Positions 1-64,000 of a DNA stretch of 64,000 nt are shown here, piece by piece. Position 1 is the stretch's first letter; every line of letters starts with the position of its first letter. The stretch is from Pseudonocardia sp. HH130629-09 (GTDB lineage: Bacteria; Actinomycetota; Actinomycetes; Mycobacteriales; Pseudonocardiaceae), in contig NZ_CP011868.1 of assembly GCF_001294645.1 (NCBI RefSeq), forward strand, positions 4,278,001 through 4,342,000. Reading direction: 5' to 3'. A program made the translations under genes and the position numbers. Below the pieces are notes generated by a model, which did not search any database, was not told the DNA's origin, and saw only the letters and a program-made list of their open reading frames with translations.

Positions 1-154
1 CCGCCGTGGACTGGATCGCGGGGCGGGCCAGGGACCGCTCGCCGTGGCGCTCGGTCGAGTGCTCCGGTAGACGACGCAGCCGTCCCGTCGGACCGCGGCT
101 CGTGTTAACACCAGGTGTCTGACAACGATGTGAGGACCGGGGGTGGGGAGACAG
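1..154. other. left window edge, no assignable gene
   Basis: A plus-strand frame open from the window edge closes with TAG at 68-70 and could be the last 22 codons of a gene outside the window, but the peptide is not recognisable. An 11-bp palindrome (ACACCAGGTGT, 108-118) lies about 40 bp before the next start codon and may be a promoter or operator site for it. Confidence 0.25.
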
Positions 155-1261
155 ATGAGGCTCAAGCAGGAGAGCCGGGTGCTCAAGCAGAAGGCGCTCG
201 ACTCGTTGATCTTCACGATCGAGGCCTTCAACTCCCCGCACGCGGCCGGACGAGCAACCCGGGTCCTGCTGCATCTGCAGCATGCCTTCGAGATGCTGCT
301 CAAGGCCGCCCTCGTCCAGACCCGCGAGAAGCGGGTGTTCGACAGCGAGACCGGACGCTCCATCGGGTTCGAGCGCTGCCTGCGCCTGTCCGCGGAGAAC
401 CCCATCATCAAGCTCGCCGACGCCGACGCAGGCACCCTGCGCGCCATCGACGCCATGCGCGACGACGAACAGCACTGGTTCAATCTCGTGCCCGAGCAAC
501 TGCTCTACCTGCACGCGCGCGCCGGAGTGACGTTGTTCGACGAGCTGCTGCAGCGGGTGTTCGGTGAGAGTCTGGCCGAGCACCTCCTCGGCCGGGTCCT
601 TCCGCTCTCCGTCGACCCGCCGCATGATCTCGCCTTCATCCTCGACGAGGAGTACTCGCAGATCGCGGCGCTGCTGCAACCCGGTCGAAGGGCCGGGCAC
701 GAGGCACGGGCACGTCTGCGAACTCTGCTGGCGATGGAGGCTCATGTGGACCCCGATGCCATAGTGTCGGACCGGGACGTCACCCGAGTCGAGCGCGCCG
801 TCCGAGACAACCACCCGCGCGACCAGGTGTTCCCCAGACTCGACGAGATCGCCACCGCGATCGACGGCGAAGGTGTACACTTCACCGATCACCTCACCAA
901 GACCGGCGGCGCGCCCGTGCGCTACGTTGCGGACGACTCCATCCCTGCAGCCGGGATCCGCGAGGTCGACCTGCTTAAGAAGTACCACCGCTCGCCGGCC
1001 GACCTCGCCGAAGCGCTCGCCATCTCCATGCCGAGAAGCACGGCACTGCGCCGCCATCTGCGCATCGACGAGGACGACCGCTGCAGCCATCTGTTCGAGC
1101 TCGGCGCAGTGCAGCAACGTCGGTACTCCGACAACGCCTACCGCATGATGCGCGACGCAGTCGACAACGATGATCTCGAAGCCGTCGGGGCGGCTCATTC
1201 GCCGAAGCGCAGTACGCGCTCGTGGGAAAGGTGCGCGGAGCCGGGGTGCCGTGCCGGGTAG
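155..1261 (+). CDS. DUF3644 domain protein, HEPN-like
   Basis: A 368-residue protein with the N-terminal region typical of DUF3644 (helical stretch LLHLQHAFEMLLKAALVQ around residues 38-55). The family has no established function. Residues about 102-107 read RDDEQH, which fits the R-[NDH]-x(3-5)-H signature of HEPN ribonucleases, so an RNA-cutting toxin or phage-defence role is possible; that is inference. The C-terminal part (about 275-350) is helical and basic and may bind nucleic acid. ATG 155 is preferred over GTG 143 because the purine-rich GGTGGGGA lies 6 nt upstream. The last 20 or so residues look unlike the rest, so the C-terminus may have been altered by rearrangement. It sits at the edge of conjugative-element debris. 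Confidence 0.7.
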   Translation: MRLKQESRVLKQKALDSLIFTIEAFNSPHAAGRATRVLLHLQHAFEMLLKAALVQTREKRVFDSETGRSIGFERCLRLSAENPIIKLADADAGTLRAIDAMRDDEQHWFNLVPEQLLYLHARAGVTLFDELLQRVFGESLAEHLLGRVLPLSVDPPHDLAFILDEEYSQIAALLQPGRRAGHEARARLRTLLAMEAHVDPDAIVSDRDVTRVERAVRDNHPRDQVFPRLDEIATAIDGEGVHFTDHLTKTGGAPVRYVADDSIPAAGIREVDLLKKYHRSPADLAEALAISMPRSTALRRHLRIDEDDRCSHLFELGAVQQRRYSDNAYRMMRDAVDNDDLEAVGAAHSPKRSTRSWERCAEPGCRAG

Positions 1262-1263
1262 AC

Positions 1264-2124
1264 CTACCACCGTCGACCTCCATGCTCGGTCGGCCGCGGT
1301 CCACCTGAACCGGGTTTGACGACGACGTAGCCGGAGTCAGTCCGCAGTTCTGGATGACATGCCAAGAACTGCGGTGACGTCGTGATCAGCTTGTCTTCCT
1401 CGGTGGAGGCGAGGGCGGCGAACGCGACCCGGTGGTCGCCTCCGGTGAGCAGGCCGTCGCCGCGTTCGGCGGTGAGCAGGAAGCTGCGTTCGCCCGCCGA
1501 GAGCCCGAACACGGTGGCGACCTGGTCGATGGCTTGGGGGGCTTGGCGGAGCAGGATCTGGGTGGCGGAGTTGGTGATCACCGCCCGCCCGAGATCGGAG
1601 GCCAGGACGTCGGCGGTGTCCTGGGTCGCGACGACCAGACCGCACCAGTGCTTGCGGGCGGCCTTGGCGGCGCGGAGCAGGAACCGGGCGCCGGCGGGAT
1701 TGGTCAGCAGCATCCAGGCCTCGTCGACCACGACCAGCCGCCGGCGCCGCTCGTGCGGGTGGGTCACCGTCCGCCACACCGCGTCGAGCACCACCGTGGT
1801 CCCCACCGGGCGCAGCGCCTCGGGGAGCTCCTTGAGCGACCACACGGTCAGGTGCCCGCCGGCGGGGTGGGTGGTGGGGCCGTTGAACAGGGTGGAGTGG
1901 CTGCCGTCGACGAACGGCCGCAGCCGCCGCGCGAGGTCGGTGGCGACTTGCCCGGCACCGTCTCCCGTCCGGGGGGGCGGCCGGTTCCTCGGCAGCTGTC
2001 CCGTCACCGGAGCCGGCCTCGGGGCGGGCGTCGGGGTCGAGGGCGCGGGCGATCGCACCAGGTGCCGACGGATACGAGGGTTGGAGGAGGGCGTCGCGCA
2101 GGTCGCCCAGCAGCGGTGCGGGGC
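1264..2124 (-). pseudogene. VirB4/TraE-type conjugation ATPase, 5'-truncated and frameshifted
   Basis: C-terminal part of a VirB4-like ATPase that would power a type IV secretion/conjugation channel at the membrane. Seen: the pre-ATPase motif RPAPLLGDLRDALL at the upstream end, Walker B RRLVVVDEAWML, the motif LVVATQDTADVL and the conserved ITNSATQILLRQ. The Walker A half is missing: coding similarity ends at the left terminus of the adjacent insertion sequence. A second lesion is a one-base frameshift at a 7-G run (1971-1977); dropping one G joins the RPAPLLGDL frame to the frame running from TGDGAGQVATDL to the end. No other conjugation gene is present, so this is a remnant. Confidence 0.8.
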
Positions 2125-2160
2125 GGGCCTGTCTCGTGATCGGTGTTTCGGCGTCGTTGC

Positions 2161-3456
2161 TCAGTAGGTCTCGGCTCCCGGCCAGCGGTCACCGAACGTG
2201 ATGGCGAACGCGTTGATCACGGGCTTCCAACGCATCGTCCACCTCGTGCGGCCCGTCCCGGTCGGGTCCAGGCTGCGAGTCACAAGATACAAGCATTTCA
2301 TCGCAGCCTGCTCAGTGGGGAAATGACCACGCGCCCGCACCGCGCGCCGGTAGCGGGCGTTAAGCGATTCGATCGCATTCGTAGAGCAGATCACCCTTCG
2401 AATCTCGACGTCGTAGTCCAAGAACGGCACGAACTCTTCCCACGCGTTGCGCCATAGCCGGATCATCGCCGCGTACTTACGGCCCCATTTCTCGTCGAGC
2501 TCATCCATAGCGATAAGTGCTGCATTCGGGTTGGGCGCGGCATAGATTGGTTTGATGTCGCGCTTCACCGCGTCCCAGTCCTGTCGACCCACCAGCCGGA
2601 AAGTGTTTCGGATCAGGTGCACGACGCAGGTTTGGACAATGGTTTGCGGCCACACGTTGGCCACGACCTCCGGGAGTCCTTTGAGGCCGTCGCAGACCAG
2701 GAACAGCACGTCACGCACGCCGCGGTTCTTCAGGTCGACCAGCACGCTCATCCAGAACTTCGCGCCCTCACTGCCGACGCCCATCCACAGCCCCAGCACG
2801 TCCTTGCAGCCGTCCACGGTGACGCCGATGGCTGCGTAGACCGGCCGGTTGGCGACCTGCCCGTCCCGGACCTTGACGTGGACAGCGTCGATGAACACCG
2901 CGGCGTACACCGAATCCAACGGCCGACCAACCCAGTCATTCATCTCGGCGACGACCTTGTCGGTGATCCGCGAGACCGTCTCCTTCGATACTGACGCCCC
3001 ATAGATGTCAGCGAAATGTGCGGAAACCTCCCCGGTCGTCATCCCTTTCGCATACAGCGACAGTACGACCTCGTCGACATCTGTGAGGCGCCGCTGACGC
3101 TTCTTCACGATCTGCGGCTCGAAAGTGCTGGCCCTGTCTCTCGGAACGTCGATCTCCACGTCACCCGCGGCATCCGAGAGAACCGTCTTCGAGCGGGACC
3201 CGTTCCGCACGTTGGTGGATTCCCGGCCGGGGTCGGCCCGGTTCTTGTCGTGCCCGAGGTGCTCGGTCATCTCCTCGTTCAGCGCCGTTTCCAGAACATT
3301 CTTGGTAAAGAGCTTCAACAGGCCGTCCGGGCCGGTCAACGCCAGCCCGCGCGCCTTCGCCTCGGCCACCATCGCCGCCGCAGCGGCCCGCTCCGCCGAC
3401 GCCTGCCGAGCAGGCTTCGGGTCACCCTCGCTTGGATCCACAAGGTCCGATGTCAT
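2161..3456 (-). CDS. IS256-family (Mutator-type) transposase
   Basis: A 431-residue DDE transposase. Seen: N-terminal ALTGPDGLLKLFTKNVLETAL and MTEHLGHDK, the first catalytic Asp in VFIDAVHVKVRDG, the second in LVCDGLKGLPEV, and the Glu in STNAIESLNARYRR; C-terminus AITFGDRWPGAETY. Length and motifs are normal for an active enzyme, with no internal stop. ATG 3456 is chosen because family similarity starts there and an AAAAGG-type ribosome site lies just upstream. Its 5' leader includes one arm of a perfect 18-bp inverted repeat (see 3460-3626). Confidence 0.95.
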   Translation of the reverse strand: MTSDLVDPSEGDPKPARQASAERAAAAAMVAEAKARGLALTGPDGLLKLFTKNVLETALNEEMTEHLGHDKNRADPGRESTNVRNGSRSKTVLSDAAGDVEIDVPRDRASTFEPQIVKKRQRRLTDVDEVVLSLYAKGMTTGEVSAHFADIYGASVSKETVSRITDKVVAEMNDWVGRPLDSVYAAVFIDAVHVKVRDGQVANRPVYAAIGVTVDGCKDVLGLWMGVGSEGAKFWMSVLVDLKNRGVRDVLFLVCDGLKGLPEVVANVWPQTIVQTCVVHLIRNTFRLVGRQDWDAVKRDIKPIYAAPNPNAALIAMDELDEKWGRKYAAMIRLWRNAWEEFVPFLDYDVEIRRVICSTNAIESLNARYRRAVRARGHFPTEQAAMKCLYLVTRSLDPTGTGRTRWTMRWKPVINAFAITFGDRWPGAETY

Positions 3457-3459
3457 CAC

Positions 3460-3626
3460 TGAGCCTTTTTCAACCTGACCAGCGAGCTTCTGCGTCAGGA
3501 GATCGCGAAGGTTGCAGCGCAACTGCTCTGACCACAGCTGCACAGGTCACCGGCTCGCTAGCTCGGCGTCTGCACCCACACAACCAGGCCCCTGAGCTGC
3601 CGGAACGGCAGGTTGAAAAAGGCTCA
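3460..3626. repeat. 18-bp perfect inverted repeat inside the IS leader
   Basis: TGAGCCTTTTTCAACCTG at 3460-3477 is matched by its exact reverse complement at 3609-3626, with 131 bp between. One arm covers the transposase ribosome-binding site. The arms could fold to hide that site, or could mark an inversion of the segment between them. No open frame is recognised in the 131 bp. Confidence 0.7.
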
Positions 3627-3697
3627 CTGTCCGTGCCCATCTCGCCGGACCTCAGCCCGGCGTGTCGGGCCGAAAACACCGATCTTGAAACAGTCCC

Positions 3698-4093
3698 GAG
3701 GGCGACGCGAACGGGTTCGCGGCGGAGCTCCTCATGCCCGCAGAGTCGATCCGACCGCACCTGCGCAACCTGACGGTGGGCCGGCTCTACGACCTCAAGC
3801 GCGAGTGGGGAGTCTCGATGCAAGCGATCATCGAGCGCGCCTACCACCTCAAGGTCATGACCCCCACACAGCGGACGGCGTTCTACAAGCGGTTCAGCGC
3901 AATGGGATGGCGAACCACTGAGCCGATCAGCGACGAGTTGCCGCGAGAGCGGCCACAACTCGCCCGTGCCATCGGCGACACGATGGCGGCGAAGGGCCTC
4001 ACCCCCGCGGAGATCGCCAAGCTCGCCGGGTTCCCGGAGACGGTTGAAGACCACCCGTTTCGGCCATCCGGCTCCCACCTGCGCGCAGTGTGA
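3698..4093 (+). pseudogene. ImmA/IrrE-like protein, C-terminal fragment
   Basis: Reading starts immediately at the right end of the insertion sequence with EGDANGFAAELLMPAESI, the segment that follows the zinc-binding HExxH helix in ImmA/IrrE metallopeptidases, then GVSMQAIIERAYHLKVMT and the FSAMGWRTTEPI tail typical of that family. The HExxH part and the start are missing, so it cannot be functional. Such proteins cleave repressors that control integrative elements and phages, which fits the surrounding remnant. An ATG at 3734 exists but is internal to the family domain. Confidence 0.75.
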
Positions 4094-4372
4094 GGCGGAC
4101 GTGACCGGACACCCGGACACGTCTGCGGACCGCCACCACGCCCTGGGGCAATCGGTCGGCCCGGCGTCGGCTTCCGCATCGCAGGCGAGCGCATCCTGTG
4201 TATATGAACGACCACCACAGCGACGGCGTACGGACGGCAGCCGCCGAAGCGGCCCGCCGGACCCGGGCGGTGGTCGCCGAGATCGCAGACCCGGCCTCAG
4301 AGATGGTGTCGGCGCCGGCGTCCCGCAACCAGCTCGAGGCGCAGCCCTGGCGCTCGACACGGTCGCCGCCGA
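4094..4372. other. gene-poor accessory DNA
   Basis: Between the ImmA-like fragment and the recombinase-like scrap no family is recognisable. A plus-strand frame from ATG 4204 has a plausible helical opening for about 40 codons, then degenerates into arginine/proline-rich shadow sequence. It may be another decayed element gene; I cannot assign it. Confidence 0.3.
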
Positions 4373-4576
4373 TCAGCCCACCGCGGTCGCTGCCGTGTCA
4401 TCGAGCGCACGGTCGAGCGTCGCCCGGGAGCACCCGACCAGCTCGGCGATCTGGGCCGTGGTGTGCACGCCGCCGTCGCGCAACGTGCGGGCGTGCTGCA
4501 GCTTCGCCGCTGGCAGGATGCCCGTTCCGATCCTTCTAACGGGCTGCCGTGGCGGCCACGCCGCCACCGGCGTCAC
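4373..4576 (-). pseudogene. serine recombinase C-terminal HTH fragment
   Basis: A 67-codon frame containing LQHARTLRDGGVHTTAQIAE and LVGCSRATLDRAL, which resembles the C-terminal helix-turn-helix of Hin/resolvase serine recombinases (typically ...ALRDGGxSxAEIAxxLGVSRxTLYRxL). The catalytic domain is absent, so this is a leftover of a resolvase or invertase or a stand-alone HTH. It adds to the evidence for a decayed mobile element. Confidence 0.5.
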
Positions 4577-4701
4577 TAGCCCCTGACCCCATTACCGGCC
4601 GACGACGCCGAAATGATCATGCGACGCCCACGGCCATACCCCAGCGCAGTACCGCACCCAGCCGCAACGACGCACACCAGATTCACCCGAACGACACAAC
4701 A

Positions 4702-4768
4702 ATCGTGGAGCAGAACCCTGACCCCACTTCGCACCATGGAGCAGCGTGCTCCACGATTGCTCCACGAT
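4702..4768. repeat. cluster of ATCGTGGAGCA / TGCTCCACGAT repeats
   Basis: ATCGTGGAGCA occurs at 4702-4712, a partial copy (TGGAGCA) at 4737-4743, and the reverse form TGCTCCACGAT twice in tandem at 4747-4757 and 4758-4768. The partial copy and the first reverse copy form a palindrome with a 3-nt centre. Such clusters are typical of integrase arm sites, excisionase sites or origin iterons. A separate palindrome (CGATCAT-CAC-ATGATCG) lies at 4804-4820. No gene is visible between 4577 and 4855. Confidence 0.6.
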
Positions 4769-4855
4769 GACGCCACAGTGGACACAACCATGATCAAATA
4801 AAACGATCATCACATGATCGAGAAGTCCAGCAGAACCGCAGGTCAGACGCGAAAC

Positions 4856-4885
4856 AGGCGGCACCACCAATAAGTGGTACCGCCT
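4856..4885 (-). terminator. intrinsic terminator of the tRNA-Ala gene
   Basis: A 12-bp stem with one mismatch (AGGCGGCACCAC ... GTGGTACCGCCT) and a 6-nt loop begins 11 nt beyond the 3' end of tRNA-Ala. In the direction of tRNA transcription it is followed by the moderately T-rich GTTTCGCGTCT. Confidence 0.6.
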
Positions 4886-4894
4886 GCTCTCATG

Positions 4895-4969
<75 letters not shown>

Positions 4970-5055
4970 TTGCGACATGAAGAACACTACACCGGCCGGT
5001 TTCCGGCCCGGAAAGGGGGGTGCCCCTCCCGGCGCCGCGACCTACCGTCGACCCC

Positions 5056-7062
5056 GTGCAGCCCTCTGACATCGGACGACTGACCACCCTCGGCGCCCCT
5101 GCGGTGTCCCCGGACGGCGCGCACGTCGCCGTCGCGGTCCGCCGCGTCGACCTCGGCGCCAACCGGTACCGGACAACGATCTGGCTCACACCGACCGACG
5201 GGAGCGGTCCACCGCGGCGGCTGACCGGCTCCGAGCACGGCGACTCCTCCCCCGCCTGGTCGCCGGACGGGACGCGGCTCGCCGTCGTCACCGGGCGCGA
5301 CGGCGGCGGCGCACGGCTGCGGGTACTGCCGATCGGCGTCCCGGGCGAGCCGGTGGTGGTCTGCGAGCGTCCGGAGGGGATCTCCGAGCCGGTGTGGTCG
5401 CCGGACGGCACCCGGATCGCGTTCGTGTCCCGGGAGCGGGCGGCCCGGTGGGCCACCGGCGACGACGACCGGGCCCGCGAACCCCGCCGGATCGACCGGC
5501 TGTTCAGCCGGCTGGACGGGGAGGGCTGGATCATCGACCGCCCGTCGACGGTGTTCGTCGTCGACGCCGGGGGCGGCGACACGGTGGCCGTCGCGGGCGG
5601 GCCGTACGAGCACTCGTCGCCCGCCTGGTCGCCCGACGGGCGGACCCTCGCCGTCGTCGCGGACCGCGAGCAGGACTGGGACCTGGACGAGACGGCGCGG
5701 ATCTACCTCGTCGATGCGGCGGGCGGCCGCGAGCCGCGGCTGCTCACCCGCAGCGGGCGGCACCACACGCACCCGTCCTGGGCGCCGGACGGCACCCGGC
5801 TGGCCACCCTGGCCTCCGACGACCACCTGGCGGCTCCGGCGCACGCGTCGCCGGCGCTGGTCGACATCGCGACCGGGCGCGAGGACGTCCTGGCGACCGG
5901 CATCGACCGCACCTGGCGGCCCTACCCCGGCGCCCGCGCCCCGATCTGGGACTACGGGCACCTGCTGGTGTCCTGCGAGGACCGCGGCGGGGTGCACCTG
6001 TACCGGGTCGCGGCCGACGGACCGGGTGCGGGCACCGCGGAGGCGCTGCTGACCGGCGCGCGGACCGTCGCCGCCTACGACCGCGCCGGCGGGAGCACCG
6101 TCGTGCTGGTCACCGACCACGACCACCTCGGGGAGCTGCACGTCACCGACGGCGGGTCGCTGCGCCGGCTCACCGCGCTCACCGAGCCCTTCCACGACGC
6201 CGTGCCGCGCGGACGCACCCCCTACCGGCTGGCCGTGCCGTCCCCGGCCGGGGACGGCGACATCGACGCCTGGGTGCTGCTGCCCGACGAGCCCGCCACC
6301 GGCGCCGGCGGCCGGCTCCCGGTGCTGCTGTCGATCCACGGCGGCCCGATGAGCCAGTACGCCGACGCCTGGTTCGACGAGTTCCGGCTGTGGGCGGGCG
6401 CCGGCTACGCCGTCGTGTGGTGCAACCCGCACGGATCGACCGGCTACACCCAGGACCGGGTAAGGGCGATCCGCAGCCCACTGGCGGAGACCGCGCCCGG
6501 GACCGGCTGGGGCGGGATCGACGCCGACGACGTGCTCGCCGCGCTCGACGGCGCCCTCGCGGAGTTCGACCAGCTCGACCGGGAGCGGGTGGGCGTGCTC
6601 GGCGGGTCCTACGGCGGATACCTCACCTCGTGGCTGGCCGCGCACCACTCCGACCGGTTCGCCGCCGCCTGCAGCGAGCGGGCGGTGAACAACCTGGAGT
6701 CGCTGGACTGGAGCTCCGACGCGGCCGGGTGGTTCGGCCACGAGCTGGGCCGCTCGTGGCTGGACGCGCCGGAGGAGTACCGGCGGATGTCCCCGCTGCA
6801 CCACGTCCGCGGCATCGACGTGCCGATGCTGATCCTGCACTCCGAGGACGACCTGCGGTGTCCGGTCGAGCAGGCCGACGCGTTGTTCGTCGCGCTGCGG
6901 CTGCTCGGGCGGCCGGTGGAGTACTGGCGGTTCCCGGAGGAGAGCCACGGGATGTCGCGGGACGGGTCGCCACGCCACCGCGTCCAGCGGGTGCAGATCA
7001 TCCTCGACTTCTTCGGCCGGCACCTCGGCGGGCGCAGGCCGGCGCAGGTGCCCGCGGGCTGA
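5056..7062 (+). CDS. S9 family peptidase (prolyl oligopeptidase/acylaminoacyl peptidase type)
   Basis: Cytosolic serine peptidase of 668 residues with an N-terminal beta-propeller built of PDGxxxAxV-type blades (SPDGAHVAV, SPDGTRLAV, SPDGTRIAF, SPDGRTLAV, APDGTRLATL) and a C-terminal alpha/beta-hydrolase. The catalytic triad is visible: Ser about 518 in GGSYGGYLTSW, Asp about 599 in LHSEDDLRCP, His about 631 in EESHGMSRDG. HGGP and NPHGSTGY line the oxyanion region. GTG 5056 is preferred over an upstream in-frame ATG (5020) because TACCGT at 5043-5048 looks like a -10 box 7 nt before it, implying a leaderless mRNA. It probably degrades small peptides; the substrate is unknown. Confidence 0.9.
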   Translation: MQPSDIGRLTTLGAPAVSPDGAHVAVAVRRVDLGANRYRTTIWLTPTDGSGPPRRLTGSEHGDSSPAWSPDGTRLAVVTGRDGGGARLRVLPIGVPGEPVVVCERPEGISEPVWSPDGTRIAFVSRERAARWATGDDDRAREPRRIDRLFSRLDGEGWIIDRPSTVFVVDAGGGDTVAVAGGPYEHSSPAWSPDGRTLAVVADREQDWDLDETARIYLVDAAGGREPRLLTRSGRHHTHPSWAPDGTRLATLASDDHLAAPAHASPALVDIATGREDVLATGIDRTWRPYPGARAPIWDYGHLLVSCEDRGGVHLYRVAADGPGAGTAEALLTGARTVAAYDRAGGSTVVLVTDHDHLGELHVTDGGSLRRLTALTEPFHDAVPRGRTPYRLAVPSPAGDGDIDAWVLLPDEPATGAGGRLPVLLSIHGGPMSQYADAWFDEFRLWAGAGYAVVWCNPHGSTGYTQDRVRAIRSPLAETAPGTGWGGIDADDVLAALDGALAEFDQLDRERVGVLGGSYGGYLTSWLAAHHSDRFAAACSERAVNNLESLDWSSDAAGWFGHELGRSWLDAPEEYRRMSPLHHVRGIDVPMLILHSEDDLRCPVEQADALFVALRLLGRPVEYWRFPEESHGMSRDGSPRHRVQRVQIILDFFGRHLGGRRPAQVPAG

Positions 7063-7091
7063 GGGCGCGGGCCGAGGGCGCGGGGCCGTGC

Positions 7092-8039
7092 TCAGCCGGC
7101 CCGGCTCCGGCCGTCGTCCCCGTCGGGGTCGGCGGCGTCGCCGAGATCGTCGGGGTCGGAGAGGCCGCCGACGGTGTCGGTCTCCGGGCCGACCGAGCGC
7201 GGTGCGCCGTCGGCGGCCCGGACCGGCTCGCCGACGGGCTCGCGCAGCCGTCGCAGGGCGGGGTCGTCGGCCCAGAACTCGTCGAACCCGTGCTCGGCGA
7301 ACCGGTCGGCGACGCGGTGCATCGCGATGTCGTGACGCACGTAGAGGTGTGCGAGCAGCACCGCGGCCGGGTCGTCGGTGTAGAGGCCCCAGGTGCGGTC
7401 GGCGGTGAGGCCCCCGATCACGGCCTGGTCCCGGTCCGCGACGACGACGAGCATCCGCCGGCCGAGGTTGTCCTCGACCGCCGACGGGGCCGAGTAGCGG
7501 TGCTCGATGTGCCAGCCGACCGGGTCGTCGTCGACGCCGAAGACGACCGTGGCCACGTCGACGCCGTGCTCCTCGGCCCGGCGGATCGTGGGCTTCAGCG
7601 TCTCGACGTCCTCCGGCCAGCCGAGCACGTACAGCTCGGAGCGGGCCGCGGCGGCGACGTCCTCGGCCCGTTCGAGCAGCATCCGGCGCTCGGTCAGCGA
7701 GTGCACCAGCCGCACCTGCGGCGGCGCGGTCAGCCGCGGGATCTCGTTCTGCAGTATGCCCAGCGTGCGGTCGAAGTCGCGGCGCATGCGCTCCAGCAGC
7801 GTCGCGGGCGGCAACGGCACGTAGCCGGTGCCGTCGGGGGCACGGACCTCGAAGGCCGCGCCGCGGCCGACGAGCTTGCCCAGCGTCTCGTAGACGGTGC
7901 TGCGCGGCACCCCGGACCGCTTCGCCACCTCGTAACCGTTGACCGCCTCGCCCGCGCTGACCAGCGCCACGTAGGCCTTGGCCTCGTAGCCCGACAAGCC
8001 CAGTCGCTGGAGCTCTTCCGTCACCCGACGTACGGCCAT
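7092..8039 (-). CDS. TrmB family transcriptional regulator
   Basis: A 315-residue regulator with an N-terminal TrmB-type winged helix (LQRLGLSGYEAKAYVALV, then RSGVPRSTVYETLGKLVGRG) followed by a ligand-binding half. TrmB proteins usually sense sugars and repress or activate nearby carbohydrate genes. Here the gluconate genes lie beyond a second regulator, so a link to them is possible but unproven. The charged C-terminal tail (about residues 285-315) is low complexity. Its upstream region (8040-8145) separates it from the next minus-strand gene and contains no gene. Confidence 0.85.
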   Translation of the reverse strand: MAVRRVTEELQRLGLSGYEAKAYVALVSAGEAVNGYEVAKRSGVPRSTVYETLGKLVGRGAAFEVRAPDGTGYVPLPPATLLERMRRDFDRTLGILQNEIPRLTAPPQVRLVHSLTERRMLLERAEDVAAAARSELYVLGWPEDVETLKPTIRRAEEHGVDVATVVFGVDDDPVGWHIEHRYSAPSAVEDNLGRRMLVVVADRDQAVIGGLTADRTWGLYTDDPAAVLLAHLYVRHDIAMHRVADRFAEHGFDEFWADDPALRRLREPVGEPVRAADGAPRSVGPETDTVGGLSDPDDLGDAADPDGDDGRSRAG

Positions 8040-8145
8040 TACAAGATCATCTCAATCGTTCGTCACCGTCCCGCGACATCTCGCCGCGTCCACTCCCCAG
8101 GTCGATCGCGGGCGACCGATCGATACACCCGAATCCGCACCATCA

Positions 8146-8874
8146 TCACAATCGTTGATCGGGCGCGCGCGTCACGCCGGCCCGCATCGCCGCATCCGCC
8201 TCACGGAGGATCTCCCGCATGGCCGCTCCGGCGGCAGGGGCGTCACCCGCCCGGACGGCGTCGGCGACGTCGCGGTGCAACCGGATCGCCTCCGGTTCCG
8301 GACGACGGGGCATCAGGTGGTGCCGGGTCCGCCCGGCGAGCACCTCGGCGACGACGTCGCCCAGCGCCGCGACCATCTCGTTGCCCGAGGCCGCGAGCAG
8401 GGTCCGGTGGAAGAGCTGGTCGGCCTCCAGGTAGGCGAACAGGTCTCCGGCGCGGCCGTGCGCGGTCATGTCCATCACCGCACCGACCAGCACCCCGCAC
8501 TGCTCCGGGGTCGCCCGGTCGGCCGCCAGCTCGGCAGCCAGCGGTTCGACGCCGCAGCGCAGCTCGGACAGCGACCGCAGCTGCTCGTCTCGGCCCGGGC
8601 CGTCGAGCCGCCAGCGGATCACCCTGGGGTCGTGCACGTTCCACTGCCCGCGCGGGGAGACGGTGGTGCCGACCCGGCGCCTGCTGCGCACCAGGCCCAT
8701 CGACTCCAGCACCCGCACGGCCTCCCGGACCACGGTCCGCGACACCCCGTAGCGGTCGCCCAGTTCCTCGGCCCGCAGGACCTCACCGGGGCCGATCGTG
8801 CCTGCGGCGATCGCGGTCCCGAGCCGGTCCAGGACGTCCGCGTGCAGTCCCGTGCCCTCCGTCGCGCCGCTCAC
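8146..8874 (-). CDS. FadR-type GntR regulator, probable gluconate regulator
   Basis: GntR-family winged helix (LRAEELGDRYGVSRTVVREA, VRVLESMGLVRSRRRVGTTV) plus a C-terminal FCD ligand domain with the metal-ligand pattern spread over DQLFHRTLL and RLHRDVADAV. It is transcribed divergently from gntK-gntP, the usual arrangement for a local repressor of gluconate use. GTG 8874 is preferred; an ATG at 8919 would add 15 residues that do not look like the family. The protein is 242 residues from this start. A candidate operator lies in the shared intergenic region (8946-8976). Confidence 0.85.
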   Translation of the reverse strand: MSGATEGTGLHADVLDRLGTAIAAGTIGPGEVLRAEELGDRYGVSRTVVREAVRVLESMGLVRSRRRVGTTVSPRGQWNVHDPRVIRWRLDGPGRDEQLRSLSELRCGVEPLAAELAADRATPEQCGVLVGAVMDMTAHGRAGDLFAYLEADQLFHRTLLAASGNEMVAALGDVVAEVLAGRTRHHLMPRRPEPEAIRLHRDVADAVRAGDAPAAGAAMREILREADAAMRAGVTRAPDQRL

Positions 8875-8945
8875 GGTCGAATCGTGCCACCTCACGATGC
8901 CGAGCACCGGAAAAGACATATCTGAACCGATCCGGTGTTGAACAC

Positions 8946-8976
8946 GTAATACTTATGACCGACTCTGGTCCCACAA
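8946..8976. promoter_or_regulatory. candidate FadR-type operator for the gluconate genes
   Basis: TGGTCCCACAA at 8966-8976 fits TNGTNNNACNA, the general half-palindromic consensus of FadR-subfamily GntR regulators. A weaker GTaatAC core is at 8946-8952. Both lie in the gap between the regulator and gntK. The assignment rests on consensus and location only. Confidence 0.45.
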
Positions 8977-9034
8977 CGACCCGGGTACTCCCGGTCCGCG
9001 TGCCGATGCCGCCACACCGTGAGGAGCCGATGCA

Positions 9035-9577
9035 GTGACGCAACAGCCGGCGACACACCAGCCACCACCCCGCCCCCTCGTCGTCGTGATGGGGGTGTCC
9101 GGCTCCGGGAAGTCCACCGTCGGCGCCGCCCTCGCCGACGCACTCGGTGTCCCGTTCACCGACGCCGACGGTCTGCACCCGGCCGCCAACATCGCGAAGA
9201 TGACCCGGGGGACCCCACTCACCGACACCGACCGCGAGCCCTGGCTCGACGCCGTCGGCGCCCGGTTGGCCGAGCACACCGGCACCGGGCTCGTCGTCGC
9301 CTGCTCGGCGCTGCGCCGCACCTACCGCGACCGGCTCCGCGCCCACGCGCCGTCGACGGTGTTCGTGCACCTCTCCGGCGACGCGGCGGTGCTCGCCGAG
9401 CGCATGGGCGGACGTTCCGGGCACTTCATGCCGACCGCGCTGCTCGACTCCCAGCTGGCCACCCTGGAGCCGCTGGCCGCCGACGAGGCCGGGACGACCC
9501 TGGACATCCGGAGGCCGGTCGAGGAGATCGTGGCGGGCGCCGTCGCCGCCACCGGGTCGGAGGTGGCCCCGCGATGA
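9035..9577 (+). CDS. gntK: gluconokinase
   Basis: Phosphorylates gluconate to 6-phosphogluconate using ATP, feeding the pentose phosphate pathway. The 180-residue protein has Walker A GVSGSGKST at about 20-28, the substrate segment FTDADGLHPAANIAKM, CSALRRTYRD, and the lid-like GGRSGHFMP. The length matches the GntK/IdnK family. Its stop codon overlaps the start of the permease gene by 4 bp (ATGA), so the two are translationally coupled. Confidence 0.95.
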   Translation: MTQQPATHQPPPRPLVVVMGVSGSGKSTVGAALADALGVPFTDADGLHPAANIAKMTRGTPLTDTDREPWLDAVGARLAEHTGTGLVVACSALRRTYRDRLRAHAPSTVFVHLSGDAAVLAERMGGRSGHFMPTALLDSQLATLEPLAADEAGTTLDIRRPVEEIVAGAVAATGSEVAPR

Positions 9578-11118
9578 CGCTGCACCCCGCACTCGTCCTG
9601 GCCGCGGAGCAGGCCCAGCCGGTCGCCTCCGCCGGCCGCCTGGTGACCGCCGCGCTGGTGGGGATCGTCGCGCTGGTCCTGCTGATCACGCAGTTCTCGC
9701 TGCACCCGTTCCTGGCCCTGACCATCGGCTCGCTGCTGGTCGCGGCGGTGGCGGGCATGTCGATGGGCGACGCCGTGACGGCCTTCTCCGACGGCTTCGG
9801 CTCGACCGCCGCGAGCGTCGGCACGCTGATCGCCTTGGGCGCGATGTTCGGCAAGCTGCTCGCCGACTCCGGCGGCGCCGACCGGCTGGTCGACACGATC
9901 GTCTCCCGCTCCGGCCCGCGGACCCTGCCGTGGTCGATGGCCGCCGTCGGGGCACTGATCGGCCTGCCGATGTTCTTCGAGATCGGTCTGGTCATCCTGA
10001 TGCCGGTGATCTTCCTGGTCGCGCGCCGGGCCCAGGTCTCGCTGATCGCCGTCGGCATCCCGGCACTGGCCGGGCTGTCCGCGATGCACGGTCTCGTCCC
10101 GCCCCACCCCGGCCCGCTCGCCGCGATCGGCATCCTCGACGCCGACCTGGGCATCACCCTGCTCCTCGGCGTGCTCGTGTCGATCCCGGTCGTCGTGCTG
10201 GCCGGGCCGCTGTTCGCGACGCTGGCGGCCCGCTGGGTCGACGTCTCCCCGCCCGCGTTGTTCGAGTCCCCGGTCGCGGCCGGGAGCACCACCGCGTCCG
10301 CCGCATCCGCCGCATCCGCCGGATCGGCCGGATCGGCCGGATCGGCCGGGACCGGCGCGGGTGCCGACGCCGGTCCCGGGTCCGGTGCCGATTCCGACGC
10401 CGGTGCCGATTCCGGTGCCGGCCGCGACCTGCCGGACGGCGGTCCCACTCGGCGCCCCGGGTTCGCCGCCACCCTGGTCACGGTGCTGCTGCCGGTCGTG
10501 CTCATGATGGGCAAGGCCGTCGGCGACATCGCCGCACCCGAGGGCAACCCGGTGCGCGCCGCACTGGACTTCGTCGGCACCCCGCTGGTCGCGCTCCTGC
10601 TGTCGGTGCTGGTCGCGATGGTCACCCTCGGCACCGGCTCGGGGATGAACCGCGCCGGGATCATGGGCTCGCTGGAGAGGTCGCTCCCCGCGATCGCCGG
10701 GATCGTGCTGATCGTCGCCGCGGGCGGCGGGTTCAAGCAGACCCTGGTCGACACCGGGATCGGCGCGATGATCGCGGGCTGGGCCACCGGCGCCGGCATC
10801 TCCGCACTGCTGCTGGGCTGGCTGGTCGCGGTGGCGATCCGGCTCGCGACCGGGTCGGCGACCGTCGCGACGGTGACCGCCGCGGGGATCCTCGTGCCGC
10901 TGCTGCCGACGCTCGACCCGACCCAGACCTCACTGCTGGTGCTGGCGATCGGCGCGGGCTCGCTGTTCTTCTCCCACGTCAACGACGCCGGGTTCTGGCT
11001 GGTCAAGGAGTACTTCGGGCTCACCGTCGGCCAGAACATCAAGACCTGGTCGATCATGGAGACCGTCATCTCGGTCTCCGGCCTGGTCCTGGTGCTGCTG
11101 ATCGACCTGGTGCTCTGA
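9574..11118 (+). CDS. gntP: GntP family gluconate permease
   Basis: A 514-residue inner-membrane symporter of the GntP family, importing gluconate for the kinase encoded just upstream. About 12 hydrophobic segments are visible. Family motifs include LPMFFEIGLVILMPV, HGLVPPHPGPLAAI, MNRAGIMGSLERSLP and FFSHVNDAGFWLVKEY. An unusual low-complexity Ser/Ala/Gly/Asp linker (about residues 235-290, from 10,280 to 10,435) replaces the normal cytoplasmic loop and is built of short DNA repeats. ATG 9574 overlaps the gntK stop. Confidence 0.93.
   Translation: MTLHPALVLAAEQAQPVASAGRLVTAALVGIVALVLLITQFSLHPFLALTIGSLLVAAVAGMSMGDAVTAFSDGFGSTAASVGTLIALGAMFGKLLADSGGADRLVDTIVSRSGPRTLPWSMAAVGALIGLPMFFEIGLVILMPVIFLVARRAQVSLIAVGIPALAGLSAMHGLVPPHPGPLAAIGILDADLGITLLLGVLVSIPVVVLAGPLFATLAARWVDVSPPALFESPVAAGSTTASAASAASAGSAGSAGSAGTGAGADAGPGSGADSDAGADSGAGRDLPDGGPTRRPGFAATLVTVLLPVVLMMGKAVGDIAAPEGNPVRAALDFVGTPLVALLLSVLVAMVTLGTGSGMNRAGIMGSLERSLPAIAGIVLIVAAGGGFKQTLVDTGIGAMIAGWATGAGISALLLGWLVAVAIRLATGSATVATVTAAGILVPLLPTLDPTQTSLLVLAIGAGSLFFSHVNDAGFWLVKEYFGLTVGQNIKTWSIMETVISVSGLVLVLLIDLVL
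10300..10348 (+). repeat. 9-bp tandem repeats inside gntP
   Basis: Two copies of CCGCATCCG are followed by three of CCGGATCGG, encoding an Ala-Ser/Gly-Ser linker in a cytoplasmic loop of the permease. The unit is a multiple of three, so copy-number change would keep the frame. Confidence 0.8.
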
Positions 11119-11124
11119 CCCCGC

Positions 11125-12588
11125 TCAGACGACGACGCCGGCCCGGGTCGCCGGGTCGGCGACCGTCGCCCGGGACCCGGGTCCGTCGACGTCGGCGACG
11201 GTGCGGGCGAGCCGGCGCACCGCCTCGGTCAGCACCGGTCCGGGGTGGGTGAACGGCACCCGCAGCCGGTCGGTGAACGCGTGCCCGGCCCCGAACCGCG
11301 GGCCGGGCGCCAGCACCAGACCGTGCCGCGGGGCCGCCGCGGTCAGCGCCGTCGAGACGTGGGCACCGAGGTCGCACCACAGCGCGAGCCCACCGTGGGG
11401 CACGGTGAAGCGCCAGTCCGGCAGGGTCGCCGCGAGCTCGGCGGCCAGCAGGTCGCGCCCGGTGCGCAGCACCCCGACCCGTTCGGCCCGCAGCACGTCG
11501 AGCCGTTCCAGCACCTCGACGGCGACCAGCTGCTCCAGCACCGGCAGCGCCAGCTGGGCCCTGGCCAGCCGTCGTCGCAACCGGGCCGCACGCTCGCGGC
11601 CGGCCCGGACCCAGCCGATCCGCAGCCCGCCCCAGGCGATCTTGCTGAGTCCGCCGACGGTGACGACGTCGTCGGGTCCGGCGGCGTGCGCGGCACACGG
11701 CAGCGGCCCCGTGGCGCCCCCGCGCAGGTCCAGCTCGGCGAAGGTCTCGTCGACCAGGGCAACCGTGCCCTGACGGGCGAGGCGCTGCACCAGCCGGGCG
11801 CGGGCGTCGTCGTCGAGCAGACGGCCGGTGGGGTTCTGGAAGTCCGCCATCAGGTACGCGGCCCGCGCCGCGGTCTGCCGGGCGGCCCGCGGCAGCACCG
11901 TCTGGGGCGTCGCGCCGGCGCCGTCCACCGCCACCGGGACGGCGACCGCTCCCACGTCGGCGACGACGTCGAACGCCGACGGGTAGGTGGGATGCTCGAC
12001 GAGCACCCGGTCCCCCGGCCCGGCCAGCTCGGCGAGGACGATCCCGATCGCCTGCAGCGCCCCGCCCGTCACGACGACCTGCTCCGGCCCGGTCGGGAGC
12101 CCCCGGGTCGTGAACCGGTCGGCGATCGCGGACCGCAGCGCAGGCAGGCCGTCCGGCCCGTAGCCGTGTCCGGCCAGCTCCGCGGCACCCCGCTCGACGG
12201 CGCGGGCGACCAGGTCGGGCAGTACCGCGGGCGCGGCCGGGGCGGCGTGGGCGAGGTCGATCGCGCCGTGGTCCACCGGCCCGGGCGCCCACACCCCGTC
12301 GACACCACCGGTCCGGTCCGGGAGCCGCACCCAGGTGCCCGACCCGTGCCGGGCGTCGGCCCAGCCGTCGTCGCGCAGCTCGCGGTAGGCACGGGCGACC
12401 GTCACCCGGCTGACGCCCAGTGCCTCGGCCAGCGGCCGCTCCGCCGACAGCCGGGTGCCCGAGGGCAGCCGGCCGTCGCCGGTCAGCACCCGCACCGCGT
12501 CGGCCAGCACCCGGTAGGCCGGGCCGCGCCCGCCGTGGACGTCGCCGCACAGCGCGGCGAGGCGCTCCGCCCCGATCCCCTGCGTCAT
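11125..12588 (-). CDS. MocR/PdxR-like regulator (GntR HTH fused to aminotransferase fold)
   Basis: A 487-residue fusion: N-terminal GntR winged helix (LPSGTRLSAERPLAEALGVS, RVTVARAYRELRDDGW) and a C-terminal class I aminotransferase-like domain. The PLP site is visible as Lys in VGGLSKIAWGGLRIGW, with the upstream DFQNPTGRLLDD and LVDETFAELDL motifs. MocR proteins sense PLP or related amines and often control B6, GABA or membrane-transport genes. ATG 12588 is chosen; a more distant upstream start would run into the divergent gene. The neighbour is a YczE-like membrane protein, a pairing common for MocR regulators and so its likely target. Confidence 0.9.
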   Translation of the reverse strand: MTQGIGAERLAALCGDVHGGRGPAYRVLADAVRVLTGDGRLPSGTRLSAERPLAEALGVSRVTVARAYRELRDDGWADARHGSGTWVRLPDRTGGVDGVWAPGPVDHGAIDLAHAAPAAPAVLPDLVARAVERGAAELAGHGYGPDGLPALRSAIADRFTTRGLPTGPEQVVVTGGALQAIGIVLAELAGPGDRVLVEHPTYPSAFDVVADVGAVAVPVAVDGAGATPQTVLPRAARQTAARAAYLMADFQNPTGRLLDDDARARLVQRLARQGTVALVDETFAELDLRGGATGPLPCAAHAAGPDDVVTVGGLSKIAWGGLRIGWVRAGRERAARLRRRLARAQLALPVLEQLVAVEVLERLDVLRAERVGVLRTGRDLLAAELAATLPDWRFTVPHGGLALWCDLGAHVSTALTAAAPRHGLVLAPGPRFGAGHAFTDRLRVPFTHPGPVLTEAVRRLARTVADVDGPGSRATVADPATRAGVVV

Positions 12589-12655
12589 TCCCGATCCAGT
12601 TTCGCTCGAGTGGCACGGTGACGACAGGCCACCGATGGAAGCAGCATGCCATCTC

Positions 12656-13321
12656 GTGACGATCGACAGTTCCCGCTGGTCGCTGCGGATGCCGCGGCGC
12701 ACCCGGCGGCTCTCCCAGCTCGTGGTCGGCCTGGTCGGCTACGCGGTCTCGATGGCGCTGATGATGCGCGCGGCCCTCGGCTCGATGCCGTGGGACGTGT
12801 TCCACCAGGGCGTCGCGGGGCGCACGGCGCTGTCGGTGGGGGCGGTGACCGTCGTCGTCGCGGTCGGGGTGCTGCTGCTGTGGATCCCGCTGCGGGAACG
12901 GCCGGGGATTGGCACGGTGACCAACGTCGTCGTCATCGGGGTCACGGTGGACCTGGCGCTCGCGGTGCTGCCCGCCCCGGAGGCACTGTGGCTGCGGGTG
13001 GGGTTCGCCGCCGCCGGGATCGTGCTGAACGCGGTGGCGACGGCCGCCTACATCGGGGTCGGGCTGGGACCGGGCCCGCGGGACGGGCTGATGACCGGAC
13101 TCGCGGCCCGCACCGGGCTGTCGGTGCGGCTGGTGCGGACCGCGATCGAGGTGACGGTCGTGCTGGCCGGGTGGGCGCTGGGCGGCACGTTCGGCCTGGT
13201 GACGGTGGCCTACGCGCTCGCCGTCGGGCCGCTCGTGCAGTGGTTCCTGCCGCGACTGGCCGTCGGCGCGGTCAGCCCGTCACGCGGGACAGCCAGTCCC
13301 CGTTGCTCAGATCCATCTTGA
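12656..13321 (+). CDS. YczE/YyaS/YitT family membrane protein
   Basis: Integral membrane protein of about 221 residues with five or six hydrophobic segments and the family opening LVGLVGYAVSMALMMRAALG, SMPWDVFHQG, and GLGPGPRDGLMTGLAART later. Its function is not established; homologues are often regulated by an adjacent MocR protein, as here. GTG 12656 is used; ATG 12635 is an alternative. The 3' end overlaps the convergent thioredoxin-like gene by 50 bp, so its last residues are less certain. Confidence 0.8.
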   Translation: MTIDSSRWSLRMPRRTRRLSQLVVGLVGYAVSMALMMRAALGSMPWDVFHQGVAGRTALSVGAVTVVVAVGVLLLWIPLRERPGIGTVTNVVVIGVTVDLALAVLPAPEALWLRVGFAAAGIVLNAVATAAYIGVGLGPGPRDGLMTGLAARTGLSVRLVRTAIEVTVVLAGWALGGTFGLVTVAYALAVGPLVQWFLPRLAVGAVSPSRGTASPRCSDPS

Positions 13322-14009
13322 CGCCGTCGACCAGCACGGTCGGGGTGCCGAACCGCCCGCCCGGTGCCGCCGCCGGGTCGGCGGCGGCGGCACCGGTCGC
13401 GTCCGCGATGGCCTGGCTGTTCGCCTGCCGGGCGACGCAGCCGCTGAAGTCGCCGGTCGCGCCGAGCTCGGCGCCGAGCGCGGTCAGCTCCTGGACCGAC
13501 GTCCCGGCACTCCCCTCGGCGGGCTGGTCGGCGTAGAGCCGGGAGTGGTAGGCGGGGAAGATCCCGGCGTCCGCGGCGCACAGCGCGGCGTTGCCGGCCC
13601 GGGTCGAGTAGCCGGGCGGGGAGGAGCGCTCGTCGAGGATGACGATGTGGTGGTAGTTGACCTTCGCCCTGTTCTCGTTCATCGCCGCGGTGAGGTCGTC
13701 GGCGTAGAAGGACTCGAACTGCTTGCAGCTGGGGCAGAGGTAGTCCTCGTAGACGTCGACGGTGACCGGCGCGGCCTGGTTCCCCGCCCTCACCACCACG
13801 CCGTCACGAGCCACCGGGTAGGTCGGCCCGGTCGCCGCGCCGTAGTTCTGCCAGAGGACGTAGCCACCGGCGGCCAGCGCGACGATCAGCACCAGCGCCC
13901 CGATGGCGAGGTTGCGGCCGAGCCCGCCGGACGTCTTGGCCGAGGTGATCCCCGCCGCCTGCAGCCGTGCCTGGGCGGCCGCCCGGCGCTCGCGCTCGTT
14001 CTGTCCCAT
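13272..14009 (-). CDS. DsbA-like membrane-anchored thiol-disulfide oxidoreductase
   Basis: A 245-residue protein with a cytosolic basic start, one membrane anchor (about 33-53) and an extracytoplasmic DsbA/thioredoxin-fold domain. The active site is CPSC at 92-95 (VYEDYLCPSCKQFES), with a cis-proline loop at FGTPTV (Pro about 223). It likely oxidises or isomerises cysteines of exported proteins. The start overlaps the stop of the upstream MauE-like gene (TGATG), and that gene encodes a likely electron-transfer partner, so they form a redox operon. Homologues are common in actinobacteria. Confidence 0.9.
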   Translation of the reverse strand: MGQNERERRAAAQARLQAAGITSAKTSGGLGRNLAIGALVLIVALAAGGYVLWQNYGAATGPTYPVARDGVVVRAGNQAAPVTVDVYEDYLCPSCKQFESFYADDLTAAMNENRAKVNYHHIVILDERSSPPGYSTRAGNAALCAADAGIFPAYHSRLYADQPAEGSAGTSVQELTALGAELGATGDFSGCVARQANSQAIADATGAAAADPAAAPGGRFGTPTVLVDGVKMDLSNGDWLSRVTG

Positions 14010-14527
14010 CAGCGTCCCTCCGTCGCGTTCACCGGCGCCCGCCGGTCGTGGTGGTGTGCCGCGGCCCGGTCCCCGCGCCCGTCGAGGGCGAACAGCGTCC
14101 GCGGGCGCACCGTGAGGAACACCGCGGTGCCGAGGAAGGCGAGGTCGCGCAGCAGGGACAGCCCGTAGCGGGTGTCCTCGGGGTCGACCGGCCCGCCGCC
14201 GCCGAAGCAGCCGCAGTCGATCGACAGCCCGCGCGCCCACGCCTGCACCAGCCCCGCGACGAACGCGAGCAGCAGCACGGTGCCCACCACCGCGGCGAGC
14301 CGGGTGGCGAGGCCCGCGAGCAGCAGCAGGCCGAGCGCGATCTCCAGCGGCGGCAGCAGGGTCGCCACCGGCACGACGAGGGCGTCCGGCAGCACCCGGT
14401 AGGCGGCGACGGCGACGGCCGTGGTGAACGGCTCGCTCAGCTTCACCGCTCCCGACACCAGCCAGACCGCGGCGAGTCCCAGTCGCAGCACGGTGCCGAG
14501 CACGTCGAGCGGGCGGGCTGCGGTCAC
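14009..14527 (-). CDS. MauE/DoxX-like membrane protein
   Basis: A 172-residue protein with four hydrophobic helices and the MauE signature region AWARGLSIDCGCFGGGG, which carries a CGC motif near a membrane face. MauE-type proteins are thought to support disulfide chemistry of exported proteins, and the gene is coupled to a DsbA-like gene by a TGATG overlap. GTG 14527 is chosen because the hydrophobic region follows at once. Confidence 0.85.
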   Translation of the reverse strand: MTAARPLDVLGTVLRLGLAAVWLVSGAVKLSEPFTTAVAVAAYRVLPDALVVPVATLLPPLEIALGLLLLAGLATRLAAVVGTVLLLAFVAGLVQAWARGLSIDCGCFGGGGPVDPEDTRYGLSLLRDLAFLGTAVFLTVRPRTLFALDGRGDRAAAHHHDRRAPVNATEGR

Positions 14528-14556
14528 GACGGAGGAGCCTAGCGATCCCCGCCGGG

Positions 14557-16047
14557 TCAGAACTCCTCGCGGGCGGACTCCTGCTCCAGCAGCGCGTCGA
14601 GGTCGGTCAGCCGCTTCATCGTGGCGACGGCGCGGGCGGTGCGGTTGTTGCCCGCCATCGTCTCCTCGTGGCGGTGCACGAACTGCCAGTAGCCCGCGGT
14701 GAACGGGCAGGCCTTCTCCCCCACCCACACCGTCGGGTCGAAGGCGCAGCCGGAGCACAGGTCGGTCATCCGGTTGATGTAGGCGCCGCCGGAGGCGTAG
14801 GGCTTGGTGGCCATCCGTCCGCCGTCGGCGTGCTGGCTCATTCCGATCACGTTGGCGGGCATCACCCAGGCGAACCCGTCGACGAACGCCGTCGCGAACC
14901 AGTCGTTGAGCTCCGCGGGCCGGTAGCCGCGCTGCAGGGCGTGGTTGCCGAGGATCATCAGGCGCGGGATGTGATGGGTCCAGCCGCGGTCGCGGACCCC
15001 GCCCAGTGCGTGCGACAGGCAGTTCGCGGTGACGGCGTCGGCGTCGGCGTCGGTCCACCAGTCCGGCAGCGGCGTGCGCGCCCGCAGGTGGTTGCGACGC
15101 GTGTAGCCGCGCCCGAAACGCCAGTACAGCTGCCAGACGTACTCCCGCCAGCCGAGGATCTGGCGGACGAACCCCTCGACGCTGGACAGCCGGGCGTCCC
15201 CGTCGCGGTAGGCCTGCTCGGCGGCGTGCACCGCCTCCAGCGGGTGCAGCGCACCCAGGTTCATCGGCACCGACAGCAACGAGTGCGCCATCGCCCAGTC
15301 CTGCTCCAGCACCGCGTCCTCGTACGGGCCGAAGGTGTCCAGGCGGTGCCGGACGAAGTGCCGCAGGGCCGCGGTCGCCTCCTCGTGGGTGACGGCGAAG
15401 CGGCGCGGTCCGTCCCGGCCGACGGTGGGGTACCCGGCCGCGTCGAGGTCGGCCCGCACGCGCGCGTCGACGTCGTCCTCGCGGGGCTGCCAGGGCGGCT
15501 CGACGTCGAGTGTCCGGGCGCCCTTCGGCGGGGACTCGCGGTTGTCGTGGTCGTAGTTCCACGTCCCGCCGACGGGCCTCTCCCCGTCCATCAGCACGGA
15601 GAACCGCTCGCGCTGGGCGCGGTAGAAGTCCTCCATCCGGAAGGTCTCGCGGTCACCGGCCCAGGCGTCGAACTCGTCCTTGCCCAGCGCGAAGGTCGGG
15701 GTGGGCCGGACCTCGGTGACCAGCCCCTCCCGCACGAACCTACGGACCATGTCCGAGGCGGGGAACGACGTCGGCTGGTGCACCACCACCGGGCGGCCGA
15801 CCCGTTCCAGCGCCTCACGGTAGGTGTCGGTGCGCAGGTGGGTGACCCGGTCGCCGAGCTGCTCGGCGAGGTGGCGCATCCCGGACAGGAGCAGATGCAG
15901 CTTCTGGCGGTGGTGGCGACGCCTGCCCAGCGCCCGCGCGGACTCGACGATCACGATCTCGCGGTCGGCGAACTCCTCGGTGTCCCACACGTGCGGGCCG
16001 AGCTGGTCGGCGAACAGCCACAGCGGAGCCGTGTCATCGGACGACAT
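14557..16047 (-). CDS. iron-sulfur cryptochrome/(6-4) photolyase, PhrB type
   Basis: A 496-residue flavoprotein of the FeS-BCP/PhrB group, which repairs UV (6-4) photoproducts using FAD and an Fe4S4 cluster. Seen: LWLFADQLGPHV at the start, the antenna-domain core, GWREYVWQLYWR, GWTHHIPRLMILGNHAL, and cluster cysteines in NCLSHALGG plus the C-x2-C-x12-C set LCSGCAFDP...KACPF. The spacing matches known PhrB proteins, so the cluster should be intact. ATG 16047 is chosen; GTG 16074 would add 9 residues. It is divergent from a VIT1-type metal transporter. Confidence 0.92.
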   Translation of the reverse strand: MSSDDTAPLWLFADQLGPHVWDTEEFADREIVIVESARALGRRRHHRQKLHLLLSGMRHLAEQLGDRVTHLRTDTYREALERVGRPVVVHQPTSFPASDMVRRFVREGLVTEVRPTPTFALGKDEFDAWAGDRETFRMEDFYRAQRERFSVLMDGERPVGGTWNYDHDNRESPPKGARTLDVEPPWQPREDDVDARVRADLDAAGYPTVGRDGPRRFAVTHEEATAALRHFVRHRLDTFGPYEDAVLEQDWAMAHSLLSVPMNLGALHPLEAVHAAEQAYRDGDARLSSVEGFVRQILGWREYVWQLYWRFGRGYTRRNHLRARTPLPDWWTDADADAVTANCLSHALGGVRDRGWTHHIPRLMILGNHALQRGYRPAELNDWFATAFVDGFAWVMPANVIGMSQHADGGRMATKPYASGGAYINRMTDLCSGCAFDPTVWVGEKACPFTAGYWQFVHRHEETMAGNNRTARAVATMKRLTDLDALLEQESAREEF

Positions 16048-16112
16048 CGACCCAGTGTCGGGCTGGTCGCGCACCGCCGCGCGGCGAACGCATCCGTCCT
16101 ATCGTTGCGGGT

Positions 16113-16841
16113 GTGAACGATCCGGAGCTGGAGGCGGAACTCGCCGACCACAGCCACGACCACTCCCATCGGGACGTCTCGGGCGGCTGGCTGCGCGCCG
16201 CCACGTTCGGCGCGATGGACGGCCTGGTCACCACGATCGCGCTGGTCGCGGGCGTCGGCGGGGGCGGGGCGGACCGCGACCTGATCGTGCTGACCGGGCT
16301 GGCGGGCGTCGTCGCGGGGGCGTTCTCGATGGCCCTGGGCGAGTTCGCCTCGGTCGGCACCCAGAACGACGCGCTCGACGCCGAGGCCGCCGTCGAACGC
16401 CGCGAGCTCGTGCTGCACCCGCGCGCCGAGGAGCACGAGCTGGCCGCCCGGTTCCGCGAGATGGGACTGACCGGGCAGACGGCGGACGCCGTCGCGCGCG
16501 AGGCGCACCGCGACCCTGAGCTGGCGCTGCGGATGCACGTCAGCCAGGAGCTGGGCGTCAGCCTGGACGACAAGCCCTCGCCGTGGGTGGCGGCGACGTC
16601 GTCGTTCGCCGCGTTCGCGGTCGGCGGCCTGATCCCGCTGCTGACGTTCCTGCTCGGCTACGGCTCGCTGGCGCTCGGCCTCGCCGTCGGCGGGGTCGGC
16701 CTGCTCGTCGCGGGGGCGCTGACCTCGCGGTTCACCTCCCGGTCGTGGTGGGCGGCGGCGCTGCGCCAGCTGGCGTTCGGCGCGATCGCGGCCGGTGCGA
16801 CCTACCTGGTCGGGATGCTCATCGGGGTCAGCGCCGCCTGA
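16113..16841 (+). CDS. VIT1/CCC1 family iron/manganese transporter
   Basis: A 242-residue membrane protein of the VIT1/CCC1 family, which moves Fe2+ or Mn2+ out of the cytoplasm. It opens with a His-rich segment (HSHDHSH), then AATFGAMDGLVTTIALVAG in helix 1, GAFSMALGEFASV with the conserved metal-site Met/Glu, a cytosolic helical metal-binding insert (about 80-150), and three more helices. GTG 16113 is preceded at 7 nt by TATCGT (16100-16105), so the mRNA is probably leaderless. Confidence 0.9.
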   Translation: MNDPELEAELADHSHDHSHRDVSGGWLRAATFGAMDGLVTTIALVAGVGGGGADRDLIVLTGLAGVVAGAFSMALGEFASVGTQNDALDAEAAVERRELVLHPRAEEHELAARFREMGLTGQTADAVAREAHRDPELALRMHVSQELGVSLDDKPSPWVAATSSFAAFAVGGLIPLLTFLLGYGSLALGLAVGGVGLLVAGALTSRFTSRSWWAAALRQLAFGAIAAGATYLVGMLIGVSAA

Positions 16842-16847
16842 GCGGGC

Positions 16848-17045
16848 TCAGTCCTCGACGCTGATCACGCGGGCCGGGCACACGTGCTCGGCCTCCTTCA
16901 CCGCGTCCCGGTCGCCCTCGGCGGGCGAGTCGGTCAGCAGATCGACGATTCCGTCGTCGTCCTGGTCGAAGACGTCGGGCGCGGTCACCACGCACTGGCC
17001 GGCCCCGATGCACAGTTCCTTGTCCACGATCACGCGCATGGACAT
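16848..17045 (-). CDS. P450-associated ferredoxin
   Basis: A 65-residue soluble ferredoxin of the 3Fe-4S type that accompanies actinobacterial P450s. Cluster ligands are Cys12 and Cys18 (CIGAGQC) and Cys56 (CPA). It would deliver electrons from a ferredoxin reductase to the P450 encoded directly upstream; the genes overlap by one base (TGATG). No reductase gene is in the window. Confidence 0.93.
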   Translation of the reverse strand: MSMRVIVDKELCIGAGQCVVTAPDVFDQDDDGIVDLLTDSPAEGDRDAVKEAEHVCPARVISVED

Positions 17046-18272
17046 CAGAATGCCACCGGCAGCGCGTGCACACCGTAGACGGCCATGTCGTCGCGGAACG
17101 CGATCTCCGAGTCCGGCACGGCGACCCGCAGTCCCGGGAAGCGCCGCAGCAGCGCCGGATAGGCGATCTGCAGCTCGAGGCGGGCCAGCGGCTGCCCGAG
17201 GCACTGGTGCACCCCGAACCCGAACGCGACGTGCCGGTTCGTCCCGCGGGACACGTCGACCTCGTCGGGGTGGGGCCACTGCCGCGGGTCGCGGTTGGCC
17301 GCCTCGGCGGCGAGCACCACGCCCTCCCCCGCCCGGATCGTGACGCCGCCGATCTCCAGGTCCTCGGTCGCGACCCGGCGACGGCCGATATGGGTGACGG
17401 TGAGGACCCGCAGCAGCTCCTCGACCGCGCCGCGGACCTGCGTGGCGTCGCCGTCGCGGACGGCGGCGAGCTGGTCGGGGTGGTGCAGCAGGGTCAGCGT
17501 GCCGAGGGCGATCATGTTCGCCGTCGTCTCGTGCCCGGCGACGAGCAGCAGCAGCGCCGAGGCGCTCGCCTCGTCGACGGTGAGGTCCCCGGCCGCGACC
17601 CGGGCGGCCATGCCGCCGAGCATGTCGTCGCGCGGCTCGGCCAGCCGGGCCCGGACGAGTCCGGCCAGATAGTCCTGCAGCGCGTCCGACGCCGCGGCCG
17701 AGGCCTCCGCGCCGGAGGTGAGGTCGACCATGATCCGGCTCTGGGCCTCGAAGAACGCGTGGTCGGCGTAGGGCACCCCGAGCAGGTGGCAGATCACCAG
17801 CGACGGCAGCGGCAGCGCGAACGCCTGCACCAGGTCGGTCGGGTTCTCCCCGGCCTCCATGCCGTCCAGCAGCTCGGTGACGGTCTGCTCGATCAGCGGC
17901 CGGAGGCGCTCGATGCGGCGCACGGTGAACTCGCCGATGAGCATCCGCCGGTGCCTTGCGTGCTCGGGACCGTCCATCATGATGAAGCTGCGGCGGCGCC
18001 CCTGGGACCGCACGTGTCGCGACCGCGAGGTGGCCGGGTAGCCCTCGCGGTCGGCGTCGGCGGACAGCCGCTCGTCGGCTAGCGCGGTGCGGACGTCGTC
18101 GTAGCGGGTGACGAGCCAGGGCGTGCTGCCGTCCCAGATCCGGACGCGGGCGACGCCCGACCCCCCCGGCGGGGCACTCGTCCTCACGGATGCGGGCGAG
18201 TTCGGCGGGCGGGTCGAAGGGGCACTCACGCGCCATCGGGTAGGTGGGCACGGGTTGGGTCACGGCGGTCAT
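17045..18272 (-). pseudogene. cytochrome P450 (CYP105-like), single-base frameshift
   Basis: Haem monooxygenase. The main frame has the I-helix LLLVAGHETTANMIALGTL, the ExxR pair in EELLR, and the haem loop FGFGVHQCLGQPLARLEL. The N-terminus (MTAVTQPVPTYPMARECPFD) is in another frame; the two join if one base is removed from a 7-C run at 18161-18167 (C on the plus strand). The repaired gene is exactly 409 codons. ATG 18272 has GGGAG 8 nt upstream. The shift may be a sequencing error, in which case the gene works with the downstream ferredoxin. CYP105-like P450s oxidise a wide range of small molecules; the substrate here is unknown. Confidence 0.85.
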
Positions 18273-18362
18273 CGGCATCACTCCCATCAGGGATGTTAGC
18301 AATGCACAGTTTCGTTTGCGCAACGATCTTTCCCGGGGAGCGACCCTCCCGGGAGACGCGAA

Positions 18363-18392
18363 CGGCCCCGTCCCGGGATCGGGACGGGGCCG
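18363..18392 (-). terminator. terminator of the tmRNA gene
   Basis: A 12-bp GC-rich stem (CGGCCCCGTCCC / GGGACGGGGCCG) with a 6-nt loop lies 8 nt beyond the tmRNA 3' end on the minus strand and is followed by GTTCGCGTCT. It also separates tmRNA from the P450 promoter. Confidence 0.75.
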
Positions 18393-18400
18393 CTGGGCGG

Positions 18401-18779
18401 TGGAGGTGCCGGGAATCGAACCCGGGTCCTCCGTCGGTTCACGAGGGCTTCTCCGTGCGCAGTCCGCTGTGTCTCTACTCGGATCCACCGGTCACGCGAA
18501 CAAGCCGGTGTGACGATCCCAGCCGCTGTTGGATGTCCCCTGCGGTTCCGCGGCCGAACCGCAGGGTGAGTCCCCTGAATGATGTCGGGACCCGGAGCGG
18601 GGACGCCTCCGGCCCGACAGCCCCTACCTGGTGATCAGGCAGCGAGCGCGTAAGCGCTCTGGGCAGTGCGACTGTTGTCGGCACTTGTTTTTTTGCGACG
18701 CATGGTTAACGAGATCATCGTCGCCTTCCTCGGCACGCTTCACCTCGATCAACGATCGGAGTCGAAACCGTTCACCCCC
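18401..18779 (-). ncRNA. ssrA: transfer-messenger RNA (tmRNA)
   Basis: A 379-nt tmRNA that rescues stalled ribosomes with SmpB. The tRNA-like ends pair (GGGGGTG at the 5' end with CACCTCC plus discriminator A), and the 5' region reads GGGGGTGAACGGTTTCGACT, the standard actinobacterial opening. The T-arm is GGGTTCGATTCCC. The tag frame ends with TGA at 18635-18637; from GCC at 18680-18682 it encodes ADNSRTAQSAYALAA. The resume codon is inferred from family pattern. smpB lies two genes upstream on the same strand. Confidence 0.95.
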
Positions 18780-18896
18780 TGGTCGGGTCCCGTGGGACCC
18801 GCGGTCCATCTGCATTCCGCCCAGACGTACCCGGGCGGACGCACAGCATAACGCCTCGCGCACGCCCGGACATTCCGGTTGCCGGTGGGTGGCGTG

Positions 18897-20156
18897 TCAC
18901 CCGGCCGCGACCTCGTAGGTGTGCCCCGCGGCGCGCAGCCGGTCGACCAGCACGTCCCCCAGCGCGGTGGCCGGGGTGAGGCAGCCCGCGCGGTCGGGCA
19001 GCGCGGACCCGCCCAGGGCCAGGGCGAGGCCCGCCTCGGCGAACATCACCGCGGTGGCCGCGTAGCCGGGGTCCCCGGGGCCGGACACCCGCACCCGGTA
19101 GCGACGCCCGGACTCGGTCTCGGCGCGGACGTCCATCCGGAACCAGCCGCGCTCGCGGGTCCGCTCCGACGGCCCGGCGCCCGGCGCGGGCAGCACCCGG
19201 TCGAGCAGCGGGCGGATCGGCCCGACCATGAACGCGCCGACCAGCGCGCCGAGTCCTGCGGTGACCACCGCCGCGGCGACCGCCCCGGACACCCCGCGCC
19301 CGCAGCCCTGCAGCTCGCCGTAGCGCAGGCCGCGGCCGTAGGCGTGGTCGAGCAGCGCGTTGGAGCGGCGCACGATCCGGGTGTTGTACGACGCCATCAC
19401 GAACGGGGCGGTCCAGGTGCCGTCCGGGAGCCGGGCCGGCGGCCCCGCGTCCGCGGGCTGCGACGGTGTCGGCTCGGCCGCGGGGTCGGGGCTCAGCGAG
19501 TGCGGACGGGCGGCCAGACGCCGGGCGTCGCGGTCGGTGCGGACGGTGTCCAGCTGCCCGCGCAGCGAGTCCACCGTGCCGCCGGAGACCCCGCCGCGCA
19601 TCGTCGCGACCGTGCGGACCTCGGTGAGCCCGCCGGCGCCGTCGGCCTGCGCGGCCCGGTGCGCGAGCCACACCCCCAGATCGGAGGGGACGGAGTCGTA
19701 GCCGCAGGAGTGCACGATCCGCGCACCGCTCGCGCGGGCGGTCTCGTGGAAGCGGTCGATCGCCTCGCGGACGAACAGCACCTCACCGGTGAGGTCGGCG
19801 TAGTGGGTACCGGCCTTCGCGCACGACCCGACCAGCCCCAGGCCGTACTTCGCGTACGGGCCGACCGTGCTCAGCACCACGCGCGCGCCCGCGGCGAGCC
19901 GGTCGGTCGCGGCCGGGTCGGCGGCGTCGGCGACGATCAGCGGCCAGTCCCGGGCCGACCCCGGCAGCGCGGCCCGGGTCGCGGCGAGCTTGGCCTCCGA
20001 ACGCCCGGCCAGCGCGATGCGCACCCCGGGCGGGGCGTGCTCGGCGACGTGGCGGGCGATGAGGCCGCCGACGAAACCGGTCGCGCCGTAGAGGGCGATG
20101 TCGACCGGGTCACCCGGGGCGGCCCCTCCGGTCGGGTCGTGCTGCGGGCTGACCAT
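18897..20156 (-). CDS. saccharopine dehydrogenase-like / trans-acting enoyl reductase family protein
   Basis: A 419-residue NAD(P)-dependent oxidoreductase-like protein. The Rossmann start is IALYGATGFVGGLIARHVAE, followed by VVLSTVGPYAKYG and HYADLTGEVLFVREAIDRFH, the latter being characteristic of the mycobacterial trans-acting enoyl reductase group. The VHSCGYDSVPSDLG motif is also conserved there. In mycobacteria some members reduce lipid intermediates; the substrate here is unknown. The ATG directly follows the TAG of the upstream amidohydrolase, so the two are co-transcribed with smpB. Confidence 0.85.
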   Translation of the reverse strand: MVSPQHDPTGGAAPGDPVDIALYGATGFVGGLIARHVAEHAPPGVRIALAGRSEAKLAATRAALPGSARDWPLIVADAADPAATDRLAAGARVVLSTVGPYAKYGLGLVGSCAKAGTHYADLTGEVLFVREAIDRFHETARASGARIVHSCGYDSVPSDLGVWLAHRAAQADGAGGLTEVRTVATMRGGVSGGTVDSLRGQLDTVRTDRDARRLAARPHSLSPDPAAEPTPSQPADAGPPARLPDGTWTAPFVMASYNTRIVRRSNALLDHAYGRGLRYGELQGCGRGVSGAVAAAVVTAGLGALVGAFMVGPIRPLLDRVLPAPGAGPSERTRERGWFRMDVRAETESGRRYRVRVSGPGDPGYAATAVMFAEAGLALALGGSALPDRAGCLTPATALGDVLVDRLRAAGHTYEVAAG

Positions 20157-21080
20157 CTAGGAACTCCTCGTGTCGTCGACGCCCAGCAGCGCGGCCGGGG
20201 CGTCGTGCAGGACCGAGCGCAGGAACGCCGTGCCGAGGCGGGGTTCGGCGGCGGCCCAGTCGGCGATGGCGGCGAGCTGCTCGGCGTAGGCGTAGGGGAT
20301 GTTGGGGAAGTCGGTGCCGAGCACGATCCGGCCCGGGTACTCGGCCAGGCGCGCCGGCCAGTCCGACGGCAGCGGGGAGAGCCGCTGGGAGAACGCGGTG
20401 CCGACCATCGTCGTGTCGAGCACCAGGTTCGGGAACCGGTCGAGCAGCTCCAGCGCACCCCGGAAGTCCGGCATGCCCGCGTGGGCGAGCACGATCCGCA
20501 GGTCCGGGTGGGCCTCGAGCACCTCGGCGAAGATCTGCAGCCCGGTGTACTCGCCGGGGATCGGCCCGTCGCCGCAGTGCACGACCGCGGGGACACCCGC
20601 GTCGGCGAGCAGCCCCCAGGCGTCGCGCAGCAGGGGGTCGCGCGGGTCGAACCCGCCGACCTGGACGTGCACCTTGACCAGCCGCGACCCGTCGGAGACG
20701 GCACGGCCGAGGTAGTCCACGACCGAGGGCTCCGGGTAGAGGGTCGCGGTACGCACCGCACGCGGGTGGCCGTCGGCGAACTCGCCCGCCCAGCCGGTGA
20801 GCCACTCCCCCATGCCCGGCTTGTGCGGGTAGGTCAGCGGGGCGAATGCGAGCACGCCGAGCCGCTCCAGGACGGCATAGCGCTCGTCCTCGGGCAGGCG
20901 GTAGTGCACCGGCCACGGGGTGCCGTAGTGGGTCTCGGCGGCGTCGAAGTAGGCCCAGACCTTGTCGAGCATCCGCTGGGGCAGGAAGTGCACGTGCACG
21001 TCGACCAGGCCGGGCAGGCCCAGCTCGGCGGTCCAGCGAGGCACGTCGGCGTCGTCGACCGGCGGGACGGGAAGATCCAC
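20157..21080 (-). CDS. amidohydrolase family protein (TIM-barrel)
   Basis: A 307-residue metal-dependent hydrolase/decarboxylase of the amidohydrolase-2 family. Metal-ligand motifs visible: VDVHVHFLP near the N-terminus, VVHCGDGP in the middle, ILAHAGMPDF, and LGTDFPN near the C-terminus. Relatives act on carboxylates such as aromatic breakdown intermediates. The substrate cannot be told from sequence. It lies 25 bp after smpB and abuts the reductase-like gene, indicating one transcript. Confidence 0.85.
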   Translation of the reverse strand: MDLPVPPVDDADVPRWTAELGLPGLVDVHVHFLPQRMLDKVWAYFDAAETHYGTPWPVHYRLPEDERYAVLERLGVLAFAPLTYPHKPGMGEWLTGWAGEFADGHPRAVRTATLYPEPSVVDYLGRAVSDGSRLVKVHVQVGGFDPRDPLLRDAWGLLADAGVPAVVHCGDGPIPGEYTGLQIFAEVLEAHPDLRIVLAHAGMPDFRGALELLDRFPNLVLDTTMVGTAFSQRLSPLPSDWPARLAEYPGRIVLGTDFPNIPYAYAEQLAAIADWAAAEPRLGTAFLRSVLHDAPAALLGVDDTRSS

Positions 21081-21105
21081 GGCCCCACCCTAGGCGGGCC
21101 GTGGC

Positions 21106-21594
21106 TCAGCCGCGCAGGTCCCGGGCCCGCCCCTTGGCCGCGCGGCCGACGGCGCGCGCGATCTCCTTCTGCGCGTCCTTCTTGGCCAGGTCGCGGCGCT
21201 TGTCGTAGTCCTTCTTGCCCTTGGCCAGTGCGATCTCGCACTTGACCTTGCCGTCGTTGAAGTACAGCGACAGCGGCACCAGGGTGAGCCCGCCCTCGCG
21301 GGTCTTGCCCATCAGCCGGTCGATCTCGCCGCGGTGGAGCAGCAGCTTGCGGGTGCGGCGCGGCTCGTGGTTGGTCCAGCTGCCGCGCACGTACTCCGGG
21401 ATGTGCAGGTTGCGCAGGAAGATCTCGCCGTCGTCGATCGTGGCGAAGGCGTCGACCAGCGACGCCCGGCCCAGACGGAGGCTCTTCACCTCGGTCCCCT
21501 TGAGCGCGACCCCGGCCTCGAACTCCTCCAGGATCGCGTAGTCGTGCCGGGCCCGACGGTTCTGCGCGATCACCTTCCGGCCCTGTTCCTTCAC
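21106..21594 (-). CDS. smpB: SsrA-binding protein SmpB
   Basis: A 162-residue RNA-binding protein that carries tmRNA to stalled ribosomes. It has the full SmpB core: [46 protein letters not shown], the [14 protein letters not shown] segment, and the basic C-terminal tail ([19 protein letters not shown]). It is on the same strand as ftsEX upstream and ssrA downstream, but a divergent NAD(P)-binding gene separates it from ftsX. Confidence 0.98.
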
Positions 21595-21644
21595 CCCACC
21601 AGCCTACCCGCGGTGCGCCACCGGCATCCGACCGCAGCGTCGCC

Positions 21645-21707
21645 AGAGCAGTGCTCTTGCACATCGGCGACGCCGCGTGCAGACTCTTCGCGAGAGCAGT
21701 GCTCTCG
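21645..21707. promoter_or_regulatory. two perfect palindromic operators (AGAGCAGTGCTCT)
   Basis: AGAGCAGTGCTCT at 21645-21657 and the longer CGAGAGCAGTGCTCTCG at 21691-21707 are perfect palindromes, 48 bp centre to centre, upstream of the NAD(P)-binding gene. They look like TetR- or MarR-family operators. No such regulator gene is adjacent, so it must act from elsewhere. Confidence 0.7.
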
Positions 21708-21736
21708 TATCGGACCAATGATCGCAGGAGGCGGGC

Positions 21737-22643
21737 ATGACGACGACGGTGCTGGTGACCGGGGCGACCGGTGGGATCGGCGGGCACCTGCTGACCGCGC
21801 TGGCCGGCCGGGATGTGACCGTGCGGGCGCTGGTCCGCGATCCCGACCGCCTCGCCGGTGCCGGTGCCGGTGCCGGCGTCGGCGTCGGGGTCGAGGTCGT
21901 GCGGGGCGACCTGCGCGACCCGGGCGCCGTCGCCGCGGCGCTGCACGGGGTCGACGCGGCGTTCCTCAACTCCCCCTCGGCTCCGGACGCTGCGACGACC
22001 CAGATCGCGGTGGCCGACGCCGCCGCGACCGCCGGGGTGAACCGGCTGGTGCTGCTGTCCCAGTTCGCGGCGCGGGTGGACTCCCCGGTGCGGTTCCTAC
22101 GCTGGCACGCCGCGGTGGAACAGCACGTCCGCGACCTGGGCATCGGCCACGTGGTGCTGCGGCCGAACCTGTTCCTGCAGGGCCTGCTGGCCTTCGCCCC
22201 CCCTGGTCGCGGCGACCGGCCGGTTCGGCGCCCCGATCGGCGACGCCGCGGTGAGCGCGATCGACGTGCGCGACGTCACCGACGCCGCCGCGGCGGTGCT
22301 CACCGGCGCCGGACCCGACGGCGCGGTGCACGACCTGACCGGACCGCGTGCCGTCACCCACGCCGAGATCGCGGCGGCCCTGGCCGAGGCGACCGGGCAC
22401 CCGGTGTCGTTCGACGACCTCACCCCGGAGGCGTTCGCCACCGCCCTGGACGGGGTGCTGCCACCCTGGCAGGCCGCGGGACTGGTCGAGGACTACGCCC
22501 ACTACGCGCGCGGCGAGGCGGCCCGGGTGGACGACGCCGTCGCCGTCCTCACCGGCCACCCGGGCCGCACCCTGGAGGAGTTCGCCCGCGACCACGCCGC
22601 GGCGTTCGCCCCCGCGTGGCTGAGCGCTCAGACCTTCACGTAG
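21737..22643 (+). pseudogene. NmrA/SDR-type NAD(P)-binding protein, single-base frameshift
   Basis: Atypical short-chain dehydrogenase of the NmrA group. The Rossmann motif VLVTGATGGIGGHLLTAL opens the protein, then FLNSPSAPDAATTQIAV and LGIGHVVLRPNLFLQGLL. After LLAFAP the frame is lost at a 7-C run (22197-22203); removing one C joins it to LVAATGRFGAPIGDAAVSAI and the conserved C-terminal half. The repaired gene is exactly 302 codons. GGAGG lies just before ATG 21737. The last 16 bp overlap ftsX tail to tail. Twin palindromes upstream suggest tight repression, perhaps induced by an electrophile or drug. Confidence 0.85.
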
Positions 22644-23530
22644 GCCCGCAGCGTCACGTACCCGGTGATCCCCGCGACGAGCGCACCGGTGGGCACGAGC
22701 AGCGCCGAGACCACCAGCACGTCGGTGATCCGGACCGGCGGGATCACCCCGGCCTGCCCCATCGCGGCGAACAGGTCGTCGACGACGGCGTACTTGGCCG
22801 CGACCAGACCGATCCCGGCGAGCGCCCCGCCGACGGCACCGGCGATGGCGGCCTCGACCAGGAACGGCAGCTGTGTGGTCCAGCGCGTCGCCCCGACCAG
22901 GCGCATCACGCCGACCTCCGTGCGCCGCATGAACGCCGACACCTGGACCGTGTTGGAGATCAGCAGGATCGCCGCGAGCGCCTGCACGACGGCGAGTGCG
23001 AACGCCACGTTGCGCACCCCGTTCAGGAAGTCGAACAGGGTCCCGACGACGTCGCGCTGGTCGATCACCCCGCGCACCCCGGGCCTGCCCTCGACGGCGG
23101 CCCGGGCGGCCGCGGCGCCCGCCTGCTGGTCGGTGAGGGTGACCCGCAGGGTGGCGGGCAGCGACTGCGGCCGGGCGACGTCGGCGACCGACTGCCCGGC
23201 GAACAGCTCGCGGAAGCGGGTGTAGGCCTGCTGCTGGGACTCGAACGTGACCCCGCCGACGCCCGGGGCGGCCTCCAGCGCGCTGCGCAGCGACGCGCAC
23301 GTCGGCCCGCTGCAGTCGGGATCGGTCTCCGAGACGTCCGGGGTGAGCGCCACCTGGATCTCGAGCCGGTTCGTGTAGAGCGCGGAGATGTCGTCGATGG
23401 TGCGCAGCACGAGCAGGCCCGCACCGACCGACATCAGGGTGACCGCGGTGGTCAGCACCATCGCGACGGTCATCGTGACGTTGCGGCGCAGGCCGGAGGA
23501 GACCTCACGGGTGAGCAGGGCGGGGCGCAT
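22628..23530 (-). CDS. ftsX: cell division protein FtsX
   Basis: A 300-residue permease-like membrane protein that, with FtsE, controls peptidoglycan hydrolases at the septum. It opens with FLGEVSSGLRRN-like residues (here LLTREVSSGLRRNVTMTVAM), has one N-terminal helix, a large extracytoplasmic domain (about 45-170) and three C-terminal helices, including the FtsX motif FMRRTEVGVMRLVGAT. Its ATG directly follows the ftsE stop codon. Confidence 0.96.
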   Translation of the reverse strand: MRPALLTREVSSGLRRNVTMTVAMVLTTAVTLMSVGAGLLVLRTIDDISALYTNRLEIQVALTPDVSETDPDCSGPTCASLRSALEAAPGVGGVTFESQQQAYTRFRELFAGQSVADVARPQSLPATLRVTLTDQQAGAAAARAAVEGRPGVRGVIDQRDVVGTLFDFLNGVRNVAFALAVVQALAAILLISNTVQVSAFMRRTEVGVMRLVGATRWTTQLPFLVEAAIAGAVGGALAGIGLVAAKYAVVDDLFAAMGQAGVIPPVRITDVLVVSALLVPTGALVAGITGYVTLRAYVKV

Positions 23531-24220
<690 letters not shown>

Positions 24221-24272
24221 GGAGCGGGACGGTACCGCCGCCCGGAGTGCACGGGCGGTGACGACACGCCCG

Positions 24273-24755
24273 TCAGTCCGGTCCGGCGACGACCGGGGCC
24301 CGCGACGGGTCGAGCGCACCGGCGAGCCGGTCCAGGACCGGGGCCGCCGCCCGCAGCGTGACGGCGTCGGCGTCGTCGAGGTCGTCGAGGGCAACCCGGA
24401 TCTGCCGCGACCACGCCGCGTCCAGCAGCTCCCGGTGCCGGGCGGCCCGCGCCGTGGGGTGGAGCAGGGCACGACGACCGTCGGCCGGGTCGGTCCGGCG
24501 CTCCACGAGGTCACGTTCGACCAGCGACCGGACGGTGGTGCTGACGTTGCTGGCCTGCAGGCCGAGCCCGCGCGCCACCGTCGAGACGGGATGCCCGGGA
24601 CGCGCGGAGACCCACCGCAGGACCTCGTGCTCGGACCCGGTGATCGCGTCCAGCCCGACCGCGCGCTCCCCCGCCGCCCGCAGCGCGCGTGACAGATCGT
24701 GCACGGCGTCCACCAGCGCCGCCCAGTCGTCGTCACGCTCCTTGACCTCGGCCAC
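24273..24755 (-). CDS. MarR family transcriptional regulator
   Basis: A 160-residue winged-helix regulator: [60 protein letters not shown]. It is divergent from a Bcr/CflA-type drug exporter, the classic arrangement for a repressor released by the drug. The 65-bp spacer is AT-rich against its surroundings. Confidence 0.9.
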
Positions 24756-24777
24756 AGAGGCGATACTACGCGACAGT

Positions 24778-24800
24778 TCATATATATCCTCATAGGTAAT
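24778..24800. promoter_or_regulatory. candidate MarR operator/promoter
   Basis: An AT-rich island (TCATATATATCCTCATAGG) lies between the divergent MarR and MFS genes, with a short CCT-CAT-AGG dyad. Position and composition suggest overlapping promoters and operator. The dyad is weak, so this is tentative. Confidence 0.35.
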
Positions 24801-24820
24801 CGTCGCCGGAGAGGACGGTC

Positions 24821-26041
24821 ATGACCGTGGGTACCGAGCAGGCCGCGCCGAGGACGGTGCGGGGCCGCACCGTTCCGGACGGTGTGTGGATCAGCGTCCT
24901 CGCGCTGCTGACGGCCGTGGCGCCGCTGGCCACCGACATGTACCTGCCGGTGCTGCCGACCGTGGCGGCCGAGCTGGGGGCGTCGGCGTCGGCGTCGCAG
25001 CTGACCCTGACCGCGTTCCTGGTGGGGCTGGCCGTCGGGCAGCTGGTGATCGGCCCGCTCTCCGACAGCTGGGGGCGGCGACGCCTGGTCGTCGCCGGCA
25101 CCGTGCTGCTGTTCGTCGCGTGCCTGGCGAGCGCGGTCGCGCCGTCGGTCGCGGTGCTCGTCGTCGCCCGGGTCCTGCAGGGCTTCGGCGGGGCGGCCGG
25201 CCTGGTGCTGAGCCGCGCGATGATCTCCGACCGCACCACCGGTGCGCGGACCGCGCAGCTGTTCTCGCTGATGATGGCGATCAACGGGATCGCGCCGGTG
25301 GTGGCCCCGGTGATCGGCAGCTCGCTCGGTGGGGTGGTCGGCTGGCGGGGCATCTTCGTGGTGCTGGCCGGGCTGGCGCTGCTGATGCTGGTGTCGTCGC
25401 TGGTCGCGGTGCACGAGACGTTGCCGGTCACGGCCCGCAGCACCGGCGGTGTGCGACGGACCTTCGCCGACGTCGGCGCGCTCCTGCGCCGCCGTCGCTA
25501 CGTCGGCTACGTGCTGGCCTTCGCCACGGCGTTCTCGATGATGTTCGCCTACATCTCCGGGTCGCCGTTCGTGCTGCAGCAGACCCTCGGCCTCTCGACG
25601 ACGCAGTACGCCCTCGCCTTCGGGGCGAACGCGGCCGGCCTGGTGCTGGGCAACGTCGTCAGTAGCCGGCTCGCCGCGCGGATCGCCCCACGGCGCCAGC
25701 TCGTGACGGCCGTCGGCGGACTGGTGGTGCTGTGCGCGGCCCTGCTGGTCGTCGTGCTGCTGGGAGCGGCGCGCTGGCCGGTGCTGGTACTGCTGTTCGC
25801 GACGCTGACGACGCTGGGCTTCGTGATGGGCAACAGCGCGGCGCTGGCCACCGGTGAGGTCCGCGACCGCGCCGGGGCCGGCTCGGCCCTGCTGGGGGCC
25901 ACCCAGTTCGGCCTCGGGGCCCTGGTCTCGCCGCTGGTCGGGTCGAGCGCGACGGCGATGGCCGTGACCATGCTGACCGCGGCCGCGCTCTCCGCCGTGT
26001 CGCTCGCCGCCCTGACCCGCGGGGGGACCGCGGCCGACTGA
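24821..26041 (+). CDS. Bcr/CflA family multidrug MFS exporter
   Basis: A 406-residue proton-driven exporter with 12 predicted helices. Motifs include [20 protein letters not shown] in helix 1, [19 protein letters not shown] (MFS motif A) and [20 protein letters not shown], all typical of Bcr/CflA pumps for drugs such as chloramphenicol or bicyclomycin. The substrate is not predictable. Divergent MarR gene next door. Confidence 0.92.
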
Positions 26042-26141
26042 GCCCCGCCCGGGCTCGCCCGCGGCACCGCCCCGCCGCGCCGCCCCGCCGCACCGCCGAC
26101 CCGCCGCACCGCCGACCGACCCGCCGCGCGTCGGACGCGCG

Positions 26142-26199
26142 CCGAGATGCAGCTCAGCGGAAGTTGTCGATCTCTGCGGCCCGCTGAGGTGCATCTCGG
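26142..26199. repeat. long inverted repeat between convergent genes
   Basis: CCGAGATGCAGCTCAGCGG at 26142-26160 pairs with CCGCTGAGGTGCATCTCGG at 26181-26199 (one mismatch, 20-nt loop). It sits between the 3' ends of the MFS and lipoprotein genes. It could be a bidirectional terminator or a member of a dispersed palindrome family. There is no T-tract. The DNA just before it (26085-26130) is a run of CCGCC-type repeats. No gene is visible in 26042-26286. Confidence 0.7.
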
Positions 26200-26286
26200 T
26201 GCACCGCGACCGCCCCGGGGCGCGGCGCAGACCGCGACACGCACCTCGCGAGACGCGAGGCGGGCGACGGGACGCGGGGAGCGTCG

Positions 26287-27048
26287 TCAGGGGGCGGTGA
26301 TCTCCACCGGCAGCCCGGGGTCGGCGAACGAGACCGTGACCGCGCCCGGGACGGCGGCGCCGGCGGTCCGCGTCCCGGTGGCCAGGGCCTGCGGCTCCAG
26401 ACGCAGCCGGAGCAGCCGTCCGCGGTCGGCGGGGGCGGCGTCGGGGGCGCCGAGCCAGGCGGTGAACCGCGGGGTCGGCGAGACCAGACCGGCGAGCTCG
26501 TCGAGACGGGTCCCGACCGCCGGGTCCGGGGCACCGGCCCGTGCGGCGGCGAGGTCCACGGACCCGGTGTAGGTCGTCGCGGCGACGCCGTCGACGTCGG
26601 TGGTCCCCGGCGCGGCGACGACGTCGCGCAGGCCGGGGGCGGCGTGCAGCATCCCGCCGACGGCGCCGACCGGGACGAGCCCCGTGGACAGCGGCTGCCA
26701 GCGGTCGCTCCCACCGAAGCGGACCCAGGCACGGTCGTCGAGCACCCTGACCTGGGCGCCACGGGTGCCCAGGGCCACGGTGAGGTCCGCGGCGAACGGG
26801 GTGAAGCGAGCAGGGCCGGAGGCACGCACCGGGCCGGTGACCGAGTCCAGCTCGACGTCGACCCGCGCCGACCCGGCGTCGACGAGCGCGGTGCCCGCCG
26901 CGGCCACGGCGTCCTGGGCCGAGGGTGCGGCGACGGCCGCGGGCGGGGCACCGTCCGCGGCAGGCTCCTGGGCACCGCCGGTGCACCCGGCGAGCGCGAG
27001 CAGGACGAGCGCGCCGCAGGCGGCGGCCGCGCGACGACCCCGGCTCAC
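26287..27048 (-). CDS. lipoprotein, LppX/LprAFG-like
   Basis: A 253-residue exported lipoprotein. The signal peptide ends in the lipobox LALAGC, followed by an Ala/Pro-rich linker. The body (about 45-253) has the beta-rich pattern of LppX/LprG-type lipid-binding lipoproteins ([33 protein letters not shown]). Family members carry lipids or glycolipids to the cell surface. GTG 27048 overlaps the prfB stop by 4 bp, so the two are co-transcribed. Confidence 0.75.
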
Positions 27049-28151
27049 GAGGCGGATTCGGTCTGCTTGCGCCAGCGGATGCCGGCCTCGATGAACTCGT
27101 CGATCTGGCCGTCGAGCACCTGCGAGGGGTTGCCCTCCTCGTGCTCGGTGCGCAGGTCCTTCACCAGCTGGTACGGGTGCAGCACGTAGTTGCGCATCTG
27201 GTTGCCCCAGGAGGACCCGGCCTCCTTGAACGAGTCGCGCAGCTCGCGCTCCTCCTGACGCCGCTTCTCCAGCAGCTTCGCCTGCAGCACGGCCATCGCC
27301 GAGGCCTTGTTCTGCAGCTGGGAGCGCTCGTTCTGGCAGGCGACGACGATCCCGGACGGGATGTGGGTCAGCCGGACCGCGGAGTCGGTGGTGTTGACGC
27401 CCTGACCGCCGGGCCCGGACGCGCGGAACACGTCGACCCGCAGGTCCTTCTCGTCGATCTCGATGTGGTCGGAGGTCTCGACGACCGGGGCCACCTCGAC
27501 ACCGGCGAACGACGTCTGGCGCCGGCCCTGATTGTCGAACGGCGAGATCCGCACGAGGCGGTGGGTGCCGGCCTCGACCGACAGCGTCCCGAACGCGTAC
27601 GGCGCGTGGACGGCGAAGGTGGCCGACTTGATGCCGGCCTCCTCGGCGTAGGACGTCTCGTAGACGTCGGTGCCGTAGCCGTGCCGCTCGGCCCAGCGCA
27701 GGTACATGCGCAGCAGCATCTCGGCGAAGTCGGCTGCGTCGACCCCGCCCGCCTCCGAGCGGATGGTCACCAGGGCCTCGCGCTCGTCGTACTCGCCCGA
27801 GAGCAGCGTGCGGACCTCCAGCGAGGAGATCTCGCTGCGGAGCTTCGCGCGCTCGGCGTCGGCGTCGGCGACGGCGGACTCGTCGCCCTCGTCCTCGGCG
27901 AGCTCGTAGAGCACGGGCAGGTCGTCGAGCCGGCGGCGCAGGTCGTCCAGCCGGCGCAGGTCGCCCTGGGCGTAGGCCAGCCGGCTGGTGATCTGCTGGG
28001 CGGCGTCGACGTCGTCCCAGAGGTCCGGCCGGCCCGCCTGCTCGGACAGTTCCTCGATCTCCTGGCGCAGCCGGGGCACGTCGGCGACGGCCTCGATGCT
28101 GGACAGCGTGGTGTCGAGGTCCTTCAGGTCGGCCTGGACGTCGGAGTTCAC
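27045..28151 (-). CDS. prfB: peptide chain release factor 2
   Basis: A 368-residue RF2 that terminates at UGA and UAA. It has the anticodon-like SPF in [15 protein letters not shown] and the catalytic GGQ in [18 protein letters not shown]. There is one uninterrupted frame, so no programmed +1 frameshift is used here, unlike E. coli. It heads the prfB - lipoprotein ... ftsE - ftsX ... smpB ... ssrA set on the minus strand. Confidence 0.97.
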
Positions 28152-28183
28152 AACGGTCGAGGGTACGCGGGGTGCGCCCCGGT

Positions 28184-28693
28184 TCAGTCCTGGGGGATCG
28201 CGTCGATCAGCTTGATCATCGCCCGGGTGTGGGCGACGGCGAAGTCCGCGACCGGGCGGCCGTAGGGGTCGTCGGTCGCGCGGGCGGCGGCACGCGCCAC
28301 CGCGAGCCGCTCGGCGTAGGCCTCACGGGCGGCCGCGACCAGCTCGGTGCGCTGCTTGACCGTCAGCGTCCCCGCGTGCAGCAGCCGCAGCACCAGCGGG
28401 CTGCGGACCGCGTCGGCGTCGCCGCCGGTGGCGAGCCAGTGCTTGAACGACCGCTTGCCCGCCGCGGTGATCACGTACTGCTGGCTGGCCCGCGGGCCCT
28501 GCTTGCCCAGACGCAGCAGCGCCTCCTCGGTCAACGCGGGCAGCTCGCGGTAGACCTGGCTGCGGGTGACGGAGAAGAACAGCCCGAACCGCTCACCGGC
28601 CGCTGCCACCAGCTGCCCGCCGGTCATCGGCCCTCCGTGGAGCAGGCCGAGGAGAGCGGCGGCGGTGGCGTTGACCGGTGTGACGGGTGCCAT
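28184..28693 (-). CDS. PadR family transcriptional regulator
   Basis: A 169-residue PadR regulator: N-terminal winged helix ([46 protein letters not shown]) and a C-terminal coiled dimerisation helix (residues about 95-165). PadR proteins repress drug or phenolic-acid response genes. No obvious target is adjacent. ATG 28693 is chosen because the HTH begins soon after it. Confidence 0.88.
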
Positions 28694-28772
28694 CGTCCGA
28701 CGGTCCCACGTCCGCGCCGGGCGCGCGAGTCCACAGCGCACATCCGCCCTGAGCAGACGGCGTGCACTGTGG

Positions 28773-28816
28773 TCTCGCGCCGGCCTCGCGCCGGTCTCGC
28801 GCCGGCCTCGCGCCGG
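28773..28816. repeat. 11-bp tandem repeat, four copies
   Basis: Four adjacent copies of (T/C)CTCGCGCCGG, in the 181-bp gap between the PadR and acyl-CoA dehydrogenase genes. Alternating T and C at the first position suggests a doubled 22-bp unit. No coding use is apparent. Confidence 0.85.
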
Positions 28817-28874
28817 CCTCCGGCCCGGCCGCCGTGAGCGGGCCGGGCCGGACGACGCGCGGCCCGTGGACGGG

Positions 28875-29903
28875 TCAGGCGCCGACGGTCAGGGAGGCGA
28901 TCCGCTCGCGGGAGACGGCGACGTCGCCGTACTGGCCGGCGAGCCGCTTGGCGCGCTTGTAGAAGAAGTGCGCCTCGTGCTCCCAGGTGTAGCCGATGCC
29001 CCCGTGGAACTGGATCATCGCCGCGGTCGCCTGGAGCGCCACGTCGCTGCTCTTGGCCTTGGCGACGGCGACGGCGAGCTCGGCGTCGGCGAGCCCGGTG
29101 TCCACCGCGTGCGCGGCGTAGAGCGCCGCGTGCTCGGCCATCGTGACCCCGACGTGCAGGTCGGCCAGCGCGTGCTTGAGCGCCTGGAACGACCCGACGG
29201 GCACACCGAACTGGGTGCGCTCGCGGTCGTAGGCGACGGTGCGGGTCAGCGCCTCGCGGGCGATGCCCACCAGGTCCGCGGCGACCAGCACGGTCGCCCG
29301 GTCGGTGAGCAGCCGCTGCAGCTCGACGGTGGTGCCGGGCAGCGTCTCGACGGTCCCGCCGCTGCACGACGCGAGCCGGGTGGTGCCGTCGTAGCTGCCG
29401 ACCGGCGACGCCGTGGCGCCGGTGACCAGCGCCAGCCCGGGCAGGCCGTCCTCGGCCGGCGCGACGACGACGTCGGCCAGGGCGCCGTACTCCACCACCG
29501 GCAGACCGGACGCGGCGCTGCCCCGGGTGGTGAACGCGCCGACCGCCTCGCCCGCGGCGAGCTTCGGCAGCCAGGCCGCCTTCTGCTCGTCGGAGCCGGC
29601 GAGCCGGATCGCGTCGGCGGCCAGCACGGTGCCGCGCCACGGGCCGGGGGCGACGCCCGCCCCGAGCGCGCGGGCGATCACCTGGGCCTCGACCAGGCCG
29701 AGACCGAGGCCGTCGTGGTCCTCGTCGACGGTGACCGCGGTCCACCCCTGCTCGCCGGCCGCGCGCCACAGCGACGCCGGGTTGCCGTCGTCGGACGGGT
29801 TCTCGACGACCGTCCGCACGGCGGCGAGGTCGAACCGCTGCGCCAGGTAGTCGCGCACCGCGGCGCCGAACTCCTGCTGGTCGGAGGTGAGTGCGAAGAA
29901 CAT
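28875..29903 (-). CDS. acyl-CoA dehydrogenase, short subunit
   Basis: A 342-residue FadE-like flavoprotein subunit. It has the N-terminal helical domain (LTSDQQEFGAAVRDYLAQRF), the C-terminal signature RTQFGVPVGSFQALKHALAD and QFHGGIGYTWEHEAHFFYKR. It is shorter than a normal acyl-CoA dehydrogenase. In actinobacteria, adjacent FadE pairs form alpha2beta2 heterotetramers acting on bulky substrates such as steroid side-chain CoA esters. That role is inferred from the pair structure. Confidence 0.88.
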   Translation of the reverse strand: MFFALTSDQQEFGAAVRDYLAQRFDLAAVRTVVENPSDDGNPASLWRAAGEQGWTAVTVDEDHDGLGLGLVEAQVIARALGAGVAPGPWRGTVLAADAIRLAGSDEQKAAWLPKLAAGEAVGAFTTRGSAASGLPVVEYGALADVVVAPAEDGLPGLALVTGATASPVGSYDGTTRLASCSGGTVETLPGTTVELQRLLTDRATVLVAADLVGIAREALTRTVAYDRERTQFGVPVGSFQALKHALADLHVGVTMAEHAALYAAHAVDTGLADAELAVAVAKAKSSDVALQATAAMIQFHGGIGYTWEHEAHFFYKRAKRLAGQYGDVAVSRERIASLTVGA

Positions 29904-29922
29904 CGGTGGCTCCTCCTGCGGA

Positions 29923-31095
29923 TCAGCGGGGCAGGCCGAGCACGCGCTCGGCGGTGACGTTGCGCTGCACCTGGGACGAGCCGCCCCAGATCGTGACCGA
30001 GCGCGACCACATGGCCTGGGCGTGCAGCGGCCGCAGGTCGGTGCCGTCGGTCAGGGCGTCCAGCGTGGCGTCCTCGCCGAGGATCCGGTCGTAGACCTCC
30101 CAGAGGTCCTGGAACGCCTCGGACCACTGCAGCTTGGTCATCGACGCCTCGAAGCCCAGGTCGCGGCCCTGCTCGACCTGGGTGAGCACGTGCATCGAGT
30201 GCAGCCTCAGGCACTCCAGCTCGGTCAGGACGCGGGCCAGGTCGTCGCGGATCACCGGGTCGTCGGCACGGCCCAGCTTCCGCGCGACGGCGGCAATCTC
30301 GTCGTACTGACGACGGAACTCGGTGTACTGGGAGATGCCGGACGCTCCGCGTTCGAAGGACAGCAGCAGCATCGCGGTGCGCCAGCCGTCGCCGATCTCG
30401 CCGAGGCAGTCGGTGACCGGGACGCGGGCGTCGTCGAAGAACACCTCGCCGAACTCGCTGGCCCCGCTCATCTGGCGCAGCGGCCGCGCGGTGACGCCGG
30501 GCTGGTTCATGTCGATGAGCAGCATCGAGATGCCGCGGTGCTTCTCCGACCCGGCCTCGGTGCGGACCAGGGTGAAGATCTTGTCGCCGTGCACGGCGTT
30601 GGTGGTCCAGACCTTCTGGCCGTTGACGACGAAGTCGTCGCCGTCGCGGACGCCCTTGGTGGACAGCGCCGCGAGGTCGGAGCCGGCGCCGGGCTCGGAG
30701 AAGCCCTGGCACCACACGACCTCGTTGCGCAGCAGCGGGCCGATGATCTCCTTCTTCTGCGCGTCGGTGCCGATCGCCATCACCGTCGGCGCGAGGAAGG
30801 TCAGGCCGAGCGGGTTGACCGTGCGCGGCGCCCGGGCGCGGACGGTCTCCTCGTCGTAGATGGCCTTCATGCCGGGGGTGCCGCCGCGACCGCCGTACTC
30901 GACGGGCCACTGGATGCCGGCGAACCCGGCGTCGGCCTTGTCCCGCTCCCAGTCGCGCCGCAGCCGGAAGCTCTCGGAGTCCTCCAGTGACTCCCAGAAC
31001 CCGGGGCGGGTCCACTCGTCGGGGATGTGGGCGCGGAGCCAGGAGCGCAGTTCCTCGCGGAACTCCTCCTCGGCGGGGGTGAAGGTCAGGTCCAT
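29923..31095 (-). CDS. acyl-CoA dehydrogenase, large subunit
   Basis: A 390-residue FadE-like enzyme with the FAD/substrate motifs WCQGFSEPGAGSDLAALSTK and WTTNAVHGDKIFTLVRT, and the C-terminal signature SRSVTIWGGSSQVQRN. It likely forms a heterotetramer with the shorter FadE encoded 19 bp downstream, desaturating an acyl-CoA between C2 and C3. The substrate is not predictable; no beta-oxidation partners are adjacent. Confidence 0.9.
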   Translation of the reverse strand: MDLTFTPAEEEFREELRSWLRAHIPDEWTRPGFWESLEDSESFRLRRDWERDKADAGFAGIQWPVEYGGRGGTPGMKAIYDEETVRARAPRTVNPLGLTFLAPTVMAIGTDAQKKEIIGPLLRNEVVWCQGFSEPGAGSDLAALSTKGVRDGDDFVVNGQKVWTTNAVHGDKIFTLVRTEAGSEKHRGISMLLIDMNQPGVTARPLRQMSGASEFGEVFFDDARVPVTDCLGEIGDGWRTAMLLLSFERGASGISQYTEFRRQYDEIAAVARKLGRADDPVIRDDLARVLTELECLRLHSMHVLTQVEQGRDLGFEASMTKLQWSEAFQDLWEVYDRILGEDATLDALTDGTDLRPLHAQAMWSRSVTIWGGSSQVQRNVTAERVLGLPR

Positions 31096-31195
31096 GGATG
31101 CACCCGTTCTGCGTGTGAGGTCGGCTCTGTCCCACCCCGGAGCCTTCCATACCCGCCGGTAACCTGCTTCCCACGGCGTGCCCGTGGCCGGTGGC

Positions 31196-31220
31196 GGTAT
31201 GCGCGGAGTACCATTCCGGT
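31196..31220 (+). promoter_or_regulatory. VapBC-like promoter with overlapping dyads
   Basis: GGTA (31196-31199), TACC (31209-31212) and GGTA (31218-31221) alternate in orientation, giving two nested dyads, and CGGTATGCGC is repeated at both ends. TACCAT at 31209-31214 resembles a -10 box 6 nt before ATG 31221, implying a leaderless mRNA with the operator over the promoter, as expected for antitoxin autorepression. Confidence 0.55.
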
Positions 31221-31463
31221 ATGCGCAGCGAGCGGGTGACGGTCACGCTGCCGGCCGAGCTGGTGGCAGAGGCGAGGGACGCGGTGTCCCGCGGATCGGC
31301 GGCGAGCCTGTCCGCCTACGTGGCGGAAGCCGTGCAGGCACGGCAGGACCGCGACCGTTCCCTGGCCACCCTCGCGGACCTCTACGGCGGTCCCCCGCCG
31401 GCCGACGAGCTGGATGCCGCGCGCCGTTCGCTGCGCCCGGTTCCGCCCGTGGCCGTCGGCTGA
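31221..31463 (+). CDS. VapB-like antitoxin
   Basis: An 80-residue protein opening with a ribbon-helix-helix-like segment (SERVTVTLPAELVAEARDAV, SRGSAASLSAYVAEAVQARQ) and a C-terminal tail rich in Pro, Ala and Arg that would wrap the toxin. RHH antitoxins neutralise PIN toxins and repress their own operon. The toxin gene begins 7 bp after its stop. ATG 31221 is chosen over an upstream start because the dyads and -10 box end there. Confidence 0.85.
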   Translation: MRSERVTVTLPAELVAEARDAVSRGSAASLSAYVAEAVQARQDRDRSLATLADLYGGPPPADELDAARRSLRPVPPVAVG

Positions 31464-31470
31464 GCCCGCG

Positions 31471-31863
31471 ATGATCGGCGGACGCGTCCTCGATGCCTCG
31501 GCTCTGGCGGCCTTCGCGACCGGTCGCCCCGTCTACATGCGCGCCCTGGTGTGGGCCGCGGTGGAGGAGAACATCGTGCTCGCGGTGCCCAGCGCCGCCC
31601 TCGGCCGCGCCTGGTCGATGGTCGACGCCGAGCACCACGCCGCGTTGCAGGTCCTGCTGGGCCTGCCGAACACCGTGATCCACGAGCTCTCCCCGGAGAG
31701 CGCCCAGGAGGCCGGGCTGCTGCTCGCCTCCCAGGGGCTCGACGACATCGTGACCGGCCAGGTCGTCACCGCCGCCCGGCGCCGGGGCTGGCCCGCGGTG
31801 ACCGGGGACCCGGGGTCGCTGCGCAAGCTCGACCCGATGGTGCCGATCGAGGAGCTGCCCTGA
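31471..31863 (+). CDS. PIN domain toxin, VapC-like
   Basis: A 130-residue PIN ribonuclease. Acidic active-site candidates: Asp in RVLDASALAAFATG near the N-terminus, Asp in GLDDIVTGQVVTAA and Asp in AVTGDPGSL near the C-terminus. Such toxins cut tRNA or rRNA when the antitoxin is lost. The sequence is divergent from well-known VapC proteins, so the target is unknown. Tightly linked to the antitoxin gene. Confidence 0.83.
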   Translation: MIGGRVLDASALAAFATGRPVYMRALVWAAVEENIVLAVPSAALGRAWSMVDAEHHAALQVLLGLPNTVIHELSPESAQEAGLLLASQGLDDIVTGQVVTAARRRGWPAVTGDPGSLRKLDPMVPIEELP

Positions 31864-31869
31864 GGGTGC

Positions 31870-32634
31870 TCAGGCACTCTCCTCCCGCAGCCGGGCCCGC
31901 AGGCGCGCCAGCTCGTCGTCGGTGAGGCCGTTCTCCTGCAGCCAGCCGACCGGGCCGCCGTGGCGCTCGTCGAGCAGCCGCAGGAACTCGGCCATGACCT
32001 CCGCCCGCGGGCGGTGCCGGTCGAGCTCGTCGGCGGGCGGCATGGGCTCGCCGGAGGCGGTCGTCCACTTCTCGAACAGGGCGTCGATCCGGGTCGCGGA
32101 CAGCGCGTAGTCGGCGGTGATCTCCTCCCGCGGCACCCCGACGGCGGCGCACACCAGCGCGACGAGCACCCCGGTGCGGTCCTTGCCCGCGGCACAGTGG
32201 ACGACGGTCGTGCCGGAGTCCAGGGCCGCGATCCGGCGGACCCCGTCGACGACGTACTCCCCCCGGCCCTCCAGGTAGGCGAGGTAGTGGCCGAGCATAG
32301 GGTCGAGCGCCGCGTGGGCGTCCCCGGTCTCCGGCAGCGCGATGCCGGTCTCGGGGATGAAGCTGAGCCGGTGCACCGGCACCCCGGCGTCGGCGAGCGC
32401 ACCGAGGCCGTAGGTCGTGCGCTCGCGGTCGGTGCGCAGGTCCAGCACCTGGACCACGCCCAGCTCGTCGGTGAGGTACGCGACGGCGGCCGGGCCCAGC
32501 CCCTCCAGGGACTCGGTGCGCAGCAGGACGCCGGTGCGGACGCGGCCCCCGCCGTCGAGCGGGAGGCCGCCGACGTCACGGGCGTTGGCGAGGCCGTCGA
32601 CGGTCAACCAGCGGTCCGGTACGAGATCGGTCAC
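31870..32634 (-). CDS. tyrosine-protein phosphatase (MptpB type)
   Basis: A 254-residue phosphatase with the P-loop HCAAGKDRTG (Cys nucleophile, Arg) around residue 150 and the N-terminal family motif NARDVGGLPLDGGGRVRTGVLLRTE. MptpB-like enzymes dephosphorylate phosphotyrosine and some phosphoinositides; some are secreted. No signal peptide is visible here. Convergent with the PIN gene, 6 bp apart. Confidence 0.92.
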   Translation of the reverse strand: MTDLVPDRWLTVDGLANARDVGGLPLDGGGRVRTGVLLRTESLEGLGPAAVAYLTDELGVVQVLDLRTDRERTTYGLGALADAGVPVHRLSFIPETGIALPETGDAHAALDPMLGHYLAYLEGRGEYVVDGVRRIAALDSGTTVVHCAAGKDRTGVLVALVCAAVGVPREEITADYALSATRIDALFEKWTTASGEPMPPADELDRHRPRAEVMAEFLRLLDERHGGPVGWLQENGLTDDELARLRARLREESA

Positions 32635-32686
32635 GACCCCAGGTTAGGCAGCCCGGCCCGCCACGGCAGCGGTCGCGACCCAGGGT

Positions 32687-33157
32687 TCACCGGCCGTGCA
32701 CCGGCGGGCGACGCAGCGCGGCGGGCAGCGTCCGGGCGCCGTCGCCGTACGCGGCGGCGGCGTCGTCGCGGTTGACCAGACGGCAGGTCGTCATCGACAG
32801 GCAGCCGCAGCCGATGCAGCCGTCGAGGCCGTCGCGCAGGGCGGTCAGCGCCTCGATCTGCTCGTCGAGCCTGCCGCGCCAGGACCGCGACAGCCGCGCC
32901 CAGTCCGACCGGGTCGGCGTGCGGTCGGCGGGGAGCGCGTCGAGGGCGGTACGGACCTCCTCCAGCCCGATCCCGATGGACCGGGCCGCCCGGACGAACG
33001 CGAGCCTGCGCAGCACACTGCGCCGGTAGCGGCGCTGGTTGCCCGACGTCCGGGTCGCGGAGATCAGCCCCTCGCGCTCGTAGTAGCGCAGCGCCGAGTG
33101 CGGGAACCCGCTGCGCTCGACGATCTCCCCGATGGTCAACAGGTCGCCCGTGTCCAT
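32687..33157 (-). CDS. soxR: redox-sensitive regulator SoxR
   Basis: A 156-residue MerR-family regulator: TIGEIVERSGFPHSALRYYE HTH, a dimer helix, and the SoxR [2Fe-2S] signature CIGCGCLSMTTC (C-x2-C-x-C-x5-C). In actinobacteria SoxR responds to redox-cycling compounds and activates a small regulon. A candidate SoxR box lies about 75 bp upstream of its start (33233-33250), consistent with autoregulation. The C-terminal tail has extra residues beyond the cluster. Confidence 0.95.
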   Translation of the reverse strand: MDTGDLLTIGEIVERSGFPHSALRYYEREGLISATRTSGNQRRYRRSVLRRLAFVRAARSIGIGLEEVRTALDALPADRTPTRSDWARLSRSWRGRLDEQIEALTALRDGLDGCIGCGCLSMTTCRLVNRDDAAAAYGDGARTLPAALRRPPVHGR

Positions 33158-33232
33158 CCCCGTCCCCCGTCCGCCACCCTGCCGCGGCCGTCCCCGCGCG
33201 CCGCTCCGCGCACGAGGACGGCCCGTGAAAAA

Positions 33233-33250
33233 CCTTGAGACAACTCTAGT
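33233..33250. promoter_or_regulatory. candidate SoxR box
   Basis: CTTGAG-ACAA-CTCTAG is a near-perfect dyad (5 of 6 positions) in the gap upstream of soxR, in a small AT-richer island. MerR-family sites are dyads between -35 and -10 elements. The target could be soxR itself or the divergent transglycosylase gene. Confidence 0.45.
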
Positions 33251-33548
33251 ATTGCGCCGTCCGTCGCCCCCCGCCACCTGCGGAGACCACCGTCCGTCGG
33301 CCGGGTTGCACCGTCCATCGGGTTGCCTCACGCACTCGCTCAAGATCACGAAACCGGTGAACGGTGTCTGCCGCGCGGCGACCGACAACCCCGGTGCTGG
33401 ACCCCCGGGGCGGGGGCCTCTACGGTTGTCCCCAGTCATCACGGCCCGATCACGAGCGGGCTGGAGCCGGACTCCCCGACCGGCTCACCCGGGACCCCCG
33501 ACCCGGCCGTTCGTGCGCGGTGCCGTCCGTGATCCGAAAGGCGTTTCC
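33251..33548. other. long upstream region of the transglycosylase gene
   Basis: About 300 bp without a recognised gene. It contains a widely spaced dyad GACAACC/GGTTGTC (arms around 33386 and 33424) and several GC-rich hairpins. I looked for a c-di-AMP (ydaO) riboswitch, which often precedes cell-wall hydrolase genes in actinobacteria, and did not find its conserved GGGTGAATCC core. It may still be a structured leader. Confidence 0.4.
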
Positions 33549-34433
33549 TTGACCGGACACCGCTCCCCCGGTGGCCACCACGGGTTCCCCCGATCCGTGG
33601 CGACCACACCCGCAGCAACGGCCGCTGCGCCGTCCCTCCGCGCGCCGCGGCACGGCGGCACGGCGCACGCCGCGCGCCGTGCGGGCACCCGCACGGCCGC
33701 CACCGGCGCCGCGTTCGGCGTGCTCGCCTCCGGTGCGTTCGCCGCGATCGTCCCGACCACTCTGGACGGGACCTCCGCGCAGGCCGACGCCGAGGAGGGC
33801 GGCACCACCGCCGCGACGACGCTGGCCGCGTACTCCGCGAACATCCCGTCCGCCACGAAGGCCACCGACGGCTCGACCTCCGGCTTCTTCAGCCCGGTCT
33901 CCTTCGCCCAGCCGTCCGCCGCGTCGGGCGCGCTGCAGTCCGCGGCCCCCGCCGGCGACGCCGACCTCGCGTCGCTGGGCAAGGCGCACGAGATCGCGAC
34001 GAAGATCGCCGCCGAGCACGCCAAGGCCGCCGCGGCCGAGCAGGCGCGCGCAGCCGAGAAGGCCCGGATCGACGCGATCGTCGCCAAGGGCGGGCTGGAC
34101 GGCTGGATCGCCGAGGCCCTGGACCACATGGGGCTGTCCCAGTCCTACACGGCCGGGCTCAAGCGGATCATCCTCAAGGAGTCCAACGGCAACCCCAACG
34201 CCATCAACAACTGGGACTCCAACGCCGCGGCCGGCAACCCGTCCGAGGGCCTCATGCAGGTCATCCCCTCGACGTTCGCGGCCTACGTGCACCCGGACTT
34301 CGCGGACCGGTCGATCACCGACCCGATCGCGAACATCACCGCCGGCGTCCGCTACATGATCGACCGCTACGGCATCGACACCCTCGACGCGGGTGGCCGG
34401 GTCGGCAGCCACGGCGGATACATCGGATACTGA
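33549..34433 (+). CDS. secreted lytic transglycosylase (SLT domain)
   Basis: A 294-residue exported protein. After a basic, Ala-rich signal region (hydrophobic ATGAAFGVLASGAFAAIV) and a low-complexity linker comes an Ala/Glu/Lys-rich helix (about 155-185), then an SLT domain: LKRIILKESNGNPNAINNWD with the catalytic Glu, GLMQVIPSTF, and ITAGVRYMIDRYG. It should cleave peptidoglycan glycan strands outside the membrane. The start is uncertain; TTG 33549 has GAAAGG 7 nt upstream (33536-33541), while GTG 33597 is an alternative. Confidence 0.85.
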   Translation: MTGHRSPGGHHGFPRSVATTPAATAAAPSLRAPRHGGTAHAARRAGTRTAATGAAFGVLASGAFAAIVPTTLDGTSAQADAEEGGTTAATTLAAYSANIPSATKATDGSTSGFFSPVSFAQPSAASGALQSAAPAGDADLASLGKAHEIATKIAAEHAKAAAAEQARAAEKARIDAIVAKGGLDGWIAEALDHMGLSQSYTAGLKRIILKESNGNPNAINNWDSNAAAGNPSEGLMQVIPSTFAAYVHPDFADRSITDPIANITAGVRYMIDRYGIDTLDAGGRVGSHGGYIGY

Positions 34434-34450
34434 GCGACACCCTGACCCAT

Positions 34451-34486
34451 GACGGCGGTCACCGGGGGAACCCGGTGACCGCCGTC
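34451..34486 (+). terminator. strong hairpin terminator
   Basis: A perfect 16-bp stem (GACGGCGGTCACCGGG and its complement) with a GGAA tetraloop begins 17 bp after the transglycosylase stop and is followed by GTCGTTGAGC. No long T-tract, which is normal for this GC content. Confidence 0.85.
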
Positions 34487-34527
34487 GTCGTTGAGCGGCC
34501 GGAACGTAAACTTTCCTTCACCCGACC

Positions 34528-36606
34528 GTGCCGAACGAGGAGCTGCCACTCGTGACGTCTCCCGGTGGAGCACCCGCCGCCCGCACCGGAACGACCGCCG
34601 GCGGTGCCACGCGTTCCCGGTTCCGTCCGGAGCTGCAGGGCCTGCGCGCCCTGGCGGTGCTGCTGGTGGTCGTCTACCACGTCTGGGTCGGCCGGGTCTC
34701 CGGCGGCGTCGACGTGTTCTTCCTGATCACCGGCTTCCTCATCACAGGTGGCCTGTACCGGGCCGCGGCGCGGGGCGGGATCGACGTGCTCGCCACCTGG
34801 CGACGTCAGTTCTCCCGGCTCCTGCCGGCGATGACGGTGGTCCTGACCGCGGGTGTGGTGGCCGGGTTCTGGCTGCTGCCGGAGAACCGGTGGATGCCGA
34901 CCGTCCGGGAGACGGTCGCGTCGCTGCTGTTCCTGCAGAACTGGGAGCTGGCGCACAACTCGGTCGACTACGCGGCCCGCGACAACGCGGCGAGCATCGT
35001 CCAGCACTTCTGGTCGCTGTCCATCCAGGGCCAGTTCTACCTGCTCGCGCCGCTGGTCGTGGCCGGCGTCGCGATCGCGACCCGGCGGGACGGGGCCGAC
35101 CTGCACCGGCGGCTCACCGGCACGCTGCTCGCCGTCGGCGGGGCCTCGTTCGCGTACTCGGTGTACCTGCCGCTGGTGAACCAGCCGCTGGCCTACTTCC
35201 ACTCCGCGACGCGGATCTGGGAGTTCGCGCTCGGCGGGCTGCTGGCGCTGTGGATCTCCCGGATCGAGGACCGGCCGGAGCTGACCCCCGGCACCCGCGC
35301 CGTGCTCGGCTGGGGCGGCGTGGTCGCGCTGGTCTCCTGCGGGATCCTGCTGCAGGTGGACCGCGCGTTCCCCGGCTGGGCCGCGCTCTGGCCGACGCTG
35401 GCCGCGGCGATGGTGCTGGTCGCCGGGCGGTCCGGGCACCGGTTCGGCGTCGACCACCTGCTGTCGGGACGGGTGCTGCGCACGATCGGCGACCTCTCCT
35501 TCCCGCTGTACCTGTGGCACTGGCCGATCCTGACGCTCACGCTGGTGCGCACCGGGCAGGACCGGCTGGACCTGGAGCAGGGCGCCGCCGTGATCGCGGT
35601 GTCGTTCGTGCTGGCCTGGCTGACCCACCGGTTCGTCGAGCAGCGGGTCGCCGCGCTCGACGTGGGCCGCGCGCTGCGCACCGGCGGGGTGCTGGCGCTG
35701 ACGGTGCTCGTCGCCGCGGGGTCCTGGTACGGGCTGGCCGCCGCGCGGGCGTCGACGCCGGTGCTGGCGGGCTCGCCGTCGCACCCGGGCGCGGGGGCGC
35801 TGTCCCCGCAGTTCGACCTCGCCTCGCTCGACCCGGCCGACGCCGAGCTGACCCCGTCGCTGGTGCAGGCGCCCGACGACTGGAGCTACCACGGCACCAG
35901 CTGGGACTGCGGGCCGTCCGAGCACGGCGCGGAGCTGGAGGTCTGCACGGTGCCCGCGCCGGACCCGGAGACCTCGGAGCGGACGGTCGCCGTGGTCGGC
36001 GACTCGCACGCCCAGCAGTACGCCGCCGCGCTCGCGGTGATCGCCGAGCAGCGCAACTGGTCGATGGTGGGCATGTTCCGCGGGGCCTGCCCGATGTCGG
36101 TGCGCTCGGAGGCCGTGCCCGAGGACCAGGGCTGCACCGACTGGAACGCCGCGGTGCACGACCAGCTGGTCACGGCGCCACCCGACGCGGTACTGACCCT
36201 CGCCAGCCGCGACGTGCGTCCAGGGCTGCACGAGCAGACCCCCGAGGGGTTCGTGCAGGCCTGGCAGCGGCTCGACACGGCCGGGATCCCGGTCGTCGCG
36301 GTCCGCGACAACCCGCGGTTCGACTTCAACGTGGTCGACTGCGTCGCCACCCAGGGCCGGGGCGCACCGGACTGCGACGTCGACCGGCACACGCTGTACC
36401 AGCCGTACCCGCCGTGGTCGGTGGTCCCGGGTGTCCCGCCGAACGTGGTGTTCGCCGACCTGTCCGACGGCATCTGCGACCCGGCGCTCTGCCGCAGCGA
36501 GGTGGGCAACGTACTCGTCTACAAGGACGACAACCACCTCACCGCCACCTACGCCGCGACCCTCGCACCGACCCTGGCGACCGCCTTCGACGAGCTCGAC
36601 TGGTGA
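34528..36606 (+). CDS. acyltransferase 3 / SGNH hydrolase fusion (OafA-like)
   Basis: A 692-residue membrane O-acyltransferase. The N-terminal half is acyltransferase-3 with about ten helices and motifs LQGLRALAVLLVVVYHVWVG, FFLITGFLIT and RQFSRLLPAMTVV; the C-terminal half (about 430-692) is an extracytoplasmic SGNH domain with VVGDSHAQQY (nucleophile Ser) and DDNHLTATYA (Asp/His). Such fusions acetylate cell-wall polymers or glycans. TAAACT (34507-34512) may be the -10 box. Confidence 0.92.
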   Translation: MPNEELPLVTSPGGAPAARTGTTAGGATRSRFRPELQGLRALAVLLVVVYHVWVGRVSGGVDVFFLITGFLITGGLYRAAARGGIDVLATWRRQFSRLLPAMTVVLTAGVVAGFWLLPENRWMPTVRETVASLLFLQNWELAHNSVDYAARDNAASIVQHFWSLSIQGQFYLLAPLVVAGVAIATRRDGADLHRRLTGTLLAVGGASFAYSVYLPLVNQPLAYFHSATRIWEFALGGLLALWISRIEDRPELTPGTRAVLGWGGVVALVSCGILLQVDRAFPGWAALWPTLAAAMVLVAGRSGHRFGVDHLLSGRVLRTIGDLSFPLYLWHWPILTLTLVRTGQDRLDLEQGAAVIAVSFVLAWLTHRFVEQRVAALDVGRALRTGGVLALTVLVAAGSWYGLAAARASTPVLAGSPSHPGAGALSPQFDLASLDPADAELTPSLVQAPDDWSYHGTSWDCGPSEHGAELEVCTVPAPDPETSERTVAVVGDSHAQQYAAALAVIAEQRNWSMVGMFRGACPMSVRSEAVPEDQGCTDWNAAVHDQLVTAPPDAVLTLASRDVRPGLHEQTPEGFVQAWQRLDTAGIPVVAVRDNPRFDFNVVDCVATQGRGAPDCDVDRHTLYQPYPPWSVVPGVPPNVVFADLSDGICDPALCRSEVGNVLVYKDDNHLTATYAATLAPTLATAFDELDW

Positions 36607-36609
36607 GCC

Positions 36610-36837
36610 TCAGGCCGGGCGGACGCTCCGCCCGGCCACGGCGACGACGTCACCACGTCGGAGCTGCGCGCCCCGGCGGTGCTCGGGCATCCCGTTCACC
36701 GTGACCTCGCCGGCCTCGAGGATCTCGCGGGCATCCGCGCCGTCCTCGGCCAGTCCGGCGAGCTTGAGGAACTGGCCGATCCGGATCGGCTCCTCACGGA
36801 TGGGGACGTCCTCGGGGATCGGCTGTGGTGTCGGCAT
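36610..36837 (-). CDS. S4 domain RNA-binding protein (YbcJ-like)
   Basis: A 75-residue protein consisting of one S4 domain: RIGQFLKLAGLAEDGADARE, ILEAGEVTVNGMPEHRRG and AQLRRGDVVAV. Small stand-alone S4 proteins bind structured RNA, probably ribosomal. It converges on the acyltransferase gene with a 3-bp gap. Confidence 0.9.
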   Translation of the reverse strand: MPTPQPIPEDVPIREEPIRIGQFLKLAGLAEDGADAREILEAGEVTVNGMPEHRRGAQLRRGDVVAVAGRSVRPA

Positions 36838-36870
36838 GCACCCAGTGTCCCCGCCGTAGCATCACCCGGT

Positions 36871-37473
36871 GTGGGTGACCACTACTTCAGCGCCACGCCG
36901 TCCGTCGCCAGCCACCGCGGCTCGGTCCGCCTGCACACGTCCGGCGTGGACCTGTCACTGGTGACCGACACCGGGGTGTTCTCGCACAGCCGCCTCGACC
37001 GCGGGACGAAGGTGCTGCTCGACACCGCACCGATGCCGCCGGTCCGCGGGCCGCTGCTCGACGTCGGCTGCGGCTACGGCCCCATCGCGCTCACGCTGGC
37101 CAGCCGGCGCCGTCGGCTGCCCGTGTGGGCGGTGGACCTCAACGAGCGCGCGCTGGGCCTCACCCGGGAGAACGCCGAGGCGGCCGGGCTGGGCAACGTG
37201 ACCGCCTGCCGGCCCGGGGAGGTCCCCGACGACGTGACCTTCGCCGGGATCTACTCCAACCCCCCGATCCGCTCGGGCAAGGCCGCGCTGCACGAGCTGC
37301 TGCTGCGCTGGCTCCCGCGGCTCCTCCCCGGCGGGCGGGCCTACCTGGTGGTGGCGAAGAACCTGGGCTCGGACTCGCTGCAACGGTGGCTGAGCGACGA
37401 GCAGGGCTTCCCGACGACCCGCCTCGCCTCCGAGCGCGGCTACCGGGTGCTGGAGGTCGCACCGGCGCCCTGA
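36871..37473 (+). CDS. class I SAM methyltransferase (RsmC-like)
   Basis: A 200-residue methyltransferase. SAM motif I is LLDVGCGYGPIALTLA, with the acidic ribose contact VDLNERAL, and the amino-methylating motif is SNPPIRSGK, as in RsmC-type 16S rRNA guanine-N2 methyltransferases. It is a single-domain version. GTG 36871 follows TAGCAT (36857-36862) by 8 nt, so leaderless. Its 3' end overlaps the convergent TetR gene by 34 bp. Confidence 0.9.
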   Translation: MGDHYFSATPSVASHRGSVRLHTSGVDLSLVTDTGVFSHSRLDRGTKVLLDTAPMPPVRGPLLDVGCGYGPIALTLASRRRRLPVWAVDLNERALGLTRENAEAAGLGNVTACRPGEVPDDVTFAGIYSNPPIRSGKAALHELLLRWLPRLLPGGRAYLVVAKNLGSDSLQRWLSDEQGFPTTRLASERGYRVLEVAPAP

Positions 37474-38042
37474 GCGGGCGGGAGCAGACCGTCGACGAGC
37501 GCGTCGACGACGGCGTCGGTCGGGGTGTCCGGGTCGATGGACAGGGTCAGCCGGTCCAGGAGCAGGCCGTCGACCGCGTAGTGGAACAGCGCGATCTCCG
37601 CGGGCCCGCCGGGCAGCCCCGCGGCCCGGTTGTAGGCGACGTCACCGGCGAACCCCGCGCGCAGCCACTCCCCCATGACCTCGGCGACCTCCGGCCGCCG
37701 GGCGGCCTCCAGGCGCAGCTCGAAGAGCGCCAGCGTCACCTCGGGTTCGGCGCCGAGCCGGCGCACGACGTCGCGGATGTGGTCGGCGAACATCGCAGGC
37801 CCCGCCTCCCCCGCCCGCATCCCGGCGACGGTCTCCGGGTCCGGCGCCAGCCGCTGCCCGATCCGGTCGGCCAGCGCACGGACGAGCTCGGCGCGGGTCC
37901 GGAAGTAGTTCGACGCCGTGCCGGTCGGGACACCGGCCTCCCGGTCCAGCGCACGGTGGGTCAGCCCCCGGGCGCCCTCGCGGGCCAGCACGGCCAGCCC
38001 GGCGTCGGCCAGCCGCTGCCTGCGGTCGTCGTTGCGTGCCAT
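37440..38042 (-). CDS. TetR family regulator
   Basis: A 200-residue repressor: HTH in GLTHRALDREAGVPTGTASN followed by YFRTRAELVRAL, then a ligand-binding C-terminal half. It is divergent from the DHFR-like reductase gene, with a long inverted repeat between them (38059-38108), so it probably represses that gene and itself. Confidence 0.92.
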   Translation of the reverse strand: MARNDDRRQRLADAGLAVLAREGARGLTHRALDREAGVPTGTASNYFRTRAELVRALADRIGQRLAPDPETVAGMRAGEAGPAMFADHIRDVVRRLGAEPEVTLALFELRLEAARRPEVAEVMGEWLRAGFAGDVAYNRAAGLPGGPAEIALFHYAVDGLLLDRLTLSIDPDTPTDAVVDALVDGLLPPAQGAGATSSTR

Positions 38043-38058
38043 ACGGGGACCGTAGACG

Positions 38059-38108
38059 AACCACGACGCCTGTTGTACTTTCGATCGACCACAACAGCAG
38101 TCGTGGTT
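38059..38108. promoter_or_regulatory. TetR operator: 18-bp inverted repeat
   Basis: AACCACGACGCCTGTTGT at 38059-38076 and ACAACAGCAGTCGTGGTT at 38091-38108 are inverted copies with two mismatches and 14 bp between. The site lies between the TetR gene and the reductase gene and is long enough to bind two dimers. Confidence 0.75.
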
Positions 38109-38130
38109 GATCGACCCCGGAGGTCTGCCC

Positions 38131-38751
38131 GTGCGTGAGCTCATCTACTACGTCGCGGTCTCGCTCGACGGCCGCATCGCGGCCCCCGACGACACCTTCG
38201 ACGCCTTCCCGCAGACCGGCGACCACATCGACATGATCCTGCGCGACTGGACCGACACGATCCCGGCCGTCGGGCTGGAGATGCTCGGGCTGACCGCGGA
38301 CAACACCCGCTTCGACACCGTACTGATGGGCTGGAACACCTACGCCGCAGGCCTGTCGGTCACCGCCGACCCGTATCCGCACCTGGAGCAGTACGTCCTG
38401 TCCCGCAGCCGCCCCGCCGACGCGGTGCCCGCCGGGATCACCCTGACCGGGCGCGACCCGGTGGAGCTCGTCCGCGAGCTGAAGCAGCGCGACGGCGCCG
38501 ACATCTGGCTCTGCGGGGGCGGGCGGCTCGCGACCGCGTTGGCGGGCGAGATCGACCGGCTGGTGCTCAAGGTGAACCCGGTCGTCCTCGGAGCGGGAAA
38601 GTCCCTGTTCGACGACGCCGGCGGGTACCACCCGCGGTCCTGGGAGCTGGTGCGGTCGACGCCGTACTGCTCGGGCGTGGTCGTCGCCGAGTACGCGCGG
38701 ACCCCCCTGACAGGACGAAGGCCCCCAGGGGGTACCCGGGGGCCTTCGTGA
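38131..38751 (+). CDS. DHFR/RibD-like reductase family protein
   Basis: A 206-residue protein of the dihydrofolate-reductase-like (RibD C-terminal) family: LIYYVAVSLDGRIAAPDDTF at the start, TVLMGWNTYAAGL, and ADIWLCGGGRLATALAGEID for NADPH binding. Members are NADPH-dependent reductases of pterins, pyrimidines or unknown substrates. GTG 38131 has GGAGG 7 nt upstream. The last residues are read from terminator DNA, so the natural C-terminus may be recent. Controlled by the divergent TetR gene. Confidence 0.88.
   Translation: MRELIYYVAVSLDGRIAAPDDTFDAFPQTGDHIDMILRDWTDTIPAVGLEMLGLTADNTRFDTVLMGWNTYAAGLSVTADPYPHLEQYVLSRSRPADAVPAGITLTGRDPVELVRELKQRDGADIWLCGGGRLATALAGEIDRLVLKVNPVVLGAGKSLFDDAGGYHPRSWELVRSTPYCSGVVVAEYARTPLTGRRPPGGTRGPS
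38715..38749. terminator. bidirectional terminator between reductase and tRNA genes
   Basis: A 12-bp stem (ACGAAGGCCCCC / GGGGGCCTTCGT) whose 11-nt loop can pair further. It lies within the last codons of the reductase and just beyond the 3' end of the convergent initiator tRNA, so it can stop transcription from both sides. Confidence 0.8.
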
Positions 38752-38752
38752 G

Positions 38753-38829
38753 TGGTAGCGGGGGCAGGATTCGAACCTGCGACCTCTGGGTTATGAGCCC
38801 AGCGAGCTACCGAGCTGCTCCACCCCGCG
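38753..38829 (-). tRNA. initiator tRNA-fMet (CAT)
   Basis: A 77-nt tRNA including encoded CCA. Initiator marks are present: position 1 is C and unpaired with position 72 (C-T), and the anticodon stem has three G-C pairs (CTGGG/CCCAG) around loop CTCATAA. T-arm GCAGGTTCGAATCCTGC. Confidence 0.96.
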
Positions 38830-38881
38830 CCGAACGGAACCGCGTGCATTCCGTCTGTGTTGTAGGCACAACCCTACACAC

Positions 38882-38917
38882 CGGGCCGGACCCCACCCGC
38901 AGGGGGGGTCCGGCCCG
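38882..38917 (-). terminator. terminator of the UPF0182 gene
   Basis: A 13-bp stem (CGGGCCGGACCCC / GGGGTCCGGCCCG) with a 10-nt loop begins 17 nt past the stop codon of the UPF0182 gene on the minus strand. Confidence 0.75.
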
Positions 38918-38934
38918 ACGAGGACCAACTGCGA

Positions 38935-41856
38935 TCAGCCGCCGGCGCTCTGGAACGCCGCGACAGCACGGTCCAGCGCCGCCAGCGCCTCGCCCTGCCT
39001 GGCGAAGTCACCGGACTGCTGGGCCGCCTTGAGGTCGTTCAACGCCGTGCGGATCTGCTGCGCCGCGGTCGCCTGCGCCGCGTTGGGCGCCGCCGGGGTC
39101 TGGGCGCCCTGACCGTTCGGCGTGGTCGGGGTCGTGGGCGTCGTCGGTCGGCCGGGCTGCCCGGTCGTCGGGGCGGCTCCGCCCGCGGCGGCACCGGCGC
39201 CGGCGCCGAACACCTCGTCGAGAGCCCGGGACAGGCTCGCGTCGTAGCCGAGCCGGTCGCCGTAGAACACCAGGACGCGGGCCAGCTGCGGGTAGGTCGA
39301 GTTGTCCTGCCCGCCCGCACGCTCGATGTAGACCGGCTCGACGTAGAGCAGACCACCGGCCACCGGCAGCGTCAGCAGGTTGCCGTAGTCGATCGTGGTC
39401 TGGTTCTGCCGTAGCAGGTTCAGCTCCGACGACACCTCGGGCGAACCGAGGAACCGGGCCTGGACCTGCTGCGGGCCGAGCGTCTGGGTCTCGTTCGGCA
39501 GCTGCAGCACGGTCAGCTTCCCGTAGGTGTCGGGGTCCGAGCTGGCCGAGACGTAGGAGGCGAGGAACTGCCGCCGCAGGCTGACCAGCGCACTGGTCAG
39601 CTGGAACGACGCGCCTTCCTGCCCCGGCAGCCCCGCGTAGATGTAGTACGGCGGCTGCGCGTCCTGGCTGCCGCCGTTGCCGCCCTGCACGGTCGGGTCG
39701 GACGGGACGTCCCAGAACGACACGGTGGAGAAGAACTCGTTCGGGTCGTCGACGTGGTAGCGGGTCAGCAGCTCACGCTGGACCTTGAACTGGTCCTCCG
39801 GGTAGCGCAGGTGGGCCTGCAGGTCCGGGGTGATCGCCGAGCGCGGCTCGACCGTGCCCGGGAACGCCTTCTCCCAGGTCTGCAGCACCGGGTCGGTCTC
39901 GTCGAAGGCGTAGAGCTTCACGGTGCCGTCGTAGGCGTCGACCGTGGCCTTGACCGAGTTGCGCAGGTAGCTGATCGTGTCGTTCGGCAGCTGCTGGCCG
40001 TTCGGCCCGAGCCGCGAGTCCGACGTGGCGTCACCCAGCTGCACGCGCTCGGCGTAGGGGAAGTTCTGCAGCGTGGTGTAGCCGTCGATGATCCACTGCA
40101 CCCGCCCGTCGACGACGGCCGGATACGGGTCGTTGTCCAGCGTCAGCCACGGGGCCACCGCCTGCACGCGGTCCCGCGGGTTCCGGACGTACATGATCTT
40201 CGAGTCGGCGTTGATCGAGTTGTTGAACAGGATGTTCCGCTCGCCGTAGGCCAGCGCGAACACCGTGCGGTTGAACAGCCCGCCGATCGGGACGCCGCCG
40301 GCCCCGGTGTAGGTGTACTGCGCCTCGTCGGAGTCGTACTCCCGCGGCGGGGTGCCCGGCTCGGCGCCGACGATCGAGTACTGGTTGTCGAGCAGCTCGC
40401 CGTAGTAGATGCGGGGCTGCTGGACGGGCACGAAGCCCTGCTGCTGGGTGTCGGAGACCTGGAAGTTCGGCAGGCCGCCGGAGCCGCCCGCGTCCTCCAA
40501 CGCCTCGTTCACCTGGTTCGCCGGCGCGGCCACGATCCCGTTGCCGTGGGTGTAGACCAGGTGCCGGTTGATCCAGTCCTGCTGGTTGTTGACCAGGCCG
40601 TTGGCGTTCATCTCGCGCGCCGCGACGATGTAGTCGCGGGTCTGGCCGCCGACGGTGTAGCGGTCGATGTCCAGGCTGGGCGAGAACCCGTAGAAGTTCC
40701 GTCGCTGCTGGAGCTGGGTGAACGTGCGGTTGAGCTTGCCCGGGTCGAGCAGCCGGATGTTGGGGATGGTGTCGGTGTCGGCCCGGACCTGGGCCGGTGT
40801 GGCCTCCGACGTGCCCGCGTAGGGCGTGATGTCGACCTTGTCCGGCCCGATGCCGAACGCGTCCCGGGTCGCCGCGATGTTGCGTTCGATCGACGGGGCC
40901 TCGTTGACGTTCGCGTTGGGCGCGACGACGAACTGCTGCAGCACCAGCGGGAACGCCGTTCCGACCAGGATCGAGGACACGACGAGCATGACCACGGCGA
41001 CGGCCGGGATCTGCAGGTTCTGGCGGAACGCCGCGACGAAGAACGCCAGGGCACAGATCACCGCGATGACCAGCAGGATCAGCTTGGCGGGCAGGACCGC
41101 GTTGAGGTCGGTGTAGGTGGCGCCGTAGAACGTCTGCGCGTTCCGGTTGGACCACAGCAGGTCGTAGCGGTCGAACCAGTAGGCGACGGCCTTGAGCAGC
41201 ACGAACACCCCGGCGAGCACGGCGAGCTGGGCACGCGCGGCGGTGGAGACGAAGCCGGAGCGGCCCGACAGCCGGATGCCGCCGAAGATGTAGTGGGTCA
41301 CCAGCGCGAGCACGAAGCAGATCGCGACGGCGACGAACAGCCAGTTCAGGCTCATCCGCAGGAACGGCAGGGTGAAGGCGTAGAACCCGATGTCGTTGCC
41401 GAACTCGGGATCGGCCCGGCCGAACGGGGTGCCGTGCAGGAACATCTGCACGGTCTCCCACTGGGTCGGTGCCGCGAGACCGGCGATCAGCCCGATCACG
41501 ACCGGCACGCCGACGGCGAACACGCGCAGGCGCTGGATGATCGTGGTCCGGTAGCGCGCGACCGGGTCCTCGGGGCCGGACACCGGCACGAAGACCGGGC
41601 GGTACCGGTAGGCCAGCCACAGCGTCAGCGCGACCAGCCCGCCCACCACCAGGGCCACGACCCCGAAGAGCACGATCTGGGTGAACAGCCGGGTGAGCTG
41701 GACGCTCCGGAAACCGACCTCGCCGAACCACAGGTAGTCGACGTAGAAGTTCAGCAGCCGCGAGCCACCGAGCAGAAGAACTACGAGGACGCCCGCGGCG
41801 ACCAGCAGGATCCGGGTTCGGCGGGTCAGCGACGGCGCTCCCACAGGGGGCCGCAT
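38935..41856 (-). CDS. UPF0182 family membrane protein
   Basis: A 973-residue membrane protein: seven helices in the first third (from TRILLVAAGVLVVLLLG, with NFYVDYLWFGEVGFRSV as family signature), then a large extracytoplasmic domain (about 330-900, including LVYTHGNGIVAAPANQVNE), and a Pro/Thr/Gln-rich tail. Function is unknown; it is conserved in actinobacteria and corresponds to Rv3193c in M. tuberculosis by family and context. ATG 41856 is chosen; upstream in-frame sequence is not family-like. Confidence 0.93.
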   Translation of the reverse strand: MRPPVGAPSLTRRTRILLVAAGVLVVLLLGGSRLLNFYVDYLWFGEVGFRSVQLTRLFTQIVLFGVVALVVGGLVALTLWLAYRYRPVFVPVSGPEDPVARYRTTIIQRLRVFAVGVPVVIGLIAGLAAPTQWETVQMFLHGTPFGRADPEFGNDIGFYAFTLPFLRMSLNWLFVAVAICFVLALVTHYIFGGIRLSGRSGFVSTAARAQLAVLAGVFVLLKAVAYWFDRYDLLWSNRNAQTFYGATYTDLNAVLPAKLILLVIAVICALAFFVAAFRQNLQIPAVAVVMLVVSSILVGTAFPLVLQQFVVAPNANVNEAPSIERNIAATRDAFGIGPDKVDITPYAGTSEATPAQVRADTDTIPNIRLLDPGKLNRTFTQLQQRRNFYGFSPSLDIDRYTVGGQTRDYIVAAREMNANGLVNNQQDWINRHLVYTHGNGIVAAPANQVNEALEDAGGSGGLPNFQVSDTQQQGFVPVQQPRIYYGELLDNQYSIVGAEPGTPPREYDSDEAQYTYTGAGGVPIGGLFNRTVFALAYGERNILFNNSINADSKIMYVRNPRDRVQAVAPWLTLDNDPYPAVVDGRVQWIIDGYTTLQNFPYAERVQLGDATSDSRLGPNGQQLPNDTISYLRNSVKATVDAYDGTVKLYAFDETDPVLQTWEKAFPGTVEPRSAITPDLQAHLRYPEDQFKVQRELLTRYHVDDPNEFFSTVSFWDVPSDPTVQGGNGGSQDAQPPYYIYAGLPGQEGASFQLTSALVSLRRQFLASYVSASSDPDTYGKLTVLQLPNETQTLGPQQVQARFLGSPEVSSELNLLRQNQTTIDYGNLLTLPVAGGLLYVEPVYIERAGGQDNSTYPQLARVLVFYGDRLGYDASLSRALDEVFGAGAGAAAGGAAPTTGQPGRPTTPTTPTTPNGQGAQTPAAPNAAQATAAQQIRTALNDLKAAQQSGDFARQGEALAALDRAVAAFQSAGG

Positions 41857-42100
41857 GGACGACACGGGCACACTCCACAGTTCGGGTACGACACGTGGAG
41901 AGCGCGGCCGGCTGGGGTGACGGCACGGTTCTCCGAGGGCAACTGTACGGAGGTTCGGTGAAGTCGCCGTCGGGTCCCGGCGTGTCGGGACGAAAACGAC
42001 ACATCGGGCAGCTCGGCACCGGCACCCCGACCCGCATCGTCGCAGGACGGACCGGGGTCGGGCGCACCCCCGCCGTCGCACGATCGTAGGGTTCCGTCCC

Positions 42101-43129
42101 GTGGGCGTTCGATCTTCGACGTGGGTGACCGCGGTCCTCGTACTGCTGGCCCTCACCGCGGTCGGGACGGTGGTCCCCGCGCCGGTCGTCGCCCTCGGGC
42201 CCGGGCCCACGTTCGACACCCTCGGCGAGGTCGACGGCACGCCCGTGGTGTCGACGGAGGGGCTGCCGACCTACCCGACGACCGGGCACCTGAACATGAC
42301 CACCGTCGGCGTCACCGACGGGATCTCGACGCTGCGGGCCCTGGGCATGTGGGCATCGGGCACCTACCGGCTCGCGCCGCGCTGGTCGCTGTACCCGCCC
42401 GGCGAGTCCACCGAGCAGGTCACGCAGGCCAACCAGCAGGAGTTCGACGGCTCGATCGCGAACGCCGAGGCCGCGGCGCTGAACCACCTCCACCTGCCGA
42501 CCCGGGTCACGGTCGGCGCGCTGACCCCCGGCTCGCCGTCGGCGGGGGTGCTGGAGCCGGGCGACGAGATCCGCGCCGTCGGCGCGACCCCGGTGACCTC
42601 GGTCCAGGGGCTGCTCGACGCGATGGGCGCCGCGCGCCCCGGGGAGCCGGTCACCCTCACGATCCGGCGCGGGGACGCCGCGCCGCGCCGGGTCACCGTC
42701 ACCCCGGCCGCCCACCCGGACGACCCGGCGCGGGCCTTCCTGGGCATCACCCCGGCCACCTCCCCCGCCGAGGGGCAGAAGCTGACCATCTCCCTGGGCG
42801 ACGTCGGTGGTCCCTCGGCCGGCCTCATGTTCAGTCTGGCGCTGGTCGACAAGCTGACCCCGGGCCCGCTGACCGGCGGCCGGTTCGTCGCCGGCACCGG
42901 CACCATCGACGCCGAGGGCCGGGTCGGCCCGATCAGCGGCATCCGGTTCAAGATGCTGAAGGCCCGCGAGGTCGGTGCGCAGACGTTCCTGGTGCCGGCC
43001 GCGAACTGCGCCGAGGCCGCCGAGGACGCACCCGACGGGCTGCAGCTGGTGCGGGTCGGGACCCTCGACGAGGCGGTCGGGGCGCTGACCACCCTCGACA
43101 CCGGCGGTACGCCCGCCGGATGTTCCTAG
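42101..43129 (+). CDS. PDZ domain Lon-like protease (YlbL family)
   Basis: A 342-residue membrane-anchored protease: one N-terminal helix (TAVLVLLALTAVGTVV), a PDZ domain (about 130-225, GSPSAGVLEPGDEIRAV), and a Lon-type S16 domain with the Ser nucleophile in GGPSAGLMFSL and Lys in ISGIRFKMLKAREVG. It would cut proteins outside the membrane. GTG 42101 follows TAGGGT (42087-42092) by 8 nt, so leaderless. Divergent from the UPF0182 gene, as in M. tuberculosis (Rv3194c-type). Confidence 0.93.
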   Translation: MGVRSSTWVTAVLVLLALTAVGTVVPAPVVALGPGPTFDTLGEVDGTPVVSTEGLPTYPTTGHLNMTTVGVTDGISTLRALGMWASGTYRLAPRWSLYPPGESTEQVTQANQQEFDGSIANAEAAALNHLHLPTRVTVGALTPGSPSAGVLEPGDEIRAVGATPVTSVQGLLDAMGAARPGEPVTLTIRRGDAAPRRVTVTPAAHPDDPARAFLGITPATSPAEGQKLTISLGDVGGPSAGLMFSLALVDKLTPGPLTGGRFVAGTGTIDAEGRVGPISGIRFKMLKAREVGAQTFLVPAANCAEAAEDAPDGLQLVRVGTLDEAVGALTTLDTGGTPAGCS

Positions 43130-43226
43130 TTCCCCGGTCCGCCCGCAGCGAACACGGCCCCACCAGGCCCGATCCACCGGCCGTGGGGCGGCGACCACCC
43201 CCCCGGCCCCGCGTACGGTGGACGCC

Positions 43227-44831
43227 ATGAGCGACGTCCCCTTCGGCTTCGGCCCCGCCGACCGTGACCCCGACCGCGAGCCCGGCGACCAGCCCGACTC
43301 GGGTTCCGGCGACGCCTCCGGCAAGGACGGGGGTGCGTCGGGCACGGGTGGGAAGGGTGAGCCCGAGGGCCCGAAGGACCCGTTCGGCTTCGGGTCGCAC
43401 CCGCAGTCCGACGACCCCTCGGGGCCGTCCGGCGGCGCGGGCCAGAACCCGTTCGCGGCGTTCGGCACGGGCGGGCTCCCCGGCATGCCGGGTATGCCCG
43501 GCGGCGGCCAGTTCGACATGAGCCAGCTCGGCCAGATGCTGTCCCAGCTCGGCCAGATGCTCTCCAGCAGCGGCTCCGGCGACGGCGGGCCCGTCGACTA
43601 CGACCTCGCCGCCCAGATCGCCACCCAGCAGCTCGCGCAGTCGACGTCGTCGCTCACCGACGCTCAGCGCAGCGGGGTCGCCGAGGCCGTGAAGCTCGCG
43701 GAGCTGTGGCTCGATCCGGCGACGTCGTTCCCCTCTTCCGGCGGCGAGGTGAAGGCCTGGACGCCCTCGGACTGGGTGCGGGCCGGGATGCCGACCTGGA
43801 AGCGGCTCTGCGACCCGGTGGCGACGCGGCTGTCCTCGGCCTGGGTCGAGGGTCTGCCCGAGGAGGTCCGCGGCGCGGCCGGCCCGATGCTGGGGATGCT
43901 CGGCAAAATGGGCGGGATGGCGTTCGGCAGCCAGCTGGGCCAGGGCCTGGCCCAGCTCGGCAAGGAGGTGCTGACCTCCACCGACCTCGGCATCCCGGTC
44001 GGCCCGGAGCGCACGTCGGCCCTGCTGCCCGAGGCCGTCGCCCGGTTCACCGAGGGCCTGGACCGCCCGGCCGGCGAGGTCACGCTCTTCCTCGCCGCGC
44101 GCGAGGCCGCCCACCAGCGGCTGTTCACCCACGTGCACTGGCTGCGCGAGCGGCTGCTCGGCGCCGTCGAAGAGTACGCCCGCGGCATCACCGTGGACAC
44201 CTCACGGATCGAGGAGCTCGCCCGCGGGATCGACCCGTCGAACCCGGAGTCGATCCAGGAGGCCATGCAGTCCGGCATGTTCGAGCCGGAGGACACCCCG
44301 GCGCAGAAGGCGGCGCTGGCCCGGCTCGAGGCCCTGCTCGCCCTGATCGAGGGCTGGGTGGACACCGTCGTCGCCGAGGCCCTGGCCGAGCGCCTGCCCG
44401 GGGCCGAGGCGATGCGCGAGACGATGCGTCGCCGCCGCGCCTCGGGCGGACCCGCGGAGCAGGCGTTCGCGACGATCGTCGGGCTGGAGCTGCGGCCGCG
44501 GAAGCTGCGGGCCGCGGCGGACCTGTGGAAGCTCCTGGGCGCCGAGCGCGGCGTCGAGGGTCGCGACGCGGTCTGGGCCCACCCCGACCTGATCCCGTCG
44601 GCCGACGACCTGGACGACCCGGCCGCCTTCGTGCGCGGCGGCACGGCAGGCGGGGCCGTCCCGGACGACCCGATCGCCGAGCTGGAGCGCCAGATGGCGG
44701 CCGACGCGGAGAAGGACGCGGCGAACGACGCAGACAAGAGGGCCGAGTCGGCCGGGCCGTCGGAGAAGCCCTCCACGGAGGACACCGACGGCACCGACGG
44801 CGAGGACGGGTCGGGCCGGTCGGGCTCCTGA
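43227..44831 (+). CDS. DUF2342 zinc-dependent metalloprotease-like protein
   Basis: A 534-residue protein of the DUF2342/TIGR03624 family (Rv3195-type). A Gly/Asp/Pro-rich low-complexity start (to about residue 95) and GQ-rich segments precede the folded core, which holds the conserved AREAAHQRLFTHVHWLRERL helix with a potential metal site, and GPAEQAFATIVGLELRPRKL. The tail after about 480 is acidic. Biochemical role unproven. ATG 43227 is 7 nt after TACGGT (43214-43219), so a leaderless start is likely. Confidence 0.88.
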   Translation: MSDVPFGFGPADRDPDREPGDQPDSGSGDASGKDGGASGTGGKGEPEGPKDPFGFGSHPQSDDPSGPSGGAGQNPFAAFGTGGLPGMPGMPGGGQFDMSQLGQMLSQLGQMLSSSGSGDGGPVDYDLAAQIATQQLAQSTSSLTDAQRSGVAEAVKLAELWLDPATSFPSSGGEVKAWTPSDWVRAGMPTWKRLCDPVATRLSSAWVEGLPEEVRGAAGPMLGMLGKMGGMAFGSQLGQGLAQLGKEVLTSTDLGIPVGPERTSALLPEAVARFTEGLDRPAGEVTLFLAAREAAHQRLFTHVHWLRERLLGAVEEYARGITVDTSRIEELARGIDPSNPESIQEAMQSGMFEPEDTPAQKAALARLEALLALIEGWVDTVVAEALAERLPGAEAMRETMRRRRASGGPAEQAFATIVGLELRPRKLRAAADLWKLLGAERGVEGRDAVWAHPDLIPSADDLDDPAAFVRGGTAGGAVPDDPIAELERQMAADAEKDAANDADKRAESAGPSEKPSTEDTDGTDGEDGSGRSGS

Positions 44832-44838
44832 GCCCGGC

Positions 44839-45480
44839 TCAGGTCCCGGTCGCGCGGACCGGCTCCACCCCGGGGCCGGTCCCGCCGAACCCGCCGACCT
44901 CTCCGTCCGCGTCGGCGGACCCGTCGGTCTCGTCGGCGGTGGCCTGGTCGCCGTCGACACCGCTGATGCCGAGTTCGGCGGCGGCGTTGAGGCCCTCCAG
45001 GTAGCCGATGGCCCGCTCGGTGCGCGGGTAGCGGCGCACCCAGGACCAGAACACGTCGTCGTGCGCGGCGGACAGCAGGTGGGCCAGCTCGTGCACCAGC
45101 ACGTAGTCGACGACCCAGCCCGGCGCGTCCCGCAGACGTTCGCTGATCCGGATGGTGGCGTCGTCGGGGGTGCAGGACGCCCAGCGCGTGCGCATCACCG
45201 GCACCCACCGGATCGACGACGGCCGCGCCCGCCCCTCCAGCCAGCGCTTCGACAGCTCCTGGCCGCGGCGCATCAGGGCCTCGTCGTTGTCGCGGCCCGG
45301 TGAGCGGCGACGTGCCTCGCTCGCCTCGACCCGCTTCACCATCTCCGCGACCCAGTCGCGTTCCTGCTCGGGGGACATCCAGCCCGGGATGAACACGACG
45401 AGCCGCTCCCCCTCCCGTCGGGCACTGACCATGCGCTTCCGGCGGGCGCTGCGTCGGACCTCTACCGGGGGACTCGCCAT
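44839..45480 (-). CDS. YgjP-like M48 family metallopeptidase
   Basis: A 213-residue protein with the zinc motif HELAH in VVDYVLVHELAHLLSAAHDD and the family block MRTRWASCTPDDATIRISE. Such YgjP/WLM-type peptidases are soluble and poorly characterised. The C-terminal 50 residues are acidic and low complexity. It converges on the DUF2342 gene with a 7-bp gap. Confidence 0.9.
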   Translation of the reverse strand: MASPPVEVRRSARRKRMVSARREGERLVVFIPGWMSPEQERDWVAEMVKRVEASEARRRSPGRDNDEALMRRGQELSKRWLEGRARPSSIRWVPVMRTRWASCTPDDATIRISERLRDAPGWVVDYVLVHELAHLLSAAHDDVFWSWVRRYPRTERAIGYLEGLNAAAELGISGVDGDQATADETDGSADADGEVGGFGGTGPGVEPVRATGT

Positions 45481-45562
45481 GGCTCCAGGGTAGGCCGCCG
45501 CGGTTCGCGGGTGCTAACGGCGCGGACGCGTTCCGGCCCCGTCGCCACGCGGACCGGGCACC

Positions 45563-46522
45563 GTGGCCCGGGTGACCGGACTGCCCCCACGGCTCGCACT
45601 CGCCGCCCACCTCGCCGTCCTCCCCGCCGGGCCGCGGGCCCGCCGGATCGGGTCCGGCCCACCGCGCGCCCGGCTGCTGGAGGAGCTGTCCCCCGCCGCC
45701 GTCGCCGCGCTGGACCGGCTCGTCGACGGGCCGTGCGTGACCGGTGCGCTCACCCGGGGCGACGACGAGGTCGCGGTGCTGCTCGCCGTCCTGTGGCGGG
45801 CGGGGCTGCTCGCCGACCCGGACGTCGAGGACCGGGTCCGGCGGCGCCGGGAGGGCACGCTCGTCGAGGTCCGCGGCGCGGACGCACTCGCCGTGGCGGT
45901 CGTCGCCGGGCTGGCCCGGGCCGGGATCGGACAGATGTACCCGCAGGTCCACGGCGTGACGGGCGCCGACGACGTCCTGGCCGGGCTGCCGGTGGGGCCG
46001 GGCCGGGACCGCGAGGTCGAGCTGCGTGCCTTCCTGCGCGACGCGGGCGTCGGCACCGATCCGCCCCGGCGGGTCCCCGCGGACCTGGTGGTGCTCGTCG
46101 GCGACGGGCCGCTGCCGCCGGAGTCGCCGATGGAGCATCTGTTCGTGGCCCTGCGCGACGGCTGCGGCGCGGTCGGGCCGCTCGTCCTGCCCGGCCGGGG
46201 GCCGTGTCCCGACTGCGCCGGGGCGCCCGGCACGGCCGGGGTGCCGTCGTCGGCGGCACCGCACGTGCTGGTCGCGACGGCGGCGGTGGCGGTCGGTCAG
46301 GTGCTCGCCGCCGTCGACGGGCCGGTGCGCGGCGGGGCGCCGCCCGCGTCGTGGGGAGCGGTACTGGAGGTCGACGCGGAGGCGGCGACGGTCGTCACCC
46401 GACCGGGCTTCCGACGCCCCGGCTGCCCCTGCGGCACAACGGCCGGGCCGCTACCGGCCGGTGCGCCGGGGCCCACCGCGCCGTGCGGGACCACCCCGGC
46501 CGGGTGGACAATCATGGTGTGA
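45563..46522 (+). CDS. ThiF/E1-like protein (TOMM cyclodehydratase-like), orphan
   Basis: A 319-residue protein resembling the E1-like/leader-binding partner of TOMM cyclodehydratases. It has a degenerate Rossmann-like centre (LVEVRGADALAVAVVAGLAR, VVLVGD) and a zinc-type cysteine set: CPDC (about 214) and CPC (about 290). No YcaO cyclodehydratase, peptide precursor or dehydrogenase is nearby, so a RiPP role is doubtful. It is coupled to the ABC1 kinase by a 4-bp overlap and has the position of Rv3196. Confidence 0.75.
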   Translation: MARVTGLPPRLALAAHLAVLPAGPRARRIGSGPPRARLLEELSPAAVAALDRLVDGPCVTGALTRGDDEVAVLLAVLWRAGLLADPDVEDRVRRRREGTLVEVRGADALAVAVVAGLARAGIGQMYPQVHGVTGADDVLAGLPVGPGRDREVELRAFLRDAGVGTDPPRRVPADLVVLVGDGPLPPESPMEHLFVALRDGCGAVGPLVLPGRGPCPDCAGAPGTAGVPSSAAPHVLVATAAVAVGQVLAAVDGPVRGGAPPASWGAVLEVDAEAATVVTRPGFRRPGCPCGTTAGPLPAGAPGPTAPCGTTPAGWTIMV

Positions 46523-47850
46523 GCGACATTCCCCGACGGACCGTCTCGCGCACCGCCAAGCTCGCCGGCCTCCCGCTCGGCGTCGCCGGACGTGCCGCGG
46601 CAGGATTCGGGCGCCGTCTCACCGGTGGTGACCGCGACGAGATCGCCGCCCAGCTCGCGGCCAAGAGCGCCGAGCAACTGTTCGAGGTGCTCGGCGAGCT
46701 CAAGGGCGGAGCGATGAAGTTCGGTCAGGCGCTGAGCGTGTTCGAGGCGGCCGTGCCCGACGAGTACGCCGAGCCCTACCGCGAGGCACTCACCAAGCTG
46801 CAGGCCGCGGCGCCGCCGATGCCCATGGCCGACGTCGACTACATGCTCACCCAGCAGTTCGGGCGGTCGTGGCGGTCCCGGTTCGCCGACTTCGACGAGA
46901 CCCCTGCCGCCTCGGCCAGCATCGGCCAGGTGCACCGCGCGGTCTGGAAGCGCGACGGTCGCGAGGTCGCCGTCAAGGTGCAGTACCCCGGCGCCGAGGA
47001 GGCTCTGCGCTCGGACCTGCGCCAGCTCGGGCGGATGAGCCGCATCCTGCAGCCGCTGGTCCCCGGGATGGAGATCAAGCCGCTGGTCGCGGAGCTCAAG
47101 GACCGCATGGAGGAGGAGCTCGACTACCGCGACGAGGCCGCCTACCAGCGCGAGTTCGCCGCGTTCTACGAGGACGACCCGGACGTGAAGATCCCCCGCG
47201 TGGTCGGGTCCGCACCCAAGGCCGTCATCACCGAGTGGGTGCAGGGCCGTCCGCTGGCCTCGATCATCCGCGACGGCACCCGCGAGGAGCGCGACCACGC
47301 GGGCAACCAGCTGGCCCGTTTCCACTACTCCGCGCCGGACCGCGCACACCTGCTGCACGCCGACCCGCACCCCGGCAACTTCGGGATCCTCGACGACGGC
47401 CGCCTGCTCGTCCTCGACTTCGGGGCCGTCGCCCGGATGCCCGACGGCATGCCTCCCGAGCTGGTCACGATGACCAAGTACGCGCTCGAGAGGCGCAGCG
47501 GCGACCTGATGGCCCTGATGCGCTCGGCCGGGTTCGTCCGCGAAGGCGCCCGGATCGAGTCCGGGCAGATCCTCGGCTACCTCGCACCCTTCACCGAACC
47601 GCTGGGGACCGAGGAGTTCCACTTCAGCCGCCGGTGGATCCAGCAGCAGGCCGAGCGGGTCGGTGACCTCCGCAGCCCGGAGGCGGCCATCGGCCGGTCG
47701 CTGAACCTGCCCCCGCGGTTCCTGCTGGTGCACCGGGTGACGATGGGGACCGTCGGCATCCTGTGCCAGCTCGACTCCCACGTACGGCTGCGGGAGATCG
47801 TCTCCGAGTGGCAGCCGGAGATGTTCGAGCCGGACGCCCCCACGGGCTGA
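46519..47850 (+). CDS. ABC1/AarF/UbiB atypical kinase
   Basis: A 443-residue kinase-like protein. The family signature KxGQ is in LKGGAMKFGQALSVFE, the Ala-rich loop in DETPAASASIGQVHRA, then VAVKVQYPGAEEALRSDL, catalytic LLHADPHPGNFGI and metal-binding LVLDFGAVARM. ABC1 proteins act as ATPases in quinone or lipid metabolism. The gene has the place and type of M. tuberculosis Rv3197, next to whiB7, where a link with intrinsic drug tolerance has been proposed. GTG 46519 overlaps the upstream stop. Confidence 0.93.
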   Translation: MSDIPRRTVSRTAKLAGLPLGVAGRAAAGFGRRLTGGDRDEIAAQLAAKSAEQLFEVLGELKGGAMKFGQALSVFEAAVPDEYAEPYREALTKLQAAAPPMPMADVDYMLTQQFGRSWRSRFADFDETPAASASIGQVHRAVWKRDGREVAVKVQYPGAEEALRSDLRQLGRMSRILQPLVPGMEIKPLVAELKDRMEEELDYRDEAAYQREFAAFYEDDPDVKIPRVVGSAPKAVITEWVQGRPLASIIRDGTREERDHAGNQLARFHYSAPDRAHLLHADPHPGNFGILDDGRLLVLDFGAVARMPDGMPPELVTMTKYALERRSGDLMALMRSAGFVREGARIESGQILGYLAPFTEPLGTEEFHFSRRWIQQQAERVGDLRSPEAAIGRSLNLPPRFLLVHRVTMGTVGILCQLDSHVRLREIVSEWQPEMFEPDAPTG

Positions 47851-47890
47851 CCCCCCTCGCTCCAACGGTCCTCCGGGCAGGGGTGTGCTG

Positions 47891-47929
47891 TCGTCGCTGT
47901 GCTCTGCTCACGGATACGCAGCACTGCAG
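47891..47929 (-). repeat. 39-nt repeat, copy 1 (left arm around the VOC gene)
   Basis: This segment is the inverted copy of 48582-48620 with 37 of 39 positions equal. Core: GTGCTCTGCTCACGGATACG. It also contains its own short hairpin (GTGCT...GC / GC-AGCAC). It lies 40 bp after the ABC1 kinase stop. The gene-free stretch 47851-48163 otherwise holds only the paired operators at 48106-48148. Confidence 0.9.
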
Positions 47930-48105
47930 GTGAGCGCGGTCTCCGGGTTCGTTGCGTAGCCAGGGACGTCCGGTCGGGCGCGGCCCGGCCGGGCCGCCAC
48001 CACTGCGCGCTCGACGGGGTTCTCCCGGCGCGTCGACCAGGTGCCACCCCGACGACTCGGCATCCGGTTCACTCGAACCGGACGGCCGCACCATCACCCA
48101 ATTGA

Positions 48106-48148
48106 CATACCGGTGGTATGCTGAGTTCGTTCACATACCGCCGGTATG
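48106..48148. promoter_or_regulatory. two perfect palindromic operators (CATACC-N3-GGTATG)
   Basis: CATACCGGTGGTATG at 48106-48120 and CATACCGCCGGTATG at 48134-48148 are perfect 15-bp dyads, 28 bp apart centre to centre. TTGACA (48103-48108), a consensus -35 box, overlaps the first. They sit just upstream of the VOC gene. No regulator gene is adjacent. The layout fits a TetR-type repressor binding on both sides of the -10 region. Confidence 0.8.
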
Positions 48149-48163
48149 CAAAGAGGGTGCGCC

Positions 48164-48580
48164 GTGCTCCACAGCTGCTACCCGGTCCTCGCGACGGCCG
48201 ACCTCCCGGCCGCCCGCGCGTTCTGGACCGGGCCGATGGGATTCGAGAGCGTCTTCGACGCCGACTGGTACGTCAGTCTCCGGCGCGGGCGCTTCGAGCT
48301 CGCCCTGCTCGACCGGGACCATCCGACGATCCCGGCGGCGTACCGCGGCCGGTCGGCCGGCGGGATGCTGGTGAACATGGAGGTCGACGACGTCGACGCC
48401 GAATGGGACCGCCTCGTCGTCCGCGGCGGCCTGGAGGCCCTGCTCCCGGTGCGGGACGAGGCCTTCGGACAGCGGCACTTCATCGTCGCCGGGCCGGACG
48501 GGGTGCTGGTCGACGTGATCACCGAGATCGCCCCGTCGCCGGAGTTCGCCGACGCCTTCGCCGGCTCGCAGGCTCCCTGA
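48164..48580 (+). CDS. VOC family protein (glyoxalase/bleomycin resistance type)
   Basis: A 138-residue single VOC protein: CYPVLATADLPAARAFWTGP, MLVNMEVDDVDAEWDRL, and FIVAGPDGVLVDVITEI form the paired beta-alpha-beta-beta-beta units. Members bind metal or drug and detoxify reactive compounds. GTG 48164 with AAAGAGGG 6 nt upstream is preferred over ATG 48146, which lies inside the second operator. The gene is boxed by 39-nt inverted repeats and breaks the usual ABC1 kinase - whiB7 adjacency. Confidence 0.85.
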   Translation: MLHSCYPVLATADLPAARAFWTGPMGFESVFDADWYVSLRRGRFELALLDRDHPTIPAAYRGRSAGGMLVNMEVDDVDAEWDRLVVRGGLEALLPVRDEAFGQRHFIVAGPDGVLVDVITEIAPSPEFADAFAGSQAP

Positions 48581-48581
48581 G

Positions 48582-48620
48582 CTGCGGTGCTGCGTATCGG
48601 TGAGCAGAGCACAGCGACGA
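48582..48620 (+). repeat. 39-nt repeat, copy 2 (right arm around the VOC gene)
   Basis: Starts 1 bp after the VOC stop codon. Core CGTATCGGTGAGCAGAGCAC. Inverted relative to copy 1. A 25-nt exact piece recurs at 61365-61389 and an imperfect piece at 57780-57802. Confidence 0.9.
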
Positions 48621-48664
48621 GCAGGCACCCTCCCACCCGCGGCACGGCAGGTCCCGGACACGAC

Positions 48665-48700
48665 GGTGCCCCGCCCGGACGCGGGTCCGGACGGGGCACC
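48665..48700. terminator. terminator between VOC gene and the whiB7 operon
   Basis: A 16-bp stem with one mismatch (GGTGCCCCGCCCGGAC / GTCCGGACGGGGCACC) and a GCGG loop lies 18 nt past the stop of the minus-strand small gene and 84 nt past the VOC stop. It can act in both directions. Confidence 0.8.
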
Positions 48701-48718
48701 GACGGATCGACCGTGGGA

Positions 48719-48967
48719 TCAGCCGGCGCGCAGCCGCGCCCGCTCGGCTCGGGAGGCGGCCCAGGCCGCGATCCAGGACCAGCCGCGGCCCGCGGTGATC
48801 CGGCGCGCGAGCCGGTGCTCGGCCGCCACCCGTTGCGCTTCCTGCTGATGGGATCTCGCCAACGCTTCCTGGATGAGCGTCATCACGTTCTCCTGGTTCA
48901 CGAGGTGGGACGAACGGTCGGTGTGGGACATCGGTCGCACGGCCGGTGCCGGCTTCAGGTCGTTCAT
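48719..48967 (-). CDS. small hypothetical protein downstream of whiB7
   Basis: An 82-residue protein I do not recognise. It has a polar N-terminus (NDLKPAPAVRPMSHTD) and a predicted long amphipathic helix (MTLIQEALARSHQQEAQRVA), then a Trp-containing basic end. GAGGAG 5-6 nt before ATG 48967 supports translation. It lies 65 bp after whiB7 on the same strand with a terminator after it, so it is probably in the same transcript and induced with whiB7. Confidence 0.7.
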   Translation of the reverse strand: MNDLKPAPAVRPMSHTDRSSHLVNQENVMTLIQEALARSHQQEAQRVAAEHRLARRITAGRGWSWIAAWAASRAERARLRAG

Positions 48968-49032
48968 GTCGGTCTCCTCGGGTCTGGTGGGTCGGCGGTG
49001 CCGCGGTGCGGGTCGCGCCGGTGGTGCTGTGG

Positions 49033-49383
49033 TCAGCGGCTCGCGGCCAGGGCCAGTGCCCGGTCGCGCTCCAGGTCGGCCTTGCGGGGACGCCCCCTCG
49101 GGCGCTTGCGCGGGACCACCCGACCGTGGTCGAAGATCTCGCCTCCCCACACGCCCCACGGCTCGGCGCGCTCCAGCGCGCCGTCCAGGCAGGCCTGCCG
49201 GAGCGGGCAGCCGCCGCAGCGGGACTTGGCCTCCTCCAGCTCGGCCGGGGCCTCGGCGAACCACAGGTCGGCGTCGCCGTTGCGGCAGGGCAGGGCCGAG
49301 CCGCGGCCGGACGGCCCGCTCGGCACCGACCGGAGCCGCACCTGGTCGGGTCCGACGCCGGCGCCGGACTGCTCGGTGATCAT
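49033..49383 (-). CDS. whiB7: transcriptional regulator WhiB7
   Basis: A 116-residue Fe-S regulator that partners with the primary sigma factor and turns on intrinsic antibiotic resistance. Four cluster cysteines: one in LPCRNGD, CGGC, and ACLDGA. The turn motif is EPWGVWGGEIFD and the AT-hook RKRPRGRPRK follows it, which together identify WhiB7 rather than other Wbl proteins. ATG 49383 is used. The 5' leader contains an attenuator terminator and a leader ORF (see 49501-49998). Divergence in neighbours aside, its place between ABC1 kinase and uvrD2 matches M. tuberculosis. Confidence 0.96.
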   Translation of the reverse strand: MITEQSGAGVGPDQVRLRSVPSGPSGRGSALPCRNGDADLWFAEAPAELEEAKSRCGGCPLRQACLDGALERAEPWGVWGGEIFDHGRVVPRKRPRGRPRKADLERDRALALAASR

Positions 49384-49500
49384 TCCGCCGTCACACGGAA
49401 CGGATCGCACGTACACGATCGACCTCCTCGATCGAACTTCTCTGCTACGGGTCAGGACCGGTCTGGTCAGGGTGTGTCATCTCTCGGGACGGAACCTGGG

Positions 49501-49551
49501 ACAAAAAATCGGGGCCGCGGAACCCGTGTGCGTGGGTTCCGCGGCCCCGAT
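49501..49551 (-). terminator. intrinsic terminator in the whiB7 leader (attenuator)
   Basis: A perfect 18-bp stem (ATCGGGGCCGCGGAACCC and its complement), 8-nt loop, then TTTTTTGT: the strongest intrinsic terminator in the window and the only one with a true T-tract. It begins 24 nt after the leader ORF stop and ends 117 nt before whiB7. A sequence inside the leader ORF (49631-49640) can pair with its first arm over 9 bp with one bulge, so a competing antiterminator fold is possible. Confidence 0.92.
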
Positions 49552-49575
49552 GGGACTCGCTGGGTGCTGAGGAGG

Positions 49576-49875
49576 TCAGGTACCCCCTCGGCGCCCGGGA
49601 ACGAACGCAGCTGTGCACTTGTCATCGAAGATCGGGCCGGCGACCGCGACCGACATGCCGCCCTGCGGGTACACCTCACCCGTGGAACGGGGCGTCGACG
49701 GCGCGAGCAGCGCCACCCCCTGCTGACGACGACGGACGCCGGACTCCGCGGTGACCGCGATGCCCGCGTGAGCGACGTCGTGCGCGACGACGGTCTGCTC
49801 CGGGACGCACACCGGGGCCGGGGCCGGGGCGGACAGGGTGGCGCCGATCAGGTCGGTCGTGTTGATCGTGCCCAT
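49576..49875 (-). CDS. 99-residue leader ORF upstream of whiB7
   Basis: MGTINTTDLIGATLSAPAPA opens a 99-residue protein with no family I know. GGAGG lies 7 nt before ATG 49875, so it should be well translated. It lies wholly between a candidate WhiB7-type promoter (49959-49998) and the attenuator (49501-49551). In mycobacteria and Streptomyces the whiB7/wblC leader also carries an upstream ORF before a terminator, so this is best read as the regulatory ORF whose translation senses ribosome inhibition. It is longer than typical leader peptides, so an independent small protein is also possible. Confidence 0.75.
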   Translation of the reverse strand: MGTINTTDLIGATLSAPAPAPVCVPEQTVVAHDVAHAGIAVTAESGVRRRQQGVALLAPSTPRSTGEVYPQGGMSVAVAGPIFDDKCTAAFVPGRRGGT

Positions 49876-49958
49876 CTCGTCACCTCCTGCGGTTCCGCCC
49901 GCGGTCTCCCGCGCGACGCGTCTGTGTCGGGAGCGTGGCGCTCCACCTGGTGCCGACG

Positions 49959-49998
49959 ACACTAGAAGTGCTGCACACGGCACGGCAACCGATTATTC
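49959..49998 (-). promoter_or_regulatory. candidate WhiB7-dependent promoter
   Basis: On the minus strand: AT-rich GAATAATC (49991-49998), then -35 TTGCCG (49983-49988), 18 bp, then -10 TAGTGT (49959-49964). WhiB7 promoters are recognised by an AT-rich patch directly upstream of the -35 box, bound by the AT-hook. Transcription would start near 49952 and give a leader of about 570 nt. Confidence 0.65.
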
Positions 49999-50027
49999 GA
50001 AGTCTCGCCGGAAGTTCACGCAGATCC

Positions 50028-52160
50028 CTACCGAAGAGGGGGACGCGCCCCCTCCGACTCGTGCTCGGCGAGCACCCGGAGCACCTCGTCGCCGTAGCGG
50101 TCCAGCTTGGCCGCGCCGATCCCCGGGATGCCGACCAGGGCCGACGGGCCGGTCGGCCGCTGCTCCGCGATCGCGGTGAGCGTGGCGTCGGTGAGCACGA
50201 CGAAACCGGGCACGTCCTGCGCCTTCGCCTCCGCCGCCCGCCACTGCTTCAGCCGGTCCAGCAGCTCCAGGTCCACATCGGACGGGCAGTCGTCGCAGCG
50301 GAGGAGCTTGGTGGCGGTGGTGCCGAACAGCGGGGTCCCGCAGACGCGGCACTTGGGCCGGGCGCCCCCGGGGCGGCGCTCGCCGGCCACACGGGACGCG
50401 GGGTGCGAGTCCGGGATCAGTCCGTAGAGGAACCGCGAGCGGCGTCGCTTCGGGCCGCGCCCGGAGGCCCGGGACAGCGACCACGACGTCGACAGCACCC
50501 GCCGGGCGCGGGTGACGCCGACGTAGAACAGCCGGCGTTCCTCCTCGACGGCGGCCTCGTCGTCACCCGCGTGGCCGATGGGGAGGGTGCCGTCGGCGAG
50601 CCCGACGAGGAACACCGCGTCCCACTCCAGGCCCTTCGCGGCGTGCAGCGACGCCAGCGTGACGCCGTTGACGACGGGCGCCTGCGCGTGGTCGGCGCGG
50701 GTCTCCAGCTCCACGCACAGCCGCTGCAGGTCGGCCTGCGGCTCGACCGCGGCAAGCTCCTCGGCGACGCCGACCAGCGCCAGCAGCGACTCCCACTGCG
50801 CGCGCAGGGTGGCACCCTTCGGCGGCTCGTCGGTCAGCCCGGCGCGCGCGGTCAGCACCGCGCGGGTGACGTCGACGAGGTCGGTGCCCGGCCGCTGGTC
50901 CGGCGCCGCGGTGCGCAACGCGAGCATCGCCCGGCGGATCTCGGGCCGGTTGAAGAACCGCTCGCCGCCGCGGATCTGGTAGGGCACCCCGGCGTCGGAC
51001 AGGGCCTGCTCGAACGCCTCGGACTGGGCGTTGATCCGGAAGAGCACCGCGATCTCCGACGGCTCGGTGCCGTCGTTGATCAGGGTCAGGATCCGGCCCG
51101 CGACGGCGGCGGCCTCCCCCGCCTCGTCCTCGTGCTCGGAGAAGTCCGGGTCGGGCCCCGGCGGGAGCTGCCCGACGAGCTGCAGCCGGGACCCGGCGGG
51201 CCGGTTGCGGGCCGCCCCGATCAGCTGGTTCGCGCAGCCGACGATCTGTGGGGTGGAGCGGTAGTCACGCTGCAGGCGCACGACGGCGGCGTCGGGGAAG
51301 CGGCGCGGGAACTCCAGCAGGTAGCGGGGTGAGGCGCCGGCGAAGGTGTAGATCGTCTGGTTGGCGTCGCCGACGACGGTCAGGTCGTCGCGGTCGCCGA
51401 GCCAGGCGTCGAGCAGGCGCTGCTGCAGCGGGGTCACGTCCTGGTACTCGTCGACGACGAAGCACCGGTAGCGCGACCGGAACTCCTCGGCGACGCCACC
51501 GTGCTCCTCCAGCGCGATCGCGGTGTGCAGGAGCAGGTCGTCGAAGTCGAGCTGCTCGCTCGCGTTCTTCAGCTCCTCGTACGCGGCGTAGACGGCGGCC
51601 ACCTGCTCGGCCGGGCCGGGTGTGTCTCGACGGCGGCGGGCAGCCTCGGCCGCGTAGTCCGACGGGGCGACCAGCGTGGACTTCGCCCACTCGATCTCGG
51701 AGGCGAGGTCGCGCAGCGCGTCGGAGTCGGTGCCGGCCCGGGCGCGGGCGGCGGCCTGGCCGACGAGCCGCAGCTTGCCGTCGAGCAGTGGCCACGGGCT
51801 GCCACCGACCATCTGCGGCCAGAAGTAGCGCAGCTGACGCAGCGCGGCGGCGTGGAACGTCCGGGCCTGCACCCCGGACGCGTCCAGGGCACGCAGCCGG
51901 GTGCGCAGCTCCCCCGCGGCCCGGGCGGTGAAGGTGACGGCCAGTACCTGGCCGGCGGCGACATGGCCCGAGGTCACCAGGTGCGCGATCCGCCGGGTGA
52001 TCGTGCGGGTCTTGCCGGTGCCCGCCCCCGCGAGGACGCACACCGGGCCGCGCGGTGCGTACACCGCGGCCCGCTGCTCGGGGTCCAGACCGTCCGCGCC
52101 GACCGGGTCCGGCACGGCGCGGGTCGCACGGGCGGGGCGGGCGGCGGATCGGGACGGCAC
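50028..52160 (-). CDS. uvrD2: ATP-dependent DNA helicase UvrD2
   Basis: A 710-residue superfamily 1 helicase: Walker [26 protein letters not shown] box in [29 protein letters not shown], and motif VI region [17 protein letters not shown]. The C-terminus has the UvrD2-specific tetracysteine (CRVCG ... CDDCP) and an HRDC domain (about 635-700). UvrD2 is essential in mycobacteria. GTG 52160 is preferred; GTG 52193 would add 11 residues. No gene lies between it and the whiB7 promoter. Confidence 0.95.
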
Positions 52161-52277
52161 CCACCCATCCTGACACCCACCCCCGACGGTCACGGGCCGC
52201 CCGCCCCGCCTGTCCGGGTGCCAGGCAGGTCACAGCCGACGGGGAAGAATCCGCGGAGCTGACCGGTTGTACCCGAC

Positions 52278-52517
52278 ATGGCGGACCTGACGATGTACAC
52301 GACCAGCTGGTGCGGCTTCTGCCGTAGACTCAAGCTGCAGCTCGACCAGGCCGGCATCGGCTACCGCGAGATCGACATCGAGCGCGAGCCGGACGCCGCG
52401 CCGTTCGTCGAGAAGGCCAACGGCGGCAACCGCACGGTGCCGACCGTCGTGTTCCCGGACGAGTCGGTCGCGACGAACCCCAGCTTCTCCGAGGTGAAGA
52501 CCCGACTCGGGGTCTGA
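52278..52517 (+). CDS. mrx1: mycoredoxin (glutaredoxin-like)
   Basis: A 79-residue thiol reductase with active site CGFC in YTTSWCGFCRRLKLQLD, the cis-Pro TVPTVVF and family C-terminus. Mycoredoxin uses mycothiol to reduce mixed disulfides and fits the position of Rv3198A between uvrD2 and nudC. Confidence 0.92.
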   Translation: MADLTMYTTSWCGFCRRLKLQLDQAGIGYREIDIEREPDAAPFVEKANGGNRTVPTVVFPDESVATNPSFSEVKTRLGV

Positions 52518-52601
52518 CACCTTCCCTGATCTCCCACCACGGAGCGCGACGGCCCGCCACCGGTACCTCACCGGGGGCGAGCTGTCGCTTCGTCCGTGGG
52601 G

Positions 52602-53627
52602 TCAGCCCCCGGCCACTGCCCAGGACTCGAGCATGGTGCGCGCGATCGAGACCTTGCCCGGCAGTATAACGACCGGGCCGTCGCCGGGGTCGGGCTCGTC
52701 CCGGGAGCCCCAGTCGCCGCGGGCCAGCGCCGCCCGCAGCGTGTCCCGGGTGATCCACAGGGCGTCGGCGATCTCGCCGTCCTGCGGGGTCAGCGGCACG
52801 TCCGGATCCCCGATCGCGTGGAAACCGACCATCAGCGACCGCGGGAACGGCCACGCCTGGCTGCCGAGGTAGCGCACGTCGGACACCGCGATGCCGACCT
52901 CCTCGGAGATCTCGCGGTGCACGCACGCCTCCAGCGACTCGCCGGACTCGACGAACCCGGCGAGCACCGAGTAGCGCCCGGCCGGCCACACCGGCTGACG
53001 GGCGAGCAGGACGCGGTCCGCGCCGTCGTGCACCAGGCAGATGATCGCCGGGTCGGTGCGCGGGTACTCCTCGTGGCCGTTGTCGCAGATCCGGGCCCAC
53101 CCCGCGTTGTGCGGGCGGGTGCGGGTGCCGTCGATCGCACAGAACCGGGCGCGGTCGTGCCAGCTCAGCGTGGCGACCGCACCGGTGAGCAGCCCGGATC
53201 CGAGCGGGTCGAGGAACGCGCCGGCGGCGCGCAGGTCGGCCCACTCCCCCTCGCCGGTGAAGATGTCGCTGTCGGCGGTGCGTTCGGTCCCGACACGCAC
53301 CGCCCAGTACGGGACGCCGTCGCGTTCGCCGAGCAGCACGGCCTCGGCCGGCGGCTCCGCGGCGACGTCGGTGCCCGCGCGGGTCCGGACGTGCCCGCCG
53401 CGGCCCGCCGCGTCGTCCCAGGCGGCGGCGTCGACATCGCGGAACTCGCGGCCCGGCTCGACCTCCCAGTCGACCGGGGTGCGGCCCGACTCGTCGACGA
53501 CGACGACGCGTGCCGTCGCCCAGGTGTCGCGCACGTAACCGGGGTCGAGGCGCCGGTTCTCGTCGCGGGACAGCGCGTTGCGCGACAGCACCGGCTCCTC
53601 GGTCAGGGAGAAGTCCCCGCGGCTCAT
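52602..53627 (-). CDS. nudC: NAD+ diphosphatase NudC (Nudix)
   Basis: A 341-residue Nudix hydrolase splitting NAD(H) to NMN(H) and AMP. Nudix box GFVESGESLEACVHREISEEVGI region is intact (G...E...REISEEVG), followed by YLGSQAWPFPRSLMVGF, the NudC-specific SQPWPFPxS motif. The zinc ribbon before it is degenerate: FCAIDG and ICDNGH keep one Cys each where canonical proteins have CxxC pairs, so zinc is probably not bound. Its start overlaps the stop of the M16 gene by 4 bp. Confidence 0.92.
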   Translation of the reverse strand: MSRGDFSLTEEPVLSRNALSRDENRRLDPGYVRDTWATARVVVVDESGRTPVDWEVEPGREFRDVDAAAWDDAAGRGGHVRTRAGTDVAAEPPAEAVLLGERDGVPYWAVRVGTERTADSDIFTGEGEWADLRAAGAFLDPLGSGLLTGAVATLSWHDRARFCAIDGTRTRPHNAGWARICDNGHEEYPRTDPAIICLVHDGADRVLLARQPVWPAGRYSVLAGFVESGESLEACVHREISEEVGIAVSDVRYLGSQAWPFPRSLMVGFHAIGDPDVPLTPQDGEIADALWITRDTLRAALARGDWGSRDEPDPGDGPVVILPGKVSIARTMLESWAVAGG

Positions 53628-55018
53628 CGCCCGCCTCCGCGGACCACGCCGCCGAGCGCGGCGAGCGGTGGCCCGATCACGTCGGCGTCCCCGACGATCA
53701 CCCCGGTGAACCGGGTCGGCGCGAACAGCGCGGTGGCGGCCTCGGCGACCTCGTCGACGGTCACCTCCTCCAGCCGGCGCGGCCGGTCCCGGAGCCAGTC
53801 GACGTCGAGCCCCGCGGCGTGCAGCGCGGACAGGGTGCCGGCCAGCGCGGACTGGCTGTCCAGCGAGATCAGCAGCGAGCCGATCCCGTAGCGACGGGCC
53901 GAGGTGACCTCCTGCTCGGCCGGCGGGACCGCCACCATGCGGCCGAGCTCGTAGCGGGTCTCCAGCAGGGCGGCGGCGGTGACGTCGGAGGCGACGTCGG
54001 CGTCGAGGCCGAGCACCGCACCGCCGGGCACGAACTCCTGGCCGGAGTGCGCGCCGTAGGTGTAGCCCTTGTCCTCCCGGATGTTCTCCATCCAGCGCGA
54101 GGAGAAGTAGCCGCCGAACACGAGGTTCGCGAGCTGGAAGGCGGTGTAGCGCTCGTCGGTGCGGTCCAGGCCGGGCGCGGTGAGGCGAAGCTGGGACTGC
54201 ACGGAGCCGGGCCGGTGGACCAGTTCCAGGTCGCCCGCCCGCGGCATCGACGGGGCGGACAGCGAGCGGGCGGGGTGGTCACCGGTCCATCCCCCGAGCC
54301 GGCGGGCGACCTCGGCGATCGCGGCCTCGGGGTCGATGTCGCCGACGAGGACCAGGCTCGCGCCGTCCGGGACGACGACGTCGGCGTGCAGCTCCCGCAC
54401 GCGCTCCGGGGTCACCGCGGCGACCGCCTCGGCGGTCGGCATCTCCGAGACGATCGGGTGGTCGCCGAAGCGGCGGCGCATCAGCGCCTCGCGGGCGACG
54501 GTGCGCGGCTGCGCGCGGGCGACCGCGATCCGCTCGGCCAGCCGGGATCGCTCACGGGCGACCTCGGCGTCGGGATGGGTGGCGCCGGTGAGGACGTCGG
54601 CGAGGACGTCGAGGACCGTCGGCAGTCCGGTGGCCAGCGCGGAGCCGCCCGCCTGCAGGTACTCCGGGTCGACGGCGACGCCGAGCTCCCCGCCGACCGA
54701 GGCCAGTGCGTCGTCGATGCCGATCCGGTCGCGGCCCGCGGTGCCGGTCAGGACGGTCTCGGCGAGCACCTCGGTGCCCGCGGTGCGGGCGGCGTCGGCG
54801 ACCGGCTCCGGAGAGGCGGCCGGGATCCGCAGGACGGTCTCGACCAGCGGGACCCCCGGACGGTGGGCGGCCAGGACGGTCAGCCCGTTCGGAAGGGTCT
54901 CGGTGAGCACGTCCGGCAGCGGCACCTCCTTGGTCCGGCCGAGCGCGGGCAGCGGGCGGGGGCCGCGCTCGGTGCGGCCGATCTCCTCCGCGCTGCGGTG
55001 GGTGCGGGCGGCGCTCAC
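53624..55018 (-). CDS. M16 family peptidase, non-catalytic partner
   Basis: A 464-residue pitrilysin-fold protein without the zinc HxxEH motif (that region reads VADAARTAGTEVLAETVL) but with the C-terminal NLVFGGYFSSRWMENIREDK and GYTYGAHS block that supports substrate binding. It should pair with the HxxEH-bearing M16 protein encoded upstream, as in mitochondrial-processing-peptidase-like pairs. GTG 55018 is used. Coupled to nudC by an ATGA overlap. Confidence 0.88.
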   Translation of the reverse strand: MSAARTHRSAEEIGRTERGPRPLPALGRTKEVPLPDVLTETLPNGLTVLAAHRPGVPLVETVLRIPAASPEPVADAARTAGTEVLAETVLTGTAGRDRIGIDDALASVGGELGVAVDPEYLQAGGSALATGLPTVLDVLADVLTGATHPDAEVARERSRLAERIAVARAQPRTVAREALMRRRFGDHPIVSEMPTAEAVAAVTPERVRELHADVVVPDGASLVLVGDIDPEAAIAEVARRLGGWTGDHPARSLSAPSMPRAGDLELVHRPGSVQSQLRLTAPGLDRTDERYTAFQLANLVFGGYFSSRWMENIREDKGYTYGAHSGQEFVPGGAVLGLDADVASDVTAAALLETRYELGRMVAVPPAEQEVTSARRYGIGSLLISLDSQSALAGTLSALHAAGLDVDWLRDRPRRLEEVTVDEVAEAATALFAPTRFTGVIVGDADVIGPPLAALGGVVRGGGR

Positions 55019-55067
55019 GCAGGGCCCCCTTCGGTGTGGTTCACGGTGCCGGGACGGGTCGGGGCGC

Positions 55068-56407
55068 TCACGCGCCGCCGTCCCCGGGCGGTTCGGCGGC
55101 CGGCTCGACCAGCAGGACGGCCCGCCCGGAGGACCGCAGCCGGGCGGCCGCGGCGGCGACGTCGGCACCGGTCAGCGCGGCCAGCCTGCCGGGGAGCTCG
55201 ACGGCGAGCTCGGCGCGGCCGTAGAGCAGCTCGCGGGCGCCGAGCCCGAGCATCCGGTACATGACGCGGTCGTCCTCGCGGTGCAGGGCGGCGACCCAGC
55301 GGGCGGTCTGGCGCGCCAGCTCCTCGGTGTCGGGGCCCTGCTCGGCGAGGCGGTCCAGCTCCTCGTCGACCGCGGCGGTGACCCGGTCCGCGGACACCTC
55401 GGCCGGGTGCACCGCGGTGATGGTGAAGGTGTCGGGGTCGCGGGCGTCGAACGGGCCGCCCATCAGGCCGTTGGACGCCGAGACGTCGGTGACCAGGGCC
55501 GCCCCGTCGGCGCCGCCGTGGACCAGGCGGCGCTGCAGCCGCGAGGCTTCGCCGTCGGCCAGGACGGTGGCGAGCATGGCGTGGGCGAGGTAGGCGTCGG
55601 GCTCGGCCGCCGGGTCGGGGACGCGGTAGCCGAGCGCGAGCGCGGGCAGTGGGGCGTGCGCGTCGGCCACCGCCTGCCGGCGCTCGGCACCGGGAGCGGG
55701 CTCGGCGAACGACGGCCGCTGCGGGACGGGCCGGGCAGGGATGTCCCCGAAGTGCCGCTCGACCAGGGCCAGGGTGCCGTCGACACCGTGCTCGGACAGG
55801 TCGCCGTGCACCGTGACCAGGGCGTTGCCCGGCGCGTAGAAGGTGTCGAAGAACGCGGCCGCGTCGTCCAGGCTCGCCTGCTCCAGCTCGGAGAAGTCGC
55901 CGTAGCCGTTGTGCGCGTTCGGGAAGGCGTCGTAGAGGACCGGGGGCAGCAGGATCCACGGGAACCCCCGTAGGGGCGGTTGTGGACGTTGAGCCGGATC
56001 TCCTCCTTCACGACGTCGACCTGGTTGCGCAGGTTCTCGACGGTGAGCTTCGGGGCCCGCAGCCGGTCGGCCTCCAGGAACAGCGCCCGTTCCAGCGCCG
56101 CGCCGGGCAGCACCTGGAAGTAGTCGGTGTAGTCCTGGTGGGTCGAGCCGTTGAAGATCCCGCCCGCGGACTGGACCTGCCGGAAGTGCTCCAGCTTCTC
56201 CAGGCTCTCGCTGCCCTGGAACATCAGGTGCTCGAACAGGTGCGCGAAGCCGGTGCGGCCCTCCGGCTCGGAACGGAAGCCCACGTCGACGTGCACCGAG
56301 ACCCCGACCACCGGGGTGGCCGGGTCCGGGACGACGAGCACGCGCAGCCCGTTGGCCAGCGTGGCCCGGTGCAGCTCGAGAGCGGTTTTGTCGGCGATCA
56401 CGGACAC
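55068..56407 (-). pseudogene. M16 zinc peptidase, catalytic subunit, single-base frameshift
   Basis: Zinc protease: HxxEH in GFAHLFEHLMFQGSE, then VENLRNQVDVVKEEIRLNVH with the third ligand. After NVHNRPYGG the frame breaks; adding one base to a 5-C run at 55965-55969 (plus strand) continues as FPWILLPPVLYDAFPNAHNG and on through VHGDLSEHGVDGTLALVERH to the stop at 55068. The repaired gene is exactly 447 codons. If the shift is a sequencing error it is a normal active subunit; as written it is broken. GTG 56407 is the likely start. Confidence 0.87.
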
Positions 56408-56446
56408 GGGAGCGAGGCTATCCCCCACCCCCGACAACCTGCCCGG

Positions 56447-57724
56447 TCAGGCGTGCTCGGGCGGCAGGATCACGAACTGGCGCAGTCCGAGGTCGCGGTA
56501 GGTGACCGGGCCGCGCGGGCCGGGGGTGTGGTCGACGTTGATGCCGGTCTCGGGCAGCCCGAGCAGCTTGTAGCCGTCGAGGAGCCGCGACGGCGCGTTC
56601 CAGAACACCCCGGTGCCGGTGTAGCGGTCGATGAAGCGCCGGGCGACCTGCTCGTCGGCGGCGCAGATCGTCGCGGCCAGGCCGGAGGTCTCCCGGACTG
56701 CGGTGTCGGCGGCGTCGTCCGGCCCGTCGACGACGGCGACGGTCACGTGCGCCTCCGCCCCGGAGTCCAGGGCCCACTCGTGGCTGAGCGGGTGGTCGTG
56801 CGGGGGCAGCGACAGCGCGACGCCGCGGGCGTCGAGGGCGGCCTTCGCGACCGGCAGCAGGGTGTCGTAGACGGGCCGGTCGATGAGCAGCAGGTTCAGC
56901 CGGTTGCAGACGCCGAGCCGGTCGGTCGAGTCGGTGACCAGGCGGGTGACGTCGGCCTCGGTGGCGCTGGCGTCGAGGTAGAGCACCCCGCCGCCGTCGG
57001 CGTGGGCGAGCACCCGGGTACCCGCGGTCGCGCCGAGCACCGACAGCTTGCGGGTGACGTCCCCGGACCCGCGGACGACGACCAGCGGCACCAGGTCGGG
57101 CAGCCCGACCAGTGCCTCGGCGCCGGCATGGCCGGGCAGCGGGACGAGCTGGACGGCGGCCTCGGGGAGCCCGGCGTCGGCCAGTGCGGGGCGCAGCACC
57201 TGCTCGACGAGTGCGGTGGCGCTGCCGAGCGCGGCCGACCCGGTGCGCAGGACGGCGGCGCTGCGGGCCTTGAGGACCTGCGAGGCGACGTCCACCGTCA
57301 CGTTCGGTCGGGCCTCGAACACCGCGCCGATGACGCCGACCGGGATGCGTCGCTCGAACACCCGCTCGCCGGTCTCCAGCGTGCGGACCGGCCACTCGGT
57401 GGGCGGCTCGGGGGTCGCGGCGAGCACCTCGAGCTGGGTGGCGATGCCCGCGAGCCGCTCGGGGTCCAGCCGCAGCCGGTCGAGCAGACCCGCGGCCATG
57501 CCGTTCCGCTCGGCCGTCGCGACGTCGGCGGCGTTGACCTCAAGCAGCTCGTGCGCACGGTCCCGGATCAGCGACGCGGCGGCGCGCAGGGCGTCGTCGA
57601 TCCGGCCCTCGCCCGCCGCGCGGACGGCCGGGGCGGCGGCCCGGGCGCGCTGCGCGGCCTCACGGACCGCGGCGTACTCCGGGGCCTCGGTCGTCTCCTG
57701 CGGGGCGGTCACGGTGCTGCTCAC
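56447..57724 (-). CDS. proA: gamma-glutamyl phosphate reductase
   Basis: A 425-residue enzyme of proline synthesis, reducing gamma-glutamyl phosphate to the semialdehyde with NADPH. Family motifs: VGVIGAVFEARPNVTVDVAS, VVRGSGDVTRKLSVLGATAG, and the catalytic Cys in RLGVCNRLNLLLIDRP, which departs from the usual CNAxETLL. C-terminal YTGTGVFWNAPSRLLDGYKL and LRQFVILPP are typical. proB is not in the window. GTG 57724 is used. Confidence 0.92.
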   Translation of the reverse strand: MSSTVTAPQETTEAPEYAAVREAAQRARAAAPAVRAAGEGRIDDALRAAASLIRDRAHELLEVNAADVATAERNGMAAGLLDRLRLDPERLAGIATQLEVLAATPEPPTEWPVRTLETGERVFERRIPVGVIGAVFEARPNVTVDVASQVLKARSAAVLRTGSAALGSATALVEQVLRPALADAGLPEAAVQLVPLPGHAGAEALVGLPDLVPLVVVRGSGDVTRKLSVLGATAGTRVLAHADGGGVLYLDASATEADVTRLVTDSTDRLGVCNRLNLLLIDRPVYDTLLPVAKAALDARGVALSLPPHDHPLSHEWALDSGAEAHVTVAVVDGPDDAADTAVRETSGLAATICAADEQVARRFIDRYTGTGVFWNAPSRLLDGYKLLGLPETGINVDHTPGPRGPVTYRDLGLRQFVILPPEHA

Positions 57725-57779
57725 GCAGGTCAGGGTAGGCGGTCGCCGGCGAGGGGCCGACCCGGTATCCGGTGAGACC

Positions 57780-57802
57780 GCTCTGCTCACCGTGACGCAG
57801 CA
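57780..57802 (+). repeat. imperfect copy of the 39-nt repeat core
   Basis: GCTCTGCTCACCG-TG-ACGCAGCA matches the core of the repeat at 47891/48582 in 21 of 23 positions. It lies in the gap between the proA and sortase genes. Confidence 0.55.
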
Positions 57803-57816
57803 GGGCCGGCGGCGGG

Positions 57817-58578
57817 TCAGGGCTCCGGGACGGCGTAGACAACGATGTTCGACTCGTAGCTCCGTGCGGCCGGATCGAACACCCCGCCGCAGGTGATCAG
57901 GACGAGCTGCGGGTCGCCGTCGCGGCGGAACACCTCGCGGGGCAGGTCGTGCTTGCCGTACTCGCGACGCGCGACGACCCGGTAGCCGGCGGTGCGGCCG
58001 TCGGCACCACGCACGACGACCGGCTCGCCCACGACGAGCTGCGGCAGCACCGACAGGAACCCGATGCCCTGGGTGCGCGAGTCGACGTGGCCGGCGATCA
58101 CGGCGCTCCCGGTCGTGCCGCCCGGCAGGACGCCGGGTGCCCACCAGCCGACCGTGCGCACCTGCTCGGGGACGACCATCCCGCCGTCCGGGGCGGTGCC
58201 GACCGCGTCGACGGGTGCGGCCAGGCCGCGCGCGGGGAGCTCCAGGACGGCCGGGACGACCGGCGGCGACGCGGCGCCGGGCCCGGCCGCGGGGCGCGGG
58301 AAGACCGCCGAGACGGTCCACGGCTCGCGCGGCGCGATCGGGGCCCCGGGTACCGCGACCGGGTCGGGCGGCGCCAGGACCGGCAGTACCCGGGCCGCCG
58401 GCACCGCACGCGTCGCGGCGGTGGGTTCCGCGGGGACCGCCCCGAGGTCGCTCGCCTCCAGGCGGGTGTCACCGCCGAGCGCGAGACCGGCGCCGGAGCC
58501 CAGCAGGACGACGCCGAAGAGCAGCAGCGCGACCGCTCCCCGGGCGCCCCCGGCCGGGCGCCAGCGCCGACGGGTCAC
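57817..58578 (-). CDS. class F sortase
   Basis: A 253-residue membrane-anchored transpeptidase-like enzyme: N-terminal helix (AVALLLFGVVLLGSGAGLAL), Pro/Ala-rich linker, then the sortase domain with catalytic His in AVIAGHVDSR, Cys in LVLITCGGVFD and Arg in ARSYESN. Class F sortases are common in actinobacteria and their substrates are largely unknown. GTG 58578 overlaps the stop of the DUF4142 gene by 4 bp, so that lipoprotein is the prime candidate partner. Confidence 0.9.
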   Translation of the reverse strand: MTRRRWRPAGGARGAVALLLFGVVLLGSGAGLALGGDTRLEASDLGAVPAEPTAATRAVPAARVLPVLAPPDPVAVPGAPIAPREPWTVSAVFPRPAAGPGAASPPVVPAVLELPARGLAAPVDAVGTAPDGGMVVPEQVRTVGWWAPGVLPGGTTGSAVIAGHVDSRTQGIGFLSVLPQLVVGEPVVVRGADGRTAGYRVVARREYGKHDLPREVFRRDGDPQLVLITCGGVFDPAARSYESNIVVYAVPEP

Positions 58579-59492
58579 GCGCGGGCGCGACGCAGCCGGA
58601 CGGCGCCGGCGACGAGCAGCAGCAGCCCGGCACCGCCGAGCGCGACCGGCAGCGCGACGTCGGACGCCGACGCCGCCTGGCCGCCGGTGCCGGCGTCGAC
58701 GGCGGGCGAGCCGGAACCGGAGGCAGAGCCGTTGCCGGCCCCGTTGCCGGCCCCGTTGCCGGCCCCGTTGCCGGCCCCGTTGCCGGCCCCGTTGCCGGCC
58801 CCGTTGCCGGAGCCGTTGCCGGGCGCGGTCCCGTCTCCGGCGGCGTTCCCGTCGGCGCCGGAGCCGTTCCCGTCGGCATTGCCCGAGCCCGGGGTCGTGG
58901 CGCCGGCCGCGGCCGCGGCCTGGTCCAGCTTGGTCTTCAGCTCACCCAGGTTCGTCAGCTGCGCCCGGGCCTGGTCGAGCTGCTCCGGCGGCAGGCCGGG
59001 CACGTTCAGCAGCTGCTGGGCCTGGTCGCTGAGCGCTCCGACCTGGGCCTGCGCAGCCTGTAGCCAGCCCTGGTCGAACTGCTCACCGGTGCGGGCCTTC
59101 AGGTCGTCGACCTGGGCCTGGATCTCCGGGGAGACCTGGTCGGGCAGCGAGACCCCGATCGCCGACGCCAGCCCCCGCAGCTTGTCGTTGAGCTGCTGGC
59201 CCTCGCCCTGCACCTGCGGCGCGAGCTCCTTGACCGTGTTCCCGACGCCCTGCTCCAGGCCGATGCCGCCGAGCGCGGCGAGCCCGAGGGCCTTCTGGTG
59301 GGCGTCGCCGAACGCCTGGCGCGGGTCACCGACGCCCGGGACCTGCGGCAGGTTGTCCGGCAGGTTCGGCACCTGCGGAGTCTCGCCACCACAGGCGGTC
59401 AGTCCGACGAGCGCGGCCGCGGCGACGGCGGCACCGACGGTGCGGCTGATCCGGCGCGGGCTGGTCATGGTCCTACGCGTCATGCGAGTCAT
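58575..59492 (-). CDS. DUF4142 lipoprotein with (GAGN)n stalk and C-terminal anchor
   Basis: A 305-residue exported protein. It has a lipobox (LVGLTAC), a helical DUF4142-like domain (about 50-190: AHQKALGLAALGGIGLEQGV), an Asn/Gly repeat stalk and a C-terminal sorting-like end, LPVALGGAGLLLLVAGAV followed by RLRRARA. It lacks a canonical LPxTG, having LPVAL. Dual anchors are unusual. The coupled sortase gene suggests a non-standard sortase substrate. The start is one of several nearby ATGs; 59492 is the longest. Confidence 0.8.
   Translation of the reverse strand: MTRMTRRTMTSPRRISRTVGAAVAAAALVGLTACGGETPQVPNLPDNLPQVPGVGDPRQAFGDAHQKALGLAALGGIGLEQGVGNTVKELAPQVQGEGQQLNDKLRGLASAIGVSLPDQVSPEIQAQVDDLKARTGEQFDQGWLQAAQAQVGALSDQAQQLLNVPGLPPEQLDQARAQLTNLGELKTKLDQAAAAAGATTPGSGNADGNGSGADGNAAGDGTAPGNGSGNGAGNGAGNGAGNGAGNGAGNGAGNGSASGSGSPAVDAGTGGQAASASDVALPVALGGAGLLLLVAGAVRLRRARA
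58729..58812 (-). repeat. 12-bp tandem repeat encoding GAGN units
   Basis: Six perfect copies of CCGTTGCCGGCC and one partial copy, in frame, inside the DUF4142 lipoprotein gene. Copy-number change would alter stalk length without a frameshift, a typical site of strain variation. Confidence 0.92.
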
Positions 59493-59584
59493 CCCCCGGG
59501 AGTCACTGCTAGACCTTATGGGCTATCGCCCTACCCCATGTGGCGCAGCTCCAATCGCGCGGCGGACCTGGCAGCGGCGAGTGG

Positions 59585-60448
59585 CTATCGCCGGCGGCTG
59601 AGCGGCGCCGGGGCCGACGGCGGCGGGACGACCGGCCCGACGTCGCCGTCGGGGGTCTCGTCCAGGTCCAGGACGACCGGGGCATGGTCGCTGGGCAGCT
59701 TCCCCTTGCGTGCCTTGCGGTCCACCCACACGGCGGCACGCCGGTCGGCAGGGCCCGATCCGGCCAGCACGAGGTCGATCCGCATCCCTTGGTCCTGGTG
59801 AAAGCGGCCGGCCCGGTAGTCCCAGTAGCTGAAGACCCGCTCGTCGGGCCAGCGCTCGCGCAGGACGTCGCGCAGCCCGGTCCCGAGCAGCGCGGCGAGC
59901 GCGGCCCGCTCGGCGGGGGTGACGTGGGTGGCGCCGTCGAACAGGGACCGGTCCCAGACGTCGTCGTCGGTGGGGGCGATGTTGACGTCCCCGGCGACGA
60001 CCGTCGAGTCCGGGTCGCCCGCCGCGACCTGGTCGCGCAGCGCGGCGAGCCAGCGCAGCTTGTAGGCGTAGTGCGGGTCCTCCGGGCTGCGGCCGTTCGG
60101 CACGTACACCGAGGTGACCCGCAGTCCGCCGCAGGTGGCTGTGACGGCGCGCGCGTCCGGCTCGGCGAGCCCGCCCTCGGTGAAGGCGGGCTCGTCGGGC
60201 AGGCCGCGGACGACGTCGTCGAGCCCCACCCGCGACAGCAGGGCGACACCGTTCCACCGGCCCTGGCCGTGGTGCGCCCACGCATAGCCGCGCTCGGCCA
60301 GTGCCTCGTCGAAGCTCGCGGCGAAGTCGTCGTCGGAGAGCTTGGTCTCCTGCAGGCAGACGACGTCGGGTTCCCGTTCGTCGAGCCACGGCAGCAGCCG
60401 GGGCAGCCGGGACTTCGCGGAGTTCACGTTCCAGGTGGCCAGACGCAC
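59585..60448 (-). CDS. xthA: exodeoxyribonuclease III (AP endonuclease)
   Basis: A 287-residue EEP-fold nuclease that cuts at abasic sites and degrades 3' ends in base-excision repair. Motifs: MRLATWNVNSAKSRLPRLLP, DVVCLQETKL (metal Glu), YVPNGR, VVAGDVNIAP, RIDLVLAGS and PSDHAPVVLDL (catalytic Asp-His). The C-terminal 20 residues are a low-complexity tail. GTG start. Confidence 0.95.
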   Translation of the reverse strand: MRLATWNVNSAKSRLPRLLPWLDEREPDVVCLQETKLSDDDFAASFDEALAERGYAWAHHGQGRWNGVALLSRVGLDDVVRGLPDEPAFTEGGLAEPDARAVTATCGGLRVTSVYVPNGRSPEDPHYAYKLRWLAALRDQVAAGDPDSTVVAGDVNIAPTDDDVWDRSLFDGATHVTPAERAALAALLGTGLRDVLRERWPDERVFSYWDYRAGRFHQDQGMRIDLVLAGSGPADRRAAVWVDRKARKGKLPSDHAPVVLDLDETPDGDVGPVVPPPSAPAPLSRRR

Positions 60449-60458
60449 GGCCCCGACC

Positions 60459-61400
60459 CTACGAGAGGAAGCGCGTCACCGATCGCCGGATGCCCGCGAC
60501 GTCCAGGCCGTGGGCGGCTGCGTGGTCGTCCGGGCGGCCGTAGCGGCGCAGCTCGGCCGCGCCGACCCCGAGCCCGAGCACCCGGTGCCGCACGTCGCGC
60601 AGCGTCTCGGCCACCGGCCGCAGCGAGGTCCCGGCCAGGTAGGGCTCGACGAGCACGACGTCCGGCTCGGACAGGGTGGCGCGCAGCGTGACCGTGTCGA
60701 ACGGGCGCACCGTGGGCGGGTAGAGCACGGTGACGTCGAGCCCCTCCACGGCGGCGAGCGTCCGGTCCGCCAGCGGCCCGACCGCGACGACCGTCCCCCG
60801 GCTCCCGCGGCGCAGCACCGTCATCGACGGCCCGGTGCCGTACGGCCGCGCGTTGGACGCGCCCGACAGCCGGAGGTAGACCCGGTCGTCGCCGGGCAGG
60901 GCGGCGCGCAGCTGCGCCTCGGCCTCGTCGGCGTGCCCGGGCACATGCACGGTCCAGCCCTCGAGGGTGTCGAGCAGCGGCACGTCGCGCGGGCCGAAGT
61001 GGGTCTCGCCCGCGCCCGCCATGTCGTAGGACCCGCCGGCCGACACCAGCACCGCACCGACGCCCTGATGGCCGAGGTCGAGCTTGAGCTGCTCGTAGGG
61101 CCGTTCGACGAGGAACGGCGCGAAGGTGTGGACGACCGGGCGCATCCCGGCCAGCGCGAGCCCGCCGGCGGCGGAGACGAGCAGCTGCTCGCGGATGCCG
61201 AGGTTGATCACCCGGTCGGCGACGGCGGCCGGTGCGTAGATGTAGCCGGCGCCGATGTCGGCCAGCAGCGCGACGGCCCGCGGGTCGGACGCGAGCAGCT
61301 CGGGCAGCAGGCCGTAGAAGCGTTCCCGCAGGTCGGGCAGGGTCGCGGACTCGGAGGTGGTGGCGTGCTGCGTATCGGTGAGCAGAGCAAAGCCCGTCAT
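60459..61400 (-). CDS. transketolase-like C-terminal subunit
   Basis: A 313-residue protein equal to the pyrimidine-binding and C-terminal domains of transketolase: ADIGAGYIYAPAAVADRVIN, LGIREQLLVSAAGGLALAGM with the conserved Glu, and the C-terminal VVLVEPYLAGTS. It works with the N-terminal subunit encoded upstream (4-bp overlap ATGA) using thiamine diphosphate. The first 20 or so residues (MTGFALLTDTQHATTSES) are unusual because they are coded by a dispersed repeat (61365-61389). Confidence 0.88.
   Translation of the reverse strand: MTGFALLTDTQHATTSESATLPDLRERFYGLLPELLASDPRAVALLADIGAGYIYAPAAVADRVINLGIREQLLVSAAGGLALAGMRPVVHTFAPFLVERPYEQLKLDLGHQGVGAVLVSAGGSYDMAGAGETHFGPRDVPLLDTLEGWTVHVPGHADEAEAQLRAALPGDDRVYLRLSGASNARPYGTGPSMTVLRRGSRGTVVAVGPLADRTLAAVEGLDVTVLYPPTVRPFDTVTLRATLSEPDVVLVEPYLAGTSLRPVAETLRDVRHRVLGLGVGAAELRRYGRPDDHAAAHGLDVAGIRRSVTRFLS
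61365..61389 (+). repeat. third copy of the repeat core, inside a coding region
   Basis: A 25-nt exact match to the repeat at 48582-48620 (GTGCTGCGTATCGGTGAGCA and five more bases). On the minus strand it codes part of LLTDTQHA near the start of the transketolase C-terminal subunit, so the repeat has been captured as protein sequence or the gene start has been remodelled by it. Confidence 0.85.
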
Positions 61401-62089
61401 CGGACACTCCCCTTCGGCTCGACGTGGGCGACGACCGCGAGCGGCCGGTCGGCGTGGTCGGTGCGGAACGCCCGCTCCAGCGCGCTGTGGTCGCGGCCAT
61501 CGGCGTCGACGGTCGCCCACCCCTCGACCGCGAAGCGTGCGGCGATCCCGCCGGGCCAGCCGTGCGAGGCCGAGCTGTTGTCGACGACGACCGCGGTCAG
61601 CCCGGCGAGGCCGGCCCGGCCGGCGTACTGGACGGCCTCGGCGTTGGCCCCCTCGTCGAACTCGGCGTCGCCGAGCAGTACGACGGTGCGTGCGTCGCGC
61701 CCGGCCAGCCGCAGCCCGAGCGCGGTGCCGACGGCCAGGCCGAGCCCGTGCCCGAGCGAGCCGGAGGAGATCTCGACGCCGGACACGAGGGTCCGGTCGG
61801 GGTGGTGGCCGAGGTTGGAGTCGAACGCGGCGAACCGCTCGAAGGTCGCGGGGTCGAGGAAGCCGCGGGCGGCGAGGACGGCGTAGAGCGCCATCGGGCC
61901 GTGCCCCTTGGAGATCAGGAGCCGGTCGCGGTCGGGGTCGTCCGGGTGCTGCGGGTCGACGCGCAGGATGCGGTCGTAGAGGACCCAGAGGACGTCGAGG
62001 GTGGAGGTCGCGGCGGCCTCGTGCTTCTCGTCGCCGGTCAACCGGGTCATCAGCCCGGGGAGGTCGGTGTAGCCGGTCGGTGATCGCAT
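61397..62089 (-). CDS. transketolase-like N-terminal subunit
   Basis: A 230-residue thiamine-diphosphate-binding subunit: LLISKGHGPMALYAVLAARG, GSLGHGLGLAVGTALGLRLA, and the ThDP motif region VVLLGDAEFDEGANAEAVQY ending at VVVDNSSA. Split transketolases are found in many bacteria in specialised sugar pathways; no other pathway genes are adjacent. ATG 62089 is used, but upstream in-frame sequence is an 18-bp direct repeat and is not family-like. Confidence 0.87.
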   Translation of the reverse strand: MRSPTGYTDLPGLMTRLTGDEKHEAAATSTLDVLWVLYDRILRVDPQHPDDPDRDRLLISKGHGPMALYAVLAARGFLDPATFERFAAFDSNLGHHPDRTLVSGVEISSGSLGHGLGLAVGTALGLRLAGRDARTVVLLGDAEFDEGANAEAVQYAGRAGLAGLTAVVVDNSSASHGWPGGIAARFAVEGWATVDADGRDHSALERAFRTDHADRPLAVVAHVEPKGSVR

Positions 62090-62113
62090 GGTCACCACCG
62101 TGCGACCTGAAGT

Positions 62114-62149
62114 CCGATTCAGGTCAAGGGGCCGATTCAGGCCGAGGGG
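62114..62149. repeat. two direct copies of an 18-bp unit
   Basis: CCGATTCAGG-TCAAGGGG at 62114-62131 and CCGATTCAGG-CCGAGGGG at 62132-62149, head to tail, between the transketolase gene and the end of the channel gene. Possibly a regulator site for the transketolase operon. Confidence 0.7.
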
Positions 62150-62150
62150 T

Positions 62151-63206
62151 CTACTCCTCGTCCGGCGGGGTGGCCTTGCGGACGTAGAGCAGCTGGTCGC
62201 CGCGCTCGAGCGCGTCGACGGCGGCGGAGTCCACCCGGTGGAGCTGCTCGCCGCGCACCACGCCGAGCACGATGTCGGGCAGGTGCCGCGGCGAGCCGCC
62301 GACCTCGGTCGGCTCGACCTGGCGCTGGGAGATCGCGAAGCCGGCGTCCGGGGTGAGCAGGTCCTCCACCACCTCGACGACCGCGGGCGAGCGGGTCGCG
62401 ACGCCCAGCAACCGACCGGCCGTCTCGTCGGACACGATGACCGAGCTGGCACCGGACTGGCGGAGCAGGTGCACGTTCTCCGCCTCGCGCACCGCGGCGA
62501 CGATCGAGATGGACTTGGACAGCTCGCGGGCGGTCAGGGTGACCAGCACCGCGGTGTCGTCGCGGTCCAGGGCGACGACCAGCGTCGTCGCCAGCTGCAC
62601 CCCGGCGATGCGCAGTACCGCGGACCGGGTCGCGTTGCCGGACACGGTGACCAGCCCCAGCCCCGACGCCACGTCCAGCCGCGCCCGGTCGGTGTCGACG
62701 ACGACGATCTTCCCGGGGTCCACGTCGTCGCCCAGCAGCGTCTCCACCGCCGCACGACCCTTGGTGCCGTAGCCGACGACGACGATGTGCTCGCGCACGC
62801 GCGACCTCCAGCGCTGGATCCGGAACGACTGCCGCGACCGCTCGGTGAGCAGCTCGACGGTCGTGCCGACGAGGACGATCAGGAACAGCACCCGCAACGG
62901 GGTGATCACCGCGATGTTGATGCCGCGGGCCATCGGGCTGACCGGGACGATGTCGCCGTAGCCGGTCGTCGACAGCGACACCGTCGCGTAGTAGAGGGCG
63001 TCGAGCAGCGAGATCTCGCCCGCACCGTTGTTGTCGAGGTAGCCGTCGCGCCCGAAGAAGACGATCAACGTCGTCGCGCCGAGCGCGAACACCGCGATCA
63101 CCAGGCGGGTCATCAGCGAGCGCACCGGACCCGACCGCGTGTCCGGCATCCGCAGCGCACCCTCGACATGCGGGTCGAGTGCGCTGAGCCGGGTGGAGCC
63201 GATCAC
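62151..63206 (-). CDS. potassium channel with TrkA-N domain
   Basis: A 351-residue two-helix potassium channel: helices in RLVIAVFALGATTLIVFFG and ITPLRVLFLIVLVGTTVELL, selectivity filter TTGYGD, then a cytosolic RCK/TrkA-N domain (VVVGYGTKGRAAVETLL, VVDTDRARLDVA) and TrkA-C-like end. It corresponds to Rv3200c, which directly follows nudC in M. tuberculosis; here about 8.5 kb of other genes lie between. GTG 63206 is used; ATG 63149 is an alternative. Confidence 0.92.
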   Translation of the reverse strand: MIGSTRLSALDPHVEGALRMPDTRSGPVRSLMTRLVIAVFALGATTLIVFFGRDGYLDNNGAGEISLLDALYYATVSLSTTGYGDIVPVSPMARGINIAVITPLRVLFLIVLVGTTVELLTERSRQSFRIQRWRSRVREHIVVVGYGTKGRAAVETLLGDDVDPGKIVVVDTDRARLDVASGLGLVTVSGNATRSAVLRIAGVQLATTLVVALDRDDTAVLVTLTARELSKSISIVAAVREAENVHLLRQSGASSVIVSDETAGRLLGVATRSPAVVEVVEDLLTPDAGFAISQRQVEPTEVGGSPRHLPDIVLGVVRGEQLHRVDSAAVDALERGDQLLYVRKATPPDEE

Positions 63207-63266
63207 CTGCGCAGGCTAGCGCCCAGGTCGCGCCGCACCGACCGCGCGGGCCCTATCCTCACTCAG

Positions 63267-64000
63267 GTGTCGGCCGACGGGGACCACGAACGTGCGACGC
63301 CGACCGCGCGCACGTCGCTGCGGCCGCGGCTGAGCGCACGCCGGTTCCGCGGTGCCGTCGCACCGGGTCCGGACCCGACCGAGACGCTCGAGACGGGCGT
63401 CGCCGTGGCCGCAGGCCTGCGCGAACCGGCCGGGTCCACCGCCGCGACCGAGGCGTTGCGCCGGCTCGCCGGGCTCTGCGGTGCCGACGCCGCGGGCCTG
63501 GTCCGGCCCGGCCTGCCCGACTCCTGGTGGGGCCCCGGCCGCGCGGACGGCCTCGCGCTCGCCGGACGGACCCGCGGGCGGCGGCTCACCGAGGCCGGCC
63601 GCACCGCACTGCCCGTCGGCGACGGGCCGGTGCTCGTCCTGGCCGGTGAGGTCGGGTCCGCGGCGGCCCGCCGGGCCGCCGCCTTCGTCGCCGACGTCCT
63701 CGAACGCGCCCGCCTCGCCGACGGCGAGGCCGAGGCCGAGGCCGCCCGGCTGCGCGCGCTGCGGGCCCAGATCTCGCCGCACTTCGTCTACAACGCGCTC
63801 ACCACGATCGCCTCGTTCGTCCGCTCGGACCCGGCGCGCGCCCGCGACCTGCTGGAGACCTTCGCCGAGTTCATCCGGCACTCGCTGGCCGCACGCGGCG
63901 ACTACGTGCCGCTGGCCGGGGAGTTCCGGTCGGTCGAGGCCTACCTGACCCTCGCCCGCGCAGTGCTGGGCGAGCGGCTGCGAGTGCAGGTACGGGTGGC
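63267..64000 (+). CDS. LytS/YehU-type sensor histidine kinase (cut by window end)
   Basis: At least 244 residues; the 3' end lies outside the window. A short basic start is followed by a GAF-like region and then the His-kinase domain of the LytS group: RAQISPHFVYNALTTIASFV carries the phospho-accepting His, followed by RARDLLETFAEFIRHSLA. The ATPase part would follow. GTG 63267 lies 7 nt after TATCCT (63254-63259), so probably leaderless. A LytTR-type response regulator is expected downstream, outside the window. Confidence 0.85.
   Translation, partial: MSADGDHERATPTARTSLRPRLSARRFRGAVAPGPDPTETLETGVAVAAGLREPAGSTAATEALRRLAGLCGADAAGLVRPGLPDSWWGPGRADGLALAGRTRGRRLTEAGRTALPVGDGPVLVLAGEVGSAAARRAAAFVADVLERARLADGEAEAEAARLRALRAQISPHFVYNALTTIASFVRSDPARARDLLETFAEFIRHSLAARGDYVPLAGEFRSVEAYLTLARAVLGERLRVQVRV

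Follow-up and report, generated by a model that had tools for sequence, protein, structure and literature searches.

A class F-like sortase and its DUF4142 lipoprotein neighbour in Pseudonocardia: a probable enzyme and substrate pair

Within the 64,000-nucleotide stretch of the Pseudonocardia sp. HH130629-09 genome that we analysed (hereafter the window), two overlapping genes encode a class F-like sortase and a DUF4142 lipoprotein. We propose that this sortase is dedicated to its own substrate, the lipoprotein, and that the two make a tether anchored in both membrane and cell wall, a reading which, judged from sequence, has a probability of roughly 0.8. The sortase's target is probably VDAGTGGQA (58674-58700, minus strand), a proposed class F sorting signal that is conserved in homologous sortase neighbours. 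The general form of the signal is already catalogued as the GVDTG sorting domain (GVDTG_CTERM, NCBIfam NF058571), and the sub-type found in the window falls mostly below the cut-off of that model.

Class F sortases occur widely among actinobacteria, and their roles are called unknown in PMC6998099 and PMC13251363. The latter, a 2026 study, states that two srtF-adjacent proteins with a signal peptide, a helix and a basic tail may be substrates, both of which were left unanalysed for want of a known pentapeptide. With a defined signal, a neighbour for each enzyme and a predicted cut site, class F function becomes directly testable.

The lipoprotein and the sortase

Both genes lie on the minus strand, as do the features described within them. 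The lipoprotein ORF (58575-59492, 305 aa) is the upstream partner of the sortase ORF (57817-58578, 253 aa), whose start overlaps the lipoprotein stop by 4 bp (GTGA) in our ORF reading. The original prediction had described the genes as a class F-type sortase overlapping a DUF4142 lipoprotein with a lipobox, a C-terminal helix and no LPXTG, and this description is confirmed.

The lipoprotein belongs to DUF4142 (PF13628, 47 bits compared to a cut-off of 27), with residues 58-148 (59049-59321) matching the profile of this helical bundle. It starts with a type II signal peptide (59391-59492), charged and hydrophobic, that ends in the lipobox LTAC (residues 31-34) with Cys34 as the predicted lipidated residue. 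In the AlphaFold2 model the helices of the mature chain (24-165) are mostly at a pLDDT of about 90. Foldseek with the bundle gave weak matches to DUF305 and ferritin-like bundles (best E 0.014) and no match at E<=0.001. Metal binding by the bundle was considered and set aside, given the weakness of these matches and the absence of His from the invariant columns of an alignment of 38 relatives.

A Gly/Ala/Asn stalk, (GAGN)n, is found at 58730-58819 and is lineage-specific. Among the 38 aligned relatives, all of which carry the strict motif described below, a Gly-rich stalk is present in 13 and absent from 25, so we do not count the stalk, which the original prediction had joining lipobox and tail, among the general elements of the signal. 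The mature distance from the Cys to the motif is 172-184 residues without a stalk and 225-281 with one, and another 39-46 residues run from the motif Val to the C-terminus. The protein ends in a hydrophobic segment, which includes LPVAL, followed by the positively charged tail RLRRARA (58578-58655). LPXTG is absent from this tail by sequence reading, and the Gram-positive anchor profile PF00746 finds no place over its cut-off in the whole genome.

The sortase matches the superfamily profile PF04203 at 56.7 bits (gathering threshold 26.6, E 2.6e-15). Its best sub-class model is NF033748 (class F) with 114.3 bits, followed by class GN with 21.6 bits; the curated class F cut-off of 166 bits is missed, and we file the enzyme as class F-like and divergent. 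A hydrophobic stretch at 58474-58545 reads as a putative N-terminal membrane anchor, and the catalytic domain (GHVDS ... ITCGG ... SYESN, 57826-58242) is delimited by the profile match and a sortase alignment, A2. In A2 numbering, H74, C140 and N154 are invariant in all 37 aligned sortases. According to PMC6998099, actinobacterial class F enzymes keep the His and Cys and have Asn in place of the catalytic Arg. In our reading N154 stands at the canonical Arg position and, with the Asn so placed by sequence reading, the window sortase has the class F residue pattern. AlphaFold2 predicts a confident sortase fold (pLDDT 91). The 50 PDB matches listed for it are all sortases, mainly of classes A, C and E, with A and C at the top, and direct sequence search against solved structures gave no match at E<=0.1.

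A motif before the last helix and its spread beside class F sortases

To describe the neighbours of such sortases we used a sample of Actinomycetota and genus loci that is not exhaustive (loci among those listed plus 80 further listed places). Duplicate loci (L004, L080, L024 and L087) were left out, and sortase genes below 120 bits or with less than 1 kb upstream were dropped, which reduced 166 genes to 158. For 128 of the 158 sampled Actinomycetota sortase genes (at least 1 kb upstream, strict filter), we found an upstream ORF with a membrane tail. The other 30 have no upstream tail by the strict filter, some of them having a missed, downstream or divergent one. Two class F sortase genes stand close together at L104 and L106, the latter without a recognised upstream tail gene.

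Homologues of the window lipoprotein account for 42 of the 128 surveyed tail genes (phmmer E<=1e-4). All 42 carry VxAGxGGxA directly upstream of the hydrophobic segment, and 38 have the strict form V[NDE]AG[TSN]GGQA. The 38-row alignment (A3) was chosen by the strict motif, which makes a count of 38/38 circular; the fair count is that over the 42 homologues (38 strict, 42 loose). LPVAL, which the original prediction had singled out as the sorting motif, is present in 8 of the 42 and lies inside the hydrophobic segment. The survey of pairs that this prediction called for did reveal a conserved and modular motif before the last helix. The idea that the pair could disclose a class F substrate motif holds; LPVAL as this motif is not supported, and the general form of the conserved motif was already in NCBIfam. 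At the other DUF4142-matching places of the own genome (L168 and L170), no such motif was read in the ORFs and no sortase was found in the loci.

Presence of the lipobox goes with the strict motif. A lipobox pattern is present in 38 of the 42 homologues, namely in every strict-motif protein and in none of the other four. These four DUF4142-type neighbours (L146, L150, L153 and L142) bear the variant tags VPAGTGGQA, VNAGTGGAA and VSAGSGGTA (the last one twice), and three of them (L142, L146 and L153) read as having ordinary signal peptides. Among the 86 other sortase neighbours, 15 of which have no recognisable signal peptide by our simple rule, the lipobox pattern occurs in two, one of them (L089) looking like an ordinary signal peptide. 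The two anchors of the original prediction are thus supported at the sequence level. In the distant relatives L272 (Jiangella) and L270 (a MAG), the tag occurs with an ordinary signal peptide and without a lipobox; the lipid anchor therefore seems to have been added within the Pseudonocardia line.

A sortase match is present in all 62 Pseudonocardia genomes searched. A 26-base degenerate DNA pattern for V[ND]AGxGGQA gave 44 matches in 41 of these genomes compared to 2 for the reversed pattern used as control. Forty of the 44 matches are C-terminal tails (the exceptions being L187, L231, L232 and L233), and a sortase is found in the fetched locus for 39 of the 40, the remaining one (L186) ending at a contig edge. 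At L160 the sortase has as its divergent neighbour a minus-strand gene for a Thr-rich protein whose tail reads AVNAGSGGQA, and therefore the pairing does not need co-transcription.

The own genome has four sortases by PF04203, and NF033748 likewise gives four matches. Each has an upstream tail gene, the tails reading GGVEAGDGSGG, GGVEAGGGS, GGVETGAGG and AVDAGTGGQA; the three class F-type sortases other than that of the window (L001, L002 and L003) thus each come after a gene whose tail-anchored product carries VE[AT]G. Beyond this genome, 143 of 196 genomes in a sample of the class have a class F match at E<=0.001.

Based on 90 non-redundant tails from the survey, the full pattern of the signal occurs in 67, compared to a mean of 6.7 and a maximum of 14 in shuffled tails and to 1 of 28 control tails taken from the window and from twenty 20-kb stretches spaced along the genome. 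The patterns were defined post hoc, with the 90 tails already inspected; 19 of these are DUF4142-type, and without them the full pattern is found in 50 of 71 (with a slightly different search span). A looser core, [VAIM]x[TAS]G, is present in 85 of 90 tails and also in 42.6 of the shuffled and 7 of the 28 control tails, and is on its own weak evidence. Unsupervised motif discovery, allowing one site per sequence, returned P-x-G-G-V-[DPNE]-[AT]-G-x-G-G-x-A from the 90 tails, with the Gly in 88. The VDAGTGGQA type is a divergent form of a signal, PxGG-V-x-[AT]-G-x-GG, that stands beside class F sortases across Actinomycetota.

The proteins that carry the signal are diverse. In 77 scanned neighbours, a subset of the 90 from which 12 near-relatives of the window lipoprotein family and L060 were left out, we found 24 DUF4397, 7 DUF4142, 6 ice-binding, 6 CHRD and 3 DUF305 proteins, among others. 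Seven sortase neighbours unrelated to the window lipoprotein have the same GGQ[AF] ending, which therefore behaves as a movable sorting signal.

The ending also tracks the enzyme. Within a quick tree built from 128 sortase domains, in which 51 of 125 inner branches are weak and tails are labelled by simple patterns, one set of 48 rows (SH-aLRT 97) takes in 45 of the 46 rows whose tails end in GGQ[AF]. Of these 45, 38 belong to the window lipoprotein family, and CHRD-like and unnamed proteins are among the remainder; the three further rows of the set carry near variants, and one GGQ[AF] row (L119) lies outside. Taken together, the motif labels require 14 changes on the tree, compared to a mean of 62 when shuffled. 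Other labels follow sortase clades less well, xxGL with 9 and GxG with 10 changes compared to 3 for QA. Were tail and enzyme inherited together as a unit, the result would look the same, and this too implies coupling.

With GVDTG_CTERM the window tail shares a short Val/Gly motif followed by a helix and a basic tail, as well as the adjacent class F-type sortase. It differs in having Ala instead of Thr at the predicted P1 position, a GGQA extension and a lipoprotein carrier. The tail scores 22.2 bits against NF058571 (E 0.0013, model positions 6-43), below the cut-off of 29, and among the listed relatives of the window lipoprotein only one (in genome G032, 30.7 bits) exceeds it. Of the 77 scanned neighbours, 32 match the model at E<=0.01. 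In the genus, 46 of 48 matches over the cut-off adjoin a sortase; we read this from fetched loci for two groups (10 of 10, and 10 of 12) and from coordinates, paired by hand with sortase positions, for another 26. Two GVDTG-type tails (GGVETGDGS at L240 and GGVDTGDGS at L245) have no sortase in the 3.1-3.2 kb fetched and are possible orphan substrates. Within the class sample, where we matched the two sets by hand, scored at most 34 candidates per genome and ignored kinship, a GVDTG match (E<=1e-5) is present in 52 of 196 genomes, all with a class F match, compared to 0 of 53 genomes without one.

In the openly licensed literature searched we found no description of the signal and nothing on DUF4142 or DUF4397 together with a sortase; the term 'GVDTG' led to no sortase paper, as judged by titles and the starts of abstracts.

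Proposed mechanism and alternative explanations

We propose that the preprolipoprotein would, after export, be lipidated on Cys34 and stay in the membrane, where its C-terminal helix and basic tail would also retain the other end, close to the sortase. This enzyme would recognise V[ND]AG[TSN]GGQA and cut ahead of the first Gly (x-V-x-[TAS]|G, corresponding to LPXT|G), which places the predicted scissile bond of the window tail between the A at P1 and the G at P1' in A-V-D-A-G. The other register, [ND]AG[TSN]|GG, is disfavoured, since the residue after the conserved Gly varies and the preceding one is A, T or S in 88 of 90 tails. The new C-terminus would then be linked by the sortase to a wall precursor, the putative acceptor. 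The product would be a helical-bundle protein with a lipid-anchored N-terminus and a wall-anchored C-terminus, acting as a membrane-wall tether or a wall-proximal scaffold. Both anchors are predicted to persist after maturation, so that one end of the protein may be held by the membrane and the other by the cell wall; if true, this lipoprotein version is an unusual protein with two envelope anchors.

By analogy with Braun's lipoprotein, a small lipoprotein tying membrane to peptidoglycan through its lipid and its C-terminus, the Pseudonocardia protein could be a covalent staple, with the C-terminus wall-linked via V[ND]A|G[TSN]GGQA, a signal that current models barely reach, and with the reach of the staple set by the optional Gly-rich stalk. 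We advance this narrower version tentatively, at somewhat less than even odds. The likeness is one of analogy only: the protein is another one, and Braun's lipoprotein depends on an L,D-transpeptidase and the outer membrane instead of a sortase and the cytoplasmic membrane.

Not all evidence favours a doubly anchored product. Persistence of both anchors is not visible in the sequence, and the Jiangella and MAG relatives, together with the four genus neighbours with variant tags, use the tag without a lipobox. The signal could thus be cleaved and the protein not be doubly anchored, with the lipobox as the sole lasting anchor beside a trimmed C-terminus, or with the lipid end released later. We regard this as a real possibility, if on the doubtful side, as the lipobox is found in all 38 strict-motif neighbours compared to 2 of 86 others. 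A further point against the proposal is that deleting all four srtF genes in A. missouriensis caused no phenotypic change (PMC13251363).

Other readings question the role of the sortase or the site. Because LPXTG is absent and cleavage is a prediction from sequence, the tail might be a type I membrane anchor only, the neighbouring sortase acting on other proteins. This seems quite unlikely to us: all 42 homologues retain the motif whereas the linker around it is largely variable, it is shared by unrelated proteins whose neighbouring sortases are related, control tails show the full pattern in a single case, and PF00746 finds no anchor over its cut-off in the genome. Processing of the Gly-Gly tail by a rhomboid-type (rhombosortase-like) protease is more improbable still. 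The arrangement of a Gly-rich signal ahead of a helix and an Arg tail does resemble GlyGly-CTERM tails; nevertheless a sortase stands beside nearly all GVDTG matches over the cut-off in the genus and nearly all QA tails, and all 52 genomes of the class sample with a GVDTG match have a class F match (kinship ignored). As for LPVAL being the sorting pentapeptide, to which we give almost no credence, it shares its first two residues with LPXTG but has no T-G pair, and the alignment contradicts it.

We keep the dedicated pair of sortase and lipoprotein as our preferred reading, and compared it with described systems. In the class E / LAXTG system (S. coelicolor SrtE1), as in our proposal, an actinobacterial sortase reads a C-terminal sorting signal (PMC5148588); the window signal is xVxAG instead of LAXTG, and the enzymes described here match the class F model. 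C. acnes PaSrtF belongs by name to the same class. PMC7451113 reports an oligo-Gly acceptor in vitro and LPQTG as substrate, unlike the non-LPXTG neighbour of the window enzyme, and for this reason class F specificity may be mixed.

Genomic surroundings of the pair

The pair is flanked in the window by an endonuclease/exonuclease/phosphatase-family gene and an aldehyde-dehydrogenase-family gene, which we take to be xthA and proA. We compared this order in 28 named relative loci, which were found partly by motif (one of two search patterns), include several contigs that are records of genomes already searched, and extend to another genus (Jiangella aurantiaca, L272). The sortase lies beside the gene in 26 of the 28, and the other two (L256 and L270) run to the contig end. 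The four-gene order is found in 21 of 28 loci; within the DNA stretch covered, the last gene is not found in 4 and more is missing in 3.

A 550-aa ORF on the plus strand (57949-59601) runs antisense to the pair; in all likelihood it is an artefact that stems from the high GC content together with the repeat. Elsewhere in the window, a peptidase M16 N-terminal match in the minus-strand ORF 55463-56437 appears by eye to continue in another frame (55068-55811), so that this gene (55015-56437, minus strand) looks frameshifted; it is followed by an M16-family gene at 53624-55168.
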